Assembly: GCF_019603315.1 (NCBI RefSeq)
Contig: NZ_CP080649.1
Location: forward strand, 697,501 to 761,500
DNA length: 64,000 nt
Direction: 5' to 3'
Origin: Ruficoccus sp. ZRK36
Lineage (GTDB): Bacteria > Verrucomicrobiota > Verrucomicrobiia > Opitutales > Cerasicoccaceae
Below the pieces are notes generated by a model. It was not told the origin of the DNA and did not search any database. It saw only the letters and a program-made list of their open reading frames with translations. Positions 1-64,000 of the stretch are shown here, piece after piece; the first letter of the stretch is position 1, and every line of letters begins with the position of its first letter. A program made the translations under genes and the position numbers.

Positions 1-297
1 GGCCTCAACCCGATTATCCGCGGTAACACCATCATCTGCCCGCTGCCCGAGCTCTCCGGTGAGCGCCGCAAGGAAATGGTCAAGATGGCCAGCAGCCTGT
101 GCGAAAACGGCCGTGTCGGTATCCGCGCTGCCCGCCAGGAAGCCATGACCGCCCTTAAGCAGGCCAGCAAGGACAAGGAAATCTCCGAGGACGAGCAGAA
201 GCGCGGTGAAAAGGAAGTCCAGACCCTGACCGACGATTTCGTCAAGAAGATCGACCAGTCCTTCAAGGACAAGGAAGCCGAGCTGCTCAAGGTCTGA
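1..297 (+). CDS. frr: Ribosome recycling factor, C-terminal part (5' end outside window)
   Basis: The frame is open from base 1 and ends at TGA 295-297, so only the last 98 residues are present. The visible part matches the second half of ribosome recycling factor: the stretch LPELSGERRKEMVK followed by a long charged helix containing RVGIRAARQEA and ending KDKEAELLKV. The family member is about 185 residues and, with EF-G, splits post-termination ribosomes in the cytoplasm. The downstream gene begins 67 bases later on the same strand but is unrelated. Identification rests on family motifs and is secure; the true start lies upstream of the window. Confidence 0.95.
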   Translation, partial: GLNPIIRGNTIICPLPELSGERRKEMVKMASSLCENGRVGIRAARQEAMTALKQASKDKEISEDEQKRGEKEVQTLTDDFVKKIDQSFKDKEAELLKV

Positions 298-364
298 GAT
301 AATCCTTTCCCCAGCCCGTCCAGATTGGATTGACGGGAAAACGTCCGACCGGTTATATCATATT

Positions 365-901
365 ATGACCGATATATACCTTGCGAAGGTCTTCAAGGAC
401 TGGGTCAATGCGCCCGACAACGCAGGTACTGTCAAGCGGCTCCGCATGTTCGTCACTGGGCTTAATCTTGCCCTTTTTGCATTGCTTGGATACCGCCAAA
501 CGCTTCTTGATCTGATCAATGTGATTATCTTGGGAGCGTTACTTTTATCTCAAATTCTTCAATCCAAGTTAGTCACAATCGACGAAAGAATCAATAAATA
601 CACCATATCCTTGCTCACCTACCAGACGCGCCTGAAACGCCATGGTGCAAAGGGTCTAAAGGTGATTAGAATCACATCAGTGGCAGCAACAACATTGACG
701 ATCATCGCATGCTTTGCGAGCACACTTGAAGATGCCGGCCTCGTCCCAATCATAACATCCTTCGCTCTCTTTTTCCTGGCGTGCAAAGGCTTAACCTACA
801 CAAGCAAGCCCTCCCCAGACAAAATGCTGAAAGAGCTGGGCATTGATCCAGAGCATATGATTGCGATTGCAGGGCAGGAACAGACGATTCACAGTTCCTA
901 G
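365..901 (+). CDS. Hypothetical multi-pass membrane protein
   Basis: A 178-residue protein I do not recognise. It has about four hydrophobic segments in two pairs (roughly residues 29-43, 48-65, 101-117 and 123-138), with a basic cytoplasmic-type stretch (TYQTRLKRHGAKGLK) between the pairs. The start ATG has no obvious Shine-Dalgarno sequence. The gene is visibly richer in A and T than frr upstream and proB downstream, which suggests a different origin. It ends 3 bases before the proB ATG, so it could share a transcript with proB, but nothing in the sequence ties it to proline synthesis. Confidence 0.6.
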   Translation: MTDIYLAKVFKDWVNAPDNAGTVKRLRMFVTGLNLALFALLGYRQTLLDLINVIILGALLLSQILQSKLVTIDERINKYTISLLTYQTRLKRHGAKGLKVIRITSVAATTLTIIACFASTLEDAGLVPIITSFALFFLACKGLTYTSKPSPDKMLKELGIDPEHMIAIAGQEQTIHSS

Positions 902-904
902 CTT

Positions 905-2014
905 ATGCACTTTCTGGAAAACGCCCGTCGCGTCGTGATCAAGCTGGGCACCGGTGTGCTCACCTCCGGCTCGGGCGATCTCAACACCGAGGTCGTCGAG
1001 GGCATTGCGCGCGAGATTGCCGCCCTGAAGATGCGCGGCCTGCAGGTCGTGCTCGTCAGCTCCGGGGCAGTCGGGCTGGGCCGCGGGCGGCTCGGGCTCA
1101 AGCAGCGCCCGAAAAAGCTCTCCTCGCTCCAGAAGTGTGCCGCCGTCGGCCAGAGCCTGCTGACCGAGCTTTGGCAGCATGCCTTTGAGCCGCACGGGAT
1201 CAATGTGGGGCAGCTCCTGCTCACCCGCGAGGACGTGCGCTCCCGCAAGCGCCACCTGGCTATCCGCGATCTGTTCGAGGAAATGCTGACCGAAGGCATC
1301 GTGCCCATCGTCAACGAAAACGACACCGTCAGCGCGGCCGAGATCAAGTTCGGGGACAACGACGTGCTCTCCGCGCTGGTCGCCTCCATGACAAAGTCCC
1401 AGCTGCTCATCATCCTCTCCACCGCCCCCGGGCTGGTGGACATGAACGGCACGGGCGAGATCGTTCCCGTGGTCGAGTCCATCACCGCGCAGATCGAAGC
1501 CATGGCTGGCGGCTCCGGCACCGTGGTGGGCACCGGCGGTATGATTACGAAAATCCAGGCCGCGCGCCTGGCCATGCGCTCGGGCTGCGGAGCCTTCATT
1601 GGCTCGGGCTCAGACCCGGCCATCATTACCGATCTTTTCGCCGGGCACGCCACCGGCACGATTTTTATCCCCAGCCGCCTGCCGCTGGGCTCTCGCAAGC
1701 GCTGGCTGGCGTGGTTCGAGGAGCCGCGCGGTAAGCTCAGCGTAGACGCAGGAGCGGTCAAGGCCCTGCGCGAGAAGGGCTCCAGCCTGCTGGCCAAGGG
1801 CGTCACCGCCGCCGAGGGGCGCTTCGCACGCGGCGAGGTCGTATCCGTACTGGGGCCAAAGGGTGATGTCGTTGCCCGCGGGCTGGCCGGGTTTGCCCAT
1901 GAGGATATGAAAAAAATCCTCGGGCAGAGCTCCGAGCAAATCCAGGCCCTCTACCCCACGCGCAAACACGTCGAGGCCATTCATCGGGACGAACTCGTCC
2001 TTATTGGACGCTGA
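905..2014 (+). CDS. proB: Glutamate 5-kinase with C-terminal PUA domain
   Basis: Catalyses ATP-dependent phosphorylation of glutamate, the first step of proline synthesis. The 369-residue length fits the long form of the family. Visible kinase-domain signatures are VVIKLGTGVL near the N-terminus, VLVSSGAVGLG, IVNENDTVSAAEIKFGDND and the GTGGM substrate loop near residue 207. The last ~80 residues, starting about GKLSVDAGAVKAL, form the PUA domain seen in feedback-regulated enzymes. The start ATG at 905 follows the previous stop by three bases. The usual partner proA is not in the next few kilobases. Confidence 0.96.
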   Translation: MHFLENARRVVIKLGTGVLTSGSGDLNTEVVEGIAREIAALKMRGLQVVLVSSGAVGLGRGRLGLKQRPKKLSSLQKCAAVGQSLLTELWQHAFEPHGINVGQLLLTREDVRSRKRHLAIRDLFEEMLTEGIVPIVNENDTVSAAEIKFGDNDVLSALVASMTKSQLLIILSTAPGLVDMNGTGEIVPVVESITAQIEAMAGGSGTVVGTGGMITKIQAARLAMRSGCGAFIGSGSDPAIITDLFAGHATGTIFIPSRLPLGSRKRWLAWFEEPRGKLSVDAGAVKALREKGSSLLAKGVTAAEGRFARGEVVSVLGPKGDVVARGLAGFAHEDMKKILGQSSEQIQALYPTRKHVEAIHRDELVLIGR

Positions 2015-2141
2015 GGGATTCCCCCTGTTCTTAGGGGTTTGACACCTATACGCGATGCTATGTCCTTAAGATATAGTGAGATATGCCGAATAATCCGGCG
2101 TATCACACATAACCTGTAACTTTTGTTCTCCCAAGCCCCAC

Positions 2142-2864
2142 ATGCTGATGCACAGACACGCCAGCCGCCGCCACTCTGATGCCGACGATGATATGCGTAG
2201 CGGAGACCGTCGCGTACGCCTCCGCAACCGGGTCTTCGCCGACTTACTGCATCTCCCGATCATACTTGGCGTCCTTCTAGTCGTAGTAGGCTTCGTCCAG
2301 GCACTGGACTGCTATGTGCCGATGAACTTCGCTGATCCACTTTGGGAGTACGGACTTTTTGGAGATCTGGTCTCTTGCCTCTGGCTGCCCTTGATTGGCC
2401 TCGGGTTGATCCTCATCCCTGTTAGCCTCGTCTGCCCCTTTTGGCAGTTGAAGCTACGGGGCACCTTAGGCTGGCTCGCACTGGTTGCCGGTATCGCAGC
2501 GCTGCTACTCATCCCGTATGGGATGTTCTCAACGGCTCGCGTCCAGTCCGCACTGGCCCCCGCCCCCCAAGGGCTTGAAATCCAGCCCAACCCCTCCCCC
2601 AGCCTCAGCGCCGAGGTCGTGCGCAGCCGACAGTTTCCCAAGCTCACTCAGGTCGACAATGAAGCCGAGAACATGCGTCTGCTGAAGATCCGCCTCTGGA
2701 GCCACTCGATCAGCAATGCCCTCCAGGCCTTGCTCGCGAGCGCCTGTTTCTTACTGCTCTTTTTCAAGACCGGCGTCTACCGCTACCTCCTGCATCAGGA
2801 TGCGATCGGCAAAGGCGAGCACGTGGGGATCTCGCGCGACCCCTACGATGAGGATGATCATTGA
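2142..2864 (+). CDS. Membrane protein resembling HpsJ-type exosortase-associated proteins
   Basis: A 240-residue protein with a basic N-terminus, four predicted membrane segments (about 34-55, 72-93, 103-124 and 193-210) and a long extracytoplasmic, Pro/Ser-rich loop between the third and fourth. The order of features (VPMNFADPLWEY after the first segment, a second hydrophobic pair, then a helix LLKIRLWSHSISNALQ leading into the last segment) recalls HpsJ-like proteins that accompany cyanoexosortases. That family assignment is from memory of its architecture and needs a profile search. The exosortase gene follows 166 bases downstream on the same strand, which supports a link. Confidence 0.45.
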   Translation: MLMHRHASRRHSDADDDMRSGDRRVRLRNRVFADLLHLPIILGVLLVVVGFVQALDCYVPMNFADPLWEYGLFGDLVSCLWLPLIGLGLILIPVSLVCPFWQLKLRGTLGWLALVAGIAALLLIPYGMFSTARVQSALAPAPQGLEIQPNPSPSLSAEVVRSRQFPKLTQVDNEAENMRLLKIRLWSHSISNALQALLASACFLLLFFKTGVYRYLLHQDAIGKGEHVGISRDPYDEDDH

Positions 2865-3030
2865 TCAAGCGCTTGTGCTGCTGAGCATTATTTTGCGCTA
2901 AGAGGCTAAAAATCCTCGCGAACCGGTCGATTTGAGTCGAAGCATCCGGACGCTTGCCGCACGATTCGCGCCATACCTGCGCCTGTTTCCGCGCTCATAG
3001 CAGACAACATCTGCGACACCCACTATCCGC

Positions 3031-4008
3031 ATGCCGCCACAGGTTTCCAGCCCATCCTCAAGCCGTGTCCTCTGGACACAGCGGTTGATCATCGGTGCAA
3101 TCGTCGCGGTATGCGCAGCGCCCTTTTTGGCCCACACCAGCCCGGATGAAAAATCCCGGATGATGATCAAGGCGATGGCCATCGCGGCGGCCCTGGCCTG
3201 CATCACCCTCAACCGCACGCGCTTCACTCTACGAGCAAGCCCGCTTCAAAGCATCTGCGGGCTCTTGCTGATCCTGACCGGCTGCGCACTGACACTGGCC
3301 GATACCCTCGGCGGCTTGCGCGATCCGGGGGCAGGTTTCATCCTGGGAGCTGCCGGGGTCTCGATCATTGCCACCGGGTGGTGCTTCAACAGCCTCAAAA
3401 TACGCTGTATGGGTCTGTTTGCCCTGGCCGCCATCCCCGCAGGTGCAGCGGAAAACCTGATCGAGAGTGGCCTGCGCTACTCCACCGTCGTGGCGAAGCT
3501 TGCCGCCTTCGTCCTGCACTACGTCGGCTTTACCGTACGATCTGAGGGCAACATCATCTACACGCAGGGGCACGCCGTCGAAATCATCGCCGAGTGCTCG
3601 GGTCTTAAGCTTTTCTTCATGCTGGCCGCCTTCTGCGCCATCCTCCTGCTGTGCCTGCCGCAACTACGCACGATCACCGGACGCATGCTTCTGGCCGCCT
3701 TTGGAACGGGCCTGATCGTGAGCATCCTCAGAATCGATTTTCTCGTCCTGATCGTCGGCCAACCCGCGCTTTTTGAGTTCTTCCATCACGGCATCGGCTC
3801 CGAGCTGATCTCACTGGCCGCCATTCTGATCTTTTTCGCGTTTATCAAGGAGCAGGCCTTTACCGCGCTGGAGTCGTACTTCCCCATCCCGGAGATACCC
3901 AGCAGCAGCCTGCCCACGCCCAGCGACCAGAAGCTGCTCAACGCCTCCCTCATCGCGGCCATCGTAATCGGGCTGGGCACCGCTGCAGTGGTAGAGCTGG
4001 CTGCCTAA
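3031..4008 (+). CDS. Exosortase/archaeosortase family transpeptidase
   Basis: A 325-residue multi-pass membrane protein carrying the three conserved exosortase elements: catalytic Cys189 in AECSGLKLFF, Arg234 in SILRIDF and His252-His253 in FFHHGIGSE. Exosortases cut the C-terminal sorting signal of secreted proteins (PEP-CTERM or related) and couple them to exopolysaccharide or the cell surface. The protein has about eight hydrophobic segments and a short C-terminal tail ending in another membrane helix (IAAIVIGLGTAAVV). No PEP-CTERM substrate and no EpsI domain are visible in the window. The gene is preceded by an HpsJ-like gene. Family assignment is firm; subclass is not determined. Confidence 0.88.
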   Translation: MPPQVSSPSSSRVLWTQRLIIGAIVAVCAAPFLAHTSPDEKSRMMIKAMAIAAALACITLNRTRFTLRASPLQSICGLLLILTGCALTLADTLGGLRDPGAGFILGAAGVSIIATGWCFNSLKIRCMGLFALAAIPAGAAENLIESGLRYSTVVAKLAAFVLHYVGFTVRSEGNIIYTQGHAVEIIAECSGLKLFFMLAAFCAILLLCLPQLRTITGRMLLAAFGTGLIVSILRIDFLVLIVGQPALFEFFHHGIGSELISLAAILIFFAFIKEQAFTALESYFPIPEIPSSSLPTPSDQKLLNASLIAAIVIGLGTAAVVELAA

Positions 4009-4027
4009 CCTCTGAAGACAAGCGCGC

Positions 4028-4948
4028 CTAGCGCAGGCTGGCCCAGAGCTTTTCCAATGCGGTCAGGTAGCGCTCCTGCGTCTTGGTGATGACTTCCTCC
4101 GGCAAGGAAGGGCCAGGGTAGGATTTGCCCCAGTCAAGCGTCTCCAGATAGTCGCGTACGTATTGCTTATCAAAAGCAGTCTGCGAGCGGCCCGGCTGGT
4201 AATCCTCACGCGGCCAGTAGCGGGACGAGTCCGGCGTCAGCACTTCGTCGATCAGGTGCAGCTCGCCCTCGGCATCCGTCCCAAACTCGAACTTCGTGTC
4301 GGCCAGGATGAGGCCGGACGATGCGGCCTTCTCGGTACCCATACGGAAAATCTCCAGGCTCACGCTCTGGATACGGTCATAGACCTCCGCCCCGATGAGT
4401 TCCTTGGCCCCTGGCTCGTCGATCGGCATGTCGTGCCCCTCGGCAGCCTTCGTCGTCGGTGTAAACAACGGCTCGGGCAGCTGCGAGCTCTCCTGCAGGC
4501 CCGTGGGCAGATCGAGCCCAAAGAGCTTACCGGTGGTCTTGTAATCCTTCCACCCGCTCCCGGCCAGATAGCCGCGCACGACCGCCTCCAGCTTTACCGG
4601 AGTGAGCTTCTTGACCAGCATGCTGTACGGGATGAGGTGCGGGAAGCTCTCCCCCAGCAGCTCCTGCAGGGCCGCATCGTGGTCGGGCACCAAATGATTG
4701 GGGATGAGCGACTCCGTCTGCCGGAACCACCACAGGCTGGCCTGCGTCAGCAGGATACCCTTACCGGGGATGCCGTCAGGGAGCACCACATCAAAGGCTG
4801 AGAGCCGGTCTGTGGCGATCAACAGGAGGCGATCTCCCAGATCATAAATCTCACGGACCTTGCCCGAGCCGATATGCCGGAAGGGCAATCCTATCACTGC
4901 ACGCATGGCCTGCCGGGGCAGCGCCGCCTTGACGTCATCGAAGGTCAT
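4028..4948 (-). CDS. purC: Phosphoribosylaminoimidazole-succinocarboxamide (SAICAR) synthase
   Basis: Joins aspartate to CAIR in step seven of de novo purine synthesis, using ATP. The ~306-residue protein shows the family's GKVREIYDLGDRLLLIATDR start, AFDVVLPDGIPGKG, VVRGYLAGSGWKDY and LIDEVLTPDSSRYWP. I chose the ATG at 4948 (MTFDDVKAA); a GTG two codons upstream is the alternative. Neither has a strong ribosome site. The gene converges with the exosortase gene, leaving only 19 bases between stops. Its length is that of the larger, yeast/verrucomicrobial-type PurC rather than the ~240-residue enterobacterial form. Confidence 0.96.
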   Translation of the reverse strand: MTFDDVKAALPRQAMRAVIGLPFRHIGSGKVREIYDLGDRLLLIATDRLSAFDVVLPDGIPGKGILLTQASLWWFRQTESLIPNHLVPDHDAALQELLGESFPHLIPYSMLVKKLTPVKLEAVVRGYLAGSGWKDYKTTGKLFGLDLPTGLQESSQLPEPLFTPTTKAAEGHDMPIDEPGAKELIGAEVYDRIQSVSLEIFRMGTEKAASSGLILADTKFEFGTDAEGELHLIDEVLTPDSSRYWPREDYQPGRSQTAFDKQYVRDYLETLDWGKSYPGPSLPEEVITKTQERYLTALEKLWASLR

Positions 4949-4994
4949 AATCACTTGGCATAGGTCTCTGCGCGCCCGGTAGCAAACGCGGAAT

Positions 4995-5015
4995 TGCCCT
5001 CAGGGCATTTTTTTT
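4995..5015 (+). terminator. Rho-independent terminator upstream of tRNA-Glu
   Basis: A 5-bp hairpin TGCCC-TCA-GGGCA is followed directly by eight T residues on the + strand. No + strand gene lies immediately upstream (purC runs the other way), so it would stop antisense transcription coming through purC or insulate the tRNA promoter. Confidence 0.5.
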
Positions 5016-5084
5016 AAATTCCTGCAAAAAAAGCCTTGCGCCCGCTTTCTTTAAGCCTAACTTCAACCGCTTCCAACCGGCTAA

Positions 5085-5162
5085 GTCCCCATCGTCTAGT
5101 CAGGTCTAGGACACTGGATTTTCATTCCAGCGACCGGGGTTCGAATCCCCGTGGGGACGCCA
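5085..5162 (+). tRNA. tRNA-Glu (anticodon UUC)
   Basis: A full cloverleaf can be drawn: acceptor GTCCCCA pairs with TGGGGAC (5152-5158), the anticodon stem CTGGA/TCCAG encloses the loop TTTTCAT with anticodon TTC, and the T arm contains GGTTCGAATCC. Discriminator G5159 is followed by an encoded CCA (5160-5162). The 3' part of the gene, from 5131, is the left copy of the 36-bp repeat bounding the integrated element, so the tRNA was the integration target and stays intact after insertion. Confidence 0.97.
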
Positions 5163-6411
5163 CTTTCCCGCCTGTGTCAGGCGGGGTCAAGACGGCGCAA
5201 ACTGCATCAGATTCAACAAGTTCCGAAACGGAATTTTCGTGATCATTTATGTCACGTTTTGTCAGGATTTTGCCCGAGATACCAGAAATCTGTGACCCTA
5301 TGTGTGACCCTTTTTCGAGCGCGGGCAGTGCCTCGACTTTCTCAAAGAGCCGCAGGTGGTGCGTATCGGTGTAAATCTTCGAGGTCAGGCGCTCGTCCTG
5401 ATGGCGCATTAGCTCCATCGCTTCTCGCTGCGTCACGCCGTTGACCTGCAAAAACGTGCCCCAAGTATGCCGCAGGGAATGGAAGTCCACATAGCGGCCC
5501 TCCTCGTCCTGATAAGCGATCCCGGCAGCCTCGAGGTCCTGCCTTAACACATCCGCACGCGGAATGCCCTTCTGGAACACCAACTCGCCCGGCTGGGCAT
5601 TCGCAGGCTTGAACTTCTCCAGTGCCTCACGCACGTCCGCCATAAGCGGCACAAAGCCTTCCTTACCGTTTTTCGTAGTCGAGGCCCGCGCCGCCACAAA
5701 AGGCCGCTCAGCAGTCAAATGAACATCCGCCCAGCGCAGATTACCCATTTCCTGCCGCCGCAAGCCAGATCGGCCCGCCAGATGGTAAACCATGCCCCGA
5801 TAAGGTGGCGCCACTGCCAGCAGCCGCGCAAACTCGGCATCACTCAAGGCCCGGCGCTTACGAACCTCCTTGCCACGCTCCTGCACCTTGACCACTGAGC
5901 GCAACGGATTATGCGGGATGCGCTCCATCTTCACCAAGGCATTGAAGAACACATTCGCCGCATCCAGATAATCGTTAAGCGTGGCCGGAGCGAAGCCCGT
6001 CTGTCGATTGCGCCAGAGAATAAACGAATCCGCCGTCACATTACCAACCGTGCGCCACCCACAACCTTTCATCAGCCGCTTAATGCGCCCCCGGTACTTG
6101 ATCAGCCCTTCGTCATTGCGCCCCGCCTTTTGACGCTGCTTGAGATCGGTCAGAAAATCTTCCAAGTGCTCAGAGAGGGGCTTTTTCACGCCATCCCGCA
6201 ACGTCTTGGGAGGTAACAGCCCCGCCTGCTCGGCCTCCCACTCTTTGCGGAATTCATCGGCCAACTTGTCCGCAACTTCCTTTTGCGTCACTTTGAGCGA
6301 CTTCCACTTGTCCACCAACATTTCGCCGTAGCGATACCGCAGGTAATAGCACTTGCTCAGCATCCGCTTGCCGTTGATCGATTTGGGCTTCTTTTGAACC
6401 TTGTGAATCAT
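5122..6411 (-). CDS. int: Tyrosine-type site-specific integrase whose 3' end lies in the att site
   Basis: A 429-residue tyrosine recombinase. N-terminal arm/SAM-like region is residues 1-165; the catalytic domain has Arg218 (GLRRQE), His311 and Arg314 (FHSLRHTW), His337 (LMRHQD) and nucleophile Tyr347 (SKIYTDT). After about residue 365 the chain leaves the fold and reads through left-end DNA; residues 417-427 (VASPRGFEPRS) are encoded by the 36-bp repeat and the stop TGA comes six bases further, inside the tRNA. The start overlaps the upstream excisionase-like gene by four bases. In the circular form the same frame continues into 12452-12138, giving a predicted protein of about 532 residues. 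Function: integration and excision at tRNA-Glu. Confidence 0.95.
   Translation of the reverse strand: MIHKVQKKPKSINGKRMLSKCYYLRYRYGEMLVDKWKSLKVTQKEVADKLADEFRKEWEAEQAGLLPPKTLRDGVKKPLSEHLEDFLTDLKQRQKAGRNDEGLIKYRGRIKRLMKGCGWRTVGNVTADSFILWRNRQTGFAPATLNDYLDAANVFFNALVKMERIPHNPLRSVVKVQERGKEVRKRRALSDAEFARLLAVAPPYRGMVYHLAGRSGLRRQEMGNLRWADVHLTAERPFVAARASTTKNGKEGFVPLMADVREALEKFKPANAQPGELVFQKGIPRADVLRQDLEAAGIAYQDEEGRYVDFHSLRHTWGTFLQVNGVTQREAMELMRHQDERLTSKIYTDTHHLRLFEKVEALPALEKGSHIGSQISGISGKILTKRDINDHENSVSELVESDAVCAVLTPPDTGGKVASPRGFEPRSLE
5131..5166. repeat. attL: left 36-bp direct repeat (tRNA-Glu 3' end)
   Basis: Identical over 36 bases to 12453-12488. It covers the T arm, acceptor 3' strand and CCA of tRNA-Glu plus six bases (last CA and CTTT region) beyond. 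It is also the DNA that encodes the last residues of the integrase on the minus strand (VASPRGFEPRS). Confidence 0.93.
5283..5312. repeat. Left arm-type repeat pair
   Basis: Contains two GTGACCCT units 12 bases apart in the same orientation and matches 12371-12400 at 28 of 30 positions. Placement at both ends of the element, inside the att sites, fits arm-binding sites of a tyrosine integrase. On the minus strand it encodes the peptide HIGSQISG of the integrase tail. Confidence 0.55.
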
Positions 6412-6587
6412 GCCAGACCTCCCTTCAGGATACGCTCAATATCTTCCAGAGGGATACGGACACACCCGCGAACTTTGACCTTTCGAAGCATGCCGTCTCG
6501 CAACATCCGGTTGATCGTCGAGACGGAGACCTCGAGCAGACCTGCGGCTTCGTTTTTGTTAGCAAGTTTGTGTGGTTTGTGCTCCAT
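6408..6587 (-). CDS. Excisionase-like small helix-turn-helix protein
   Basis: A 59-residue protein of the MerR/excisionase helix-turn-helix type: KLANKNEAAGLLEVSVSTINR forms the recognition region and VRIPLEDIERIL the closing helix. Such proteins bend DNA and bias the integrase toward excision. A GGGAGG ribosome site lies eight bases upstream of ATG 6587. The gene overlaps the preceding stop by one base (TGATG) and the integrase start by four bases (ATGA), so the genes are translationally coupled, as usual for xis-int pairs. Confidence 0.8.
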   Translation of the reverse strand: MEHKPHKLANKNEAAGLLEVSVSTINRMLRDGMLRKVKVRGCVRIPLEDIERILKGGLA

Positions 6588-7348
6588 CAGATTGCCTCCC
6601 GCTCTTGGGGTTCGACCGGCAGACGACCTTCAGCTAGCGCCCGTGAAATCGGTGGCAGTGTCGCCAAGGCCTCACGGCGTATTTGCTCCGCCCGTTCATT
6701 CGGGACCAGCTTGCCCTCGACACAGATCGCACCCAACAACGGAAGGTGCATTAGGTCCTCGGCAAAGCGTTCAAGAAATTCACGGTACTCGACGTCGTAG
6801 TACTTCGAGACGGGCTTGGAATCATAATGTCCCAGTTTATTAAGGAACAAACATCCATATGCGTGTGGCGACTTTTTGCACGTCTTCTGGAGCTCCCTGG
6901 AAAAGGTCTTAGTGCGCTTTCGGACTGTAGCAACTGGCGTCAAATTTACCCTCTGGCCATCCGCGTGATCCAGCATTTGATCAAAGACACCCGTATTGTG
7001 GATGGAAGCACTGCGAACATGATCCCACTCAAGACTGTCCAGGCATTCGTAAAACTCTTCATTGGTCTCGAATGGCAATGACTGCCCACACATGGCCATT
7101 GGCCCGTCATTGTACTCCAGATCGAGCGTCGGCTTCTTGCCGTCAAAAACCATGTAGTAATCGACATCATCCGGAAAAACTCCGTCCAGATAATCGACCA
7201 GCGCCTGCATGTCCTCCAGACACTTCCCCGCCAAGCCGGGGATTTTCTCTATGACGGTTTCTCTGTCTACGAAAAGGAGTCCGTCTTCAGACTGAGCCAG
7301 AGCTGCGGAATCCTTGAGTGAGTGATTGAGCTCGAAGATATTTATCAT
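6587..7348 (-). CDS. Hypothetical element-encoded protein
   Basis: A 253-residue acidic, soluble protein that I do not recognise. It has no signal peptide or membrane segment. I chose ATG 7348 because AAGGAGG lies seven to eight bases upstream and because the ATG overlaps the preceding stop (ATGA, 7345-7348); a reading frame 16 codons longer exists but lacks these signals. Features include FPDDVDYYMVFDGKKPTLD near the middle and KTFSRELQKTCKK. Its place in a coupled four-gene run ending in the integrase suggests a role in element maintenance or excision control. Confidence 0.7.
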   Translation of the reverse strand: MINIFELNHSLKDSAALAQSEDGLLFVDRETVIEKIPGLAGKCLEDMQALVDYLDGVFPDDVDYYMVFDGKKPTLDLEYNDGPMAMCGQSLPFETNEEFYECLDSLEWDHVRSASIHNTGVFDQMLDHADGQRVNLTPVATVRKRTKTFSRELQKTCKKSPHAYGCLFLNKLGHYDSKPVSKYYDVEYREFLERFAEDLMHLPLLGAICVEGKLVPNERAEQIRREALATLPPISRALAEGRLPVEPQEREAI

Positions 7349-7689
7349 TCTCGTTTCCTCCTTCTCCTGGGTTTTGTGGTTATTTCCTTTTGCCACGCCG
7401 GAGTCGTCCTGACCGCCTTTCGGCTTTCTGCGATGAACTCAATCAACTGCTTTTCGGATTCCTTTTGCTCTTGGGTCGACCTGTTTTCGACTACGCTCTC
7501 TAGATATAGTAATGTTATTTTAGCTAATAGTGCGGACCGGGTCAGACGGGTGCAGACACCCAGCGTGTCAACAGCAGCTTTCTCCTCCTGGCTCAGCGTG
7601 AAGCAAACGGGCTTGTCCCGGGGACTTTGAATATCCACGGCCTTGCGGCGTCCGGTTTTCTGGCGAGGAGTTTCCTGCTCAACTGTCAT
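7345..7689 (-). CDS. Small basic protein, possible ribbon-helix-helix regulator
   Basis: A 114-residue protein with basic ends (KTGRRKAVD at the N-terminus, KPRRRRKRE at the C-terminus). The centre, CFTLSQEEKAAVDTLGVCTRLTRSALLAKITLLYL, is arranged like a short strand followed by two helices, as in ribbon-helix-helix DNA-binding proteins of the CopG/MobC kind. This is inference from pattern only. It is the first gene of the coupled run to the integrase and begins six bases from a perfect 10-bp inverted repeat (7695-7720), a natural autoregulatory operator. Confidence 0.55.
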   Translation of the reverse strand: MTVEQETPRQKTGRRKAVDIQSPRDKPVCFTLSQEEKAAVDTLGVCTRLTRSALLAKITLLYLESVVENRSTQEQKESEKQLIEFIAESRKAVRTTPAWQKEITTKPRRRRKRE

Positions 7690-7694
7690 TTCTA

Positions 7695-7720
7695 TATCTT
7701 AAACATATAAGTTTAAGATA
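7695..7720. promoter_or_regulatory. Perfect inverted repeat, candidate operator
   Basis: TATCTTAAAC (7695-7704) and GTTTAAGATA (7711-7720) are exact reverse complements separated by six A/T-rich bases. The site lies between the endonuclease stop and the start of the 7345-7689 gene, where the promoter of the integrase operon must lie. No Shine-Dalgarno sequence separates it from the ATG. Confidence 0.6.
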
Positions 7721-7739
7721 CAAGTAAAATCTCTCACTC

Positions 7740-9065
7740 CTAGGACGCCAACAGCTCAACAGCATCAAAGCTGTTGTACAGATCACCGAGATTTCTGGAA
7801 TTAATGCGAAATTGGCTTCGTCGCTTTATCTTGGCACGACCAGTTGACCAATTCTCTCCCTTTATACCTGGATCATAGTAAACCGAATCCTTGCTCATGG
7901 CCGACAGGAACATGGTAAAATCCGTCCCTCGTCCCGTAAAAATAGTGCCCCCGTACTGATATTGTCTTGAATCCAAAACCTGGCACATCGAGGGAATATA
8001 GGCAGCTTGGGCGTGCTTGCGCGACCAGTGCTCAACCAATGCCGGGAACGGCCATTTGGCGGCAATATCCGTTCCATTTGTCAGTACGATTCCACCCTCG
8101 AAGTCCGTAATCTTATTCGTAAACGGGCAATAGCCGTCCAATTTCAGAAATAGCCCCGTCCCGGCATGAACTGAATTTGCTTTGTGAACGCCGCCAAAAT
8201 TCATCCTATCAGGCCTCCCTCTCTTGTCCGGGTAGCCATATTTCCGCAAGAATGCCTCAACGCCTTGTTCGGCATAGTAACCGCCCGTAGGCTCGGGCGT
8301 CATAAGTGTGATGGTTGCCACACCTAAAGGGTCAAATCTGGCAACGTTGTATTGCTTGATTTCCCAACCAAGGTAATCCGGTTCCGCCCGACCATTGGGG
8401 ATAACGCCCAACTCGGCCTCCAGTGTGTACCCTCCGCAATTCGGTGCCTCGCATGGACCGGTTGACCCGTCAGCCAACAGCCTCTTTGAATTTATCCAGC
8501 CACATTCGTGAATACGCCGCAGTTGCGCAATCAACTGCTGATAGGGCGACAAAATTTGAGACTCGCTGAGCAGTAGTTCCAAAAAGACCCCTACACATTC
8601 AAGGCCCGTCTGCGATTCAAGCTCTCGGGCAACCCGGCTTTCCCGGCCACAGGCATAGGCAAGGATTTCACCGGTATCGCAGATTCCCAACACAAGGATA
8701 CGCCCCTCATCCCTTGATGCCATGATGGAGGATGGAGCCAATTTACATCTCTTGAGAAAGCCGGACATACGTACCTCAGGGTATTGGGGATACAATATCA
8801 ATTGGCTGTCTGGAGCCTTTTCCCGCTGGCCGTTTTCACCCACCCAGAATAAATCCAGCGGAGCCTTATATCGCCACTTGTCTCTCTTCACATTGTGCTC
8901 CCTTTGTATTCCCTTGTAGGGCAGGATATTCAGGGCTGACAAATTCCCGGCCAAATAGACTTGGTTCTTGGAATTATCATTGGGAGCCAGCTTTTTGATA
9001 AAAATACGTTTCGCGCCCAGATCAGTGAGAACATACTTGATGCGGGATAGGCTGATATCGTCCAT
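7740..9065 (-). CDS. MvaI/BcnI-family type II restriction endonuclease
   Basis: A 441-residue protein. The C-terminal half carries the MvaI/BcnI signature, GYTLEAELGVIPNGRAEPD followed by YLGWEIKQ, in which Asp230, Glu235 and Lys237 form a PD-(D/E)XK-like catalytic site. The first ~165 residues are an additional N-terminal domain that I cannot name. MvaI cuts CCWGG and BcnI cuts CCSGG as monomers, so CCNGG-class specificity is expected. The gene ends the dcm-vsr-endonuclease run, 11 bases after vsr. The Dcm-like methyltransferase 0.5 kb upstream would protect the host. Confidence 0.85.
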   Translation of the reverse strand: MDDISLSRIKYVLTDLGAKRIFIKKLAPNDNSKNQVYLAGNLSALNILPYKGIQREHNVKRDKWRYKAPLDLFWVGENGQREKAPDSQLILYPQYPEVRMSGFLKRCKLAPSSIMASRDEGRILVLGICDTGEILAYACGRESRVARELESQTGLECVGVFLELLLSESQILSPYQQLIAQLRRIHECGWINSKRLLADGSTGPCEAPNCGGYTLEAELGVIPNGRAEPDYLGWEIKQYNVARFDPLGVATITLMTPEPTGGYYAEQGVEAFLRKYGYPDKRGRPDRMNFGGVHKANSVHAGTGLFLKLDGYCPFTNKITDFEGGIVLTNGTDIAAKWPFPALVEHWSRKHAQAAYIPSMCQVLDSRQYQYGGTIFTGRGTDFTMFLSAMSKDSVYYDPGIKGENWSTGRAKIKRRSQFRINSRNLGDLYNSFDAVELLAS

Positions 9066-9076
9066 TTGTACTCCTG

Positions 9077-9532
9077 TTAGCGATTTCCCCCTTCGAGGCA
9101 GAGAGCATAGCTGTCAGACTTTAGCCAAGAATCAATCATCGTCACAACGGCTTCAATTCCAATTGAACGCTTACCTTTCAGGGCGCATTCCCAGAGTGTG
9201 CATACCCGCCACCCCATTTCGGCAAGACGTTTTCGCGTTTCCATGTCCCTGTGTTTGTTTTGAGCGAGCTTGTTTTTCCAGAATTCAACGTTGGATTTTG
9301 GCCATTTGAACAACGTACAATCGTGCTGATGCCAAAAGCATCCGTTAACAAAAATAACGGCATTATATTTTTTCAACACAATATCCGGCTTCCCGGGTAT
9401 CTTATTGCCATGAAGCCGATAACGGTAACCCAGCGCAAACAAACCAGAACGCACCAAAATTTCGGGTTTGGTGTTCTTGTTCCTGATACCCCGCATCATC
9501 CGACTGCGGGTCTGCCCGTCGACAACGTCCAC
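9077..9532 (-). CDS. vsr: Very short patch repair endonuclease
   Basis: A 151-residue Vsr protein. It nicks beside T:G mismatches produced by deamination of 5-methylcytosine at Dcm-type sites. Visible elements: MRGIRNKNTKPE at the N-terminus, the catalytic Asp50 in PGKPDIVL, and the zinc-site cluster NGCFWHQHDC (Cys65, His70, Cys72), then FWKNKLAQNKHRD. It starts two bases after the methyltransferase stop, so the two are translationally linked, which is the usual pairing of vsr with a C5-cytosine methyltransferase. Confidence 0.96.
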   Translation of the reverse strand: MDVVDGQTRSRMMRGIRNKNTKPEILVRSGLFALGYRYRLHGNKIPGKPDIVLKKYNAVIFVNGCFWHQHDCTLFKWPKSNVEFWKNKLAQNKHRDMETRKRLAEMGWRVCTLWECALKGKRSIGIEAVVTMIDSWLKSDSYALCLEGGNR

Positions 9533-9534
9533 GT

Positions 9535-10824
9535 TCAGGCAGGAATATTGATGTAAGTTTGCCTTTGCACCCGTTCGGGCTCCTTCAGAGCCATGACATG
9601 AGGCTTCATGATTTTGGCAATGGCAGTCACGACCGGAACAACCACGGCATTTCCGAACTGCTTGTACGCTCTGGTGTCGGACACGGGGATCACCGTTTTG
9701 TGCGTATCATTATCGAAGCCCATCAACCTGGCACATTCCCGCGGAGTCAGTCTTCTTGGATTCTTGCGAATTCCCTGAGATACAAGTATCTCACTGCCAT
9801 CCTTGTAGTAACGGGCAGAAAGCGTACGGCTTGTATCCTCAGGCTGAACCAGACCGTAGCCGAAACCATTCCCGCTGGCCTTGTGCTTGGCTGCATAATC
9901 CTGGAGGTATTGCCAAAGATGGTCCGAAAGCGTGTACTTGTCTGCCACTTTGGCCTTGGGGCCCGAAGTATAAGGCTCTTCAGGCATTTCCGAACCATCC
10001 TCTGGATGAAGAATAGAATTTAGCTTGGGGCCTTTCTTCAAGTCAGGCAGTTTAAGGTCATTCCAGGAAAACGCGGTCTCACTCCTGAATCCGACTATAA
10101 AAGTACGCTCGCGATGCTGCGGAACGAAATGCTTCGCATCGACAACCCGGTGGCTTTCGTCGCCACTTCCAACAATATAGCCCAGCTCTCTGAGGGTATT
10201 GATAATGACCTGAAACGTTTTGCCTTTGTCATGGGATTTCAGGTTTTTCACATTTTCCAGCAAAAATGCAATCGGTCGCTTGGCCTTCAGTATCTGAACG
10301 ATATCAAAAAACAGTGTCCCCTGTGTCTCATCTTCAAAACCGTGCTTTCTTCCCAAGGAGTTTTTCTTTGAAACCCCTGCAATACTGAATGGCTGGCAAG
10401 GGAAGCCGGCAACAAGCACATCATGGGCTGGGATTACGGACTTATCCTGAACCCCCTGGATATCGCCCACAATCTCATGATCGATCGGAAAATTTGCGCG
10501 ATACGTCTTCTGCGCATAGCTGTCCCACTCACTGGTAAACACGCATTGGCCACCAACTGCCTCAAAGGCTAATCGCATACCACCAATACCGGCGAATAAG
10601 TCAATAAACGTAAAGTCATGGGCACCATTTGCATTGTTTGATCGAGGATAGAGCATCTCTCTCATCATGGGGAGATATGCCTGAATAGGCTGCGAGTCTC
10701 CATGCTCCCAGCGTTGAATCGTTTTTGGAGCCACCCCAAGGCGGTCTGCGATTTCAGCTTGCGTGTACATACGTCTTAATGCGCTTAGGTACCATTCAAG
10801 TTCATTTTTAAACTCTCTGGGCAT
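9535..10824 (-). CDS. dcm: DNA (cytosine-5) methyltransferase, Dcm-like, with N-terminal regulatory HTH
   Basis: About 429 residues from ATG 10824 (upstream ATGs at 10836 and 10845 are in frame). An N-terminal helix-turn-helix, YTQAEIADRLGVAPKTIQRWE, precedes the C5-methyltransferase motifs FIDLFAGIGGM (I), AGFPCQPFS (IV, catalytic Cys143), LLENVKNL (VI), QHRERTFIVGF (VIII) and RRLTPRECARLMGF through KQFGNAVVVPV (IX-X). The region between motifs IV and VI and GNGFGYG...TRTLSARYYKDG is strikingly like E. coli Dcm, which methylates CCWGG. The HTH extension suggests autorepression, as in SsoII/EcoRII-type enzymes; a fitting palindrome overlaps the putative promoter. Protects the element's host from the linked endonuclease. 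Confidence 0.93.
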   Translation of the reverse strand: MPREFKNELEWYLSALRRMYTQAEIADRLGVAPKTIQRWEHGDSQPIQAYLPMMREMLYPRSNNANGAHDFTFIDLFAGIGGMRLAFEAVGGQCVFTSEWDSYAQKTYRANFPIDHEIVGDIQGVQDKSVIPAHDVLVAGFPCQPFSIAGVSKKNSLGRKHGFEDETQGTLFFDIVQILKAKRPIAFLLENVKNLKSHDKGKTFQVIINTLRELGYIVGSGDESHRVVDAKHFVPQHRERTFIVGFRSETAFSWNDLKLPDLKKGPKLNSILHPEDGSEMPEEPYTSGPKAKVADKYTLSDHLWQYLQDYAAKHKASGNGFGYGLVQPEDTSRTLSARYYKDGSEILVSQGIRKNPRRLTPRECARLMGFDNDTHKTVIPVSDTRAYKQFGNAVVVPVVTAIAKIMKPHVMALKEPERVQRQTYINIPA

Positions 10825-10829
10825 AATTG

Positions 10830-10844
10830 TGGACATTCTGTCCA
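10830..10844. promoter_or_regulatory. GGACA-N3-TGTCC operator candidate of the methyltransferase
   Basis: TGGACA (10830-10835) and TGTCCA (10839-10844) form a perfect 6-bp inverted repeat with a three-base centre. From memory, the operator bound by the HTH domain of the SsoII methyltransferase has the same GGACA-N3-TGTCC core. The palindrome covers the proposed -10 element. Confidence 0.6.
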
Positions 10845-10861
10845 TTTTATGTCCCTGTCAA
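10833..10861 (-). promoter_or_regulatory. Putative promoter of the methyltransferase operon
   Basis: On the minus strand a perfect -35 TTGACA (10861-10856) is followed after 17 bases by GAATGT (10838-10833), a weak -10. Transcription would start within a few bases of ATG 10824, giving a leaderless or nearly leaderless mRNA, which would explain the lack of a ribosome site. Confidence 0.4.
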
Positions 10862-10977
10862 TTGTCTTTGTGGTCAAGAACTGACGCCGCAAGATTATTT
10901 AGTGATACAATTAGACTTGAATTTGCTGTGAGCAAGAGGAAACAACCAAAACGAGAAAGACTTTTCGGCTCACCATT

Positions 10978-12138
10978 CTATGCTTTAATGTGCCGTTTAA
11001 TGCGAACAATCGGCTCATGTCTACCGCCCAACACAACTGCCAGTTCAAGCGGTGTAGCATCTGCAAAGGTCTTGAGCAGGTTCAGTGCGTGGTAGGCCCA
11101 TTTCTTGCCAAGGCGTTCCTTTAGGGCATCGAGTGAATCGCAGCCGAGAATGTGGGCGAGTTGGGCAACGAGCTTGCGCCACTCCCTACCGGTATCGAGC
11201 CACGCGAAGGTTTGCGAGACGGCGCGCCAGCCCCGTGAGTAACGGACCATGCGGGCACCTTTGAATTGCTCTCCCCGGAACTGGCTGCCTTTCTCCAGGT
11301 ATTTGCCGACGTACTTGGCAATGCCTTCGGCGTTGGAGCGGATCGGCAGGAGTTCGCACCGGCCAAAGCCGTAATGCCCGGCAACCTCTCGAAGGTGTAC
11401 CCAGAGGTGGCGAAGTTCAGGGGAAGCGGTGGAAGCATATTGCTTGAGCAGTGAATAGAAGCGGGCAGTTTTGCCGTTGGTGCGGTATTCGTTTTGGCAT
11501 TCCCGAAAGGCCGTGAAGTCAAAGCCCGTGCGAATGTCCGACCGGCACACCACCACCAGATGATAATGCACCGCCCCGCGCTTCTGTGGTTCGACCACGA
11601 TCACCCACGCTTCAAAGTTCTTGCGCAGGATGTTTGTCGCCAGCGAGTTGAACCGGCGTTGCGCTTCGCGGAAGTCCGTCACGTTATCGGCAAAGGTCAG
11701 CGTCAGGAATCCTAGCCGCTCGATCCCAAAATGATTGGCCATGTACTCGATGTTCTTTTCCAACGCGAAGTTCTTCTTGAGTTCACCCTGAGTCGGAGGC
11801 CCGAAACGGCGTTGTGACCCGTCCGGCAGGTTAAGCCAGATTCTAGGCCCGTCCACCTTGTGAACCATCTCCGGCGGGTGTTGCCTCAGAGCATTCGCTG
11901 CCTCTGTTATTGAGTTGTTTTTCTTTAGACAAGGAAGGGCGGCTGCGCCGCCCTCGGGGCCGCCGGGCAGTGCGGGCACGCCCTCCGGCGTGCTCCGCGC
12001 TGCCTCGTCGTCCCTCGCGGGAGCTTGACAGCTACTCGTTGGCCGAATGTAATCAGCACTATTCGAGAGGTTTTCCGCTTCCGATGTTTGCCCTTCGCCG
12101 TGTTGCCGCATGGCAGGGGCTTTTTTGCGGGTGCTCAT
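10978..12138 (-). CDS. HUH-type (rolling-circle) replication initiation protein
   Basis: A 386-residue protein with the motifs of rolling-circle Rep enzymes: motif 1 FLTLTF (residues 144-149), the metal-binding HUH motif His191-Tyr-His193 in AVHYHLVVV, and motif 3 AKYVGKYLEKG with candidate nucleophiles Tyr276 and Tyr280. The first ~75 residues are Pro/Ala-rich and probably disordered. Such proteins nick the plus origin and attach to the 5' end during plasmid or phage replication; some also act as relaxases. The start ATG overlaps the stop of the right-end frame by four bases (ATGA, 12135-12138), so in the circular form it is coupled to the integrase frame. Confidence 0.82.
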   Translation of the reverse strand: MSTRKKAPAMRQHGEGQTSEAENLSNSADYIRPTSSCQAPARDDEAARSTPEGVPALPGGPEGGAAALPCLKKNNSITEAANALRQHPPEMVHKVDGPRIWLNLPDGSQRRFGPPTQGELKKNFALEKNIEYMANHFGIERLGFLTLTFADNVTDFREAQRRFNSLATNILRKNFEAWVIVVEPQKRGAVHYHLVVVCRSDIRTGFDFTAFRECQNEYRTNGKTARFYSLLKQYASTASPELRHLWVHLREVAGHYGFGRCELLPIRSNAEGIAKYVGKYLEKGSQFRGEQFKGARMVRYSRGWRAVSQTFAWLDTGREWRKLVAQLAHILGCDSLDALKERLGKKWAYHALNLLKTFADATPLELAVVLGGRHEPIVRIKRHIKA

Positions 12139-12485
12139 TGGGCACCTCCCCCGGTTGGCGGGTTAACGTCATCGACTGGGCCTAGAGCCAGTCCCGCCGC
12201 CTGCTTCCGTGCCTGAGCAAGCGAGCCAGAAGGCACGCTGTCTTGCTCAGCACGGGGCGGCTCCCCATCGACCCGGCCAACCTCGACAGTCGCACGGATG
12301 ACCTGTCTTTGTCCGGGCGATAGATGCGGCCATGACTCAACCACCTTTGCCAGCAGGTGCCAGTCGTTATCAGAAATCTGTGACCCTATCAGTGACCCTT
12401 GCTCGGGACAACTTTCGCAACCTAGCGGGTCATCAGCACCTTGTATATTTTCCGACCGGGGTTCGAATCCCCGTGGGGACGCCAC
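12135..12485 (-). CDS. Right-end frame that would complete the integrase in the circular form
   Basis: An open frame of 116 codons beginning in attR; the only start is a GTG (12483-12485) without a ribosome site. The first 11 codons encode VASPRGFEPRS from the att repeat in the same frame used by the integrase at attL. Joining the ends by excision therefore fuses integrase residues 1-427 to the 105 residues encoded here (ENIQGADD...). The segment includes QGSLIGSQISD, mirroring GSHIGSQISG of the integrase, and WHLLAKVVESWPHLSPGQRQVI, a helix pair that I recall from C-terminal tails of related integrases. Whether it is translated in the integrated state is doubtful. Confidence 0.55.
   Translation of the reverse strand: MASPRGFEPRSENIQGADDPLGCESCPEQGSLIGSQISDNDWHLLAKVVESWPHLSPGQRQVIRATVEVGRVDGEPPRAEQDSVPSGSLAQARKQAAGLALGPVDDVNPPTGGGAQ
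12371..12400. repeat. Right arm-type repeat pair
   Basis: Matches 5283-5312 at 28 of 30 positions, in the same orientation, with two GTGACCCT units at a 12-base period. It lies 53 bases inside attR. Candidate integrase arm-binding site. Confidence 0.55.
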
Positions 12486-12488
12486 TTT
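12453..12488. repeat. attR: right 36-bp direct repeat
   Basis: Exact copy of 5131-5166. The bases to its left do not form the rest of a tRNA, so this is the displaced copy generated by integration, not a second tRNA gene. Confidence 0.93.
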
Positions 12489-12567
12489 TTAAGGTTAAGT
12501 GGCTTGGGCTTAGGAGTAGGAGAACGCAGTTTAGCAGGCGTCTTATAAAAACCGGGCCGTAAGACAA

Positions 12568-12591
12568 CACGGCAAACCGTGGCGTTTTTTT
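12568..12591 (+). terminator. Rho-independent terminator, probably the displaced tRNA-Glu terminator
   Basis: Stem CACGG-CAAA-CCGTG (12568-12581) followed by GCG and seven T residues. It lies about 80 bases beyond attR, where the sequence downstream of tRNA-Glu would have been before insertion. Confidence 0.55.
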
Positions 12592-12628
12592 GCTTTCGCC
12601 CAACAGGCAGGCATGATTACGATATATC

Positions 12629-14809
12629 ATGCCATCCACTACTCATCCGCCATATCCATCCCCCCCGAACGCCCTCAGCCTGGTAAGCTTTGAACCAGTC
12701 CCACACTGGGTAAAATCGCATGAGGCAGCGCATAGTGTCGCGCGCAAAGACAGTGATGCACTGACCCAGCTGCTGATCGACCGGCAGCACGATCTAGCTA
12801 GCCGCACCGTCTTTGACCGGCGAGTCCTTCGCCTGGAAAATATGGATGCGGTGCAGCACCTCTCACAGTGGACACTGGATTTCTCCCCCCTCACTCAACA
12901 AGTCGTCCTGCACGACTTAACTGTCATTCGTAACGGCGAGCGAAAACAGTATGCGATACGCGAAAACATCCGCCTGCTCAACCGGGAACGCAACCTGGAG
13001 GCTTTTATCGTAGACGGCATGGCGACGCTTCTGATCGTGCTGGCCGACATCCGTGTCGGGGACATCATCGACCAGTCTCTATCAATCACAACCCGTCCAC
13101 ACCTGCTTGAAGACGATGCGTTCGGATTCTACACACTCCCCCCAGAGACACAGATTGGCGCATTTCATTACTCCATTACGGCCCCGAGCGGTGAGCTGCC
13201 CAAGTGGGCAAGCTCCGACGCATTGGGGGACCCTGAGCAGCGCACGGACGCAGGACATGAAACCCTCAGCTGGGAGCTCGCTGAGGTATCACGCTTTGAG
13301 ACCGAGCGGAATACCCCCGCGTGGCAACTGCCACCCGCGTGGATCAGTTTCTCGACGATCGAGAGCTGGGAGCGCATTTCGTCAGCCACTGCCCAGGCTT
13401 GGCCCGCCTGCGGCGACACCACTGCTATCGACGAGATTGTTTCCCGCGTTAAATCAGAGCATGCCGATCAGGCGTCTCAGATCGAGGCCCTCATCGCATT
13501 CGTCCAGGACGACTTCCGCTACCTGAGTGTGACTGAAAGCTTTGGCGGACAGATCCCTGCGGCTCCGGAGACCGTGCTGAGCCGCCGCTATGGCGACTGC
13601 AAAGACCTGTCCTTGCTACTGTCTACACTCCTGCGTCAGCTCGGCGTGCAGGCCAGGCCCGTCGTCGTCAGCGCCGACATCGGAAGGACCATACCGGAAC
13701 TACTCCCGAGCCTGAACGCCTTTAACCACGCGATTATATCGTTTTTCCACGAAGACCATGAATACTGGGTGGACCCCACTGCACACGCACAGGGTGGCGG
13801 AGCGTTAAAGCGCCACGTCAGTCGGTTTTACTACGGACTGCCCATTGAGAGCGAGGGCTGCGCACTGGCCACACAACCACCCATCCCCGGCAAAGACACG
13901 TATCAACTTCACGATACAATCCTCCTGGACACCGCCGGTGGGCACTCTCTACTCCGTATCCAGATTTTCGCGACAGGCCTCTACGCAGACCATCTGCGCG
14001 AGCGACTGCGCGGAAACGGCGAAAATGGATTCAGTCAGTATCTGATCGATCGAACACGTGATCGCTACAAGGTAGAGAAGGCACTTGAAGAACCTCTTTA
14101 CGAGGATGATCGAGCAGAGAACACATGGAAAATGGTCGAGCTCTACCAGCTTCCACCCCTGCATGGGAGCCAGAACGGAGTCTATGGTATCGACCTTCCA
14201 GCCTCCTTGCCCCTGAACATACTGCCCTTCCCGGATTCAGAAAAACGCCATGCCCCCTTCGCCATTCCAGATGGCGTTGACGTATCACATACCACAGAAA
14301 TCCGAGCCAGCTCAAACCAAGCCCAACCAGGTCGCTCTGAGCTTGCTGAGTTTAAGGGTATTCACTTTAGCGTAGATACCCGGCTCAAGAAAACCGTGTG
14401 GACACACACCGTCGCGCTAAAGACGCAATGCGACCACCTCGCACCAGAGGATCTCCCCGCCTTTCGGACAGAGTTCCGGTCGGCCATACAAGCGGCAGGC
14501 CTGGGTATACAAGCCGCCAAGGGACACCGCCGTCTCAAACGGGAAAGTAATTTCTTCACCCTACCTGAAGCAGCCTCTCAGCGAGCACACACATCGGCAA
14601 GAAGCCGGAAGGTGCACTATGAGACGTTACAGTCAGGCTCAGACCACCGCTCCCACCGACGCACTCGCTCTGGGAGACCCCGGACCCATGCCCATAGAAG
14701 CAGCAGCTCTGGTTCACGCAAAGGATGGTGGGTCATGGGTGTCGTAATCGTGGTCGTAATCAAAGGCATCGTCCTACTGACAAAGCTCGGCACCTCGACC
14801 GCCCCCTGA
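12629..14809 (+). CDS. DUF3857 / transglutaminase-like protein with C-terminal membrane helix
   Basis: A 726-residue protein. Residues ~60-260 resemble the DUF3857 beta-sandwich; residues ~275-390 form a transglutaminase-like core with the catalytic triad Cys324 (RRYGDCKDLS), His367 (FNHAIIS) and Asp382 (YWVDPT). The C-terminus has a Ser/Arg/His-rich linker and a single membrane helix (VMGVVIVVVIKGIVLLTKL, about 700-718). No signal peptide is visible, so it may be tail-anchored with the enzymatic domain in the cytoplasm. Substrate unknown; related proteins are often peptidases or cell-envelope factors. It is the first chromosomal gene after the inserted element and is convergent with the heparinase gene. 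Confidence 0.78.
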   Translation: MPSTTHPPYPSPPNALSLVSFEPVPHWVKSHEAAHSVARKDSDALTQLLIDRQHDLASRTVFDRRVLRLENMDAVQHLSQWTLDFSPLTQQVVLHDLTVIRNGERKQYAIRENIRLLNRERNLEAFIVDGMATLLIVLADIRVGDIIDQSLSITTRPHLLEDDAFGFYTLPPETQIGAFHYSITAPSGELPKWASSDALGDPEQRTDAGHETLSWELAEVSRFETERNTPAWQLPPAWISFSTIESWERISSATAQAWPACGDTTAIDEIVSRVKSEHADQASQIEALIAFVQDDFRYLSVTESFGGQIPAAPETVLSRRYGDCKDLSLLLSTLLRQLGVQARPVVVSADIGRTIPELLPSLNAFNHAIISFFHEDHEYWVDPTAHAQGGGALKRHVSRFYYGLPIESEGCALATQPPIPGKDTYQLHDTILLDTAGGHSLLRIQIFATGLYADHLRERLRGNGENGFSQYLIDRTRDRYKVEKALEEPLYEDDRAENTWKMVELYQLPPLHGSQNGVYGIDLPASLPLNILPFPDSEKRHAPFAIPDGVDVSHTTEIRASSNQAQPGRSELAEFKGIHFSVDTRLKKTVWTHTVALKTQCDHLAPEDLPAFRTEFRSAIQAAGLGIQAAKGHRRLKRESNFFTLPEAASQRAHTSARSRKVHYETLQSGSDHRSHRRTRSGRPRTHAHRSSSSGSRKGWWVMGVVIVVVIKGIVLLTKLGTSTAP

Positions 14810-14851
14810 TCTCAATGCGATAAGACCAGGAGGCTGACAGGTCCGAAAGGC

Positions 14852-17800
14852 TTACTTGTCCAGGACGACCATGGCCTCGCAGATAGAGGTCCAGCTATTG
14901 ACGGAGTTGCCCTTACCGGTGATGCGGACATAGCGGGCATCGACCGGGTCGAAGCCGATGAACTCGTACTCATCCTGCGGGGTCTTACCGGAGCCCTTGC
15001 CGTCGAAGACCGTCTTCCAGTTTTCCCCATCGGTCGAGACCGAGATGGTAAAGATGGCCTGACGCTGCATGGACTTATACCACATGATGTCCATGCCCTT
15101 GATCTTAAGCACACGGCCGAGATCGAAGTCCAGCTGCACATCAATGACATCGGAGGCGAAGTACGTCGAGGGCTCGCCATCCGCCGCGTCGATAGCGGGG
15201 TGCTCAGCACTCGGGTGCGTGGTGCGCACACGGCGGTAGACCGGATACTTGTTACGACCTTCCGGATAGGCATCCAGATAGACGGCATTACCGGCCTCGG
15301 ACTTACTGAACCGGTACTCGAGGAAACCGGCGATCAAGTCGATCGGGAGCAGGACAGATTTGTTGCTCCAGTTCAAGGGCTTGTCCAGTTGCATCTCCTG
15401 TCCCTCGATGGTGCAGACGGTCGCGCCGTTTTTGCAGACCAGGCGGTTGCCGTTGTAGTCGGCCACCAGATGGCGGTCATCCACCTGCACGGGGATCTTC
15501 AGCGCCTGAAAGATCGGCACCACGTCCACGTAGCATTCCGACTCGTTAAAGATCAGGTTGTCGACCAGCACGCGGCGACCGTTCACGATCACGCGGGCCG
15601 GCGGCTCGCCGCCGACGTTAACCGGCTTAACATTTGAGTAGTCCGGCAGAGGGCTGGCCTTGCCCTTTTCCGGGGCACCGGGGCTAAGCTCATAGTCACC
15701 GGGCTTGAGCTCCATGTAGAGCGTCGTCGCCTCTTCGGAGACCTCAGCGGATTGCAGCTTATCCGAGCCCTTCTGCTTCAGGGTCCATGTGCCAGCCTTC
15801 AGGCCGGTCATGAGCACCTTGGCCGGGCCATCGGTGACACTAAAGGCCAACGCATCGCCGACCACGGCGTCCGTGCGCGGGAAGTAAACCTGCCAGCCGT
15901 CGATGGCTACGCCATCCATCTGGTCGAGGCTGAGGCGCTCGACCGGTTGGGCTTCGCCGTACTCGCGGTCCATGATCTGCATCACGTTGAGGAAGGTCGA
16001 GAGCGGCTGATCGGAATAGTCCTCGATCTGCGTGCGGTAGCCGAGGTTAAAGGGCGGCACGCTGCCGTGCTTGTTTTTCCCGATGGGATAGGTCCGGTCA
16101 AAGACAGGGTTGTCGCCGTCGGGACCACCCACGGTCTCGATGTCGATGTCTTCAGGCGCAGGGAGAAGCGTCTCGACCACCATGCGGCCGGTATCGTTTT
16201 CCTGGCCGGCATCGACGATCAGCTTGCCGTCCTCCTCGACGGGTTCGGCCAGCGTCTGCAGCAGCCAGATCTTGCGCAGGCCGGGCTTGGCGGCGTCCAT
16301 GCGGTCATAGACCAGGACGGTAGCGGGCCGGTCAGAGTCGTCCATGTTCAGGGTGACGAAGTGCCGCTGATAGGACTTCAGCTTGTCGCCGTAGGAGGGG
16401 GTCAGGTCCGCACGCAGATAGCTGTAGAGCGGGCGCTTCTCGTTGGGGCCAAATTCGTGGCCCAGGATGGAGCCGGACTTCGCATGCTTGAGCAAGGCCT
16501 CAAGCTTGGCAAACTCCCCGCGACCATTCGGGAAATGCTGCCCCCCGTCGTTATCAACCGGACCATAATCTTCATCCGGGTCGTAGGCCAGCATGACGTT
16601 GTGGCTGATGCTGCGCTTGTTGTAGTTCCAGTCGAAGGGAGTGCCGTACTTCGGGTACGCACCGGTATCGATGGCCAAGTGCCCGCGGTAGTAAATCTGG
16701 AAGGCACCCGCATCGAGGTGCATGTGGTTATTGAAGTGGTAGCCGGCGCCCTTCATCTCAACGACCGCCACATCGCTGTCGCGGCCCATGGCCCAGCCGG
16801 TACGGGCGATCATGCTGCCGAGCGGCTCGGCAAAGTACTTGGTCGTGGGCAGCCCGGACAGGTCGGCCACATCAACAGACGGATCATAGAAGAGCAGGAA
16901 CTCAACCGGCTTGCTCTTGGCAAAGCGATGCACCCGGCGGCGCAGGGACTCCGCATGCAGGTAGGGGTCGTTATAGTAGCTGGTGACCTCCATCAGACCG
17001 TCCATGATATTGAACTTGCGGCCCCCGAGGTTCGTATCGCCATCGATGAGAGCGCTGCCATCCGGGCACAGCGCGTAGATCCAGTGGTAAGGCATCTTGC
17101 CCTGATCCGGGCTGTAAACATCGACACCCGCCATGCGCTTAAAGAGCCAGGCGGAGTAGATTTCCCAATGGAAACGATATACCCCGTAGGAAATGCCCTG
17201 GTTGTGGCGGTGGGCCTGGTAGTTGAAGTTACGCGGCTCGATGAACTCGACGAAGAAACGCCCCGCGGAGTGATGATAAATGCTCGGGTCTTCGTCGTAG
17301 ACGGCGATCCCGGCCGAGATCAGGTCGCGCATGAGCTGCGCCTCACCTCCATGGCCGGTGACGGCTCCCTGCCGGTACGGCGGATAGCCGATCTCCATGT
17401 GGCTGGCCAGTTCCTTGATATGGTCGATGATCTGCTGCTTCTGCTCGGCGTCCATCAGCGGGTAGCACCAGTCGTAGACCAGCGAGACCGTGAAGATCAC
17501 CTCACCGTAGTCACGCGTCACATCATGGCGATCCGGGATGACCAGTCGCGACAGCATATCGAGCGTATTGGCAACCGCGTCCTTACCCATCTGCTCGTCA
17601 TCCTCCACCGCATAGCGCAGAGCCTGGGAGCTGATGGCAATCAAGGTCGGGCGGCTGAACTGATTATCGTCGGGCAGGCGGACCTGCTTACTCTCAGAGC
17701 GCTTGCAGACCGTTTCCCATGCCTCTGCGCAGAGCTCGTCATCATCGATACGCTGTTGAAGCTCGGGGATGAACTCCGGGGTCAACAGCAGGCGCGGATG

Positions 17801-17968
17801 ATACGAGGGCGGCGTAATTTCCGGCATCGGAAATTTAAACTTCTCCTGCGAGCCCTCGGCTCCCGTCGCAGCGGACGGAGTGAGCACAAAGAGCCCCAGA
17901 AGAGTGATAGCAGCTAAACAAGCGCCACGCATGACCGCAGTGGCTTTGGGGAGGGTTGGTATCGGCAT
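14852..17968 (-). CDS. Heparinase II/III-like polysaccharide lyase with stalk and discoidin-like domains
   Basis: About 1038 residues from ATG 17968. A signal peptide (AVMRGACLAAITLLGLFVLT...) is followed by an alpha/alpha toroid (ITPPSYHPRLLLTPEFIPEL onward) and the heparinase II/III beta-sandwich with FNNHMHLDAGAFQIYYRG and LAIDTGAYP. Around residues 770-890 a copper-amine-oxidase-N-like domain (VIVNGRRVLVDN, SVLLPIDLIAGFLEYRF) is visible, and the last ~130 residues resemble an F5/8 type C carbohydrate-binding domain (ISVSTDGENWKTVFDG, ARYVRITGKG). Secreted lyase for uronic-acid-containing, probably sulfated, polysaccharide. It lies downstream of a glycosidase and a sulfatase on the same strand. 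Confidence 0.85.
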   Translation of the reverse strand: MPIPTLPKATAVMRGACLAAITLLGLFVLTPSAATGAEGSQEKFKFPMPEITPPSYHPRLLLTPEFIPELQQRIDDDELCAEAWETVCKRSESKQVRLPDDNQFSRPTLIAISSQALRYAVEDDEQMGKDAVANTLDMLSRLVIPDRHDVTRDYGEVIFTVSLVYDWCYPLMDAEQKQQIIDHIKELASHMEIGYPPYRQGAVTGHGGEAQLMRDLISAGIAVYDEDPSIYHHSAGRFFVEFIEPRNFNYQAHRHNQGISYGVYRFHWEIYSAWLFKRMAGVDVYSPDQGKMPYHWIYALCPDGSALIDGDTNLGGRKFNIMDGLMEVTSYYNDPYLHAESLRRRVHRFAKSKPVEFLLFYDPSVDVADLSGLPTTKYFAEPLGSMIARTGWAMGRDSDVAVVEMKGAGYHFNNHMHLDAGAFQIYYRGHLAIDTGAYPKYGTPFDWNYNKRSISHNVMLAYDPDEDYGPVDNDGGQHFPNGRGEFAKLEALLKHAKSGSILGHEFGPNEKRPLYSYLRADLTPSYGDKLKSYQRHFVTLNMDDSDRPATVLVYDRMDAAKPGLRKIWLLQTLAEPVEEDGKLIVDAGQENDTGRMVVETLLPAPEDIDIETVGGPDGDNPVFDRTYPIGKNKHGSVPPFNLGYRTQIEDYSDQPLSTFLNVMQIMDREYGEAQPVERLSLDQMDGVAIDGWQVYFPRTDAVVGDALAFSVTDGPAKVLMTGLKAGTWTLKQKGSDKLQSAEVSEEATTLYMELKPGDYELSPGAPEKGKASPLPDYSNVKPVNVGGEPPARVIVNGRRVLVDNLIFNESECYVDVVPIFQALKIPVQVDDRHLVADYNGNRLVCKNGATVCTIEGQEMQLDKPLNWSNKSVLLPIDLIAGFLEYRFSKSEAGNAVYLDAYPEGRNKYPVYRRVRTTHPSAEHPAIDAADGEPSTYFASDVIDVQLDFDLGRVLKIKGMDIMWYKSMQRQAIFTISVSTDGENWKTVFDGKGSGKTPQDEYEFIGFDPVDARYVRITGKGNSVNSWTSICEAMVVLDK

Positions 17969-18078
17969 ATAACGGGAGGAATGGAGGTTTTCGAACAACC
18001 GGCTGCCGCCGGTCTTACAAGCTCAATATGGGTTGGTTTGGGTTCAAAGGGTTAACATTGGAAGGGAGGCATGCCCCC

Positions 18079-19464
18079 TTATTTTTTCTCAAAAAGCCAG
18101 AGCGCCTGAGCGTAGGGCTCGAGTTCTACCTCAAGCACACCGTCCGAGGGAATGGGTAGCGCCTCGGTCGGCTGGAGCTTACCCGAATGGGACGGGTCGG
18201 TGATGACATTGTTATGGGCTGAGTCCAGACGATAGAGGAGAAGTTCCCCATTTCCAGCCGGGAGCGGGTCCAGAACGATGCGCACCTCACGGGTTGCCTT
18301 GGAGTAGTTCCAGACGTGCACGCAGAGGCCGGATTCGTCGGTGGAGGCGAGCGCGTAGACCCCGAGGCCATCGGCATCCTCGCCATCCGAGACGACGGAC
18401 AGCTCATCACGCCGGTGCAGAGCAAGCATCGCCATAGCCATGCCGTGCGGGGTCATCTTGCCATCGGGCAGATGCTGGGTCGACCAGAGCTGAATCTCCG
18501 GATCGTGGTAAATGCACCACGGGAATGCGATCAGATCGTGCTGGCGGCGTACTTGCTCAAAGAGTGCGGGAACTCCGGCAGCCATGCAGACGTTGCCGCC
18601 TTCCTTACCCTCGTGCGTACCCATCTCCGTGATGTAGGCGGGCAGATCCAGCGGCAGGCCGTATTCCTTGAGCCAGGCATCGAGGCGGACGCGCAGGTCC
18701 CCCGTACGCACCGGGCGGTCACCGCTGGCGTAGTCGTGGTAGGAGATGAAATCGAGGCGCTTGTCCGGATCGGTATCCGCCGTGTAGTGCTTCAGAAAGA
18801 GCCCCACGAGGTCAAAGCGGGCCTTATCCGTCACCGGACCGCCTACGCCCAGCTCGGGACCGGGCAGCCCCTCGGCGTTGATCCGCGCAGCCACGCGGTA
18901 AAAGGATTGGTAGAACGCGTAGTAGCCGACGTCGTCGAGGCCGCCAAAGTGGTCGTTCGAGGACTCATTGAGCACCTCCAGGTAGCGCAGGTTCGGGTGA
19001 CGCTCCTTGATCATGCGCACGCCCGTGTAGAGCACTTCCTCGTACTTTTCCCGGCTGATCACACCGTTGGTGACCTCGTGCTCCAGGCGGCGCACACACA
19101 GGAGCAGCTCGTCCACCTGCGAAGCCACGCCGTCGATGTAGTCGAGATAATCGACCTGCGACTCCTTCGAGCGGGCGCGGTCGTAGCCGTGGATGCGGCT
19201 GTCGCCCTTGTAACGGTCACGCCCGATGCGGTAGTTCGGGTGAAAGCTCTCGTCGCGAAAGTCCCAGTATTCATCCAGCGTCAGGAAGATGCGCGCCATC
19301 TTGAAGGGGCCAAAGTTTTCGTTGGCGGTGGCCAGAATCGGCGCGGTCGGCGCGTAGCGCAGAGACGTGTTGACGTATTTCTCGGAGCGATGGAGGCGCC
19401 CTTTATTACTGGACGTATCGACGCGGGTGTTAACGAGCGGGAGAGCTTCTGTCGTGGTAGTCAT
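18079..19464 (-). CDS. Clan GH-A glycoside hydrolase (GH39-like)
   Basis: A 461-residue protein with a TIM-barrel pattern. Glu167 in YLEVLNESSND fits the acid/base (Asn-Glu pair at the end of strand 4) and Glu280 in AYITEMGTHEG the nucleophile on strand 7 of clan GH-A enzymes. The last ~100 residues look like a beta-sandwich (VHVWNYSKATREVRIVLDP), as in GH39 beta-xylosidases and alpha-L-iduronidases. No signal peptide, so probably cytoplasmic, acting on oligosaccharides imported after extracellular cleavage. Flanked by a heparinase-like lyase and a sulfatase. The family number is a guess from motifs; substrate is inferred from context. Confidence 0.65.
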   Translation of the reverse strand: MTTTTEALPLVNTRVDTSSNKGRLHRSEKYVNTSLRYAPTAPILATANENFGPFKMARIFLTLDEYWDFRDESFHPNYRIGRDRYKGDSRIHGYDRARSKESQVDYLDYIDGVASQVDELLLCVRRLEHEVTNGVISREKYEEVLYTGVRMIKERHPNLRYLEVLNESSNDHFGGLDDVGYYAFYQSFYRVAARINAEGLPGPELGVGGPVTDKARFDLVGLFLKHYTADTDPDKRLDFISYHDYASGDRPVRTGDLRVRLDAWLKEYGLPLDLPAYITEMGTHEGKEGGNVCMAAGVPALFEQVRRQHDLIAFPWCIYHDPEIQLWSTQHLPDGKMTPHGMAMAMLALHRRDELSVVSDGEDADGLGVYALASTDESGLCVHVWNYSKATREVRIVLDPLPAGNGELLLYRLDSAHNNVITDPSHSGKLQPTEALPIPSDGVLEVELEPYAQALWLFEKK

Positions 19465-19645
19465 GGAAGTCGGTAATGGTCTGCAAACGCATGTTTACAG
19501 ACAGACGCAGCGAAGCAGCGCAGACCTTGAGTTTCGCATAGTCGCGATGACATGAGAAGTCGCATGCAACACACACATACGAGTGAGACCCAATCAGGCC
19601 AGCAGCCTGACCGTGTCACACAGCAGCCCACAAAAAGCCTGCCCA

Positions 19646-21178
19646 TCAGGAGCGAACAGGAGTGACTGCCACATCGCTCTGGCCAGAAACTTCGCGCTGC
19701 GCCAGCGTCCATGGCACGACATCCGAAGTCTCCAGCAGGTGTCGCTGCGTCAGCGCGCGCAGGCGCTCCAGCTCACCGGCCAGTGCCGGATCATCGATCC
19801 GGTTCGTCGTCTCAGCAGGGTCGGCTTCGAGATCGTAGAGCTCATCCTGCTCGTAAAGGCGGGTGACGAGCTTGTAGCGCGCATCGCGGCACATCAGCCC
19901 CTTGCCGTGAGCGACGGGATCTCCTGCCTGCACACGCAGGCGCGGGTAATACAGGAACTCTTCATGCTCGTGCCCGCCGTTGCCCTCGACCGCACAGTGC
20001 ATTTCGTGCGTCGTCCGACCACCGCTGCAGAAGACCGCTTCCCGGTGCTCCCCGTCCCGCTCCAGCAGGGGCAGCACCGAGCGGCCAAAGTGCGTGTACG
20101 ACGGCTCAATCCCGGCCAGTTCGTAGACCGTAGCGGAGAAGTCCACCAACTCGACCAGCCCCTGACGAATCCCCGAAAACGTCCCCTGCTCGCGCGGAGG
20201 CTTCAGGATGAAGGGCACACGCGTGATGCAGTCCTCGAAGAGGTTCTGCGCCTTCTCCACCAAGTCGTAATCCCCGGTAAAATCGCCGTGGTCCGAGAAA
20301 AAGAAAAAGGCCGTCTCATCATAGCGGCCACTGTCGCGCAGCGCACCGAGAATACGGCCCGCCTGCGCATCCACCCGGGCACACATACCGCAGTAGGTTG
20401 CCCGCAGTTCATCCCACCAAGGCTCGGGCCGATCTTCCAGTTTAAAACCCTGTCGCAGGGCTTCATGCATGGCAGGTTTGCCCGTGAAGGCTGCCGAGCG
20501 AACGCGTGGGGGCAGCTGGCTGCGGTCAACATCGCTGAAGTACGGCTCCTCCACCCCATAGGGCGGATGCGGGAACTGCAGCGGCAGAAACACGCACAAG
20601 GGCTGGTCAGAGTCCCAGTCACGGATCAACTTCTCTGCCGCCAGCACGTGCGACCAGTCACCGTCGAGGTAGACATCCTCACCGGGCAGTTTATCCAGCT
20701 TGCCCGCGTAAAAGGAGTAGTCCCAGCGGTCACCATCTCGCTGGCGCCAGCTCAGATCCCCGTGCAGCCCCTCATGGTGGACCTCGGCGCGGTGGCGCAC
20801 ATCATGCGAGCGGGCATAGCCTTCGGGGTCGGTCACCAGATCGTTTTTACCACCCCACCAGACATGGTAGCCAGCCTGCCGCAGCTCCGCCAACAGGTTG
20901 GGCTCATCGGCCTGCAAGAGATGATGCATGCTCCGGTGCCCACGTGTGTGCGGGTACCAACCGGTCATAAACGAGCAACGGCTGGGCGTGCAGACCGGGT
21001 TTTGGCAGAAAGCCTGCGAAAAGGATACGCCATCCGTCTCGACCAGATGATCCAAGTGCGGCGTGTGCACAGCCGGGTGCCCCATATGGCCGAGCGTGTC
21101 GCCTCGAAACTGGTCGGGGATAAAAAATACTAGATGCGGGGGGCGGGGGCGCGGAGCAGACATAATATAATTGGGCAT
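19646..21178 (-). CDS. Type I sulfatase
   Basis: About 510 residues from ATG 21178, chosen for a GGGGAAAGGG-like purine run just upstream; in-frame ATGs at 21271 and 21163 are alternatives. The sulfatase signature CTPSRCSFMTG contains the Cys (63 from this start) that is converted to formylglycine, and VFFIPDQFRGD supplies the N-terminal metal ligands. Other sites: GGKNDLV, FFFSDHGDFTGD and LYDLEADPAETTN. No signal peptide is seen, which is unusual for polysaccharide sulfatases and suggests intracellular desulfation. It heads the sulfatase-glycosidase-lyase run on the minus strand; no anaerobic maturase or FGE gene is present in the window. Confidence 0.9.
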   Translation of the reverse strand: MPNYIMSAPRPRPPHLVFFIPDQFRGDTLGHMGHPAVHTPHLDHLVETDGVSFSQAFCQNPVCTPSRCSFMTGWYPHTRGHRSMHHLLQADEPNLLAELRQAGYHVWWGGKNDLVTDPEGYARSHDVRHRAEVHHEGLHGDLSWRQRDGDRWDYSFYAGKLDKLPGEDVYLDGDWSHVLAAEKLIRDWDSDQPLCVFLPLQFPHPPYGVEEPYFSDVDRSQLPPRVRSAAFTGKPAMHEALRQGFKLEDRPEPWWDELRATYCGMCARVDAQAGRILGALRDSGRYDETAFFFFSDHGDFTGDYDLVEKAQNLFEDCITRVPFILKPPREQGTFSGIRQGLVELVDFSATVYELAGIEPSYTHFGRSVLPLLERDGEHREAVFCSGGRTTHEMHCAVEGNGGHEHEEFLYYPRLRVQAGDPVAHGKGLMCRDARYKLVTRLYEQDELYDLEADPAETTNRIDDPALAGELERLRALTQRHLLETSDVVPWTLAQREVSGQSDVAVTPVRS

Positions 21179-21587
21179 ATCCCTTTCCCCCGGCAGGTCA
21201 ACGCCGTTGAAGTCCATACATAGTGACTTTGCGCTCCAAATATCATTCACGGGCAGGACACTCTCTACCATACCGGCTATGCGCGAATCTCCCCCTCAAC
21301 AACTCGTAACCACAGACACCAAGCGCTCTCCCCGCTACTGTCGCCTTACTTCAATAATATCCACTCAACCAATCGAGACGCGACGGACCGCCATCACTCA
21401 ATATTCACTTTAACTATCAAATAAGGGGCCAAAGACCTCGATGAAACACACAAGGGAGTTGCTGAGCCCGCACGCGTTTTACCAATAGCCACCATTAGCC
21501 CAGCTTTTCCCTTTTTGGCATTTACCTATTGAGACGCCATTTGCAGGAACCGGCAGAGAATCTGCTGTCTTACTCTCCAACACTGCC
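21179..21587. other. Divergent intergenic region
   Basis: 409 bases between the divergent sulfatase and solute-binding-like genes. It is A/T-richer than its flanks and should hold both promoters, but I see no convincing hexamer pair, palindrome or small gene in it. Confidence 0.4.
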
Positions 21588-22628
21588 ATGAATACGGATA
21601 TCATCGACGAAGATCCAACTTTCCCGGAAAACGAGGGCCTGCCCGCACGCAAGCTCGACTATCTGGGCTACGCGCCCTGTCCGATCCGCGCCGAGATGCA
21701 GCGCCGCATGCATGCGTACTTCCGCGCGCACGAGCCGGAGTTCGGCCCGATGGACTGGTTTTCGCCTGCCGGTTGCTTCCACGGCGGCGGCGGTAACGAC
21801 CCCTACGACACCATCTGGCAGGACGGCCACGAGGCCGACATGCCGGGCGTCATCTCCGACGGCGGCAGCAGCGATTTTCTTAAAAACGAGGGGCACGACC
21901 GTTGGATCGCCACCGGCGTTTACGGCCCGGTGGACAAGCCTGACCGGCCCATGCGCCCGGAGTTTGTGGAGGCGGGGATCATTGACCCGCTCGACGCCAT
22001 GCACCTCTATGCGGCTTTCCCGACCGTCATGCTCGTCGACACCGAAAAGCTGGGCGACCGCCCCATGCCGACGGGCTGGAGCGCACTGGCGGACCCGATC
22101 TACGCCGGGGACATCACACTGGCCGGGCATGGCGACGGCGAACTCTCCGACAACCTGCTCTTTAACACCTGGAAGCACCACGGCGAGGAGGGCCTCAAGG
22201 CCATCGCGGCCAACGTGAAGCAGTTCTGGTCGCCCGCGCAGATGGTCAAGGCCGCCGGAGCCGGCCACAGCGACGGGACCGCCATCTACACGCTCAACCT
22301 GTTCTTTGCCAAGGGCCGCCGCCGCGAGGACAAGGTCAAGCTCGTCTGGCCCGAGGAGGGCGCGCTCTTCCAGCCGCTCATGGTGCTGGGTAAGCGCAAC
22401 CGCCGCCCCGTCAGCCAGCTCGCCATCGACTTTCTGATGAGCCCCGAGTGGGGCCAGTACCTGGACAGCGTGGGCTTCCCCGCCGTGTACAGCTATCCCG
22501 GCCAGCAGCCACTGCCGGGTAAACTGAGCTGGGTCGGCTGGGACTTCCTGCGCGGTAACGACCTCGACGCGCTCCGCCCGGAGCTCAACGCGGTCTTCAA
22601 GAGCGCCCTGAAAGTCCCATGCAGCTAA
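21588..22628 (+). CDS. ABC-type (Fe3+-like) solute-binding protein without signal peptide
   Basis: A 346-residue protein with the periplasmic type II binding-protein pattern of the AfuA/thiamine-binding group: an initial SDGGSSDFLKNEG-like region, PTVMLVDTEKLGDRP, GWSALADPIYAGDITL and later RRPVSQLAIDFLMSPEWGQYL. The N-terminus (acidic, then RKLDYLGYAPCPIRAEM) is not a signal peptide or lipobox, so the protein appears cytoplasmic. It overlaps the GTPase gene by ten bases and an ABC ATPase follows, yet no permease is present. Function unknown; I infer a cytosolic ligand- or metal-handling role with its two partners. Confidence 0.7.
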   Translation: MNTDIIDEDPTFPENEGLPARKLDYLGYAPCPIRAEMQRRMHAYFRAHEPEFGPMDWFSPAGCFHGGGGNDPYDTIWQDGHEADMPGVISDGGSSDFLKNEGHDRWIATGVYGPVDKPDRPMRPEFVEAGIIDPLDAMHLYAAFPTVMLVDTEKLGDRPMPTGWSALADPIYAGDITLAGHGDGELSDNLLFNTWKHHGEEGLKAIAANVKQFWSPAQMVKAAGAGHSDGTAIYTLNLFFAKGRRREDKVKLVWPEEGALFQPLMVLGKRNRRPVSQLAIDFLMSPEWGQYLDSVGFPAVYSYPGQQPLPGKLSWVGWDFLRGNDLDALRPELNAVFKSALKVPCS

Positions 22629-23326
22629 TCACCGTCGGCGGGCCGCCCGCGTGCGGCAAGAGCAGCGTCATCCTCAAGACGATCCAGCACCTGCGCGAGG
22701 AGGGGCTCAAGGTCGGCGTGGTCAAGTTTGACTGCCTCAGCTCGCAGGACGCGGAGCTGTTTCAGGAGGCGGGCTTCCCTGTGCTGACTGGCATCTCGTC
22801 CAACTACTGCCCGGACCACTACTTCGTCACGAACATCGAGGACTGCGAACAGTGGGGTCGCCGCGAGGGGCTCGACGTGCTGATCAGCGAAAGCGCGGGC
22901 CTGTGCAACCGCTGCGCCCCGCACATCAAAGGCTTTCTCGCCGTCTGCGTGCTGGACAACCTCTCCGGCGTGGGCACGCCGCGTAAGGTCGGCCCGATGC
23001 TCAAGACCGCGGACCTCGTCGTCATCACCAAGGGTGACATTGTCAGCCAGGCCGAGCGGGAGGTCTTCGCCTACCGCGTGCGCCAGGTCAACGCCAAGGC
23101 CCGCATCCTCTTTCTCAACGGCATCACCGGGCAGGGCTCCTGGGAGCTGTCCCGGCTCTGGCGCGACGCCCCCGACGACGTGCCCCTGACCGGCGGACGT
23201 ATGCGCTTCAGTGTGCCCACGGCGGTTTGCTCGTACTGCTTCGGCGAGCTGCGCATCGGCGAGGAACACCAGCAGGGCACCGTCCGCAAAATCCGCATCC
23301 CTGAGCCGGAGACAAACGCAGGGTGA
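22619..23326 (+). CDS. HypB/UreG/CobW-like G3E GTPase with Cys motifs
   Basis: A 235-residue SIMIBI-class P-loop GTPase. Walker A is GGPPACGKSSVI, the middle has LISESAGLCNRCAPH and the guanine-specificity motif is ITKGD. Metal-type Cys motifs stand out: CNRC near residue 100 and a CSYC pair near the C-terminus (TAVCSYCFGELRIGEEH) resembling half of a zinc ribbon, plus SSNYCPDHYF. G3E GTPases insert metals or cofactors (Ni, Co, Zn) into enzymes or act as chaperones. Start overlaps the stop of the solute-binding-like gene, so the products are made together. The target enzyme is not evident. Confidence 0.78.
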   Translation: MQLITVGGPPACGKSSVILKTIQHLREEGLKVGVVKFDCLSSQDAELFQEAGFPVLTGISSNYCPDHYFVTNIEDCEQWGRREGLDVLISESAGLCNRCAPHIKGFLAVCVLDNLSGVGTPRKVGPMLKTADLVVITKGDIVSQAEREVFAYRVRQVNAKARILFLNGITGQGSWELSRLWRDAPDDVPLTGGRMRFSVPTAVCSYCFGELRIGEEHQQGTVRKIRIPEPETNAG

Positions 23327-23339
23327 GAATATTATTTTA

Positions 23340-23404
23340 CCGCAGAGGCGCAAAGACGCAGAGATTGGATAAAAAAGACTCCGTGCCTCAGTGCCTCCGT
23401 GTGA
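23340..23404. repeat. CAGAGG-type intergenic repeat
   Basis: Contains CGCAGAGGCGCAAAGACGC and, facing it, GTGCCTCAGTGCCTCCGTG, forming an imperfect inverted repeat. Similar words occur at 45285-45332 and 63160-63192. Sequences of this kind are scattered in intergenic DNA of many bacteria. Confidence 0.5.
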
Positions 23405-23496
23405 GCTAATCAAAAACAGAAAGTCCAACTGGCGCCGCTTTTGTTCTTCGTGCTTTTTCATGTCCGTTGTGACCCATTTCATTCTTCCAATCAACC

Positions 23497-24516
23497 ATGA
23501 GCGAAACCAACGCCAGCCCCACCCCCGAGGCCCCTGCCGAGACGCAGCTGGGCGCGTTTCTGGCACTCAATCACCTGCCCGCGCCTGCCCGTGACGCTGA
23601 GAGCCTCGAAGCCTACTGGGAGGCCCTCCCGTGGGAGGAACGCCAAGCCAGCGGCTTTGCCTTGGAAAAGCTCCAGGCCGACTACCGGGCCTTTCTTGAG
23701 AGTGCGGGCAACGAGGCCTTTGGGGACATCCAGCCCATTGACGAGTTGACCGTCCTCAAGGGCCGCGACAAGTCCGGCCAGCCCGAGCGCTTCGACCTGA
23801 AATTCCGGCCCGGCGAAGTGGTCTGCCTCGTCGGCCCCACCGGCGCGGGAAAGAGCCGCTTCCTCGCCGACATCGAGTGCATGGCCCAGGGGGACACCCC
23901 GACTGGCCGCCGCGTCCTCATCAACGGCGAAGTCCCCGCCGGGGAGGACCGCTTCTCGGGCGAGAGCGGGCTCGTCGCCCAGATCACCCAGAACATGAAC
24001 TTCATCATGGACCTGACGGTGGAGGACTTTCTCATGATGCACGCCGAGAGCCGGGCCCTCAGCGACCCTCAGCAGGTCGTCGAGCGCGTACTGCGGGCCG
24101 CCGTGGATATGGCGGGGGAGCCCTTCGACGGGCAGACGCAGATCACCCAGCTTTCCGGCGGTCAGTCGCGTGCCCTCATGATCGCCGACGCCGCCTTTCT
24201 CAGCCCGAAGCCCATCGTCCTCATCGACGAGATCGAAAACGCCGGGGTGGACCGCAACCGCGCCCTCCAGCTTTTCGTGGAAAAGGGCAAAATCGTCCTG
24301 CTCTCGACCCATGACCCGATCCTGGCCCTCTCCGGTGACCGGCGGCTGGTCATCCGCAACGGCGCAGTGGCCGACGTCATCGAGCCCGGACCGGAGGAAA
24401 CCGCCGTCCGCACAAAGCTGGCCCGGCTGGACACCGTCACCGCCGGTATCCGTGAGCGCCTCCGCAAAGGCGAGCGCATCGAACTCTCCCACGCCGAGGC
24501 GCTGGACGGCTCTTAA
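23497..24516 (+). CDS. Stand-alone ABC ATPase with N-terminal extension
   Basis: A 339-residue protein. About 90 residues of non-ABC sequence precede a complete nucleotide-binding domain: Walker A GPTGAGKSRF, Q-loop QITQNM, signature LSGGQSRALMIAD, Walker B IVLIDEIENAG and H-loop LLSTHDP. There are no membrane segments and no permease gene nearby. The Walker B is followed by Glu-Asn rather than an Asp/Glu-Pro D-loop typical of importers. The gene follows the solute-binding-like and GTPase genes after 170 bases containing a repeat. I infer a soluble ATPase acting with the GTPase rather than a conventional importer; this is unproven. Confidence 0.8.
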   Translation: MSETNASPTPEAPAETQLGAFLALNHLPAPARDAESLEAYWEALPWEERQASGFALEKLQADYRAFLESAGNEAFGDIQPIDELTVLKGRDKSGQPERFDLKFRPGEVVCLVGPTGAGKSRFLADIECMAQGDTPTGRRVLINGEVPAGEDRFSGESGLVAQITQNMNFIMDLTVEDFLMMHAESRALSDPQQVVERVLRAAVDMAGEPFDGQTQITQLSGGQSRALMIADAAFLSPKPIVLIDEIENAGVDRNRALQLFVEKGKIVLLSTHDPILALSGDRRLVIRNGAVADVIEPGPEETAVRTKLARLDTVTAGIRERLRKGERIELSHAEALDGS

Positions 24517-24783
24517 GGTGATTCGCCCCCCTCAAAAAAGACTGGTTTCCGGGCCGTAAAGCCTCTATCTGTTACCGTCTTTAGTCCTTCCTGGCTCTGG
24601 CCGGAGGGAACCTTTGAGCATTTGGCTGTCAAAATGACGGTCCGCTGATTAACTTCATCGACTATTTGCCAACCATTGATTCATCCGCACACTGTAAATA
24701 CCACGCATACCGGCTAAACAGCGCCCGATGACGGGCCCCTGGACGTTCCTGAGGAACAGCCAAGACTAACCTAGGATACTTGC

Positions 24784-27700
24784 TTGAAGCAACCACTGCA
24801 CACCTCTTCCCAAGCCTCCAGCGAATCCGCCGCTCCCGATGCCGGCGCCGTACGCGCCCTTTACCGGTGGATGCGCCTGTCACGCGAAGTTGAAAAACTC
24901 GAAGCCCGCCTGATCAAGCGCGGGGAGGCCTTTTTCCACGTACAATGTGCCGGGCACGAAGCCATGGCCTCCCTGAACGAGTTTCTCGGCCCTCAGGACT
25001 GGCTCCACTGCCACTACCGTGACCGCGCCCTCCAGCTGGCCCGAGGCATCAAGCCCGAGACGATCTTTGACGCGCTCTTCGGGAATGCGCGCTCCAGCTC
25101 CAAGGGCCGCCAGCTCAACACCATGCACTCCGACCGCGAGCTGCATGTGATGACCATGCCCACCGCCGTCTCCAATAACCTGCTCCCCTCGGTCGGTGTC
25201 GCCGCCGAGGTCAAGGACCAGCCGGAGAAGCCTATCGTGTACTGCTCGATCGGGGAAGGCAGCACCCAGCAGGGGGACTTTTTCGAGGCCGTGGCCGAAG
25301 CCGTCCGGGACCAGCTCCCGGTCCTCTTCGTCATCCAGGACAACCATTTCGCCCTCTCGACCCTGACCGAGGGTAAGACCTTCTACAACCTGCCCAACGG
25401 TAAGAAGCACTACGAGCTCTTCGGGATGGAGATGACTCTCCTCAACGGCCGCGATGCTCTGGGCACCCGCGCTGGCTTCGAAAAGGTCGTTTCGAAGATG
25501 CGTGAAGACCGGGGCCCCGCCCTTGTCCTGCTGGAGACCGAGCGCCTCGGCAGCCACTCCAACGCCGACGATCAGAGCCTTTACCGCACCCCCGAGCAGA
25601 TCGAAAAGATCGCCGAGGAAGCCGACCCGATCTCCCTGCTGGCCAAGAAGCTGCCCGAGCTCGGCATCTCCGAGGACGAGATCAAGGAGATCGACGAGGA
25701 ATGCCGCAAGCTGGCCGAAGCCGCCGCCGAGGACTCCCGCAAGGTCCCGGCCCCCGCACTGGCCCCCGAGGTCAAGCGCCCCCTCTCCTCGCACTACCTT
25801 TCCAATAAGGAATACACCGGCAAGGACGGCGCCAGCGACCTGTCCATGCGCGAAGCCATCGTCGAGGTCCTCAAGGAACAGCTCGACAGCAATCCCGCCG
25901 TCAGCCTGTACGGGGAAGACATCGAGGACCCCAAGGGCGACGCCTTCGGCGTGACCAAGGGCCTTTCCACCGCTCATCCCGGACGCGTGCGCAACTCGCC
26001 CCTGGCCGAGTCCACCATCCTAGGCACCGCCATTGGCCGGTCCATGGCTGGCGGTCAGCCGGTGGCCTTCGTCCAGTTCGCAGACTTTTTCCCACTGGTC
26101 TACAACCAGTTCCACAGTGAGCTGGCCATCACCTACTGGCGCAGTGCCGGTGAGTGGGAGTGCCCGGTCATCATCATGGTCTCCTGCGGCGGCTACCGCC
26201 CCGGCACCGGACCGACCCACACGCAGACCATGGAGGCTATCGCCGCCCACAGCCCCGGCGTGGACGTGTTTATGCCCTCCAATGCCGGCGATGCTGCCGG
26301 GATGCTCCGCGCGGCCTTCGCCTCACGCCGTCCCACGGTCTTCTTTTACCCGAAAAACCTTCTCAACAACCGCAGCCTGTGCACCTCTGCTGACATTGAT
26401 AGGCACTGGGTACCCGCCGGGCGTGCACGTGTCACCCGTGAAGGCACGGACCTGACCCTTGTCGGCTGGGGGAACACCCTCCCGCTGTGTGAGCAGTCCG
26501 CCGCCGCGCTGGATTCGCTCGGCGTGAGCGCCGCTGTCATCGACCTGCGCAGCCTCAGCCCCTGGGATAAGCCTCTCGTGACCAAGTGGGCCGAAAAGAC
26601 CGGGCGGCTCGTCGTCGTGCACGAGGACTCGCTTTCCTATGGCCCCGGTGCGGAAATCTGCGCCGCCGTCGTGGAGGCCGCTCAAAACCCCGTGGCCGTC
26701 CGCCGCGTGGCACGCCCCGACACCTACGTGCCCTTCCACTTCCCCAGCCACCTGGAGACGCTGCCCTCCGTGCGCAGCATCGTGACCGCCGCCGCCGACC
26801 TGCTCAAGCTTGAGATCGGCTGGAATCGCGAAGCCGACGAAAACGACGAACTTTTCACCATCGAGGCCATTGGGGTCTCCGCCTCCGACGACTCCGTCAC
26901 CATCGCCGAATGGCTGACCGAGCCGGGCAAAGAGGTCAAGGTGGACGACGTGCTGGGCGTCTTCGAGTCCGACAAGGCCGCCGCCGACCTGCTCTCTCCG
27001 CAGAGCGGGACCGTCGAGGAAATCCTCGTCGAGGCCGGAGGGACCGTCCAGATCGGTACACCCATCCTGCGCCTGCGCGTGGCCAACGAAATCGCCGCCG
27101 CCGCCGACTCTGCCCGCCGCGTCAAGGAAACCCCTTACCTGCTCTCTGAGCCCGCCAAGCCGATCCAGGCTGCCGCCTCCGTTGAGGCGCCCGCCATCGT
27201 GGCTCCGAAGGAACACTTTATCGGCATCAGCGGCATCGCTTCATCGCGAGGCTCGCGCCAGGTCTCCAACGCCGAGCTGCTGCAGCGCTTCCCCGACAGC
27301 TCCGAGGAAAAGCTCATCCGCCAGTGTGGTATCCACTCACGCCCGTGGGTGGCCAAGGGCGAGACGGTCCTCACCCTCGCGGTGGACGCCGCCACGCGCC
27401 TGCTCAGCAACCTCGATATGTCGGTCGATAACATCGACATGGTGATCTGCTCGACCACCACGCCCGACTTGGCCACGCCTTCTCTGGCCTGTCGCCTGCT
27501 GCACTCCATCGGCGGCGACCACGAGTGCCCGGCCTTTGACATCAGTGCTGCCTGCTCCGGCTACATTTACGGACTTTCCATCGCGCATGATTTCCTGCGC
27601 AGCCGCCCGGACGCACGCGTGCTCATGGTCACCTCCGAGGTGATGAGCTCGCTGCTGGATATGGAGGACTACGACACCGCGATCCTCTTCGGCGACGCCG

Positions 27701-28170
27701 CCACGGCCACACTTCTTGAGGGCCCCGCCATCGCGGACAAGCCCAAGTTCTGGCTCCACCGCCCCGCCCTCTCAGGCGAAGGCGAAACCGGCGAGTTCCT
27801 TTCTGTGCCGCTGCCCGATGCCACCCATAAAATCTCGATGAGCGGGGGCCGGGTCTTTCAGAAGGCCGTGCGCAAGATGCGTCAGATGCTCGAAACGGTC
27901 TGCGAACAGTGCGACACGCCGCCGACCGACCTGGAGGGCATCATCCCCCACCAGGCCAATGACCGCATCCTCGACGCCGTCGCCCGTCAGCTCCACATCG
28001 ATCCGGAGCGCGTCTGGCGTAATGTCAAGCTGGCCGGTAACACCTCCTCCAGCTCCATCCCGCTGTGTCTGGAAGAAAACCTCCACCGCATCAGCCCTGG
28101 CGCCAAGTACGGCCTGGTCGCCTTTGGTGGCGGCTACACCTACGCCGGTGCCATCGCCCACGGTGCGTGA
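24784..28170 (+). CDS. Four-domain fusion: 2-oxoacid dehydrogenase E1 alpha-E1 beta-lipoyl-ketoacyl synthase III
   Basis: One uninterrupted 1128-residue frame from a TTG (24784; no upstream ATG). Residues ~25-330: E1 alpha, with thiamine-diphosphate motif GEGSTQQGDF...QDN. Residues ~350-680: E1 beta (DLSMREAIVEVLKEQL, YGEDIEDPKGDAFGVTKGL). Residues ~697-770: lipoyl domain with lipoyl Lys731 in VFESDKAAADL. Residues ~810-1128: FabH-type synthase with Cys924 (DISAACSGYIYG), His1056 (IIPHQAND) and Asn1086 (LAGNTSSSS). E2 acyltransferase and E3 domains are absent. I infer that a branched-chain or other 2-oxoacid is decarboxylated, carried on the lipoyl arm and used to prime fatty-acid or polyketide-like chain growth; how the acyl group reaches the synthase Cys is unknown. 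Confidence 0.9.
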   Translation: MKQPLHTSSQASSESAAPDAGAVRALYRWMRLSREVEKLEARLIKRGEAFFHVQCAGHEAMASLNEFLGPQDWLHCHYRDRALQLARGIKPETIFDALFGNARSSSKGRQLNTMHSDRELHVMTMPTAVSNNLLPSVGVAAEVKDQPEKPIVYCSIGEGSTQQGDFFEAVAEAVRDQLPVLFVIQDNHFALSTLTEGKTFYNLPNGKKHYELFGMEMTLLNGRDALGTRAGFEKVVSKMREDRGPALVLLETERLGSHSNADDQSLYRTPEQIEKIAEEADPISLLAKKLPELGISEDEIKEIDEECRKLAEAAAEDSRKVPAPALAPEVKRPLSSHYLSNKEYTGKDGASDLSMREAIVEVLKEQLDSNPAVSLYGEDIEDPKGDAFGVTKGLSTAHPGRVRNSPLAESTILGTAIGRSMAGGQPVAFVQFADFFPLVYNQFHSELAITYWRSAGEWECPVIIMVSCGGYRPGTGPTHTQTMEAIAAHSPGVDVFMPSNAGDAAGMLRAAFASRRPTVFFYPKNLLNNRSLCTSADIDRHWVPAGRARVTREGTDLTLVGWGNTLPLCEQSAAALDSLGVSAAVIDLRSLSPWDKPLVTKWAEKTGRLVVVHEDSLSYGPGAEICAAVVEAAQNPVAVRRVARPDTYVPFHFPSHLETLPSVRSIVTAAADLLKLEIGWNREADENDELFTIEAIGVSASDDSVTIAEWLTEPGKEVKVDDVLGVFESDKAAADLLSPQSGTVEEILVEAGGTVQIGTPILRLRVANEIAAAADSARRVKETPYLLSEPAKPIQAAASVEAPAIVAPKEHFIGISGIASSRGSRQVSNAELLQRFPDSSEEKLIRQCGIHSRPWVAKGETVLTLAVDAATRLLSNLDMSVDNIDMVICSTTTPDLATPSLACRLLHSIGGDHECPAFDISAACSGYIYGLSIAHDFLRSRPDARVLMVTSEVMSSLLDMEDYDTAILFGDAATATLLEGPAIADKPKFWLHRPALSGEGETGEFLSVPLPDATHKISMSGGRVFQKAVRKMRQMLETVCEQCDTPPTDLEGIIPHQANDRILDAVARQLHIDPERVWRNVKLAGNTSSSSIPLCLEENLHRISPGAKYGLVAFGGGYTYAGAIAHGA

Positions 28171-28300
28171 CCGCACGGGACACTGAGGGGCTTCGCCCCT
28201 ACGGCACTGCGTGCCTACCCCACGCGCCGCACCCTGCGGGCACTCCGGCTGGAGCAGCAATGATGGGGCTGTGCCCATCGGTGAGTGACCGCACTCGACA
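28163..28300 (+). repeat. 3'-end-associated multi-hairpin repeat
   Basis: Begins inside the last codons of the fusion gene: hairpin GTGCG-TGAC-CGCAC (28163-28176), whose loop contains the gene's stop TGA, then AGGGGC-TTC-GCCCCT (28186-28200), GGCAC-TGC-GTGCC (28203-28215) and a degenerate GATGGG/CCCATC pair. Same family as copies at 32174, 41453, 51754, 52528 and 59446. Confidence 0.7.
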
Positions 28301-28402
28301 TTTATCGCTTCGCCCTACGCTCACTGCGTTCGCTGGCCAGCTGACAGGTGGGGACAGGGGACACGACTAGTGGGCCACAGCAAGTCACCACTCACCAGCA
28401 TA

Positions 28403-28684
28403 ATGAAATCCATTACAAATAAGGACATCCACAAATATATAGCTTTGATACTCCTTGCTATTGAGTTTGGCCTGCTGGTGCGCTTTATTATTAGCTTTAA
28501 GTATGATTTATCTATTCCCGTAGGTCCTACACCGGGACTCTTTTACATAGTATCTTTCAGCCTTTGCGTGTTTGCATATGTTAAGTACAGGGCTGAGCCC
28601 AAGCTACTGTTTTGGAGAGTCATACTTTTCTTAGCATTCATTGCCCTATTGTTCTTATTTCTCATTCCATCAACTGGCAGTTAA
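28403..28684 (+). CDS. Hypothetical small membrane protein
   Basis: A 93-residue protein from ATG 28403 (a GTG 11 codons upstream is possible). Three hydrophobic segments (about 10-27, 41-57 and 67-87) and little else. The gene is clearly A/T-rich compared with its neighbours and follows a repeat region, which suggests recent acquisition. I do not recognise the family. Confidence 0.5.
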   Translation: MKSITNKDIHKYIALILLAIEFGLLVRFIISFKYDLSIPVGPTPGLFYIVSFSLCVFAYVKYRAEPKLLFWRVILFLAFIALLFLFLIPSTGS

Positions 28685-28805
28685 CCGTGTCCTCATCCCC
28701 GAGTAACGACCGACTACCAGGTAACAAAGGGGCGGGTCAATTAATGTAAATATTGATTAGCTCCAGTTGGGATGTGAGTCGGGCAGGCAACCCGGTCCTG
28801 CCGCC

Positions 28806-29324
28806 TTACTTGTCCTTGAGTGTAAAGGAATCGGCGACCCCTAGCAGGGTTTCGCGAACGGTCGGGTCATCGCCCTCACGGGTCACGCAGGTGATCTCGT
28901 AGATCGCGGCGTCCTTAAAGACGACAAAGCTGTCCACGTAGCCCACCATGCCTTCAAAGAGCATTTCGGTTGAGCATTGGTAGGCATCATACCCGGCGAC
29001 TTTCTGCGCCGAGTAGTCTTCCAGCTCGACCCCGCGCTTACGGAGCTGAGCGGTCTTTTTATCCAGCCACTGCTGCGGGGTGACGCCATCAGCGAGCTCC
29101 CCGGTTTTGACAACCACCATGCCCCGGCGCTCATCGCGCTGCTCAGTGGTGACATCGATCACCATAAGATCGCTTCGGGAGCTGGAGGAAATGGCCAGCC
29201 AGCCCTGGGGCACATCCAGCGTGTAGCCGGTCCCATCGACCACGTCAGCCCGGGCTTCCGGAGAAAAGACGATACCCGCCAGCAGCACACCGACCGCCAG
29301 GTAAGATAATAGGCAATTTTTCAT
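28806..29324 (-). CDS. Secreted hypothetical protein, possible PsbP/DcrB-like fold
   Basis: A 172-residue protein from ATG 29324 (upstream TTG rejected). A signal peptide MKNCLLSYLAVGVLLAGIV ends near residue 26 (PEARA-D). The mature part begins GYTLDVPQGWLAI and has alternating strands with FVVFKDAAIYEITCV and a closing RETLLGVADSFTLKDK, a layout common to PsbP/DcrB-like envelope proteins. The function is unknown. Two Cys residues in the mature part (YQCST, ITCVT) could form a disulfide. It is divergent from the ABC exporter gene. Confidence 0.6.
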   Translation of the reverse strand: MKNCLLSYLAVGVLLAGIVFSPEARADVVDGTGYTLDVPQGWLAISSSSRSDLMVIDVTTEQRDERRGMVVVKTGELADGVTPQQWLDKKTAQLRKRGVELEDYSAQKVAGYDAYQCSTEMLFEGMVGYVDSFVVFKDAAIYEITCVTREGDDPTVRETLLGVADSFTLKDK

Positions 29325-29467
29325 TATAGATATTCTCAAGCAGGTACAGCAGTATGCGAACCAGTCTCACAGCGCAATCTATTCCCACGCCAGGACTGAG
29401 ACTAAAACTCAATAATCCAAGCATTGTTTGGACAAAGTGCAAAAACGTGCTTAGCTGACTCTTTTCC

Positions 29468-31219
29468 ATGAAAACCATCTGGCGTGTCGCCCAATACCTT
29501 TTCCGCTACCGGCTGCTTTACTGGCTGACGATCCTGTTTGCTGTGCTCTCAGTGGCCTTCACCCTGGCGATTCCTCGCTCGATTGAGACGCTCATCAACG
29601 ACCTCGGCGCGGCCAACATGGTCGGCATGTGGGTCAGCGTGACGCTGATTCTGGGCTGCTTCTTCGGCCGCGAGCTGTTTAACTTTTTCCGTATCCGGGT
29701 GAACAACATCCTGGAGCAGAAGGTGCTGCTGGACATGCGCCGCGACATCCACGCCAAGCTTCTGCGCCTGCCTGTGTCCTTCTACGACCAGCGCAAAAGC
29801 GGCGAAATCGCCTCCCGCGTGGTGGACGACGTCAACAACGTCGAGCGCGCGCTGCTGGATGGCACCGAGCAGGGGACGACCGTGCTGGTGCAGGTCGTCG
29901 GCATCACCGTGATGATGTTCCTCATGCAGCCGTTTCTGGCCTTCTGGGTGGTGCTGCCGCTGCCCTTCGTCCTCTGGTGGGCCTATCACTACGCGAAAAA
30001 GTCCCGCCGCCACTGGAGCGCGGTGCGTAAGTCCGCCGCCAACCTCAACGCCCTGCTGGTCGAGGACATCCAGGGTAACCGCATGATCCAGACCTTTGCC
30101 CTGCAGGAGCGCGAGTCCCGACGCTTCGAAGCACAGGCCGAGGACCTGCGCGGCAAGACGCTCAAGACGATGTTCCTGTGGTCCTTTTACATGCCCGGCA
30201 GCCAGTTCGTGGCCAGCCTTGGCATGGTGGCGGTGTTCGCCGCCGGGGGCTACCTGATCATCCACGACAAGGGCTTCACCGTCGGCGAGCTGTTCGCCTT
30301 CTTCTTTTACGCGCAGATGCTCTACATGCCGCTGTGGCGCCTGACCATGCTCAACCAGATGCTCGCCTCCGGTAAGGCCTCCGGCGACCGCGTCTTTGAG
30401 ATCATCGACGCCGAAGTCGAGGTGGACGATCCGCCCACGCCGCAGCCCTTCCCCGCCGGGAACATCGAGGTGAAGTTCGACAATATCGACTTCCGCTATC
30501 CGGGTCGCCCCGCTGTGTTGGAAAACTTTAACCTCACGCTGGAGCCGGGCAAGGTCACCGCTCTGGTCGGCCACACCGGCGCCGGTAAGTCCACCGTGGC
30601 CAACCTCGCCATGCGCGCCTACGACGCCACCTCCGGCGCCGTGTTGGTCAACGGCACGGACATCCGCGAGCTTTCCCTGCACGATGTCCACGGCCAAATC
30701 GGCCACGTCGCGCAGGAGCCTTTCCTCTTCGAGGGCTCCGTCCGCGAAAACCTCCTGCTCGCCCGCGAAGACGCCTCCGAGGAGCAGCTCCGCGCCGCCC
30801 TTGAGGGGGCCAGCGCATGGGAGTTTGTCCAGCGCCTGCCCGAGGGAATGGACACCAACATCGGCGAGAAAGGCATCCGCCTCTCCCAGGGCGAGAAACA
30901 GCGCCTGACCATTGCCCGCGTGCTTTTAAAGAATCCGCCGCTGGTCATCCTCGACGAGGCCACCGCCTCGGTGGACACCATCACCGAGCGCCAGATCCAG
31001 AGCGCACTGGACAACCTGATGGCGGACCGCACGGTCCTCATCATCGCCCACCGCCTCTCCACTGTCCGCAAGGCCGACAAGATCGTCGTCCTCGAAAAGG
31101 GCAAGATCATCGAGCAAGGTACCCACGACGAACTCCTGCTCCAACAGGGCCACTACGCCAACCTCTGGCTCCACCAGGTGGACGTCATCCAGGAGGACTT
31201 TGAGGAAACGCAGGCGTAA
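29468..31219 (+). CDS. ABC exporter, fused permease and ATPase (MsbA/multidrug type)
   Basis: A 583-residue half-transporter that acts as a homo- or heterodimer in the inner membrane. Residues ~1-310 hold six membrane segments and the exporter coupling region LRLPVSFYDQRKSGEIASRVVDDVNNVE. The ATPase domain has Walker A GHTGAGKST, signature LSQGEKQRLTIAR, Walker B LVILDEATASVD and H-loop LIIAHRL. The domain order and length match lipid A/multidrug exporters. The signature has Gln in the third position, as in many bona fide exporters. The substrate cannot be told from sequence; purU follows after about 100 bases but is functionally unrelated. Confidence 0.92.
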   Translation: MKTIWRVAQYLFRYRLLYWLTILFAVLSVAFTLAIPRSIETLINDLGAANMVGMWVSVTLILGCFFGRELFNFFRIRVNNILEQKVLLDMRRDIHAKLLRLPVSFYDQRKSGEIASRVVDDVNNVERALLDGTEQGTTVLVQVVGITVMMFLMQPFLAFWVVLPLPFVLWWAYHYAKKSRRHWSAVRKSAANLNALLVEDIQGNRMIQTFALQERESRRFEAQAEDLRGKTLKTMFLWSFYMPGSQFVASLGMVAVFAAGGYLIIHDKGFTVGELFAFFFYAQMLYMPLWRLTMLNQMLASGKASGDRVFEIIDAEVEVDDPPTPQPFPAGNIEVKFDNIDFRYPGRPAVLENFNLTLEPGKVTALVGHTGAGKSTVANLAMRAYDATSGAVLVNGTDIRELSLHDVHGQIGHVAQEPFLFEGSVRENLLLAREDASEEQLRAALEGASAWEFVQRLPEGMDTNIGEKGIRLSQGEKQRLTIARVLLKNPPLVILDEATASVDTITERQIQSALDNLMADRTVLIIAHRLSTVRKADKIVVLEKGKIIEQGTHDELLLQQGHYANLWLHQVDVIQEDFEETQA

Positions 31220-31324
31220 GTACGAGGCTGAGCTTTCAGGATAGTCTTCGCTCTTCAGACTCATCTCCTGCCCTAAACGCAGCCTTTACCTTGCGGAAAG
31301 ATTCGGCTTAGCTGGTGAGCTTTC

Positions 31325-32176
31325 ATGAAACCGCCCAGCATTATCGCCCTGCTCTCCGGGCCGGACCAACCCGGTCTGGTCGCCCGCGTCGCGGGCTGGA
31401 TCTACGAGCGCCAAGGCAACATCATCCACGCCGACCAGCACCGCGACAACGAAGCCGAGGTGTTTTTCCAGCGCGTGGAGTGGGTCCCCGCCGGGGACAT
31501 CGAGGAGGAGCGCACCGCGTTTCTCGCCATGGCCGAGGGCATCCTGGGCATGAATGCCCGCGTCGTGCTCTCTACCGACCGCCCCAAGGTCGCGATCATG
31601 GTCTCAAAGATCGACCACTGCTTTCACGACATCATCCTGCGCTTCCGGGCCCGGGAGCTGCCGGGTGAGCTCGTCGCCGTCGTCTCCAACCACGAGACCC
31701 TCGCCGCCGCCACGGAGGCCTACGGGCTGCCCTTTTACTACATCCCCGTCACCCGCGAGACCAAGGCCGAGGCCGAGGCCCAGCAGGTAAAAATCCTCCG
31801 CGAGACCGGGGCCGAGCTGGTGATCATGGCCCGCTACATGCAGGTCCTGAGCGAGTCTTTCCTCAAAAATGTGGGCTGCCCGGTGATTAACATCCACCAC
31901 AGCTTCCTGCCCGCCTTTGCCGGCGGCAAGCCCTACCACCAGGCCTACGAGCGGGGCGTCAAGCTGATCGGAGCCACCGCCCACTACGCCACCGCCGACC
32001 TCGACGAGGGGCCGATCATCGCGCAGGACGTGGCCCGCATCAACCACCGTCACGGTCCGCCGGATCTCGTGCGCCGTGGTCGCGACCTGGAGAAAACCGT
32101 CTTCGCGCAGGCCATCCGCTGGCATCTGGAGAACCGCATCCTCGTCTACCACAACAAGACCGTCGTCTTCGACTAG
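31325..32176 (+). CDS. purU: Formyltetrahydrofolate deformylase
   Basis: Hydrolyses 10-formyl-THF to formate and THF, balancing one-carbon pools and supplying formate to purine synthesis. The 283-residue protein has an N-terminal ACT domain (ALLSGPDQPGLVARVAGW, residues ~5-85) and a formyltransferase-type catalytic domain with VINIHHSFLPAF (Asn and His) and ATAHYATADLDEGPII (Asp). The stop TAG lies at the edge of a hairpin repeat (32174-32252). Length is normal for the family. Confidence 0.95.
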   Translation: MKPPSIIALLSGPDQPGLVARVAGWIYERQGNIIHADQHRDNEAEVFFQRVEWVPAGDIEEERTAFLAMAEGILGMNARVVLSTDRPKVAIMVSKIDHCFHDIILRFRARELPGELVAVVSNHETLAAATEAYGLPFYYIPVTRETKAEAEAQQVKILRETGAELVIMARYMQVLSESFLKNVGCPVINIHHSFLPAFAGGKPYHQAYERGVKLIGATAHYATADLDEGPIIAQDVARINHRHGPPDLVRRGRDLEKTVFAQAIRWHLENRILVYHNKTVVFD

Positions 32177-32252
32177 CGGGGTGCCCCCGCTGGCATTAAG
32201 GGGCTTCGCCCCTACGCTCCTTGCAGTCGCTACCCCCGGGGGCGCGCATCTA
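32174..32252 (+). repeat. 3'-end-associated multi-hairpin repeat
   Basis: Starts at the purU stop. Hairpins AGCGGGG/CCCCGCT, AGGGGC-TTC-GCCCCT and a tail CGCTCCTTGCAGTCGCTACCCC shared with the copies at 41453 and 59446. Codirectional with the gene it follows. Confidence 0.65.
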
Positions 32253-32309
32253 CTCACAATTGTATTTTAGAAGTACCCTGCCTCCACCTCAGCGGAGGTA
32301 TCAGTGATC

Positions 32310-32375
32310 CGCCAGGATCACAGATGCAGGACTGGTCCCGCCGGGGCATAGCCCCATCCATGCCGCCGGGTGCAA
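32310..32375 (-). repeat. Inverted copy of the multi-hairpin repeat
   Basis: On the minus strand it reads CCGGGT-TGC-ACCCGG, then GGCATGGATGGGGC-TAT-GCCCC. It faces the copy at 32174, and is the one copy not directly following a gene on its own strand. Confidence 0.55.
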
Positions 32376-32431
32376 CCCGGTATTGACTTGGCGGGCGCGG
32401 TGGCCAAGAGTGCGCCCCTTTTCCAGATACC

Positions 32432-33346
32432 ATGAACCGCCCCCCGAAAAAGCATAAGAAGAAAAAGGACGACATCCTCAACGATCCGCGCTTCGACCGC
32501 AAGGACCTCGAGGAGGCCGACCGCCGTCTCCACAAGGACGCCTCCAAGGGCGACGACCGCAACCTCGTACACATCGACGATGCCTTCAAGGAGGCCGACA
32601 TCGAGGACCAGGTCTGGCTGTTCTGGAACAAGTACAAGAACTCGATTTACGCCCTCGTGGTCATCGTCCTGCTGGGCGTCATCGGGGTGCAGGGCTACCA
32701 CATGTACCAGCGCAGCGCCGTCCGTACCATGCAGGAAGCCTACATCCAAGCCGACACCCCCGAGGCCTTGAACGAATTTGGCCAGAAGTACGTCGGCAAA
32801 CCGCTGGCCGGCTTTGCCCTTTTGCAGTCTGCCGACAAGCAGTACCAGGACGGTAACTATTCCACCGCCGCCGATCTTTACAAAGATGCCGCTGCTTCGC
32901 TGACGGACACCTACGTGCAGGGCCGCGCCCGCCTGGGTGAGGCCATGGCTGTCATTCAGGATGGTCAGACAGAGGCCGGGAAGGCGCTACTCACCAGCCT
33001 GAGCAGTGACACCAAGGCACTTTCCGCCATCCGTGCCGAGGCGACCTTTGATCTGGGTGTGCTCGCCCTGTCCGCCAAGGACTACGACGCTGCCGGCAGC
33101 TACCTGCAGCAGGCCAGCACCCTCGACCCGCAAGGCCCCTGGGGCTCCCAGGCAGACCGCCTGATCGGTAAGACACCGGAACTCGCAGCCACGGTGGCCC
33201 CTGAAGCAGCCACGGCTCCTGCCGCTGCTGAGACGACCGCCCCCGTCAGTGCCGGACCGGCCAATGTCGAAACACCGGATAACACACCGGTCGCTGATGA
33301 TTCAGCCGAGAGCATGACCGAAGCCGAAGCAGGCGACGGTGAATAA
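32432..33346 (+). CDS. Membrane-anchored TPR protein (YfgM-like)
   Basis: A 304-residue protein with a very basic N-terminus (PPKKHKKKKDD), one membrane segment (SIYALVVIVLLGVIGVQGYH, about 71-90) and four or so TPR-like repeats in the extracytoplasmic part (residues ~105-250). The C-terminal ~60 residues are Ala/Pro/Thr-rich and disordered. The architecture resembles YfgM, the SecYEG/periplasmic-chaperone ancillary subunit (DUF2133/TPR_21). A clear terminator follows at 33375. Assignment is by architecture, not by a diagnostic motif. Confidence 0.65.
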   Translation: MNRPPKKHKKKKDDILNDPRFDRKDLEEADRRLHKDASKGDDRNLVHIDDAFKEADIEDQVWLFWNKYKNSIYALVVIVLLGVIGVQGYHMYQRSAVRTMQEAYIQADTPEALNEFGQKYVGKPLAGFALLQSADKQYQDGNYSTAADLYKDAAASLTDTYVQGRARLGEAMAVIQDGQTEAGKALLTSLSSDTKALSAIRAEATFDLGVLALSAKDYDAAGSYLQQASTLDPQGPWGSQADRLIGKTPELAATVAPEAATAPAAAETTAPVSAGPANVETPDNTPVADDSAESMTEAEAGDGE

Positions 33347-33374
33347 GCTCCCTTCTGATTTCAGATTTCAAAAA

Positions 33375-33402
33375 GGCCGCCTCCTACGAGGCGGTCTTTT
33401 TT
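33375..33402 (+). terminator. Rho-independent terminator after the TPR gene
   Basis: Stem CCGCCTC-CTAC-GAGGCGG, extended by a G-C pair outside a G-T pair, followed by six T residues. Positioned 29 bases after the stop at 33346. Confidence 0.88.
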
Positions 33403-33423
33403 GTGCCCCTTGAAGGCAGAAAA

Positions 33424-34347
33424 TCAGGCCAGCGAGACCGCGACCGAGAAGACTTCGCTCTTACCCGGCTCGACGAAGTGCAGGCCCTTCTGAAGCTCTG
33501 GGCTGTTGGGCGGCCCCATCCAGGGCTCGACGCAGTAGAACGGGCTGTCGTCGCTCATTGTCCAGGAGACGAGCGTCGTCCACGGAGCCGGGACTTTCTG
33601 GTCACCGATGCGGATGAGGATGTCCTCCTCGCCCCCGCGCGGCCCGAAGCGTACCTCGTTGCTCTTGAGCTTGCAGCGGATCAGGTCCACGAGAATCTCT
33701 TCATCAAAGCCCGCCGCCTCCGGGAAGGGTTTGACCGGGACAAGCTTGCCCTCTCCGTCCTGGTGGAACGCTTTCTTGGCCGGGGCGCTGAGCTGGTAGT
33801 CTTTGCGCGAGAGGCCGTCATGCCACGGCAGAGAGAAGTAAAAATGATGCCCGGCTGACCACGGGATAGCGGTGGAGCCGTGGTTTTCCAGCTCGTAATC
33901 GACATAGAACGCCAGTTGCTCGAAGCGATAGCGCACGATGAAGCTGAAGTCGTACGGGTACGCCACTTTGCACTCCTCGGAGGGGATCAGCTTGGCGGCA
34001 AAACCGTGGTCGTGCTCGGTCATGATCTCGAAGCGGCCCTGACGCGCGTAGCCGTGCATAGCCATCGGGCGGCGCTCGCCATCGGGTGCGCGCCAATAGC
34101 CGATGTCGCCACGGTCAAAGGTGCGAGCGGAGAAAGGGAACAGCACCGGGTTACCGCCGCGCACATGCGCGATATTGTCCAGGTCTGCATCCTCGGGCCA
34201 GTGAATGACATCGCGGTAGTTCCCATCGGCCAGGCACAGGTGCCAGTTCATCAGGCGTGCCCCGGCCTCCGGGTAAGCGATAAACGTGGAGGCTCCGACC
34301 TGCCATTTGCGCACCGGGTGGCCGTTCATGTCGATGGTTTCCAGCAT
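33424..34347 (-). CDS. Aldose 1-epimerase family (hexose mutarotase)
   Basis: A 307-residue cytoplasmic protein of the galactose-mutarotase superfamily. Conserved elements: NPVLFPFSARTF, the first catalytic His in AMHGYARQG, a second His pair in SAGHHFYFSLP and the C-terminal Glu in YCVEPWMGPPN. Such enzymes interconvert alpha and beta anomers of sugars or sugar phosphates. Length is close to hexose-6-phosphate mutarotases (YeaD-like). Divergent from the NfeD operon; no sugar operon nearby. Confidence 0.85.
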   Translation of the reverse strand: MLETIDMNGHPVRKWQVGASTFIAYPEAGARLMNWHLCLADGNYRDVIHWPEDADLDNIAHVRGGNPVLFPFSARTFDRGDIGYWRAPDGERRPMAMHGYARQGRFEIMTEHDHGFAAKLIPSEECKVAYPYDFSFIVRYRFEQLAFYVDYELENHGSTAIPWSAGHHFYFSLPWHDGLSRKDYQLSAPAKKAFHQDGEGKLVPVKPFPEAAGFDEEILVDLIRCKLKSNEVRFGPRGGEEDILIRIGDQKVPAPWTTLVSWTMSDDSPFYCVEPWMGPPNSPELQKGLHFVEPGKSEVFSVAVSLA

Positions 34348-34491
34348 GGGAGGCAGGCTAGAGTGTCTGCGCCCCCCGATAAAGCGAAATTACCGCCCAT
34401 CGGTAAAACCGTCATAAAAGCCATTCCCGCAAAGGATAACGTCCGCTTCGCCTTGCTTTTCGCCGTAGGCCCCCTAGCCTGTACGCATACC

Positions 34492-36087
34492 ATGTCCCCC
34501 CGGGTATTTCTGTTTGTCACTCTCCTGTTCCTGTTGGGTCCGCTAAGGATCTCGCTGGCTGGCGACGATGTCGCCCCCTCGCCAGAGCCAACCGAGGCTA
34601 TGGCCCCCGCTGAGCAAGCGTCGGAAGTGGATAAAACCCAAGCATCGTCTGACGCCGAGACCGATGATACGACAACCGTTGAGAGCGAAGCCGCAGCCGA
34701 CGTGGCAGAGGTCACAGAGCCTGTACCGCTTGTGATCCCCGAAGGCGGTTTCGACGTGTATGTCGTGCCCATCGAGGGGCCCATCGGCCCGCCTCAGCTT
34801 TTCATCCTGCGCCGCGCCCTCAAGGACGCCATCGAGAACGGCGTCGAAACCGTCATCCTCCAGATGGACACCCCCGGCGGGCGTCTGGACACCACCCTCG
34901 AAATGATGGAGGCGCTGGACAACTTTGAGGGCGAGACCATCACCTTTGTCGATAAGGACGCCATCTCCGCGGGCTCCTACATCGCCGTGGCCACCGACGC
35001 CATCTACTTCGCCCCCAAGGGCAAGATGGGCGCAGCCGAGGCCGTCACCGGCCAGGGCGGAGACATCGACGAGAGCATGCAGCGCAAGATCAACAGCTAC
35101 CTGCGGGCCGTCGTGCGCGTACTCTCCGAGACACACCGCTACCGGGCCGATGTGCAGCGCGCCATGATGGACCCGACCTTTACCCTCGAAATCGACGGCG
35201 ACCTGATCAAACCCGAGGGCGAGCTGCTCACCCTGACCGCCACCGAAGCCGCCAAGCAATACGGCAACCCACCCCAGCCACTGCTGGCTGCCGGGATCGT
35301 GGACGATGTGGACCAACTCCTGATGGACCGCTACGGCGAGGGAAATTACCACATCCGCGAGTTTCACCTCAGCTGGTCCGAGGAGTTCGCCAAGTGGTTC
35401 TCCGCCATTGCGCCGGTGCTGATTTCGATCGGCATCCTGATGATCATCATCGAGATCAAGACGCCGCACTTCGGGCTGATCGGAGGGATCGGGATTGCGC
35501 TCGTTGTGGTCGCATTCTTGAGTAACAGCTTTGCCGGGCTCGCCGGTAATGAGCCCATCTTGCTGTTCATCCTTGGCGTGATCCTCATCGCGCTGGAGCT
35601 CTTTTTCTTCCCCGGTGTCATGCTGCCCGTCATCCTGGGGCTGCTCAGCATCGCCGCCGCCATCATCTGGTCCATGGCCGACATCTGGCCTACGCCGGAC
35701 GGAGGCTTCACGATCAGCCGCGAGGCCATGCTCGACGCCCTGCAAAACGGCCTCATCGCCCTCGTGTTGACCGGAGTCGGCCTGGCGCTGATCTGGCGCT
35801 TCCTGCCCGGCTCATCGCTCTTCAAGCGCTTCATCTCAGTGGGCGCGATCAACGGTGTCTCTGAAGTAGATGCCCATGGAGGCAGCACCAGCGCCGGTCA
35901 GACCACACTACCTGAAGCGGGCGCTACGGGCATCGTCGTGCGCGACCTGCACCCAATGGGGACAGTGGAGATCGACGGCCAAACCTATCAAGCCCGCTGC
36001 CAGAACGGCGAAATCCGCCGTGGACAGCCGGTCGTCGTCGTCAGCCGTGCAACCTTCGCGCTCGTGGTGGAACCTTTAGACTCATAG
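34492..36087 (+). CDS. nfeD: NfeD-type membrane-bound serine protease (ClpP-class)
   Basis: 531 residues from ATG 34492, chosen because it begins a signal peptide (SPRVFLFVTLLFLLG) and because upstream sequence belongs to the divergent epimerase. After an acidic, Ala/Glu/Thr-rich linker, a ClpP-like domain (residues ~85-280) shows LQMDTPGGRLDTTLEMM and the nucleophile Ser in DAISAGSYIA; Lys in the FAPKGKMGAAEAV region would complete the Ser-Lys dyad. Four to five membrane helices follow, then an OB-fold NfeD domain (ATGIVVRDLHPMGTVEIDGQTYQA). Long-form NfeD proteins act beside flotillin-like proteins; the next two genes are nfeD and floA. Confidence 0.9.
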   Translation: MSPRVFLFVTLLFLLGPLRISLAGDDVAPSPEPTEAMAPAEQASEVDKTQASSDAETDDTTTVESEAAADVAEVTEPVPLVIPEGGFDVYVVPIEGPIGPPQLFILRRALKDAIENGVETVILQMDTPGGRLDTTLEMMEALDNFEGETITFVDKDAISAGSYIAVATDAIYFAPKGKMGAAEAVTGQGGDIDESMQRKINSYLRAVVRVLSETHRYRADVQRAMMDPTFTLEIDGDLIKPEGELLTLTATEAAKQYGNPPQPLLAAGIVDDVDQLLMDRYGEGNYHIREFHLSWSEEFAKWFSAIAPVLISIGILMIIIEIKTPHFGLIGGIGIALVVVAFLSNSFAGLAGNEPILLFILGVILIALELFFFPGVMLPVILGLLSIAAAIIWSMADIWPTPDGGFTISREAMLDALQNGLIALVLTGVGLALIWRFLPGSSLFKRFISVGAINGVSEVDAHGGSTSAGQTTLPEAGATGIVVRDLHPMGTVEIDGQTYQARCQNGEIRRGQPVVVVSRATFALVVEPLDS

Positions 36088-36089
36088 CC

Positions 36090-36557
36090 ATGACCCTCAT
36101 TATCGCTCTCATCGTCATCGCGCTAGTCCTGTTCTTCCTGGAGATTTTTCTGCCAGGCGGGATTCTCGGCATATTGGGCTTTGGCTGTCTGCTGGGAGCC
36201 TCGTACCTGACCTATGACAGCTATGGGCTGGTGCCGGGCATTGCGGTGCTGGTCGGCTCACTCATTCTCAGCGTAGCCTTTTTTATCATCGAGCTGAAGT
36301 TCCTCAGCAGTAAAGGCGTCGGTAAGTTCCTGCGCTCCGAGGGCTCGATCAAGGGCGGCGCCAACACCCCCGCCGGTGACGACTCACTCGTCGGCCAGCA
36401 GGGGACCGCCTTGACAACCATGGCCCCCTCGGGCAGGGTCCGCATAGGTAAGCAGAATTACGAAGCCTCCGCACAGGGAGGCTATGTCTCCAGAGGCGCC
36501 GCCATCGAGGTCGTGCGCGTCGAAAGCTTTAAACTCATCATAAAACCACTCCCATGA
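36090..36557 (+). CDS. Short NfeD-like membrane protein
   Basis: A 155-residue protein with two to three membrane helices (about 2-20, 22-40 and 47-68) and a C-terminal OB-fold ([26 protein letters not shown]). It starts two bases after the long NfeD and its stop overlaps the floA start (ATGA, 36554-36557), so all three are co-translated. It is the short, protease-less NfeD found next to flotillins and is thought to interact with them at the membrane. Confidence 0.88.
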
Positions 36558-37594
36558 TCTCACCCGCACTCGCAGCAAATCCCGTCGCTCTCGTCGGTCT
36601 CGCCATCCTTGGCCTGATCGTCCTGGTACTGTTTTTCGTCTTTGTTTCCTTCTTCACCGTCTGGATGAAGGCCCTCTCCTCGGGCGCACAGGTCAGCATC
36701 GGCACACTGATTGCCATGCGCTTTTTCCGGCGCCTGCCCTACTCCCACATCGTGGATGCCCGCATCATGTCCGTAAAGGCCGGGATCGACCTGTCGATCA
36801 ACCAGATCGAAACCCAGTACATGGCCGGTGGTAACATCATCGAGACCGTGCAGGCGCTCATTAACGCCAAGAAGGCCGGGATCTTCCTGGAGTGGGACAA
36901 GGCCTGCGCCATCGACCTCGCCACCAAGGGCACGAGCAAATCCGTCATGGAGGCCGTCCACACCTCGATTAACCCCAAGGTCATCGACTGCCCCGCCCCC
37001 GGCTCCGGCCGCAACACCATCGACGGTGTGGCCAAGGACGGTATCCAGGTCAAAGCCCGCGCCCGTGTGACCGTGCGCTCGAACCTCGACCACTATGTCG
37101 GTAACGCCCTTGAGGAAACCATCATCGCCCGTGTCGGTGAGGGGATCGTCACCACCATCGGCTCGGCCGAGAGCTACAAATTTGTGCTGGAGAACCCGGA
37201 CCGCATCTCCAAAAACGTGCTTGAGCGCGGCCTCGACGTAGGCACGGCCTTTGAGATTATTTCCATCGACATCGCCGACGTGGACGTGGGCGATAACATC
37301 GGGGCCAAGCTGCAGGAAGCCCAGGCCATCGCCAACAAGAACATGGCCCAGGCCCAGGCCGAAATCCGCCGCGCCGCCGCCGTCGCCCTCGAACAGGAGA
37401 TGAAGGCCAGGGTGCAGGAAATGCAGGCCAAGGTCGTCGAAGCCGAGGCCGAGGTGCCGCTCGCGCTGGCCGAGTCCCTGCGCTCCGGTAAGATGGGCTT
37501 CATGGACTACTACCGCCTGCAGAATATCCAGTCGGACACCGCGATGCGCGAATCCATCTCCAAGCCTGAGGAAGACTCCAACCCGCAGGGTTAA
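36554..37594 (+). CDS. floA: Flotillin-like protein FloA
   Basis: A 346-residue protein of the FloA (YqfA) type. One N-terminal membrane hairpin (residues ~12-37) is followed by the SPFH-like region ([37 protein letters not shown]) and an Ala/Glu-rich coiled coil with EA repeats ([23 protein letters not shown]). FloA organises functional membrane microdomains. Coupled to two nfeD genes upstream and followed 42 bases later by a one-helix protein, an arrangement typical of this group. Confidence 0.95.
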
Positions 37595-37636
37595 CCCTGC
37601 CTGCCTCCTCGCCCTGAACCCTGACCTCTGATCACC

Positions 37637-38344
37637 ATGGTATACACCGCTTCCCTCGAAGAATGGCTCGTGCCCGTCGTGGTCTTTGTCATCTGGGCCA
37701 TCAATGCCGCCATCTCGCTGGCCAAGAAAAAGCAGGGTGAGGGCGAGGAAGAAGAGGCACCGCGACGCAACTACACGCCGCTGGACCACCCCTCTAACGA
37801 CGACGCTGAGCGCACACGCCGGATCCAGGAGGAAATCCGCCGCAAGATCGCCGAGCGTCGCGGAGGTACGGTCCCCCAGCAGCAGGAAGAGTCTGAATTC
37901 CAGCCCGCCCACCAGCCGCCGCCCATCCGGCGCACGGCTGAGCGGACACCGTCCCCGCTGGAGGCTCCGCGGCCCATGACCTCTCCGCGCGAAGTGGCCC
38001 ACCGCCGCCAGCGCATGCCGGAGCCGACATATACGGACTACCGCGACCCAACTCAGGAGCTGATGGCCCAGCTGGAGGCCCGCCAAAGGGAGGCCAAGGA
38101 GGCTGAGCAGCGGGCAGAGGCCATCCGCCGCCAATCGCGTGAAAAGATCTCCCAGAGCCAACGGGCAAAACCGATTCTGAAGAAACGGAGCACGGGCCAC
38201 TCCTTTTCATCGATGCGCAGCAGCATCAAGCAGGAGCTCAAGGACCCCGAGAGCGTACGCCGCGCCGTCCTGCACTACGAGATTCTGGGCACCCCGGTCG
38301 GCCTGCGCCGCGACGACCAGCTCTACCCTCAGTGGAAGTCATGA
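37637..38344 (+). CDS. Single-span membrane protein of the flotillin operon
   Basis: A 235-residue protein. One membrane segment near the N-terminus (WLVPVVVFVIWAINAAISLA, about 10-29) is followed by a long, charged, Pro/Arg/Glu-rich and probably disordered cytoplasmic part with a coiled-coil stretch (ELMAQLEARQREAKEAEQRAE). The last 40 residues (KQELKDPESVRRAVLHYEIL) look more ordered and may be a docking motif. I know no characterised homolog. Its position directly after floA suggests a partner of the NfeD/FloA membrane assembly. Confidence 0.7.
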   Translation: MVYTASLEEWLVPVVVFVIWAINAAISLAKKKQGEGEEEEAPRRNYTPLDHPSNDDAERTRRIQEEIRRKIAERRGGTVPQQQEESEFQPAHQPPPIRRTAERTPSPLEAPRPMTSPREVAHRRQRMPEPTYTDYRDPTQELMAQLEARQREAKEAEQRAEAIRRQSREKISQSQRAKPILKKRSTGHSFSSMRSSIKQELKDPESVRRAVLHYEILGTPVGLRRDDQLYPQWKS

Positions 38345-38417
38345 GCCTGGGCGAGTTTCGTTAGCAGGTTCATCAAGCCAGCGACAACCTTTCGCACGTA
38401 ACTCAACCCATGCCATC

Positions 38418-39047
38418 ATGCTTAAAGCCCTACTGACGACTCTCCTTCTGACTTTCACCCTCAGCCTGTGCCACGGCGCGGACTTTCCCCGTGACCTGGG
38501 AGAATGGGAACTGATGGGTGTCACTGTTTATGACAACCCGGACGCGGGCTTCAGCGTGAGCTACCAGCGGCCCGACAGCTCCGACAAGCTCGACATCTAT
38601 TTCTACGACAACGGGCAGCAGGACCTGGGCACCGGCCTGTCCGACGCCGCGAGCAAGGAGTTCGCCATGGTATTCGCAGGTATCAACGAAATGCAGCGCC
38701 GCGGCTACTACGCCGATGTGTCAAAGCCGCAATTCGGGCAGGGAAAGATGGACCTGTGGGGCGAGGAGGTGCCGCTCCTCTTCGGGCGCGTCTCCTACCG
38801 CCAGACCGACAAGGCCAATGGCCCCAACACCAATCAAGACCTGCGCCAGTCGTTCACGATTCTTACTGCCTACAAGGACCGCTACCTCAAGGTGCGCTTC
38901 ACCGTCATCAGTGACGATGCCGATGCCGCCTTTGCGCAGTTCAACCATATCATGGGCGAGATCGAACGCAGCTTTGACCGGCGCCCAACCGCCGCCCTGA
39001 TCAAAAAGGAAACCGGGACTGCGCCCGCTGCCCCAGACGAGCACTAG
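38418..39047 (+). CDS. Secreted hypothetical protein
   Basis: A 209-residue protein with a clear signal peptide (LKALLTTLLLTFTLSLCHG, cut near residue 20). The mature domain (VYDNPDAGFSVSYQRPDSSDKLDIYFYDNG, LRQSFTILTAYKDRYLKVRFTV) is predicted to be alternating strands and ends in a disordered tail. Not recognised. The stop is followed immediately by repeat DNA (39050 onward). Confidence 0.6.
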   Translation: MLKALLTTLLLTFTLSLCHGADFPRDLGEWELMGVTVYDNPDAGFSVSYQRPDSSDKLDIYFYDNGQQDLGTGLSDAASKEFAMVFAGINEMQRRGYYADVSKPQFGQGKMDLWGEEVPLLFGRVSYRQTDKANGPNTNQDLRQSFTILTAYKDRYLKVRFTVISDDADAAFAQFNHIMGEIERSFDRRPTAALIKKETGTAPAAPDEH

Positions 39048-39049
39048 CC

Positions 39050-39240
39050 GTCCGAGGTTGCGCGTTGCGTAACTGCACGGGACATTGAGGGGCGCTGCCG
39101 CATCGCTAGTGATTTACCTACAGGTTCCGCACTCAAACAGTATGGAATATGCGGAGTTCGTTTGAGCCGGCGGCAACCACCGTTGCCCATGGCTCTGCCT
39201 AAGGCTGAGCCATCAATGCCCCGGGTGCAATCCGGTCCTG
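39050..39240. repeat. Pair of multi-hairpin repeat remnants
   Basis: 39050-39105 holds CTGCACGGGACATTGAGGGG, matching the + strand copy at 41453. 39175-39240, read on the minus strand, begins in the last codons of the RlmD-like gene (ATTGCACCCGGGGCATTGATGG) and continues TGGCTC-AGCCTTAGGCA-GAGCCA. Each copy follows a gene on its own strand. Confidence 0.6.
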
Positions 39241-40478
39241 GTGAGGACGGCGACGTTCTCGATGTGGCGGGTCTGCGGGAACAGGTCAAAGGGCTGCACC
39301 TCTTCCAGCCCATAGCCACCGGCCAGGAGCATCTTTAAGTCGCGGGCCTGCGTGGCCGGATCGCAGGAGACATACACCACGCGGCGGGGCCCCAGCTCCA
39401 GCAGCTGGCGGATAAAGGCCTCATCACAACCGGCACGCGGCGGGTCGATGATCATGGCCGTTTCATCGCCGGGGAAATTGATCGTGGAGAAGATCGACTC
39501 GGCCTCGCCGATGAGGAACTCGGCGTTGGAAATGCCGTTGATGGCGGCGTTGGCGTTAGCCCACTTCACCGCGCTGGCATTGACCTCCACCCCGGCCACC
39601 CGCTCAAAGTGTCGGGCGCCGCAGAGCGCGAAAACACCGACGCCACAGTAGGCATCCACCAGATAGCGCACGCCGTCGATACGGGCGCGCTCCATCACAA
39701 AGTCGATCAGCTCGGGCAGGATGAACGGGTTGTTCTGGAAGAAATCACCGGCCAGAAACTGGAACACGGTGGAGCCGATTTTCTCGGACACCGACTCTTT
39801 GTTGTCCGTCGTCACCCCCTCCAGCGTATGCCGCAGCAGGAGCGTACCGCCCTTGCGTAGCTTGGCCGAGCGCTCGCGGATGCGCTTACGCTCAGTCGGC
39901 ATGGCTTCATTAATCGCCTCGGTGGCGATCGGACAGGCGGGCACATCGACGATGCGGTTGCGCTGCCCCTGATGCAGGAAACCGATGGGCAGCTCACGCG
40001 GCGGCCCCTCGCCACCGGGCTTGGGCTTAAAAGGCTTCGGGTAGTGCGGGGTGAGCTTCGAGCGGTAGTGGTACTCGCGCGGCGAGCCGTGGGTGGGGTT
40101 CACCGGGTGGGTGATGCCCGCCAGTTTGACCAGCAGTTCGCCGACTTGTTGGCGCTTCCACTCGCGCTGCGCGGGGTAGCTCATGTGCTGGTACTGGCAG
40201 CCGCCGCAGCGGCCGAAAAGCTGGCAGCGCGGCTGCACGCGCTCGGGCGAGGGCTCCACCACCTCAATGAGATCCGCCTCCGAGTGCTGTTTATGGTTAC
40301 GGTACACACGCGCACGGACGAGCTCGCCCGGCAGCGCAAAGGGCACCATGACCACCCAGCCGTCCACACGCCCCAGCCCGGAGCCGAGGTTGGTCAGCGT
40401 ATCCACACGCAGCTCCAGCTCCTGATGGTAGGCGAAGGGCTCGGGGTTAAAATGCTTCGGTGTCTGCGGCGTGCTCAT
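39213..40478 (-). CDS. rlmD: 23S rRNA (uracil-C5)-methyltransferase, RlmD/RumA-like
   Basis: 421 residues from ATG 40478. N-terminal TRAM domain (residues ~12-65), a 4Fe-4S motif CQLFGRCGGCQYQHMSYPAQ, then a Rossmann methyltransferase with LVDAYCGVGVFAL and IIDPPRAGCDEAF and catalytic Cys in VVYVSCDPATQARDL. It methylates C5 of a uridine in rRNA (U1939 for RlmD; U747 or tRNA U54 enzymes are relatives). The last codons (RTGLHPGH) and the stop come from a hairpin repeat, so the natural C-terminus has been replaced. Starts head to head with the SpoU-family gene. Confidence 0.85.
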   Translation of the reverse strand: MSTPQTPKHFNPEPFAYHQELELRVDTLTNLGSGLGRVDGWVVMVPFALPGELVRARVYRNHKQHSEADLIEVVEPSPERVQPRCQLFGRCGGCQYQHMSYPAQREWKRQQVGELLVKLAGITHPVNPTHGSPREYHYRSKLTPHYPKPFKPKPGGEGPPRELPIGFLHQGQRNRIVDVPACPIATEAINEAMPTERKRIRERSAKLRKGGTLLLRHTLEGVTTDNKESVSEKIGSTVFQFLAGDFFQNNPFILPELIDFVMERARIDGVRYLVDAYCGVGVFALCGARHFERVAGVEVNASAVKWANANAAINGISNAEFLIGEAESIFSTINFPGDETAMIIDPPRAGCDEAFIRQLLELGPRRVVYVSCDPATQARDLKMLLAGGYGLEEVQPFDLFPQTRHIENVAVLTRTGLHPGH

Positions 40479-40662
40479 AGTCCCAAAGGGCAGAACTATT
40501 TCCGCCGCCCCACCGCGCGTCAAAGCAAATGCACACACGCCGGACAGCTCGCCGATCAAGCGGAACCCAAGGATGCGATGGAGTTTGAAAAAGATACCAC
40601 CCCGCATGGCGCATCCGGTTGACGCGGACGCGTTCGCCGCTAAGCTGCCGTTTTCGATCACC

Positions 40663-41475
40663 ATGCCCGTCACTGAAATCACTTCGCGCCAGAACCCCCG
40701 CCTGAAGCAGAGCATACGCCTGCGCGAGCGTAAGGGCCGCCTCGCCACCGGGCAGTTCCTCGTCGAAGGGCGGCTGGAGCTGGCCCGCGCCCTGGAGGCA
40801 GGGCTCACCTGCGTAGAGTGCTGGCAGTGCCCCGAGTACGCCGGGTACGAGCGCGAGCTGGCGGGGCAGCTGACAGAGGCCGCCACGGAAACCTTTCGCG
40901 TGCCCAAGTCGGTCTTTGAGAAACTTGCTGGGCGCGAAGGCCCGGACGGATTGATCGCGGTATTCGAAGCGCCCGAGCGCAGCCCAGACATACTCGCTCT
41001 CAGCGAGGCCCCGCTCATCGTCTTGCTGGAGGGCGTGGAAAAGCCCGGCAACCTTGGCGCCATCATCCGCAGTGCGGAAATCGCCGGAGCCGACGCCGTC
41101 ATCGTCAGCGGAGGCGCAGACCTCTACAACCCGCACGCCATCCGCAACTCGCGCGGTCTGGTCTTTACCTTTCCCGTCATCGCGATGGAGCCACAGGCCG
41201 CGCTGGCATGGATGCGCGCCCGTGGGATCAAGCTCTACGCCACCACCCCGGCGGCCACCCTCCCCCACTGGAGCGCCGACCTGGCCGCGCCCTCCGCCCT
41301 GCTCATGGGCAGCGAGGCCGAGGGGCTGAGCGATCTCTGGCTCAAAGAGGCGGACGCCAGTATCCAAATCCCGCTACAGGGCCACGGCGACTCGCTCAAC
41401 GTCTCCGTCAGCGCCGCAGTCGTGCTCTTCGAGGCCGTCCGCCAACGCCAAGTGCGTGACCGCACGGGACATTGA
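40663..41475 (+). CDS. TrmH/SpoU-family RNA 2'-O-methyltransferase
   Basis: 270 residues from ATG 40663 (ITSRQNPRLKQSIRL). An N-terminal RNA-binding substrate domain (SpoU_sub-bind-like, residues ~5-90) precedes the trefoil-knot methyltransferase with EGVEKPGNLGAIIRSAEIAG, LLMGSEAEGLS and IPLQGHGDSLNVSVSAAVVLFE, the three diagnostic SPOUT motifs. Modifies ribose in rRNA (RlmB-like) or tRNA. The terminal residues VRDRTGH and the stop are encoded by a hairpin repeat (41453-41525). Confidence 0.92.
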   Translation: MPVTEITSRQNPRLKQSIRLRERKGRLATGQFLVEGRLELARALEAGLTCVECWQCPEYAGYERELAGQLTEAATETFRVPKSVFEKLAGREGPDGLIAVFEAPERSPDILALSEAPLIVLLEGVEKPGNLGAIIRSAEIAGADAVIVSGGADLYNPHAIRNSRGLVFTFPVIAMEPQAALAWMRARGIKLYATTPAATLPHWSADLAAPSALLMGSEAEGLSDLWLKEADASIQIPLQGHGDSLNVSVSAAVVLFEAVRQRQVRDRTGH

Positions 41476-41525
41476 TGGGGCTGTGCCCCATCGCTCCTTG
41501 CAGTCGCTGCCCCGGCAGGGCGAGT
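41453..41525 (+). repeat. 3'-end-associated multi-hairpin repeat
   Basis: Starts within the SpoU-family gene: GTGCG-TGAC-CGCAC (read through as VRDR), then GGGACATTGA supplying the stop, TGGGGC-TGT-GCCCCA and the tail CGCTCCTTGCAGTCGCTGCC. The first hairpin is identical to the one at 28163. Confidence 0.72.
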
Positions 41526-41645
41526 CCTACACTCCTGATTCTTCCAGTCACTCTGGCATTTTCAGGAGAAAATGCCATGAAGGTACACCGCCCCTGAATG
41601 TCCGGTGCGCTCACGCACTGCAGGTCTGGGCTGCGTAAGCCCGCT

Positions 41646-42641
41646 TTAACTCCGGTTACGTTTCCAGTCCGCCACCAATTCATCCACGCCTGCCTCGGTG
41701 GAAACTTCGGGTGCGTAGCCGAGGTCGCGACGGGCGGCGGTGATGTCGTACCAGTGGTCCTTGGAAAGCTCGACGGCCACGAAGCGCGTCATAGCAGGCT
41801 CACCGGGCAGGCAAAACTTATCGTAAATCCACTCCAGCGAGCTGCCCACACGGTAGGCAGTTTTGGCGGAGATCGAGCGTTTGACCGGTGGCTCGCCCAG
41901 ACGCTTGAGCAGGTTGTTGATCCAGTCCCAGAGCACGACCGGCTCACCCTGTGAGAGAAAGTACGCGCAGCCCGCGGCCGTGCCCTTGTCCAGCGCATCG
42001 AGTGCGAGCACGTGGGCGAGAGCTGCATTCGCAACGTGGGTGATGTCCACGCGGTTCTTACCGTCGCCGACGATACGCAGACGCCCCCGGCGGGCACGAT
42101 CGACCAGGCGCGGCACGATGTGCGGGTCGCCCACGCCCCAGATCAAGTGCGGCCGCAAGGCGCAGGTAAGGAGGCCGTCACGGCCATTGGCTGCGAGCAC
42201 TTCCTGCTCAGCCTGAGCCTTTGTTTCCGGGTAGGGGCAGAGCCAGTTTTTCCCGTAGGGCAGCGATTCGTCCGCCCCGGCAAAAGCCTCGCCGGTAAAG
42301 ACCACGCTGGGCGTACTGGTGTAGACGAGGCGCTTGACGCCGTGGCGGGCACAGGCGGCCAGCACATGGCGAGTGCCCAGGACATTGGCGTTAAAGTAGT
42401 CCTCACGCGCCCCCCAGACTCCGGCCTTGGCGGCGACGTGAAAGACCGCATCGGTCCCGGCCACGGCGCGGTCCACCGCCTCGGCATCGGCGATGTCGCC
42501 CTGAATAACCTCGACGCCCTGAGCGACCAACTCCGGCTGGGCCGAACGGCCAAGACTGCGCACGGTATAACCGCGCGCCAGCAGCCGACCGACCACATGG
42601 CGGCCCAGAAAACCTCCCCCGCCGGTTACCAGTACCTTCAT
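41646..42641 (-). CDS. oleD: OleD-like NAD(P)-dependent 2-alkyl-3-ketoacid reductase (SDR)
   Basis: 331 residues from ATG 42641. Extended short-chain dehydrogenase: NAD motif VLVTGGGGFLGRHV, VFHVAAKAGVWG, VYTSTPSVVF with the catalytic Ser/Thr, and Tyr-x3-Lys in CPYPETKAQAEQ; a further LRPHLIWGVGD and HVANAALAHVLAL. The AAKAGVWG and LIWG..D elements are those I associate with OleD and 3-beta-HSD-like reductases. OleD reduces the beta-ketoacid from OleA before OleC/OleB act in long-chain olefin synthesis. An oleC gene lies 3.3 kb away on the same strand, supporting the call; oleA and oleB are not in the window. Confidence 0.7.
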   Translation of the reverse strand: MKVLVTGGGGFLGRHVVGRLLARGYTVRSLGRSAQPELVAQGVEVIQGDIADAEAVDRAVAGTDAVFHVAAKAGVWGAREDYFNANVLGTRHVLAACARHGVKRLVYTSTPSVVFTGEAFAGADESLPYGKNWLCPYPETKAQAEQEVLAANGRDGLLTCALRPHLIWGVGDPHIVPRLVDRARRGRLRIVGDGKNRVDITHVANAALAHVLALDALDKGTAAGCAYFLSQGEPVVLWDWINNLLKRLGEPPVKRSISAKTAYRVGSSLEWIYDKFCLPGEPAMTRFVAVELSKDHWYDITAARRDLGYAPEVSTEAGVDELVADWKRNRS

Positions 42642-42691
42642 ACGGCGACGGTGGGGAGTGCGGGCTTGCTTGCCAACCTTTTTTCCCAAGC

Positions 42692-44557
42692 ATGGGACTT
42701 CCGATGAACGCTCCCGCCCACTCCCTGCCCCGCTGGCCGCTTGCGCTGGCAGTAGCTATTTTAGCACTGCTGCCGTTTCTGCCCGCGCTGGGGAACGGCT
42801 TTGTCTGGGACGACGAGCTGAACATCACCGCCAACGAGCACTTTCGCGGGCTCGATGCGGAGCACCTGGGGTGGATGGCAAGCAGCCGCCACGCGGGGCA
42901 CTATCAGCCGCTGACGTGGCTCAGCTACGCGCTCAACTACACTGCCGACGGGCTGCACCCGCGCGGCTATATCGCAGTCAACCTCCTGCTGCACGCGGTT
43001 AACGCTGCGCTCGTTTTTCTGCTCATCACCTGCCTGCTGCCCGATGGTGGACGACGCGGGCTCTACTGGGCCGTCGCCGGAGCGCTGTTCTATGCGCTGC
43101 ATCCGCTGCGCGTCGAGTCCGTCGTGTGGGTCACGGAGCGCCGGGACGTACTCGCACTGTTCTTCCTTTTACTCAGCCTGCTGGCCTGGCTGCGCTCACA
43201 GCAGAAACCTGAGCGGCTCGGGCTCTTCTATGCGCTCAGTCTGATCGCCTTCGCCCTCTCGCTGCTCTCCAAGGCCTGGGGGATCGTCTACCCGGCGGTA
43301 CTGTTTATCCTGTGCCTTTACCCGCTACGGCAGCGTGCATTTGGGAAAATCATTGTCCGGCTGCTTCCCTTCGCATTGCTGGCGCTGGGCGCGGCCCTGT
43401 TGGCAGCATGGGCCCAGTCCGAGCAGGCTATGGCCACGCTCGCCGAGCACGGCGTAGCTGCGCGGCTCGTCCAGGCCATCTGGAGCCCGGCCTTTTATCT
43501 CGGGCAGACGGCATGGCCGCTGAATCTCTCCCCCCTCTACCTGCTGCCAAAAGACTTTAGCCCGTGGACAGCGAGCATGCTCGCGGGAGCAGCCGTTACA
43601 CTGGCGATCACCGCCCTACTGATCGCGCGAGCCCGACGCGCACCGGGCTTGCTGACCGGTTGGCTGATCTTTCTGGTGCTGCTCGCGCCGGTCTCGGGGC
43701 TGGCTCAGAGTGGCCCGCAACTCGCGGCCGACCGCTACACCTATCTGGCTGGGATCGTCCTCGCCGTCGGTGTCACAGCTGCTGGACGGTTCGCCGGGCA
43801 GCGCTGGCCCGAGCAGCAAAAGCTGCACGCGGTTGCCATGGCGATGGCCCTGGCGGTGCTGGCCATGCTCACCGTGCGCCAATGCACGGTCTGGGAGAAT
43901 GCCGAGACGCTCTGGGGGCGCGCCATCTCGGCTGATGCGGACAACTACGTGGCCTACTTTAACCGCGCCCAGCAGGCCGACCACGCAAACACACCTCACC
44001 GGCTACAGGACCTCAACCGTGCGATCGAGCTGGACCCATCCTATGCCCAGGCCTACGCACTGCGGGGCGAGCTGAACCTCAACGCCGGGCATACCGCAGA
44101 GGCCCGTGCAGACCTCGACCACGCCATCGAGCTGGACGCCTCGCAGGCCCAGGCCTGGAACAACCGCGGCGTCCTGCGCCTAAACACCGGTGACAAGAGC
44201 GGCGCGCGCGAAGACTTTACCGCTGCCCTTGAGCGCGACTCCAGCCTCTACGAAGCCCATATCAATCGCGGTCTGCTCCGACAGCAAGACGGGGACCGAG
44301 CCGGAGCCCTGGCCGACTATGATGCGGCCATCGCCCTCAACCCCAACGTGTGGCAGGTCTACTACAACCGCGGCCTGCTGCGTGCTCAGCAGGGCCAGGC
44401 CGAGGCGGCGATTGGGGACTTTACCCGGGTCATTCAGCTCAATCCGGGCTTTCCCGGAACATATCGCGAGCGAGCGGTACTGTATAACAAGACCGGTCAG
44501 GCCGCCGCCGCCCAGCAAGATCTGGTAACCGCACGGCGCTTGACGCAAAAGCCTTGA
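42692..44557 (+). CDS. TMTC-like polytopic membrane protein with C-terminal TPRs
   Basis: A 621-residue protein (alternative ATG at 42704). Residues ~15-420 contain about ten membrane helices and the GT-C-type first loop FVWDDELNITANEHF with an acidic pair, then HPLRVESVVWVTERRDVLAL, a hallmark of the TMTC/DUF1736 group of protein O-mannosyltransferase-like enzymes. Residues ~430-615 hold five TPRs (e.g. AWNNRGVLRLNTGDKSGAREDF). In animals TMTC proteins O-mannosylate cadherins; the bacterial substrates are unknown. Divergent from oleD by 50 bases. Confidence 0.75.
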   Translation: MGLPMNAPAHSLPRWPLALAVAILALLPFLPALGNGFVWDDELNITANEHFRGLDAEHLGWMASSRHAGHYQPLTWLSYALNYTADGLHPRGYIAVNLLLHAVNAALVFLLITCLLPDGGRRGLYWAVAGALFYALHPLRVESVVWVTERRDVLALFFLLLSLLAWLRSQQKPERLGLFYALSLIAFALSLLSKAWGIVYPAVLFILCLYPLRQRAFGKIIVRLLPFALLALGAALLAAWAQSEQAMATLAEHGVAARLVQAIWSPAFYLGQTAWPLNLSPLYLLPKDFSPWTASMLAGAAVTLAITALLIARARRAPGLLTGWLIFLVLLAPVSGLAQSGPQLAADRYTYLAGIVLAVGVTAAGRFAGQRWPEQQKLHAVAMAMALAVLAMLTVRQCTVWENAETLWGRAISADADNYVAYFNRAQQADHANTPHRLQDLNRAIELDPSYAQAYALRGELNLNAGHTAEARADLDHAIELDASQAQAWNNRGVLRLNTGDKSGAREDFTAALERDSSLYEAHINRGLLRQQDGDRAGALADYDAAIALNPNVWQVYYNRGLLRAQQGQAEAAIGDFTRVIQLNPGFPGTYRERAVLYNKTGQAAAAQQDLVTARRLTQKP

Positions 44558-44631
44558 TCCGTGATCTGCGGTCAGGGCCGTGTCGCAATCTCAGCACAGG
44601 TGGGCACCCATCACAGAACCCGTACCGCACC

Positions 44632-45240
44632 ATGAATTTATCATCTGTACTCAGTACGTCCGCGTGCGTGCTGGCCCTCAGCCTCACCTCTCTCCACGCC
44701 GATCAGGCACTGGCCGAGGGCTTTTCACTGAGCGATAACGACGCCAGCGTCCACATGAACAACATCGGCCAGCTCGGCGAATGCGAGAGCGGAGCCGTAC
44801 GCTTCCCCGGCGAGGAGGAAATCCTGCTCACGATCATCCCCTTTGGAGAGCAGGGTAAGGCGACCTTTAACCGCGAGCGCTTCACACAGGCCGTGCAGGA
44901 GCGCATCGCCATGAGCCTCACCGGCACCACCGATACCGACAGCCTCAAAGATCAGGCTCTGGGCCAGAAGATCGACCAGCACTGCACCAGTCAGGGCATG
45001 AGCAGACCCCACTGCTATCTGGCAGGGGCCAGCCTCACCGCGTCTTCAGATAATGCCTCGGAGTACAGCGATGCGGTGATGTTTATCCTGACGGATAAGG
45101 CCATCCTACAGGCGGTCTACAGCCCCTATCCGGGCGCCCGCAAACCCTCCGGCACCACACCGGCCGAGCTGATGAAACAGCTCGCAATGAACCTCGAGTA
45201 CTCGAGCCCAACGCCCGACAAAGGCACTGAATCATCCTAG
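44632..45240 (+). CDS. Secreted hypothetical protein, paralog 1
   Basis: 202 residues from ATG 44632, which starts a signal peptide (NLSSVLSTSACVLALSLTSLHA). The mature part begins GFSLSDNDASVHMNNI and shares a pattern with the next gene: EEEILLTIIPFGEQGKATFNRE, then TPAELMKQLAMNLEYSSP. I do not recognise the family. Two neighbouring divergent copies with matching N- and C-terminal blocks indicate an old tandem duplication. Confidence 0.65.
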   Translation: MNLSSVLSTSACVLALSLTSLHADQALAEGFSLSDNDASVHMNNIGQLGECESGAVRFPGEEEILLTIIPFGEQGKATFNRERFTQAVQERIAMSLTGTTDTDSLKDQALGQKIDQHCTSQGMSRPHCYLAGASLTASSDNASEYSDAVMFILTDKAILQAVYSPYPGARKPSGTTPAELMKQLAMNLEYSSPTPDKGTESS

Positions 45241-45284
45241 TCAGAGAGGATAGCCGGACTCATCCATTTCCAGCAGATAGATGG

Positions 45285-45332
45285 GCCACAGAGGTGCGGA
45301 GTTTTTCTCTTTGTTCTCCGCATCTCTGTGGC
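45285..45332. repeat. Long hairpin between the two paralogs
   Basis: Arms 45285-45301 and 45316-45332 pair at 16 of 17 positions around a 14-base pyrimidine-rich loop. The arms contain CACAGAG and CTCTGTG and belong to the CAGAGG-type intergenic repeats. Confidence 0.65.
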
Positions 45333-45387
45333 GACTTTACTTCGACATAGACTCCGGTGGGATAAGGTTCATATAAGGTACCCCATC

Positions 45388-46002
45388 ATGAAGGGATATA
45401 CGCGTTACGTTAGCCATATTCTGCTCCTACTCTTGCTGGTAATCCCCGGCTCGCGGCTGCTCGCCGACCAGGAATTGGGCTATGGCTATCGCTTGAGCGA
45501 CAACAAAGCTGCAGTAGACATCAGTGAAATAAAAAGCGATCCGAACGCCAAGGCCTTGGCGGTTACGCTAACCTACGAGGGCGAGGAGCCGATTTTGATC
45601 TCCTTGATACCTTTTGCAAAGGATGGCGCCGAAGGCGTTAACAGAGATGAACTGACTCCTGAAACCCTAAAGACCATGTCGATGCTTTTGACCGGAGTCA
45701 AAGACCCGAGCCATGTACAGGAAATCGACTTGGGAGAGGGGGTCGGCAAACACTTGTCCGAACAGGGCATCCAGCCCAGCTACTGCTTTCTGACCTGGGA
45801 CAAACTCTATGACTACAAAACCGGCAAGGCTTTCAATGAGACAGTCTATGCGGGCTCAATGCTCACGTTGTTCACCGACAAGGTCCTGCTGCAGGCCTTC
45901 TCACAGCGCTATCCGGTCAGTGGCGAGGAGCTTCCCACCATCCCTGTGGAGCTGATGAAGCGCCTGGCGATGGATATTAAATTTACCCCTGAGCGCGAGT
46001 AA
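45388..46002 (+). CDS. Secreted hypothetical protein, paralog 2
   Basis: 204 residues from ATG 45388, followed by a signal peptide (YVSHILLLLLLVIPGSRLLA). The mature part, GYRLSDNKAAVDISEI, EEPILISLIPFAKDGAEGVNRDE and IPVELMKRLAMDIKFTPE, aligns with the previous gene. Function unknown. Its 3' end overlaps the convergent oleC gene by 20 bases. Confidence 0.65.
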   Translation: MKGYTRYVSHILLLLLLVIPGSRLLADQELGYGYRLSDNKAAVDISEIKSDPNAKALAVTLTYEGEEPILISLIPFAKDGAEGVNRDELTPETLKTMSMLLTGVKDPSHVQEIDLGEGVGKHLSEQGIQPSYCFLTWDKLYDYKTGKAFNETVYAGSMLTLFTDKVLLQAFSQRYPVSGEELPTIPVELMKRLAMDIKFTPERE

Positions 46003-47647
46003 ACTTCCGCCCCAGGGCGAGGCGGTGGATCTTGGCGTTGTGGCGCACATCCACCGGCAGACCCGCCTCGATAAAGACCCGCCCGATGCGCTGCGTGAGC
46101 GGGTGAGAAGCGGCAACCGCGAGCATCTCTTTTTCAAAAGCTGTCCGAGCACTCGGGCTCGTGGGGAGCTTGCCCGGGTCAGGCTCGATCACGATAGCCG
46201 GGGTCTGGTGGCCGGGTTTCCCGAGGCCGATCAGGGCACTGCGGTAAACATCCGGGTGTCGGTTAAAAATCGCTTCGCAGCAATCGGTGTAGAGGTCGCC
46301 TTCGGGCGTCTGGACACGCTCGGCCTTACGGCCACAGAACCAAAGCCGCCCGTGCTCGTCGAGATACCCCAGATCGCCCATGCGATGCCAGATCCTGGAC
46401 GGGTCAGCGGAATCAGAGAGTTTGGCGGCAGCGGTGGCCTCGGGGCGGGCTTCGTAGCTCTTGGTCACTGTGGGGCCGCAGACAGTGATCTCGCCAATCT
46501 CACCGACCGGCACACACAGATCGTCAGCCATTTCACGTAAGGGAGCGTCCGTCAGGCGAATGATCCGGACCGTCATCTCTGGAAAAGCCGTACCCACGCA
46601 GGTGCCGCGCCCCTCATCGGTAAGCGGCTGCGTCTGCTCCAATATCTCGCGCCCACAGATGCTGGCGACGGGCAGCGCCTCGGTCGCGCCATAGGGGGTG
46701 TTGATCTCGCCAGCGGGCAGGAGGGGCTTCATACGCCGGATCAGACCTGGCGGGACGGGTGCGCCCGCCATCTGAATACGCCGGACGGACGGCAGGGTCT
46801 TCCCCTCGCGCTCGCAGTAGCGGGCAATCAGGCTCCACAGGGCGGGCGAGCCAAAGCTGTTCGTGACCCCGGCCTTCTGGATCGCTTCCACGATTTTAGC
46901 GGGATCAGCGGCAGCCGGTTTTGAGGGGTCCATCTCGGGGACCACCGTGGTCATGCCCAGCGCCGGGTTGAACAAAGCGAAAACCGGCAGCAAGGTCAGG
47001 TCCACCTCGCCGGGCTCAACCTGGTAGCGCTCCTTGAGCAGACGCACCTGCGCCTCGAACATCCCGTGCTCGTAGCGCACGCCCTTGGCCGGACCAGTCG
47101 AGCCGGAGGTAAAAAGGATGGCCGCTAAGTCCGTAGGGCTGGCGACCGCGAAGTCGGTCGGAGGACGACTCGCAGGGGCAGACTGCTCAGCACTCTGAGC
47201 CAGGCAGGCGCGCCAGCGACGGGAGCCGACTGTCAGCTTATGCCGGAAGCGGCAGCCCCTTAGCAGGAGCGGGGAGAGCCAGGTGGCGGCGGGGATACCC
47301 ATCAAGGCTTCGGGGCGGCTTTGCCGCACACAGGAGCGGAAGTGCTTCCACCCCATCCCCGGATCGATCACGACCGGAACGGCCCCGACCTTAAAAAGTG
47401 CGAAGACCGACAGAATCAGGTCAAAGCCGGGTTTGACCATGAGTAACACACGCGTCCCCCGGCGGATACCGTGCTTTTCACAATAAGCGGCTGCGGCGCA
47501 TGCGCTGGCTTCAAGGCGCTTAAACGATATCGCCTCGTACGACAACTCTCCCTGGCTGCGCAGCGGCAGCTTAAGGGCGGGTGCATCCGGGCTGGCCTGA
47601 GCAGCTAGCGTCAGGTAGCGGGCGACATTGGCGTTACCGTCGCCCAT
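45983..47647 (-). CDS. oleC: OleC-like beta-lactone synthetase (ANL superfamily)
   Basis: A 554-residue adenylate-forming enzyme. Motifs: P-loop LFTSGSTGPAKGVRYEH, A5 PYGATEALPV, A7 HRMGDLGYLDEHGRLWFCGRKAERVQT and the final catalytic Lys in RHNAKIHRLAL. The WFCGRKA block and the preceding GEIGEITVCGPTVTKSY are typical of OleC, which converts 2-alkyl-3-hydroxyacids to beta-lactones; OleB then decarboxylates these to long-chain olefins. oleD is on the same strand 3.3 kb downstream, separated by three + strand genes, so the operon looks split. oleA and oleB are missing here. Confidence 0.82.
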   Translation of the reverse strand: MGDGNANVARYLTLAAQASPDAPALKLPLRSQGELSYEAISFKRLEASACAAAAYCEKHGIRRGTRVLLMVKPGFDLILSVFALFKVGAVPVVIDPGMGWKHFRSCVRQSRPEALMGIPAATWLSPLLLRGCRFRHKLTVGSRRWRACLAQSAEQSAPASRPPTDFAVASPTDLAAILFTSGSTGPAKGVRYEHGMFEAQVRLLKERYQVEPGEVDLTLLPVFALFNPALGMTTVVPEMDPSKPAAADPAKIVEAIQKAGVTNSFGSPALWSLIARYCEREGKTLPSVRRIQMAGAPVPPGLIRRMKPLLPAGEINTPYGATEALPVASICGREILEQTQPLTDEGRGTCVGTAFPEMTVRIIRLTDAPLREMADDLCVPVGEIGEITVCGPTVTKSYEARPEATAAAKLSDSADPSRIWHRMGDLGYLDEHGRLWFCGRKAERVQTPEGDLYTDCCEAIFNRHPDVYRSALIGLGKPGHQTPAIVIEPDPGKLPTSPSARTAFEKEMLAVAASHPLTQRIGRVFIEAGLPVDVRHNAKIHRLALGRKFTRAQG

Positions 47648-47678
47648 TATGAAACCCGATTGGCCCCTGGGGCCGGGA

Positions 47679-47957
47679 TTAGTAGTCGGCTACGACGATC
47701 GTGCCCCAGAGCAGGGACAGATTGTCGCCGGATACGTTCTTGGTCGGGTAGAGCTGGTCGGTGTGGACGTTGATGTTGTCGTCCTTGAGCTTTTTGTACG
47801 AGCCGGGCGAATAGCTGACCAGACCGAAAGCGTCAAAATCCTGATTTGCACGCACATAGGCGGGATGGACACCATCCGGCACATTGCTGCAGCCAGCGAA
47901 AACCATAGCGGCAAGGGCGGTAATACCAACGAGAAGGGAAGCAGAAGACTTTTTCAT
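47679..47957 (-). CDS. Small lipoprotein
   Basis: 92 residues from ATG 47957. A short basic start (KKSSASLLVGITALA) leads to a lipobox VFAGC, predicting lipidation of Cys and removal of about 22 residues. The mature part (VRANQDFDAFGLVSYSPGSYKKL) is not recognised. It lies 31 bases upstream of oleC on the same strand but no functional link is visible. Lgt, which would lipidate it, is encoded at 62292. Confidence 0.65.
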   Translation of the reverse strand: MKKSSASLLVGITALAAMVFAGCSNVPDGVHPAYVRANQDFDAFGLVSYSPGSYKKLKDDNINVHTDQLYPTKNVSGDNLSLLWGTIVVADY

Positions 47958-48038
47958 GTACTTAGAGTGAAGGGTCAGTTGACGTAAAATTAGGTAACAC
48001 TTCAAGGTTAAATTTTCCTGCGATCTTTCGCCAGTCTT

Positions 48039-49958
48039 TTAATTTCCACCGGCAGGAGCAGATTCGGGGGCGATGACACTGCGGATGACCCAGCTGAGCT
48101 GCTGAATCGTATAGGGCTTCTGGATCGTGGCCTGAAAGCCGTACTGCGCAGGATTGAGCAAGACGGGGTTATTCGTATAGCCACTGGTGACGATGCATTT
48201 GATGTCAGGGTAACTTGAGCGCAGCCTCTCGGCAGCCTCGACTGCGCCAAGACCACCCGGCACGGTCAAGTCCGCGATCAGCACGTCGTAGGAGTTTTCG
48301 CGGGCCTCCGCCTCTTCATAGAGGCGGATCGCCTCGTCCCCGTCCGCAGCAAACGCCACCTCGTAGCCCAGGTGGGTCAACATGTCGCCGGCGATCTGGC
48401 GAATCATCTGCTCATCATCCATGAGCAGGATCCGGCCCTTGCCATGGTAGAGCTTCTGCTCCGGCTCGCGCGCCTGCACTGAGGCACTGGGCAGCCCGGG
48501 CAGATACAAGATGAAGGTCGTCCCCACGCCGGGCTCGGAGTCCACCATGATATGCCCATCATGGTTTTTGACGATGGAGTAGCTGGTGGCCAGCCCCAGC
48601 CCGGAGCCCGTCTTTTTCGTGGTAAAATAAGGGTCGAAAATCCGAGCCAGATGCTCAGGCGGGATACCGGGGCCATTATCGGACACGGAGACTCTTACGT
48701 AAAAACCGGGCTCCAACGGGATCGACGGCTCGGCCCCCAACTCGGCATTCTCCGCCTGAATCTCGATACGGCCGCCCTTCTTCATCGCCTGGGTGGCATT
48801 GATGAGCAGGTTATTCAAAACCTGCGCGATCTGGCCCTCATCCACCTCGACCGCCCACAGGTCCTCGGGGACACTGAGCTGGCAGCGGCAATTCGAGCCG
48901 CTCAGCACGAACCCTGATGACTCACGGATGAGCTCGTGCAGGCAGGTGCGGTTCTTGACCGGCACACCGCCCTTAGAGAAGGTCATGAGCTGATGTGTCA
49001 GGTCACGCGCCCGCAAGGCGGCTTTTTCAGCGGCCTTGAGAATCGTAAAAAGCTGGTCCTGGGGCTCGCAGCGGTTTCTTGCCAGAGAGATATTACCGAG
49101 GATACCGGTCAGGATGTTATTAAAATCGTGCGCGATCCCACCGGACAGGAGCGCGATCGACTCCATACGCTGGTTTTTCTGAAGCTCGCGCTCCAGCCGC
49201 ACCTGATTGGTGATGTCGGAAAAGACCAATACGCAGCCGGTCAGCCTGTCCTGGGCGTCTAAAATCGGGGAGAGCAGGAAGTTGATCTTACGCTCGATCC
49301 CATCAGCCGTCACCAGATGCCGATCTGCCAGGGGGCCAACCGCCTGGCCGCTGCGGAAGACCCGCTCCAGCGGCAGGGGGCTCTCCGCCTTTGACTCAGC
49401 ATCCAGCAGGTGAAAAATCTCCCGTAGAGGCTGCCCGGCCACATCCTCCAGCCGCTGCCCGATGAGGCGCTCCCCCTCGCGGTTCACATAATCGATAGCG
49501 CCCTTCACATCCGTAGTGATGACCCCCTCGCCAATGGAGCTGAGCGTGACAGCGAGCTTCTCGCGATCCAGTTCGCGCTGGGCCTGCTCAGTCCGCTGGC
49601 CGGAGATATCTTTCAGGATAAGGACACACTCGCCAGTAGCAGCTTCCGGCGCGAGGACCTCTACCCCAGCCCAGAACTCCCGGCCATCCGCGCGGGAGAA
49701 AGACATTTCGCAAGCCTCGGAGCGGCCTGCCACCACCAGATCCGCCAAGACCCCAAAGGTAGCGGGGCGGGACTCGCCCAGATCAAAGGCTGCCTGCACC
49801 TGCGCCCGGCCATAACCACTCAGATGCTCCCAGGCCGGATTGACATACTCGACAGTAACCTCCCCCGGCGTTTCGACGGGGTTACGAACAACGGCAATAG
49901 CGATATCCAGACGGTCCGCCAGGGAGCGGAGCGTTTCGTATCCGGGACCACTTGGCAT
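48039..49958 (-). CDS. Hybrid sensor histidine kinase (PAS-PAS-HisKA-HATPase-REC)
   Basis: 639 residues from ATG 49958. Two PAS domains (about 10-130 and 130-255), a HisKA domain with phospho-acceptor His277 (LLSGGIAHDFNNI), an HATPase domain with N-box LNNLLINATQAM, G1 VSDNGPGIP and G2 GSGLGLATSYSIVK, and a C-terminal receiver with acidic pair MDDEQ and phospho-Asp563 (VLIADLTVPGG). No membrane segment from this start, so it is a cytoplasmic sensor. No response regulator or target operon is adjacent, so the output is unknown. Confidence 0.88.
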   Translation of the reverse strand: MPSGPGYETLRSLADRLDIAIAVVRNPVETPGEVTVEYVNPAWEHLSGYGRAQVQAAFDLGESRPATFGVLADLVVAGRSEACEMSFSRADGREFWAGVEVLAPEAATGECVLILKDISGQRTEQAQRELDREKLAVTLSSIGEGVITTDVKGAIDYVNREGERLIGQRLEDVAGQPLREIFHLLDAESKAESPLPLERVFRSGQAVGPLADRHLVTADGIERKINFLLSPILDAQDRLTGCVLVFSDITNQVRLERELQKNQRMESIALLSGGIAHDFNNILTGILGNISLARNRCEPQDQLFTILKAAEKAALRARDLTHQLMTFSKGGVPVKNRTCLHELIRESSGFVLSGSNCRCQLSVPEDLWAVEVDEGQIAQVLNNLLINATQAMKKGGRIEIQAENAELGAEPSIPLEPGFYVRVSVSDNGPGIPPEHLARIFDPYFTTKKTGSGLGLATSYSIVKNHDGHIMVDSEPGVGTTFILYLPGLPSASVQAREPEQKLYHGKGRILLMDDEQMIRQIAGDMLTHLGYEVAFAADGDEAIRLYEEAEARENSYDVLIADLTVPGGLGAVEAAERLRSSYPDIKCIVTSGYTNNPVLLNPAQYGFQATIQKPYTIQQLSWVIRSVIAPESAPAGGN

Positions 49959-50193
49959 GAAGACAGGTATGTTGGCTGCTTCCGGACAAGAGGTTACAGG
50001 TTTTGAACGAAAGCAGCGGGTCGGCCCAAACGAGGGGCTTGGTATGCCTAATAAATTAATACACGGGCAAAGAGCCAGAAGAAAAATCATCTGCACTTGC
50101 ACAATGTCCCGAAATAAAACGACGGGCATCTGCCGCAAACACTGGCCTGATGAAGCTTGACCAAGCCCGCTCGGCTTTCATGCTGGATCCCTT

Positions 50194-51753
<1,560 letters not shown>

Positions 51754-51756
<3 letters not shown>

Positions 51757-51822
51757 GCGGGTTGCACCCGCTGGCATTGATGGGGCTCTGCCCCATCGCT
51801 CGCTAAGGCTCGCTGCCCCGGT
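51754..51822 (+). repeat. 3'-end-associated multi-hairpin repeat
   Basis: Begins at the glyQS stop: GCGGGT-TGC-ACCCGC, GGCATTGA, TGGGGC-TCT-GCCCCA, then CGCTCGCTAAGGCTCGCTGCC. Nearly the same as the copy at 59446. Confidence 0.72.
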
Positions 51823-51861
51823 TTCTGTAAGGTGAATTAAGCCTGACTTGGCTTACTGTGC

Positions 51862-52350
51862 TCATTGCATAGCATCGCCATAGCAGAGCGCGTTGAGTTC
51901 CCGTAGAGAGACGACATCACCAGTTGCCGTCCGTCTCAAGTCTGCTACCGCCGGGTCAGCCTTGCTCAACGCAACCATCAGGTCGCAGTTCGCCGACAGC
52001 AATACATCCGCATCATCCTTTCCGTCTATCCCCTGCTGGAAGGCGTAGGCCTGCATAACAATGTAGCGCAGGGCGGATAGATCCTTTTCGTTGGGAGTCG
52101 CATCATTAAGCACACGAATGGACTCCAGAAAACCTTTTACACTCTGATCGCGCTCAATCATGTCTATGCTTGGGACTTCGCCCAGCAAGACACCCGCAGA
52201 AGGAGCGAACCAGTGACGTCTGATTTGCCAGGCAACAGCCAACGTGACAATGACTAGACACGTAGCCAGGAGCCACCTTCGAGTGTGTGTAATCTTCACC
52301 GTACCGTGATGGTGCTGGTTATACCAAACGCCCACAAGCCTTTTCAACAT
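51862..52350 (-). CDS. Hypothetical single-span membrane protein
   Basis: A 162-residue protein. A good ribosome site (AGGAGA, seven bases upstream) supports ATG 52350. One membrane helix (WLLATCLVIVTLAVAWQI, about 26-43) with a His/Arg-rich cytoplasmic N-terminus; the extracytoplasmic part is predicted helical (LSALRYIVMQAYAFQQG). I do not recognise it. It is isolated between repeat regions. Confidence 0.55.
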   Translation of the reverse strand: MLKRLVGVWYNQHHHGTVKITHTRRWLLATCLVIVTLAVAWQIRRHWFAPSAGVLLGEVPSIDMIERDQSVKGFLESIRVLNDATPNEKDLSALRYIVMQAYAFQQGIDGKDDADVLLSANCDLMVALSKADPAVADLRRTATGDVVSLRELNALCYGDAMQ

Positions 52351-52398
52351 GTCGAAGTCTCCTCGCCCAAAGGTGGCGACCCAGTTTGGATGCTCTGC

Positions 52399-52591
52399 TC
52401 AGCGATTACTGAAGACAGCAAAGCTGTCTTCAGTAATCGCTGACACGATGCGTAGCATCGAAAATGCAAGCTTCGCTTGCCGCGGGCCTGGGCTGCACAA
52501 GCCCAGAAATAAACAAAACCACGATGCTGGGGTAGCGGCCTTTCTGGCCGCGTAGGGGCGCAGCCCCTCAATGCCCGCGGGTGCAACCCGC
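52399..52591. repeat. Tandem array of seven perfect hairpins
   Basis: Seven consecutive palindromes in 193 bases: 21-bp arms 52399-52419/52423-52443 with loop AAA; CGATGC-GTA-GCATCG (52446-52460); GCAAGC-TTC-GCTTGC (52466-52480); TGGGCT-GCACA-AGCCCA (52489-52505); GCGGCC-TTTCT-GGCCGC (52535-52551); AGGGGC-GCA-GCCCCT (52554-52568); GCGGGT-GCA-ACCCGC (52577-52591). Five have three-base loops. The last two, read on the minus strand, belong to the multi-hairpin family and overlap the end of recJ. Confidence 0.85.
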
Positions 52592-54286
52592 CCAGTCCAC
52601 CAGCTCCAGGCGGGGGGTGCGGCGGCCGTTCCAGACGTTCCAGGTGAAGCGGACGGCGAGGTCGATCGGTTCACCGGCGGGTGGCGGGTTGGAGGCACCG
52701 TTCCAGGCGATCCCCTGCACACGGCGGCCATGCGCGCCTTTTAAGTCAAAGCGCAGGTGCTTCTGGGCAAACACCTCCGGGGCGCGGGCGAGCATGACCC
52801 TTTTGATGCCGAGCACGGGCTCCGGGTTTTCCTGACCGTAGGGACGAAGCTCGTCGAGCTGGGCGAGCAGGCGTTCGCCGAGGTCCCCGGCCTTGACCCA
52901 GGTATCGATTTTCAGGCTGGGCTCGGGAGGCGTGTCGGCAAAGAACTTGGCGACCCCCTCGGTGAAGGCAGCGCGAAACTCCTCCAACCGGTCAACCGGC
53001 AGGGCAACCCCCACGGCCATGCGGTGCCCGCCCCACTCGGCCAGCAGCCCGTCGCAGCCGTGCAGCACCTCCTGCAGGTCCACCTCGGGGATACTGCGGC
53101 CTGAGCCGCGCAGCAGGTCGCCATCGCGCGTCAGCACGATAGCAGGGCGGTAAAAGCGCCGGGCGAGCCGCCCAGCTACGATCCCGACGACGCCGGGGTG
53201 CCAGTCGGTGCCAGCGGCGACGAGCGCGTCAGGCGCATGGTCATCGTCAAAGTCCGCCACCGCAGCGTCGAAGACACCGCGCTCGATGGACTGACGCTCA
53301 CGGTTGAGCGCATCCAGCTCAGCGGCGGCGGCTAGGGCGCGGCTTTTCTTGTCGCACAAAAGGAGTTCCACCGGCAGGGCGGCATCGGCCAGACGGCCTC
53401 CGGCGTTGAGGCGCGGGCCAAGGCGGAAGGCGATGTCAGCGGCGCAAAGCGGATGGTCCCTGCCGAGACCGGAGACCTCCAGCAGCGCGGCCAGTCCGGG
53501 ACGACGCCCCTCGACAAGCTGGCGCAGTCCCTCACGGGCCAGGATGCGATTCTCTCCGCGCAGAGGGACGAGGTCGGCGATAGTGCCGAGCGCGACGAGA
53601 TCGAGCCAGTGCTTGAGCTTGAGGTCGTAGGCGCGCGGGTCGTCGAGCTGGCGCAGGCGCATGATCAGCGCGTGCACGAGCTTGAAAACCAGCCCCGCCG
53701 TACACAGGTCGCGGGCCTGCTCGTCACCGGGACCGGGATAAAGCTTCGGGTTGATAAGCAGGCAGTCGGCGGGGAGTGCCTCCTTGGACTCGTGGTGATC
53801 CACGATGATGACGTCGATCCCGCGTTCACGCAGGCGGGCGACCTCGGCCACGGAGTTTGTACCGCAGTCCAGCGCCACGAGCAGGTCAGGGGGATTTCCG
53901 GCCAGCACGCGGTCCAGCATGTTGTCACTGAGCCCGTAGCCTTCCTCCAGCCGTCGGGGGACCTGGTAGACAGGATCTCCGCCAAAGTACCGCAGCAGGC
54001 TCACCAGCAGCGCTGTGCTGGTCATGCCGTCCACGTCATAGTCTCCGATGACGAGGACATCCTCCCCTGAGCGCAGGGCCGTGAGCAGACGCTCAACGGC
54101 CTCTGAGACGAAGCTCAGCTCGAAGGGATTCTTGAGGTGCTTCAGGCGTGGGTCGAGGAAGGCCGCAGCCGGGCCGGGCTCAGGCAGTCGGGCTGCCAGG
54201 AGCTCGGCCAGCACGCTGTCCAGCCCCAGCTCCGAGCGCAACGCCTGTACGGCGGAGTCCGGAGGCGGGGTATGGGTCCAGCGCAT
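52568..54286 (-). CDS. recJ: Single-stranded-DNA-specific exonuclease RecJ
   Basis: About 572 residues from ATG 54286 (GTG at 54295 possible). A 5'-3' ssDNA exonuclease in recombination and mismatch repair. DHH-family motifs: VLVIGDYDVDGMTSTALL, ALDCGTNS, VDHHES (the DHH triad) and later DAALPVELLL and SGRSIPEVDLQEVL with GGHRMAVGVA, the DHHA1 region, plus a C-terminal OB-fold. The final residues (WAGCTRGH) and stop are supplied by a hairpin repeat. Starts 12 bases after secDF and is probably cotranscribed. Confidence 0.94.
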   Translation of the reverse strand: MRWTHTPPPDSAVQALRSELGLDSVLAELLAARLPEPGPAAAFLDPRLKHLKNPFELSFVSEAVERLLTALRSGEDVLVIGDYDVDGMTSTALLVSLLRYFGGDPVYQVPRRLEEGYGLSDNMLDRVLAGNPPDLLVALDCGTNSVAEVARLRERGIDVIIVDHHESKEALPADCLLINPKLYPGPGDEQARDLCTAGLVFKLVHALIMRLRQLDDPRAYDLKLKHWLDLVALGTIADLVPLRGENRILAREGLRQLVEGRRPGLAALLEVSGLGRDHPLCAADIAFRLGPRLNAGGRLADAALPVELLLCDKKSRALAAAAELDALNRERQSIERGVFDAAVADFDDDHAPDALVAAGTDWHPGVVGIVAGRLARRFYRPAIVLTRDGDLLRGSGRSIPEVDLQEVLHGCDGLLAEWGGHRMAVGVALPVDRLEEFRAAFTEGVAKFFADTPPEPSLKIDTWVKAGDLGERLLAQLDELRPYGQENPEPVLGIKRVMLARAPEVFAQKHLRFDLKGAHGRRVQGIAWNGASNPPPAGEPIDLAVRFTWNVWNGRRTPRLELVDWAGCTRGH

Positions 54287-54298
54287 GAGCGGCACAGA

Positions 54299-56899
54299 TC
54301 AGGCCTTGTCCGGACCGGCGTCGCGCGCACGGCGGGTGGTGGTTTCCCACTCGTAGGTCGGGCGCGTGAGGTGGCGCTCGGTCACGTGCTGACGGCTACC
54401 CTTATGCCACCAGAAGAATACCGGGCTGGCGATAAAGATGGACGAGAAGGTACCGGTGAGGATGCCGATGATGAAGATCAACGCGAAGTCGATCACCACG
54501 CCTGCCCCAAAGATGTACAGTGCAATCGCGGCCATGAGGGTGGTCAGCGAGGTCAGCAGCGTACGCGAGAGCGTGCGGTTGATCGCGAGGTTGACCGTGT
54601 CAAAGAGGTTCATATCGGGGTTCAGATCGAGCTCCTCACGGATACGGTCGAACACGACGATGGTGTCATTGATCGAGTAACCGACGATCATGAGGATCGC
54701 GGCCACCATCGGAGCGGTGAACTGGCCACTGCCAATCCCGAAGTACTGCCCGACCACGACAAAGAGGCCGATGGACATGAGCACGTCGTGCACGGTGGCC
54801 ACCACGGCACCGATCCCGTAGCCAAACTCGAAGCGCAGGGCCACGTAAAGGAGGATACCGACCAGAGCCACGGCCACCGAGAGGAAGGCATTGCGGGTGA
54901 TCGAGTCGCTCACCGTCGCGCCCACGGCGCTTTCACTGAGCTTGGTCAACTGCGAGTCGGGAAAGGCCTGCTGGAGGGCGGCTACAACCTGCTCGGCACG
55001 GCCTTCGGCGGTGTCGATCTGCAGCTTGAGCCGCTCATTGCTGGTCCCGATGATGCTCTGGAAGCCAGCCTGGATCTCGCCCAGATCGTTGGCTTCAGCG
55101 AGGCTATCGATCTCAGCGATGCTCGGCCGGTGAGCAGAGTCAAAGTCCATCGTGATCTCCACGCCCCCGCGGAAGTCGATCCCGAGGATGTGGTTCATGT
55201 GGGTGGCCACGGCGAAGATACCCAGCGCGACAATGCACCAGGAGCAGATAAAGGCCGGGCGGCGCACACGCAGGAAGTTGAACTTGGCCTTGTTGAGGAA
55301 GCCGAAAAGCGAAATGCGCTTCAGCAGGCCGACGCTGACGAGGATCTCCAGCAGGAAACGGCTGATAACCAGCGCACCAAACATGGAGGCGCCAATACCG
55401 ATGGCCAGCGTCACCCCGAAGCCCTTGACCGGACCGGCACCGAGCCAGATGAGGATACCGGCGGTGATGAGGGTGGTGATGTTGGCGTCAACGATGGTGG
55501 AGAAAGCCTTTTCGTAGCCGCCGCGCAGGGCGTTCTTCGGGTTCTTGCCCGCGGTCAGCTCCTCACGCATACGCTCGAAGATGAGGATGTTCGCGTCCAC
55601 GGCCATACCGATGGTCAACACGAGGGCCGCAATACCGGGCAGGGTCAGGGTACCGCCCACACTCATGAGCACACCCAGCACCACAACCACAGACAGGCCA
55701 ACGGAGGCCACGGAGACCACACCTGCCAGCAGGTAATAGAAAATCATGAAGGCCACAACCAGACCGGCACCGAGCAGGCAGGCCTCGATAGAGGCGGTGC
55801 GAGCATCGCTGGCCAGCGTCGGGCTGATCACGTATTTTTCGCCGACTTCCAGCTCGAACTTGAGCGGGTTGTTGAGGACATTGGCCAGCTCCTCGGCCTC
55901 GATCTGAGAAAAGCGTCCGGTAATGCGGGCGCTGCCGCCGGTGATAGGCTCACCGTTGTTCAGACCCAGAGCACTGTACAGCTTACCGTCGAGCACGATA
56001 GCCATCTTACCCGAGCCCAGAGCGTTGCGGGCTTTGTCCTCGGCAGCGATCTTGCGGGTCATGTCCGCGAAGGCTTCTCCGCCCTCGCTGGTGAAGTTGA
56101 GCCCGATCTCGAAGCCACCGTACATACCGGTCGTCGGGTAAGCCCGATCGACAATATCACCGGTGGCTTCGGGGATGATTTTTACAAAGTAGGGGCGCTC
56201 GACGATGTTGCCCTTGTCGTCCTCGTCTTCGAGGATCATGGCCTCATAGCCGACAGGGGTCGTCACGCCGGGGCCGGGGACGAGATCGCGATGGACGAGG
56301 CGGAACTCCAGGTGCGCGGGCTTCTTGAGCTTGTCGGCGGCTTCGGGGTTCTTCTCCAGGTCGAGACCGGGCAGCTGGACTTCGATCTGGTTGTTACCGA
56401 CCTCACGGATGACCGGCTCGGCCACACCCAGGCCGTTGATACGGCTCTGAATGATCTCGACCGCCTCCTTGAGCTGAACCTTGGCAGCGGCGGCGTTCTC
56501 GGGGGTATCCTTAAGCTTGAGGGTAAAGGCCACACCACCGGCGAGGTCGAGGCCGAGGTGGAGCTTGCCGCGCGACTCCTCATAGAGGACGTTCATGATG
56601 ACGTTGTTGCGCTTTTCCTGGTTCTTGACGTACACCAGATCCACATCCGGGAAGAACTCGTGGTACAGGTCCAGGTTTTCCTCATCGGCCTGCTGCTTGA
56701 TAGCCAGGAACAGCGGTGTGCCGTCGTCAACGCGCCCTTCAGCACGGTCGAGGAAGGCCTGGTACTCGTCCTGATGGGCGGTCGCGCGGGTCTGGATGAA
56801 CGTGTCGAAATCCTCGTTCTCCATCGGCAGCAGGTTGAGCACGGCCCAACCGACGATGACAACACTAAGGATCAGTTTCCAGATAATGGAACTTTTCAT
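54299..56899 (-). CDS. secDF: Protein translocase subunit SecDF (fused)
   Basis: An 866-residue fusion of SecD and SecF, which use the proton gradient to help preprotein export through SecYEG. First SecD half: an initial membrane helix, the periplasmic domain with LGLDLAGGVAFTLKL and PITGGSARITGRFS, then six-helix bundle with VLTIGMAVDANILIFERMREEL. SecF half from about residue 575: LGIDFRGGVEITMDF and VGYSINDTIVVFDRIREELDLN. Fusion is common in some bacteria. Upstream yajC is 22 bases away and recJ follows at once, so they form one operon. Confidence 0.97.
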   Translation of the reverse strand: MKSSIIWKLILSVVIVGWAVLNLLPMENEDFDTFIQTRATAHQDEYQAFLDRAEGRVDDGTPLFLAIKQQADEENLDLYHEFFPDVDLVYVKNQEKRNNVIMNVLYEESRGKLHLGLDLAGGVAFTLKLKDTPENAAAAKVQLKEAVEIIQSRINGLGVAEPVIREVGNNQIEVQLPGLDLEKNPEAADKLKKPAHLEFRLVHRDLVPGPGVTTPVGYEAMILEDEDDKGNIVERPYFVKIIPEATGDIVDRAYPTTGMYGGFEIGLNFTSEGGEAFADMTRKIAAEDKARNALGSGKMAIVLDGKLYSALGLNNGEPITGGSARITGRFSQIEAEELANVLNNPLKFELEVGEKYVISPTLASDARTASIEACLLGAGLVVAFMIFYYLLAGVVSVASVGLSVVVVLGVLMSVGGTLTLPGIAALVLTIGMAVDANILIFERMREELTAGKNPKNALRGGYEKAFSTIVDANITTLITAGILIWLGAGPVKGFGVTLAIGIGASMFGALVISRFLLEILVSVGLLKRISLFGFLNKAKFNFLRVRRPAFICSWCIVALGIFAVATHMNHILGIDFRGGVEITMDFDSAHRPSIAEIDSLAEANDLGEIQAGFQSIIGTSNERLKLQIDTAEGRAEQVVAALQQAFPDSQLTKLSESAVGATVSDSITRNAFLSVAVALVGILLYVALRFEFGYGIGAVVATVHDVLMSIGLFVVVGQYFGIGSGQFTAPMVAAILMIVGYSINDTIVVFDRIREELDLNPDMNLFDTVNLAINRTLSRTLLTSLTTLMAAIALYIFGAGVVIDFALIFIIGILTGTFSSIFIASPVFFWWHKGSRQHVTERHLTRPTYEWETTTRRARDAGPDKA

Positions 56900-56921
56900 G
56901 GGAGAGGCGTGGGCAAAGCGT

Positions 56922-57287
56922 TTACTTGGCGGGCTCAGTCGGAGCCGGCTGGAGGTCCTTGGCGTCGCTGTCCCCCTGGACTACGCTGGCGACAAAGTTT
57001 TTGGCCAGTTCGGCCTTGGTACCGTCAACGAGCTTGATGATCAGACGGTCGCTCTTGACGCTGGTCACGGTGGCGAAGAGGCCGCCGTTGGTCACGATGC
57101 GGTCACCAGCCTTGAGAGACTCGATCTTCTTCTGGTGTTCCTTCTGCTTCTTGCGCTGCGGCGCGATAACCAGGAAGTACATCCCGGCGAACATCAGGAT
57201 AATGACGATAAAGAAACTGCTACCGCCACCGGGCTGACCGGCGGGGGCATCCTGGGCAAGGGCGGTGAAAAATGCTAGTAGGCTCAT
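56922..57287 (-). CDS. yajC: Sec translocase accessory protein YajC
   Basis: 121 residues from ATG 57287. A single membrane helix (SFFIVIILMFAGMYFLVIAP) followed by the conserved PQRKKQKEHQKKIESLKAGDRIVTNGGLFATV region. An extra Ala/Pro/Gly-rich segment precedes the helix. YajC joins the SecDF-YajC complex; the gene is directly upstream of secDF. Confidence 0.93.
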   Translation of the reverse strand: MSLLAFFTALAQDAPAGQPGGGSSFFIVIILMFAGMYFLVIAPQRKKQKEHQKKIESLKAGDRIVTNGGLFATVTSVKSDRLIIKLVDGTKAELAKNFVASVVQGDSDAKDLQPAPTEPAK

Positions 57288-57475
57288 GATATTAATGTGG
57301 GAAAACCGTCGAGGTAAGAGCAGCACCTCTTAAAAGGCAAGCGGATTGTCAGCCCCCACCCTGCCTCAATCAACCCCCGTCCCAAGCGGCCTTGAGCAGT
57401 CCCTCGGAGACGGGAGTTCAAGATTCTCTCGCCTGCGGCCTTGATTTGCCGGAACTTTTTCACTAGCGGAAGGGC

Positions 57476-59443
57476 TTGCAAAACGGCGAGCAGGACAACT
57501 GGTCGGCCTCCGCGGCCGACGCCTACTACGGCTTTTCACGCTGGGGAAAGGGACACTTTTCCGTCGATCCCGACGGGGCACTCTGTGTGCACCCGATGGC
57601 CGACTCCCAAAAAATCCGCATCATGGATGTGGTGGAGGAGGCCCGCCAAAGCGGTCTCAACGCTCCCCTGACCATCCGCGTGCAGGACCTGCTGCGCAAG
57701 CGCGTGGTCGAGCTGAACGAAGCCTTTGCTGCCGCCGTCGAGGCCGAGCAGTACCCCGGTCACTATCAGGGAGTCTTCCCCATCAAGGTCAACCAGCTGC
57801 GCGAGGTCGTGGACGAGATCCTCGACGCGGGCAAGCCCTGGCAGTTTGGCCTGGAGGCCGGGAGTAAGCCCGAGCTGCTCATCGCTCTGGCCATGCTTCA
57901 GACCAAGAACGCCCTCCTCGTCTGCAACGGCTACAAGGACCCCGACTACATCCGTCTGGCCATGCTGGGGACGCGCCTGGGCAAGAAGGTCGTCATCGTC
58001 ATCGAGCAGCCCTCTGAGGCGGACATGATCATCCAGGTGGCCAAGGAGATGCAGGTCACCCCCATCATCGGTCTGCGCCTCAAGCTCAGCACCACCGGCG
58101 AGGGCCGTTGGTCAACCTCCAGCGGCGACCACGCCAAGTTCGGCCTATCCGCCCCGGAGATTGTCTCCGTGGTCAAAAAACTTCGCCGCGCAGGGCTGAA
58201 GGACGCCGTCCAGCTCGTCCACTTCCATATCGGCTCCCAAGTGCCGAGCATCATTACCCTGAAAAAGGCCGTCGTTGAGGCCGCCCGCTACTACTGCGAG
58301 CTGCACAAGATGGGCCTGCCCATGAAGTACCTCGACTGCGGCGGCGGGCTCGGCATCGACTACGACGGCTCCCGCAGTAATTTCGACAGTTCGGCCAATT
58401 ACTCCCTCCAGGAGTACGCCCGCGACATGGTCTTCAATATCAAGAGCGTGTGCGAAAGTGCCGACGTGCCCCCGCCCGACATCGTGACCGAGAGCGGCCG
58501 CGCCCTTGTCGCCCTGCACTCGATCCTCGTCGTTGAGGTCGTAGACAGCATCGCTAAAAACGATGAACCGGCCCCGGCGCCCACCACCCGGCGCAAGCGC
58601 AAGGAGCCTCAGGTGCTCAAAGACTTACGGGAGATCCTCAACGGCGATGAGCACTGGACCCCGCTGGAGCGCTTCCATGACGCCCAGCAGAAAAAGGAGG
58701 AGGCCCAGTCCCTCTTCAGCCTCGGCTACCTCGACCTCGAGAGCCGGGCCGAGACCGAGCGGCTTTACTGGGAAATCTGCCGTCGCCTACAAGCGGCCAG
58801 CAATGTGCGCGGCTACGTGCCTGACGACCTGGCCGAGCTGAGCCCGACCCTCGCCGACCAGTACGTGTGCAACTTCTCCGTCTTCCAGTCCCTGCTGGAC
58901 CACTGGGCGCTGGACCAGCTCTTCCCCATCGCGCCGATTCACCGGCTCGATGAGGAGCCCAATGTCGAGGCCACGCTCGTGGACATCACCTGCGACTCCG
59001 ACGGCAAGGTCAGCCAGTTTATCGACCTCGAAGACGTCAAGCAGTCTCTGCGTCTACATCCGCTCACCCCCGGTAAGCCCTACTATCTGGGCATCTTCCT
59101 CGTCGGCGCCTATCAGGACATCATGGGGGACCTGCACAACCTCTTTGGCCGCGTCAACGAGGTCCACGTCTTCCTCGAAGACGACGAGGACGATGGCTAC
59201 TACATCGAGGAGACGATCAGCGGCTTTACCACGGACGAGGTTCTGGGCTTTATCCAGCACAAGGGCTCGGACCTCATTCGCCAGATGAAGAAGCAGATCG
59301 ACCGGGCCACCCGCAACGACCAGGTCAAGCCGCGAGAGGGCATGCGCATGCTCAACCTCTACACGCAGCTCATCGGTGAAAAAACCTACCTGAGCACCGC
59401 TGGACAGAAGAAGCCCCGCCGCAAGCGCGCCAAGAAGGCCTAA
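57476..59443 (+). CDS. speA: Biosynthetic arginine decarboxylase
   Basis: A 655-residue PLP enzyme of fold III that makes agmatine for polyamine synthesis. I use the TTG at 57476 because the family's N-terminal block (NWSASAADAYYGFSRWGKGHFSV) starts just after it; the first ATG would remove it. Visible: PLP-Lys in GVFPIKVNQLREV, HFHIGSQ, YLDCGGGLGIDYDG, and the C-terminal DITCDSDGKVSQF with the catalytic Cys. The C-terminus is basic (KKPRRKRAKKA). The gene is divergent from yajC, and its stop runs into a hairpin repeat. Confidence 0.94.
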   Translation: MQNGEQDNWSASAADAYYGFSRWGKGHFSVDPDGALCVHPMADSQKIRIMDVVEEARQSGLNAPLTIRVQDLLRKRVVELNEAFAAAVEAEQYPGHYQGVFPIKVNQLREVVDEILDAGKPWQFGLEAGSKPELLIALAMLQTKNALLVCNGYKDPDYIRLAMLGTRLGKKVVIVIEQPSEADMIIQVAKEMQVTPIIGLRLKLSTTGEGRWSTSSGDHAKFGLSAPEIVSVVKKLRRAGLKDAVQLVHFHIGSQVPSIITLKKAVVEAARYYCELHKMGLPMKYLDCGGGLGIDYDGSRSNFDSSANYSLQEYARDMVFNIKSVCESADVPPPDIVTESGRALVALHSILVVEVVDSIAKNDEPAPAPTTRRKRKEPQVLKDLREILNGDEHWTPLERFHDAQQKKEEAQSLFSLGYLDLESRAETERLYWEICRRLQAASNVRGYVPDDLAELSPTLADQYVCNFSVFQSLLDHWALDQLFPIAPIHRLDEEPNVEATLVDITCDSDGKVSQFIDLEDVKQSLRLHPLTPGKPYYLGIFLVGAYQDIMGDLHNLFGRVNEVHVFLEDDEDDGYYIEETISGFTTDEVLGFIQHKGSDLIRQMKKQIDRATRNDQVKPREGMRMLNLYTQLIGEKTYLSTAGQKKPRRKRAKKA

Positions 59444-59515
59444 GGCGGGTTGCACCCGCTGGCAATAATGGGGGGCGCCTGCCCCATCGCTCCTTCCAGT
59501 TGCTGCCCCGTGTGT
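59444..59515 (+). repeat. 3'-end-associated multi-hairpin repeat
   Basis: Starts at the speA stop: GCGGGT-TGC-ACCCGC, GGCAATAA, a G-rich TGGGG/CCCCA hairpin and CGCTCCTTCCAGTTGCTGCCCC. Remaining sequence up to gcvH (59516-59687) shows no gene. Confidence 0.7.
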
Positions 59516-59687
59516 GCAGGTACTGGACGTTAAGGGGCTACGCTGCCTATACGGTACTGCGTATCTGCTCTCTTTTCGCTTTAGAGCTCGTAAGCGAAAT
59601 TTGTTTGGGCAGGGGTCACCCAGCACTGCTCCAAGCAGTTGCCGCAGCGATCCGAGGGACCACAGCTCCAGGACCGCGTCCCGGCCC

Positions 59688-60068
59688 TTACAAGACGTCG
59701 GCGTAGGCGGCGGCGTCGAGGAGCTTGTCCAGCTCGGCCGGGTCGGAGACCTTGACCTTGATCATCCAGGCGGCGCCATAAGGGTCGTTGTTGACGGACT
59801 CGGGCGTGCCGTCGAGATCGGCATTGGTCTCCACGACCTCACCGGAAACCGGCATATACAGATCCGAGGCGGCCTTGACGGACTCAACCGCACCAAAGGT
59901 CTCGCCCTGGGCGAAGCTGTCCCCGACTTGGGGCAGGTCCACGAAGGTGATGTCCCCGAGGCTTTCCTGCGCGTGATCGGTGATGCCGATCAGGGCCGTA
60001 CCATCGTCCTTCAGCAGGATCCATTCATGGTCTTCGGTATACTTCAGTTCGCCGGGGATCTCACTCAT
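59688..60068 (-). CDS. gcvH: Glycine cleavage system H protein
   Basis: A 126-residue lipoyl carrier that shuttles the methylamine group between the P, T and L proteins. The lipoylated Lys lies in GAVESVKAASDLYMPVSG; N-terminal KYTEDHEWILL and C-terminal GAAWMIKVKVSDPAELDKLL are typical. No gcvP or gcvT is nearby, so it is an isolated copy. No glycine riboswitch is visible upstream. Confidence 0.96.
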   Translation of the reverse strand: MSEIPGELKYTEDHEWILLKDDGTALIGITDHAQESLGDITFVDLPQVGDSFAQGETFGAVESVKAASDLYMPVSGEVVETNADLDGTPESVNNDPYGAAWMIKVKVSDPAELDKLLDAAAYADVL

Positions 60069-60167
60069 GGCAGCAAGCGTGGCGATACGCCGCCCGTGTG
60101 AAAAGGCAAAAAATCAGCGGGGGCAAAGAAAAGGATACTTCATCGGCCCAGCGGCTCTCGTACCCGT

Positions 60168-60206
60168 AAAAAGAGCGAAGCCCGGTCACTGGGACACGGG
60201 CTTCGC
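60168..60206 (-). terminator. Rho-independent terminator of the PEGA lipoprotein gene
   Basis: On the minus strand GCGAAGCCCG pairs perfectly with CGGGCTTCGC around a 12-base loop that itself contains a 3-bp stem, and is followed by TCTTTTT. It lies 28 bases beyond the stop at 60234. Confidence 0.88.
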
Positions 60207-60233
60207 AGGGGGGTATAACAACAAGCAACAACC

Positions 60234-60737
60234 TTAATTCGTGTAATATTCCAAAAGTCTATCCATCTTGTATTTGTGCTCGGCGGGGCTGATCTGGCCA
60301 TTTTCGCGCTGCTGATCGATCTCGGTGATCAGGCGGGCCATCTCGGCGTATTGGTCACCACTGCGGGAGGTCGGGACCTCGTTCGGGACCAGATCCACGT
60401 CGATGGGATTCGGGGTCAGGTCCTGGTAGTAACCGAGCTCATAAAGCGGGCCAAACTTCACCACGTCCTGGGAGTTGGCGTTATCCTTGGGAGACACCAT
60501 AACCGTCTTCGAGCGGTAGCCGTCTTTTTCGACGCGAACGCGAGTCGTCACACGACTGCCAAGAGAAAGCTGGTAGGGGGTCTGCCCCACCTTATCTCCA
60601 TTCACGTATACGTCAGCGCCAGCCGGAACGGTCTGAACTTCAACGGTTTCTGGGGATCCCTGCTCCAAACTGGTGCAGCCGGTAATAACTGAGGAAAGGA
60701 GGAGGGCGGGAACAAGCAGCTTAACTTTTTTCAACAT
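60234..60737 (-). CDS. PEGA-domain lipoprotein
   Basis: A 167-residue lipoprotein. The signal KKVKLLVPALLLSSVITGC ends with a lipobox (ITGC). A PEGA domain follows (VQTVPAGADVYVNGDKVGQTPYQL), probably a surface or periplasmic beta-sandwich, then a C-terminal helical segment (YAEMARLITEIDQQRENGQISPAEHKYKMD) that resembles a short-region SHOCT-like motif. It ends in a good terminator. Function unknown. Confidence 0.75.
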   Translation of the reverse strand: MLKKVKLLVPALLLSSVITGCTSLEQGSPETVEVQTVPAGADVYVNGDKVGQTPYQLSLGSRVTTRVRVEKDGYRSKTVMVSPKDNANSQDVVKFGPLYELGYYQDLTPNPIDVDLVPNEVPTSRSGDQYAEMARLITEIDQQRENGQISPAEHKYKMDRLLEYYTN

Positions 60738-61067
60738 GATGAGGGTATCAGGATTAGGAATGGTACGACTCTAGCTCAAAGGCGGTCAAGGCTTTTAACT
60801 ACTAAGGATTTGTAAAACTAAGGGAATAAAATGGTTTGCTTGTCCACGAACAGGACGCTTACTTAACTATCACTTGCTTGAGTAAAACGTTTTGAAATAA
60901 TTCTGAATTCGAGCTCTGCCACCATGATGAAGATGCAAAACCGGTTCCTCACTGGAAGCCAGCCTACGCAGGCTGGCGACGCAACGGTGCGCCCCGATTG
61001 CCTCATCGCCCGTTATGGACGACGACGACTCTTCTCCTAGTAGCCGCCAGGAGGCGGCTTCCCACCG
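60738..61067. other. Divergent intergenic region
   Basis: 330 bases between the PEGA lipoprotein and CNNM-type genes. The left half is A/T-rich and should hold promoters for both. It contains one small inverted repeat (CCAGCC-TACGCA-GGCTGG, about 60958-60975). A 38-codon open frame from 60924 shows no ribosome site and I do not call it. Confidence 0.4.
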
Positions 61068-62198
61068 ATGATTGCGTTCTGGATTGCAGTCATCTTCACG
61101 CTCGGCATTTCCGCCTTCTGCTCGCTGCTGGAGGCTATGATCCTCAGTACCACTGCGGCGGAAGTTGAGACGCTCAAGACCCGTAACCGGCGTAAGGGCG
61201 ACATGCTTGAGAAGTTCAAGGCGAACATCGAGGAGACCTCCTCGGCGATTCTCTCCCTGAACACCGTGGCCAATACCCTGGGAGCAACCGTCTCCGGCGT
61301 GCTCGCTGCCGACCTGTGGGGTAGTGACAGCTCGGTCGCCAAGTATATCGTCCCCCTGTCGATGACGCTAGGCATCCTGCTGCTCTCGGAGATCCTCCCG
61401 AAAAACCTCGGGGTGCTCTACCGCCCGTCCATGCAGCCCCATATGATTATGCCGCTGCACATCGTGCGCGTGGTCATGCGGCCCATCTCCGGCCTGTGCA
61501 GCTGGTTCATCCTGATCATCGCCGGCCGCAAGAACGTGGAGGAAATCGGTGACGAGGAAATCCGCCTGCTGGCCGAAAAGAGCGCCAAGGAGGGCTCGCT
61601 GACCGAGGACGAGAGCATGATCATCTCCAACGCCCTCAAGCTGGACGAGATCCGTGTCAACGAGGAGATGACCCCGCGCACCGTCGTGCTGGCCTTCGAT
61701 CAGGACGAAACCGTGGGCGAGGTCTTTACCGAGTACCCGAACATCCCCTTTGCCCGCATGCCCGTCTACGAGGGTAACATCGACAACATCGTCGGCCTCG
61801 TGCGCCGCCGCGACCTCCTCAAGGCCAAGGCCAACGACGAGGACGGCAAGACGCTTTCGTCGATCATGCACGACACGATCTTTGTCCAGGAAAACGCCAG
61901 CGGCGCTCACGCCCTGGAGAAATTCCTCACCAGCCACCAGCAGCTTGCCGTGGTGGTGGACGAGTTCGGATCGACCGCCGGGGTGATCACGATGGAGGAC
62001 ATCATCGAGCACATCCTCGGGCAGGAAATCTTTGAAAAGGACGACGTAGCCGTGGACATGCGCGAATTCGCCCGCCAGCGCCACGAGGACGAGGAAGCCG
62101 AAAACGGTAACGGCCACAGCGAGTCGGAGCATGCCAACGGTAGCGCATCGACCGAAAAACCGGGCGAGCCTTCCGCCGAGAAGCCGCAGGCGAACTAG
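61068..62198 (+). CDS. CNNM/CorC-type membrane protein with CBS domains
   Basis: A 376-residue protein of the HlyC/CorC family. Residues 1-~165: DUF21/CNNM membrane domain with FCSLLEAMILSTTAAEVE and LLLSEILPKN. Then two CBS domains (about 195-320), with RVNEEMTPRTVVLAFD and VVVDEFGSTAGVITMEDIIEHILG. The C-terminus is acidic and disordered. Related proteins move or sense Mg2+/Co2+. It lacks the C-terminal CorC_HlyC domain found in many relatives. The lgt gene follows after 93 bases. Confidence 0.9.
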   Translation: MIAFWIAVIFTLGISAFCSLLEAMILSTTAAEVETLKTRNRRKGDMLEKFKANIEETSSAILSLNTVANTLGATVSGVLAADLWGSDSSVAKYIVPLSMTLGILLLSEILPKNLGVLYRPSMQPHMIMPLHIVRVVMRPISGLCSWFILIIAGRKNVEEIGDEEIRLLAEKSAKEGSLTEDESMIISNALKLDEIRVNEEMTPRTVVLAFDQDETVGEVFTEYPNIPFARMPVYEGNIDNIVGLVRRRDLLKAKANDEDGKTLSSIMHDTIFVQENASGAHALEKFLTSHQQLAVVVDEFGSTAGVITMEDIIEHILGQEIFEKDDVAVDMREFARQRHEDEEAENGNGHSESEHANGSASTEKPGEPSAEKPQAN

Positions 62199-62291
62199 AG
62201 CGACGCGTGAACCAGCCGTTATCCCGCCCCGTAATCTCTGCGCTAAAAGAGGTGGACGAGTCGTGGCCGGGGCGTCAGGGTGGTTGGCTTT

Positions 62292-63152
62292 ATGGAGCCT
62301 CAGCTGCAATACCCGGTCTGCGACTTTGATCCGTTTCTGATCCGCTTCCCGGAGTGGATGCCGGTACCGGGCATTCGCTGGTATGGACTGGCCTATGTGA
62401 TGGGCTTCATCGTGGGAGCGCTTCTGCTGCGCCTGTACTACAAGCGCGGGCGCTCACCGCTGAATCCGGACCAGCAGATGAGCCTGATGACGTACCTCAT
62501 CATCGGCACGCTGGTGGGCGGGCGGCTCGGCTACATGCTGCTGTATGTGCCGGGCGAGTTCTTCCGCAACCCGCTACTGTTCTTCAAGGTCTGGGACGGC
62601 GGGATGGCCAGCCATGGCGGCTTTGTCGGCATCTACCTGGCCGTGCTACTCTATGCCCGGCGTGTGAAGCAGAGCTTTCGCTTTATCGCGGACATCACCG
62701 TCACCCTGGCCCCGGCGGGTATTCTCTTCGGACGGCTGGCGAACTTCATCAACGGCGAGCTGTGGGGCAAGATCACCGATGTCCCGTGGGCCTTTATCTT
62801 TCCCAAAAGCATGGAGGGCGTCCCGCTTTGGCAAATCCCGCCCCGGCATCCCTCGCAGCTCTACGAGGCCGCCCTGGAAGGACTTTTTCTGCTCGTGTAC
62901 CTGCAACTGCGCTTCTGGCTCTCAAACCCGAAGAAGCGCCCCGCTGGCTCGCTGCTGGGCGAGTTCTTCATGCTCTACGCAGTGGGGCGGATCTTCTGTG
63001 AGTTGTTCCGCGAGCCAGACGGCGGGAACATCACTCTCATCATGGGCCTGAGCCGCGGCACCTTTTACTCGGTCCTGACCTTTGTCTTCGGGCTGGGCAT
63101 CCTGCTCTACGCTCGACGGCGCCGAAGCAAAGCCGCTTCCAAACGAGTTTGA
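62292..63152 (+). CDS. lgt: Prolipoprotein diacylglyceryl transferase
   Basis: 286 residues from ATG 62292 (GTG at 62280 possible). An inner-membrane enzyme with seven helices that transfers diacylglyceryl from phosphatidylglycerol to the lipobox Cys. Signatures: IRWYGLAYVMGF (N-terminal His-Trp-like region), GGRLGYML, MASHGGFVGI (conserved His), LFGRLANFINGELWG and RHPSQLYEAALEG with Arg and Glu of the active site. Downstream signature EFFMLYAVGRIFCELFREPD fits. It would act on the lipoproteins at 47679 and 60234. Confidence 0.95.
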   Translation: MEPQLQYPVCDFDPFLIRFPEWMPVPGIRWYGLAYVMGFIVGALLLRLYYKRGRSPLNPDQQMSLMTYLIIGTLVGGRLGYMLLYVPGEFFRNPLLFFKVWDGGMASHGGFVGIYLAVLLYARRVKQSFRFIADITVTLAPAGILFGRLANFINGELWGKITDVPWAFIFPKSMEGVPLWQIPPRHPSQLYEAALEGLFLLVYLQLRFWLSNPKKRPAGSLLGEFFMLYAVGRIFCELFREPDGGNITLIMGLSRGTFYSVLTFVFGLGILLYARRRRSKAASKRV

Positions 63153-63159
63153 TAAGAGT

Positions 63160-63192
63160 CTCACACAGAGGCACAGAGACACGGAGGCAAGA
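63160..63192. repeat. CAGAGG-type intergenic repeat
   Basis: CACACAGAGGCACAGAGACACGGAGG just after lgt (word shown in two parts: CACACAGAGGC and ACAGAGACACGGAGG). Related to 23340-23404 and 45285-45332. Confidence 0.5.
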
Positions 63193-63304
63193 CCTCAATA
63201 CGAAAGCGAGTTTATCATCTGTGAAATCTGTGGATCATATCACCATGCTTTTTTAGAAATGGCATAAGGCCACCCCAGCGCAGTCCCCAATCCCTCTCTC
63301 TACC

Positions 63305-64000
63305 ATGAGCACCCCACTCGACAAAAAGTCCTCCAACGCACAGATCCAGGCCCGCTTTGACGCCGACGTGGAGCGCTTCTCCAACCTCGAAACCGGCCAG
63401 CAGGCCGTGATAGACGCACCCCTCATGCTGGAGCTGATCAGCGCTCTAGCCCCGAAAGTCGTCCCGCAAGCACGCACCCTGCTGGACATCGGCTGTGGCG
63501 CGGGAAACAACACCATCAAGATACTGAGGCAACTGCCAGGGTTGGACTGCGACCTGCTCGACCTGAGCGCGAACATGCTGGAGCGCGCCGCCGAGCGGGT
63601 AAACGCAGAAAAAAGCGGCACCGTCCGCACCTTTTGCGGGGACTTCCGGGCGCTAAGCCTGCCGACCGGGCACTACGACCTGATCGTGGCCGCCGCCGTC
63701 CTGCACCACCTGCGCGACGAGGAGGATTGGCGGCAGGGTTTCAGGAAAATTTACGAGCTGCTTGCCCCAGGTGGCGCGCTCTTTGTCAGCGATATGTTTT
63801 TCCACGAAGATCCGCAGGTGCACGCCGCCATGTGGACTCGCTACGGTGAGTATCTCTGTACACTGGGCGGCGAAGAGTACCGCGACAAAGTCTTCGCCTA
63901 CATCGACCAGGAAGACTCTCCCCGCGACCTCACCTTCCAACTGGAGCTGATGCGCGAGGTCGGCTTCTCTAAAATCGACATCCTACACAAGAACTCCTGC
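63305..64000 (+). CDS. Class I SAM-dependent methyltransferase (3' end outside window)
   Basis: Open from ATG 63305 to the window end, 232 codons. Rossmann-fold methyltransferase: motif I LLDIGCGAGNNT, motif II CDLLDLSANMLE, then GDFRALSLP, LIVAAAVLHHL and LLAPGGALFVSDMF. The last visible residues EVGFSKIDILHKNSC match the end of the methyltransferase type 11/12 family, so only a few codons are probably missing. Substrate unknown; small-molecule or tRNA modification are both possible. Starts 152 bases after lgt. Confidence 0.9.
   Translation, partial: MSTPLDKKSSNAQIQARFDADVERFSNLETGQQAVIDAPLMLELISALAPKVVPQARTLLDIGCGAGNNTIKILRQLPGLDCDLLDLSANMLERAAERVNAEKSGTVRTFCGDFRALSLPTGHYDLIVAAAVLHHLRDEEDWRQGFRKIYELLAPGGALFVSDMFFHEDPQVHAAMWTRYGEYLCTLGGEEYRDKVFAYIDQEDSPRDLTFQLELMREVGFSKIDILHKNSC

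Follow-up and report, generated by a model that had tools for sequence, protein, structure and literature searches.

According to PMC4701971 (accessible part), very few integrative elements have an attachment site within the cognate integrase gene. Phage Mx8 is one such case: attP lies inside int, and integration swaps a 112-residue tail for one of 13 residues, leaving a less active Int, according to the same part of that source. The exchange of the C-terminus was also described as altering specificity (PMC6070905, accessible part), and the tail exchange is treated as well in the available text of PMC4383910. In SSV-type elements att likewise lies within int, the gene being split by integration and whole in the free form (PMC8371274, accessible part). 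Repressor genes of mycobacteriophages and M. abscessus prophages contain attP and have their C-terminus truncated by a stop codon at attL (PMC8092301, available text). Streptococcal ICEs in rumA carry att within the integrase gene, whose C-terminus is state-dependent (PMC4701971, as far as accessible). In ICEKp1 the joined ends change int expression between the integrated and the excised state; here promoters rather than the protein change, and attP inside int goes unmentioned in the accessible part of the source (PMC13023037). The available text of PMC12884075 does not mention the arrangement either. In the literature searched, from which subscription papers were mostly absent, we did not find attP inside int for Verrucomicrobiota or Planctomycetota.

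The window, i.e. the whole stretch of 64,000 nucleotides from Ruficoccus sp. ZRK36 analyzed here, contains a plasmid-like element of 7.3 kb integrated in a tRNA-Glu gene. The initial annotation had likened it to SSV-type split integrases and to phages that truncate a repressor at attP. The likeness of an attachment site within a gene held, but SSV was not the closest precedent; phage Mx8 comes closer. As in Mx8, attP lies within the int coding frame of the window family and integration changes the C-terminus. A GLEP peptide in the Mx8 protein resembles, by eye, the tRNA-antisense core peptides of the window family and is followed by about 100 residues. Mx8, however, did not match the window-family Int profile, reached at best −1.2 bits with the tail profile and lacked the hairpin motif. 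It is also a 49.5-kb tailed phage, whereas members of the window family are mostly small elements, most of them with a rolling-circle rep directly following the long int frame. From these sequence comparisons the window element appears Mx8-like by architecture and we do not classify it as an Mx8 homologue. In SSV-type elements the C-terminal part holds the catalytic domain, whereas residues 1-427 of the window Int keep the whole catalytic domain on the N-terminal piece. The mycobacteriophage systems concern a repressor rather than an integrase, and the tail that they lose is an ssrA-like degradation tag. The rumA ICEs use a serine recombinase and a protein-gene target, in contrast to the tyrosine integrase and tRNA target seen here.

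Elements of the pSAM2 type integrate into tRNA genes and carry xis, int and rep, a combination shared by the window element. To our knowledge, attP inside int is no part of the description of pSAM2. The window element encodes a rolling-circle Rep with a PF23343 match above the cut-off; its similarity to RepSA was weak and below the Pfam cut-off, the REP_ORF2-G2P match being better.

The element and the int frame through the att core

The element and its target comprise the following features.

5085..5162, plus strand: tRNA-Glu (ttc), target gene, whose 3' end is the att core (ARAGORN)
5131..5166: attL core, 36-bp exact repeat, from which Int residues 416-427 are read
12453..12488: attR core, exact repeat of the same 36 bp
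5122..6411, minus strand: int, integrated (short) form, 429 aa, tyrosine recombinase (PF00589, E 1.9e-18; conserved residues)
5371-5373, minus strand: codon of the catalytic Tyr347 of int
12138..12452, minus strand: C-terminal extension in the int frame, 105 codons, stop at 12135-12137; joins int only in the circle
12270..12371, minus strand: conserved part of the tail, predicted two-helix hairpin with the motif LA..V...W..L (alignment and structure model)
5280..5317, minus strand: P-arm-like site within int, tandem GGGTCACA pair with a 12-bp period
12368..12405, minus strand: P'-arm-like site within the extension, tandem pair matching the P-arm-like site
10978..12138, minus strand: rep, replication initiator of the rolling-circle type (PF23343, E 2.3e-10)
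6408..6590, minus strand: small HTH_17 protein, probable excisionase (PF12728, E 8.5e-9)
9535..10845, minus strand: cargo, C5-cytosine DNA methylase with an N-terminal HTH
9077..9532, minus strand: cargo, Vsr endonuclease
7740..9065, minus strand: cargo, MvaI/BcnI-type restriction endonuclease

The initial annotation had claimed that integration exchanges the C-terminus of the integrase, and the reading frames bear this out. At attL the int frame crosses the core into tRNA-Glu, where two host codons (LE) precede the stop. At attR it stays open for the 105 codons from 12452 to 12138 and ends at a TGA, whereas the other two frames were open for 9 and 5 codons. The computed joined frame gives a predicted circle Int of 532 codons from its ATG, as compared to 429 when integrated. 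Only the tail would be swapped, the catalytic domain remaining whole: R218, K247, H311, R314, H337 and Y347, which we take to be the catalytic residues of a tyrosine integrase, were invariant in an alignment of 27 Ints, and about 68 residues separate Tyr347 from the core that follows. The predicted model of a related Int, from the phage-like contig L110, showed N-terminal strands plus a helix; its Foldseek list included lambda Int 1z1b (397 columns, TM 0.39 by query), with XerA first in rank. Among 300 dinucleotide shuffles 3.7% were open as long as the window extension, so that length alone is weak evidence. We discount a chance open frame because the tail has homologues and the in-frame junction recurs in relatives.

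A family with a conserved tail and arm-like repeats

A search for the in-frame right-end extension in related integrases, as had been proposed, found it across a large family. The census comprised 102 Ints, with L128 int1 and L123-L126 left out. In 24 of the 26 scorable tail-bearing related elements the integrase frame ran through the core without a stop and continued into a homologous tail, against one third expected (binomial p 5e-10, ignoring relatedness). These 24 elements, 21 of which measured 4.5-9.6 kb, used ten tRNA isotypes and, judged from the core peptides, all three core frames. Two elements in a tandem Asn pair have one core in common that is read in different frames, both open. 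L091 and L096 are mini-elements with ints shortened at the N-terminus; as both retain the end of int, the core and the tail frame, they were counted among the 24. A frame broken in relatives, the finding named beforehand as speaking against the idea, was clear in one element (L033, tail in another frame); L071 was ambiguous, being in frame, in our reading, only with a G-run as it stands in attL. The tail is not required by every relative, since L083 and L132 have att outside int and no tail. Int and tail occurred as a contiguous protein in L128 int1 and in L110. The former contains an internal tRNA-like stretch that did not match the adjoining tRNA-Met. The L123-L126 loci, contigs of genome G002 ending inside int, had been considered as coexisting attP and attL, but these loci are nearly identical copies of a single Int and provide no proof. 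Among elements of this one integrase clade with both ends found, attP inside int was the commonest arrangement.

The window tail has homologues at the protein level. An HMM built from six tails scored 16 new in-frame tails at E 1.3e-4 to 3.5e-13 (a small set); run against all frames, it gave only E 0.02-0.17 for L046, L082, L038 and L065. L082 belongs to a record of Pontiella sulfatireligans, a cultured carrier. In the structure model of the window tail, helices span residues 28-43 and 46-61, with a pLDDT of 88-97 over the block of residues 31-60, and the tail is thus predicted to fold into a short hairpin of helices. Beyond the hairpin, length and sequence varied among the aligned elements. 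Over 366 codons of five chosen pairs, 107 differences fell on codon position 2 vs 184 on position 3, which points to a coding signal in the tail.

Paired arm-like repeats, usually in tandem and 12 bp apart, lie about 130 bp ahead of the core and 24-66 bp beyond it. In the window, the 24-nt match of the P-arm-like site ends 122 bp from the core and that of the P'-arm-like site begins 52 bp from it. Such repeats were present in all 24 elements, with 18-24 of 24 nt matching and near-constant distances. They exceeded the 95th percentile of mismatched pairs in 20 of them, the other four (L014B, L067, L130, L139) staying within it. The best repeat period was 12 bp in 20/24 elements vs 16% of random segments. 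We had considered the window repeat (5280-5317 and 12368-12405) as a duplicated integrase tail; compared over the 24 elements, the pattern agrees better with paired arm-type sites. Read in this way, the whole attP, made up of a putative P arm, the core and a putative P' arm, is inside the int reading frame. Since arm-like sites and core keep a near-fixed distance while three core frames are used, the family offers a natural experiment on DNA-site versus protein constraints.

What appears new, as judged from the sequences, is a widespread Verrucomicrobiota/Planctomycetota family whose tail is conserved and whose attP is coding throughout, together with the overlap of int and rep; attP inside int has precedent in itself. 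The homology of the tail, the location of arm-like repeats within coding sequence and the overlap between int and rep go beyond what the initial annotation contained.

A proposed integration switch and its alternatives

The stop of the HTH_17 gene overlaps the ATG of int (ATGA, 6408-6411), and a second ATGA, at 12135-12138, joins the stop of the long int frame to the ATG of rep. A 4-nt overlap between the long-int stop and the next start codon occurs in 12 of the 24 elements. Sixteen downstream proteins were scanned, and 14 matched Rep families (PF23343, PF02486 or PF01446) at E 0.05, 11 of them at or above the Pfam cut-off. In the circle, the gene order would accordingly be the xis-like gene, the long int with the hairpin at its end and rep, with an ATGA overlap at both junctions. 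The long Int may be the form acting on the circle, i.e. in integration, and the hairpin may provide an accessory contact, tethered by a flexible linker that attP encodes. In the chromosome, int ends two codons beyond the core in tRNA DNA, with the hairpin frame and rep at the opposite end of the element. Having lost its hairpin, Int would be catalytically complete but altered, and excision would need the HTH protein or other help. The same crossover would part rep from the int message and damp Rep translation.

Given the in-frame tail and the int-rep overlap, a single integration event should both shorten Int and uncouple rep. We favor, with some reservation, the reading of a plasmid-like element with attP inside int, in which the long Int integrates and integration alters Int and damps Rep. 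Since the crossover would both remove the hairpin and separate rep from the int message, directionality and replication state may be set by one event. More tentatively, the element's own integration could be a switch with two outputs, the direction of recombination and replication, the latter active in the circle and shut off in the chromosome, without a separate regulator; we regard this as possible, though doubtful. If the tail sets directionality, the reverse reaction would be turned down by its own product, a property useful for one-way DNA insertion. If the coupling to rep is real, it would explain how a rolling-circle initiator is held in check while a small integrating plasmid resides in the chromosome. 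Window rep has its own Shine-Dalgarno sequence, and Rep may therefore be translated without coupling. The two-output reading covers small elements of Verrucomicrobiota, Planctomycetota and Kiritimatiellota.

The tail could also be a real Int C-terminus that mainly ferries ribosomes into rep and has little effect on recombination. The 4-nt overlap in half of the elements and the variable tail after the hairpin agree with this reading. We nevertheless hold it to be rather unlikely, as the hairpin is conserved as a protein and predicted to fold, and the motif is kept in L051, L091, L137 and L139, which have no 4-nt overlap, and in seven elements without a downstream ORF of at least 100 aa near the stop.

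A tail acting in the circle as a degron or autoinhibitor, so that truncation on integration yields an active and stable Int, would parallel the repressor that is activated when attP-in-gene exchange removes its C-terminal ssrA-like tag (PMC8092301, accessible part). By eye, none of the 24 long forms has an ssrA-like ending in its C-terminal six residues, and Mx8, the closest case, goes the opposite way, Int being less active once integrated (PMC4701971, accessible part). This makes the degron reading unlikely in our view.

Could the right-end frame be a separate small gene before rep, for copy control or as a leader, with an incidental fusion to int? The overlap with the next start codon in 12/24 elements would suit such a gene, as would a tail HMM match lying at the far end from int in integrated elements. 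In the integrated state, a start codon of some kind also precedes the motif in frame in 18 of the 24 tails, an ATG in 10 of them. The other six have no in-frame ATG, GTG or TTG there, and a start combined with a Shine-Dalgarno match of at least 4 nt was found in only two of the 24. Because convincing start sites are this rare, translation of the tail seems feasible only when it is joined to Int in the circle. The tail is moreover in frame with int through three different core frames, and the contiguous Int-tail proteins of L128 int1 and L110 are known. We consider a separate gene very improbable.

That the frame is open by chance in moderately GC-rich DNA, or is left over from an older integrase beside a new one, is hardly credible: length alone is weak evidence, as shuffles of 22 of the 24 elements gave fractions of 0.04-0.33, but the conservation of frame and motif in 24/26 elements and the codon-position signal contradict it.

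Insertion site, free form and distant viral loci

In a genome of the same genus (G001), the tRNA-Glu gene lies beside purC with the core present once, and no Int of the window family was seen within the 13 kb read. G001 alone was used as the empty-site comparison because a second candidate, G003, carries broken fragments of a window-family Int running into the tRNA, as revealed by a profile search. In G002, an ORF beside the tRNA had been considered as another integrase and was dropped, since it had no Pfam match. A 6,050-bp contig of the host assembly (C2), taken at first as a candidate for the excised circle, was a laboratory expression vector. No close relative of the window element was found in the phage and plasmid collections, and neither there nor in the genomes searched did a free copy turn up. 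Over 240 genomes, no listed Int match extended beyond model position 431 of 516, save L128 int1, which reached 482.

A scan of the viral_contigs collection with the window Int gave no relative. With the Int alignment 22 distant loci were found, and with the L110 Int four, one of which (L145) was the query contig itself. Tests for tRNA-like sequence in int covered 18 of the 22 distant loci, leaving out the weakest (L118-L121), and flagged L105, L111 and L112. L111 was dropped, as its frame end is unlike an integrase. L110 was not flagged; for it, a tRNA-like stretch is indicated by the peptide and by an Rfam match of 20 bits, which falls short of the gathering score. L112 matched at 15 bits, and L105, at 31 bits, passed the gathering score of 29. 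In L110, L112 and L105 about 75-105 codons follow the tRNA-like stretch, and L110 alone carries the hairpin motif.

The integrase gene at its attachment site

The element in the window adjoins a tRNA-Glu gene on contig C1 of the host assembly (G000), is 7.3 kb in size and is bounded on both sides by identical 36-bp copies of the 3' end of the tRNA, the att core. The features concerned are the following.

5085-5162, + strand: tRNA-Glu gene, which the element adjoins
5131-5166: core copy at attL, at the 3' end of the tRNA gene
12453-12488: core copy at attR
12138-12452, - strand: open frame beyond the attR core (the tail)

The main genes of the element all read leftward. At the right end lies rep, followed by genes for a methylase, Vsr and a restriction enzyme, by two unknown ORFs, by the gene of a small HTH_17 protein and, last, by the integrase gene int. 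The restriction-modification set (7740-10845) looks complete, with an MvaI/BcnI-type endonuclease, Vsr and a C5 methylase with its own HTH. We could confirm the two reading-frame claims of the initial annotation: the int frame crosses the attL core and ends two codons further on, in host tRNA DNA, yielding a 429-aa protein, and at attR the same core frame stays open for 105 further sense codons, up to a TGA. This TGA overlaps the ATG of rep as ATGA, and the small HTH gene ends in the same way, its stop codon overlapping the ATG of int (6408-6411). In the circle, the xis-like gene, the long 532-aa int and rep would be joined as one three-gene chain.

In one genome of the same genus (G001) the tRNA lies beside purC, and the family integrase was absent from the 13 kb read. 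Another (G003) has a broken family integrase, with fragments at the same tRNA-Glu (L156, 2399-3256, + strand); as this remnant runs into the tRNA, its sequence indicates that the site has been used before. Contig C2 of the host assembly (L019, 1-6050) was rejected as a contaminating laboratory expression vector, recognised from its translations (LacI, His-tag/thrombin leader, kanamycin marker).

The frame across the core in related elements

A search with the extension alone matched 5 of 88 genomes, including the host. Reading the matched loci revealed six elements flanked by att pairs at tRNAs (four in the host, the others in G007 and G072) and none in the matched stretches of G002 and G022. 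All six were in frame across the core, with 64-110 codons following. At a tRNA-Asn, two tandem elements (L014, 3569-16077) share a core that their integrases read in different frames, both open.

The survey was extended to the best 80 of 421 related-integrase loci from named genomes and to 20 stretches around integrases of phylum-wide genomes, a selection of the matches to a search that found the integrase in 19 of 240 genomes (E 1e-40). Among the 102 integrase genes examined, 76 had a tRNA at their 3' end, 70 of these running antisense into it, and 27 had a second, tRNA-anchored core copy. Four elements lacking their own tRNA within the stretch were added (L025, L014B, L130 and L046, the last two examined since the tail profile described below had flagged them), giving 31. 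In 24 of the 31 the frame continues into a tail bearing the motif LA..V...W..L; in L033 and L071 the motif lies in a different frame, in L032 and L076 the join contains Ns, and in L083 and L132 int ends before the core and there is no tail. L081 was dropped as degenerate, a second core copy lying inside its int frame. The right-end extension which the initial annotation proposed to look for in tRNA-bound integrases is thus in frame in 24 of the 26 scorable tail-bearing elements (binomial p 5e-10 against one third, ignoring relatedness), or in 20/22 if only tRNA-anchored elements are counted (about 3e-8, hand-calculated). Relatives with a broken frame, named there as evidence against the idea, amount to one clear case, L033, and one undecided case, L071. 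A single base in a G-run distinguishes the two core copies of L071 (near 4696-4712 and 239-255), and in our reading the int frame of the circle would depend on the crossover position.

The long proteins of the 24 share at most 66% pairwise identity, which excludes duplicates. On inspection of a tree of 91 integrases, the 22 tail-bearing ones included were spread over the leaf order. Verrucomicrobiota, Phycisphaerae (L065) and Pontiella (L082) are among the sources.

The tail and the arm-like repeats

When 29 sequences were scored with a profile of the first six tails, the 16 new in-frame tails gave E-values of 1.3e-4 to 3.5e-13; run against all frames of the loci, the profile matched L046, L082, L038 and L065 weakly (E 0.02-0.17). 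The W and L of the motif were invariant in a 15-row tail alignment. Five chosen pairs (366 codons) differed at codon positions 1, 2 and 3 by 155, 107 and 184 changes (position 2 versus 3, p 7.5e-6). In the integrated state, an in-frame ATG, GTG or TTG ahead of the motif is missing from six of the 24 extensions; ten have an ATG there, and in only two is a start codon accompanied by a Shine-Dalgarno match of at least 4 nt. Most simply read, these sequences point to selection on the fused integrase-tail protein, which is the best indirect evidence for the existence of the circle and for the importance of the long form.

The model of the window tail showed a two-helix hairpin at high local confidence and little structure elsewhere. 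In the model of the integrase of the phage-like contig L110, contiguous and 573 aa long, a strand-helix domain at the N-terminus precedes a catalytic domain predicted with confidence; residues 423-535, which include the weakly tRNA-like stretch, have low confidence, and a hairpin ends the protein. From these models, the attP-encoded part may be a linker joining the enzyme to the hairpin. In L128 (7371-10278) two integrase genes lie back to back at a tRNA-Met, the first carrying the tail contiguously; the tRNA-like stretch inside it did not match the neighbouring tRNA-Met.

The last 230 bp before the core (P) and the first 200 bp after it (P') were compared for a common 24-nt stretch. Such a stretch was present in all 24 elements, with 18-24 positions matching. 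Pairings of different elements gave a mean of 15.8 and a 95th percentile of 19, which was exceeded in 20/24, equalled in L014B, L067 and L130, and missed in L139. Between the end of the P copy and the core lie 110-147 bp, and between the core and the start of the P' copy 24-66 bp; the best internal period was 12 bp in 20/24, versus 16% of random segments from the same stretches. Arm-type sites of lambda-like integrases have such a layout, and the P and P' repeats are candidates for sites of this kind. L083, whose int stops before att, keeps the same geometry in non-coding DNA (24/24 positions, distances of 136 bp and 40 bp). The arrangement of the repeats therefore seems to belong to the DNA site itself, with the read-through added to it. 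In L132, with att outside int, the arm repeat was weak (17/24 positions).

In two phage-like IMG/VR contigs a long integrase ORF contains, in antisense, a tRNA-like sequence (L105, 11174-11232, - strand; L112, 10741-10761). The hairpin motif is absent from both ORFs. An attP inside int may be commoner in phages.

The neighbouring rep gene and a proposed mechanism

A downstream start codon overlaps the long-int stop by 4 nt in 12 of the 24 elements (raw count), lies 5 nt before it in three, including L065, whose ORF is just 111 aa long, and 14-17 nt after its beginning in two; seven have no downstream ORF of at least 100 aa near that stop. Of 16 downstream proteins scanned, the window's among them and L065 left out, 14 matched replication-initiator families at E 0.05, 11 at or above the Pfam cut-off.

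The architecture is conserved and under coding constraint. We propose that the long form performs integration, that integration would cut the hairpin off, leaving a complete but altered enzyme, and that it would deprive rep of its upstream partner. As a whole, this mechanism seems to us reasonably probable. More tentatively, integration might be a two-output switch needing no separate regulator, in which hairpin loss sets the direction of recombination and the int-rep break the replication state.

The direction in which integrase activity would change is borrowed by analogy from myxophage Mx8, whose attP lies inside int and whose integrase has the same architecture. Its integrated form is less active according to PMC4701971, and a 2018 review (PMC6070905) treats the change as altered specificity and a switch. 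A profile search found no sequence similarity between the family integrase and that of Mx8. SSV-type integrases differ in that here the catalytic domain remains on the N-terminal part. Integration-dependent repressors differ as well, the gene here being int and, unlike in those systems, no degradation tag being seen at the ends of the long forms. Compared with known cases of attP within a gene, the present one stands out by its large scale and a possible second output via rep.

Another observation concerned two mini-elements of 1.4-1.9 kb (L091, 8978-10860; L096, 9244-10678), in each of which two core copies enclose a tail, a short rep and an int shortened at its N-terminus.
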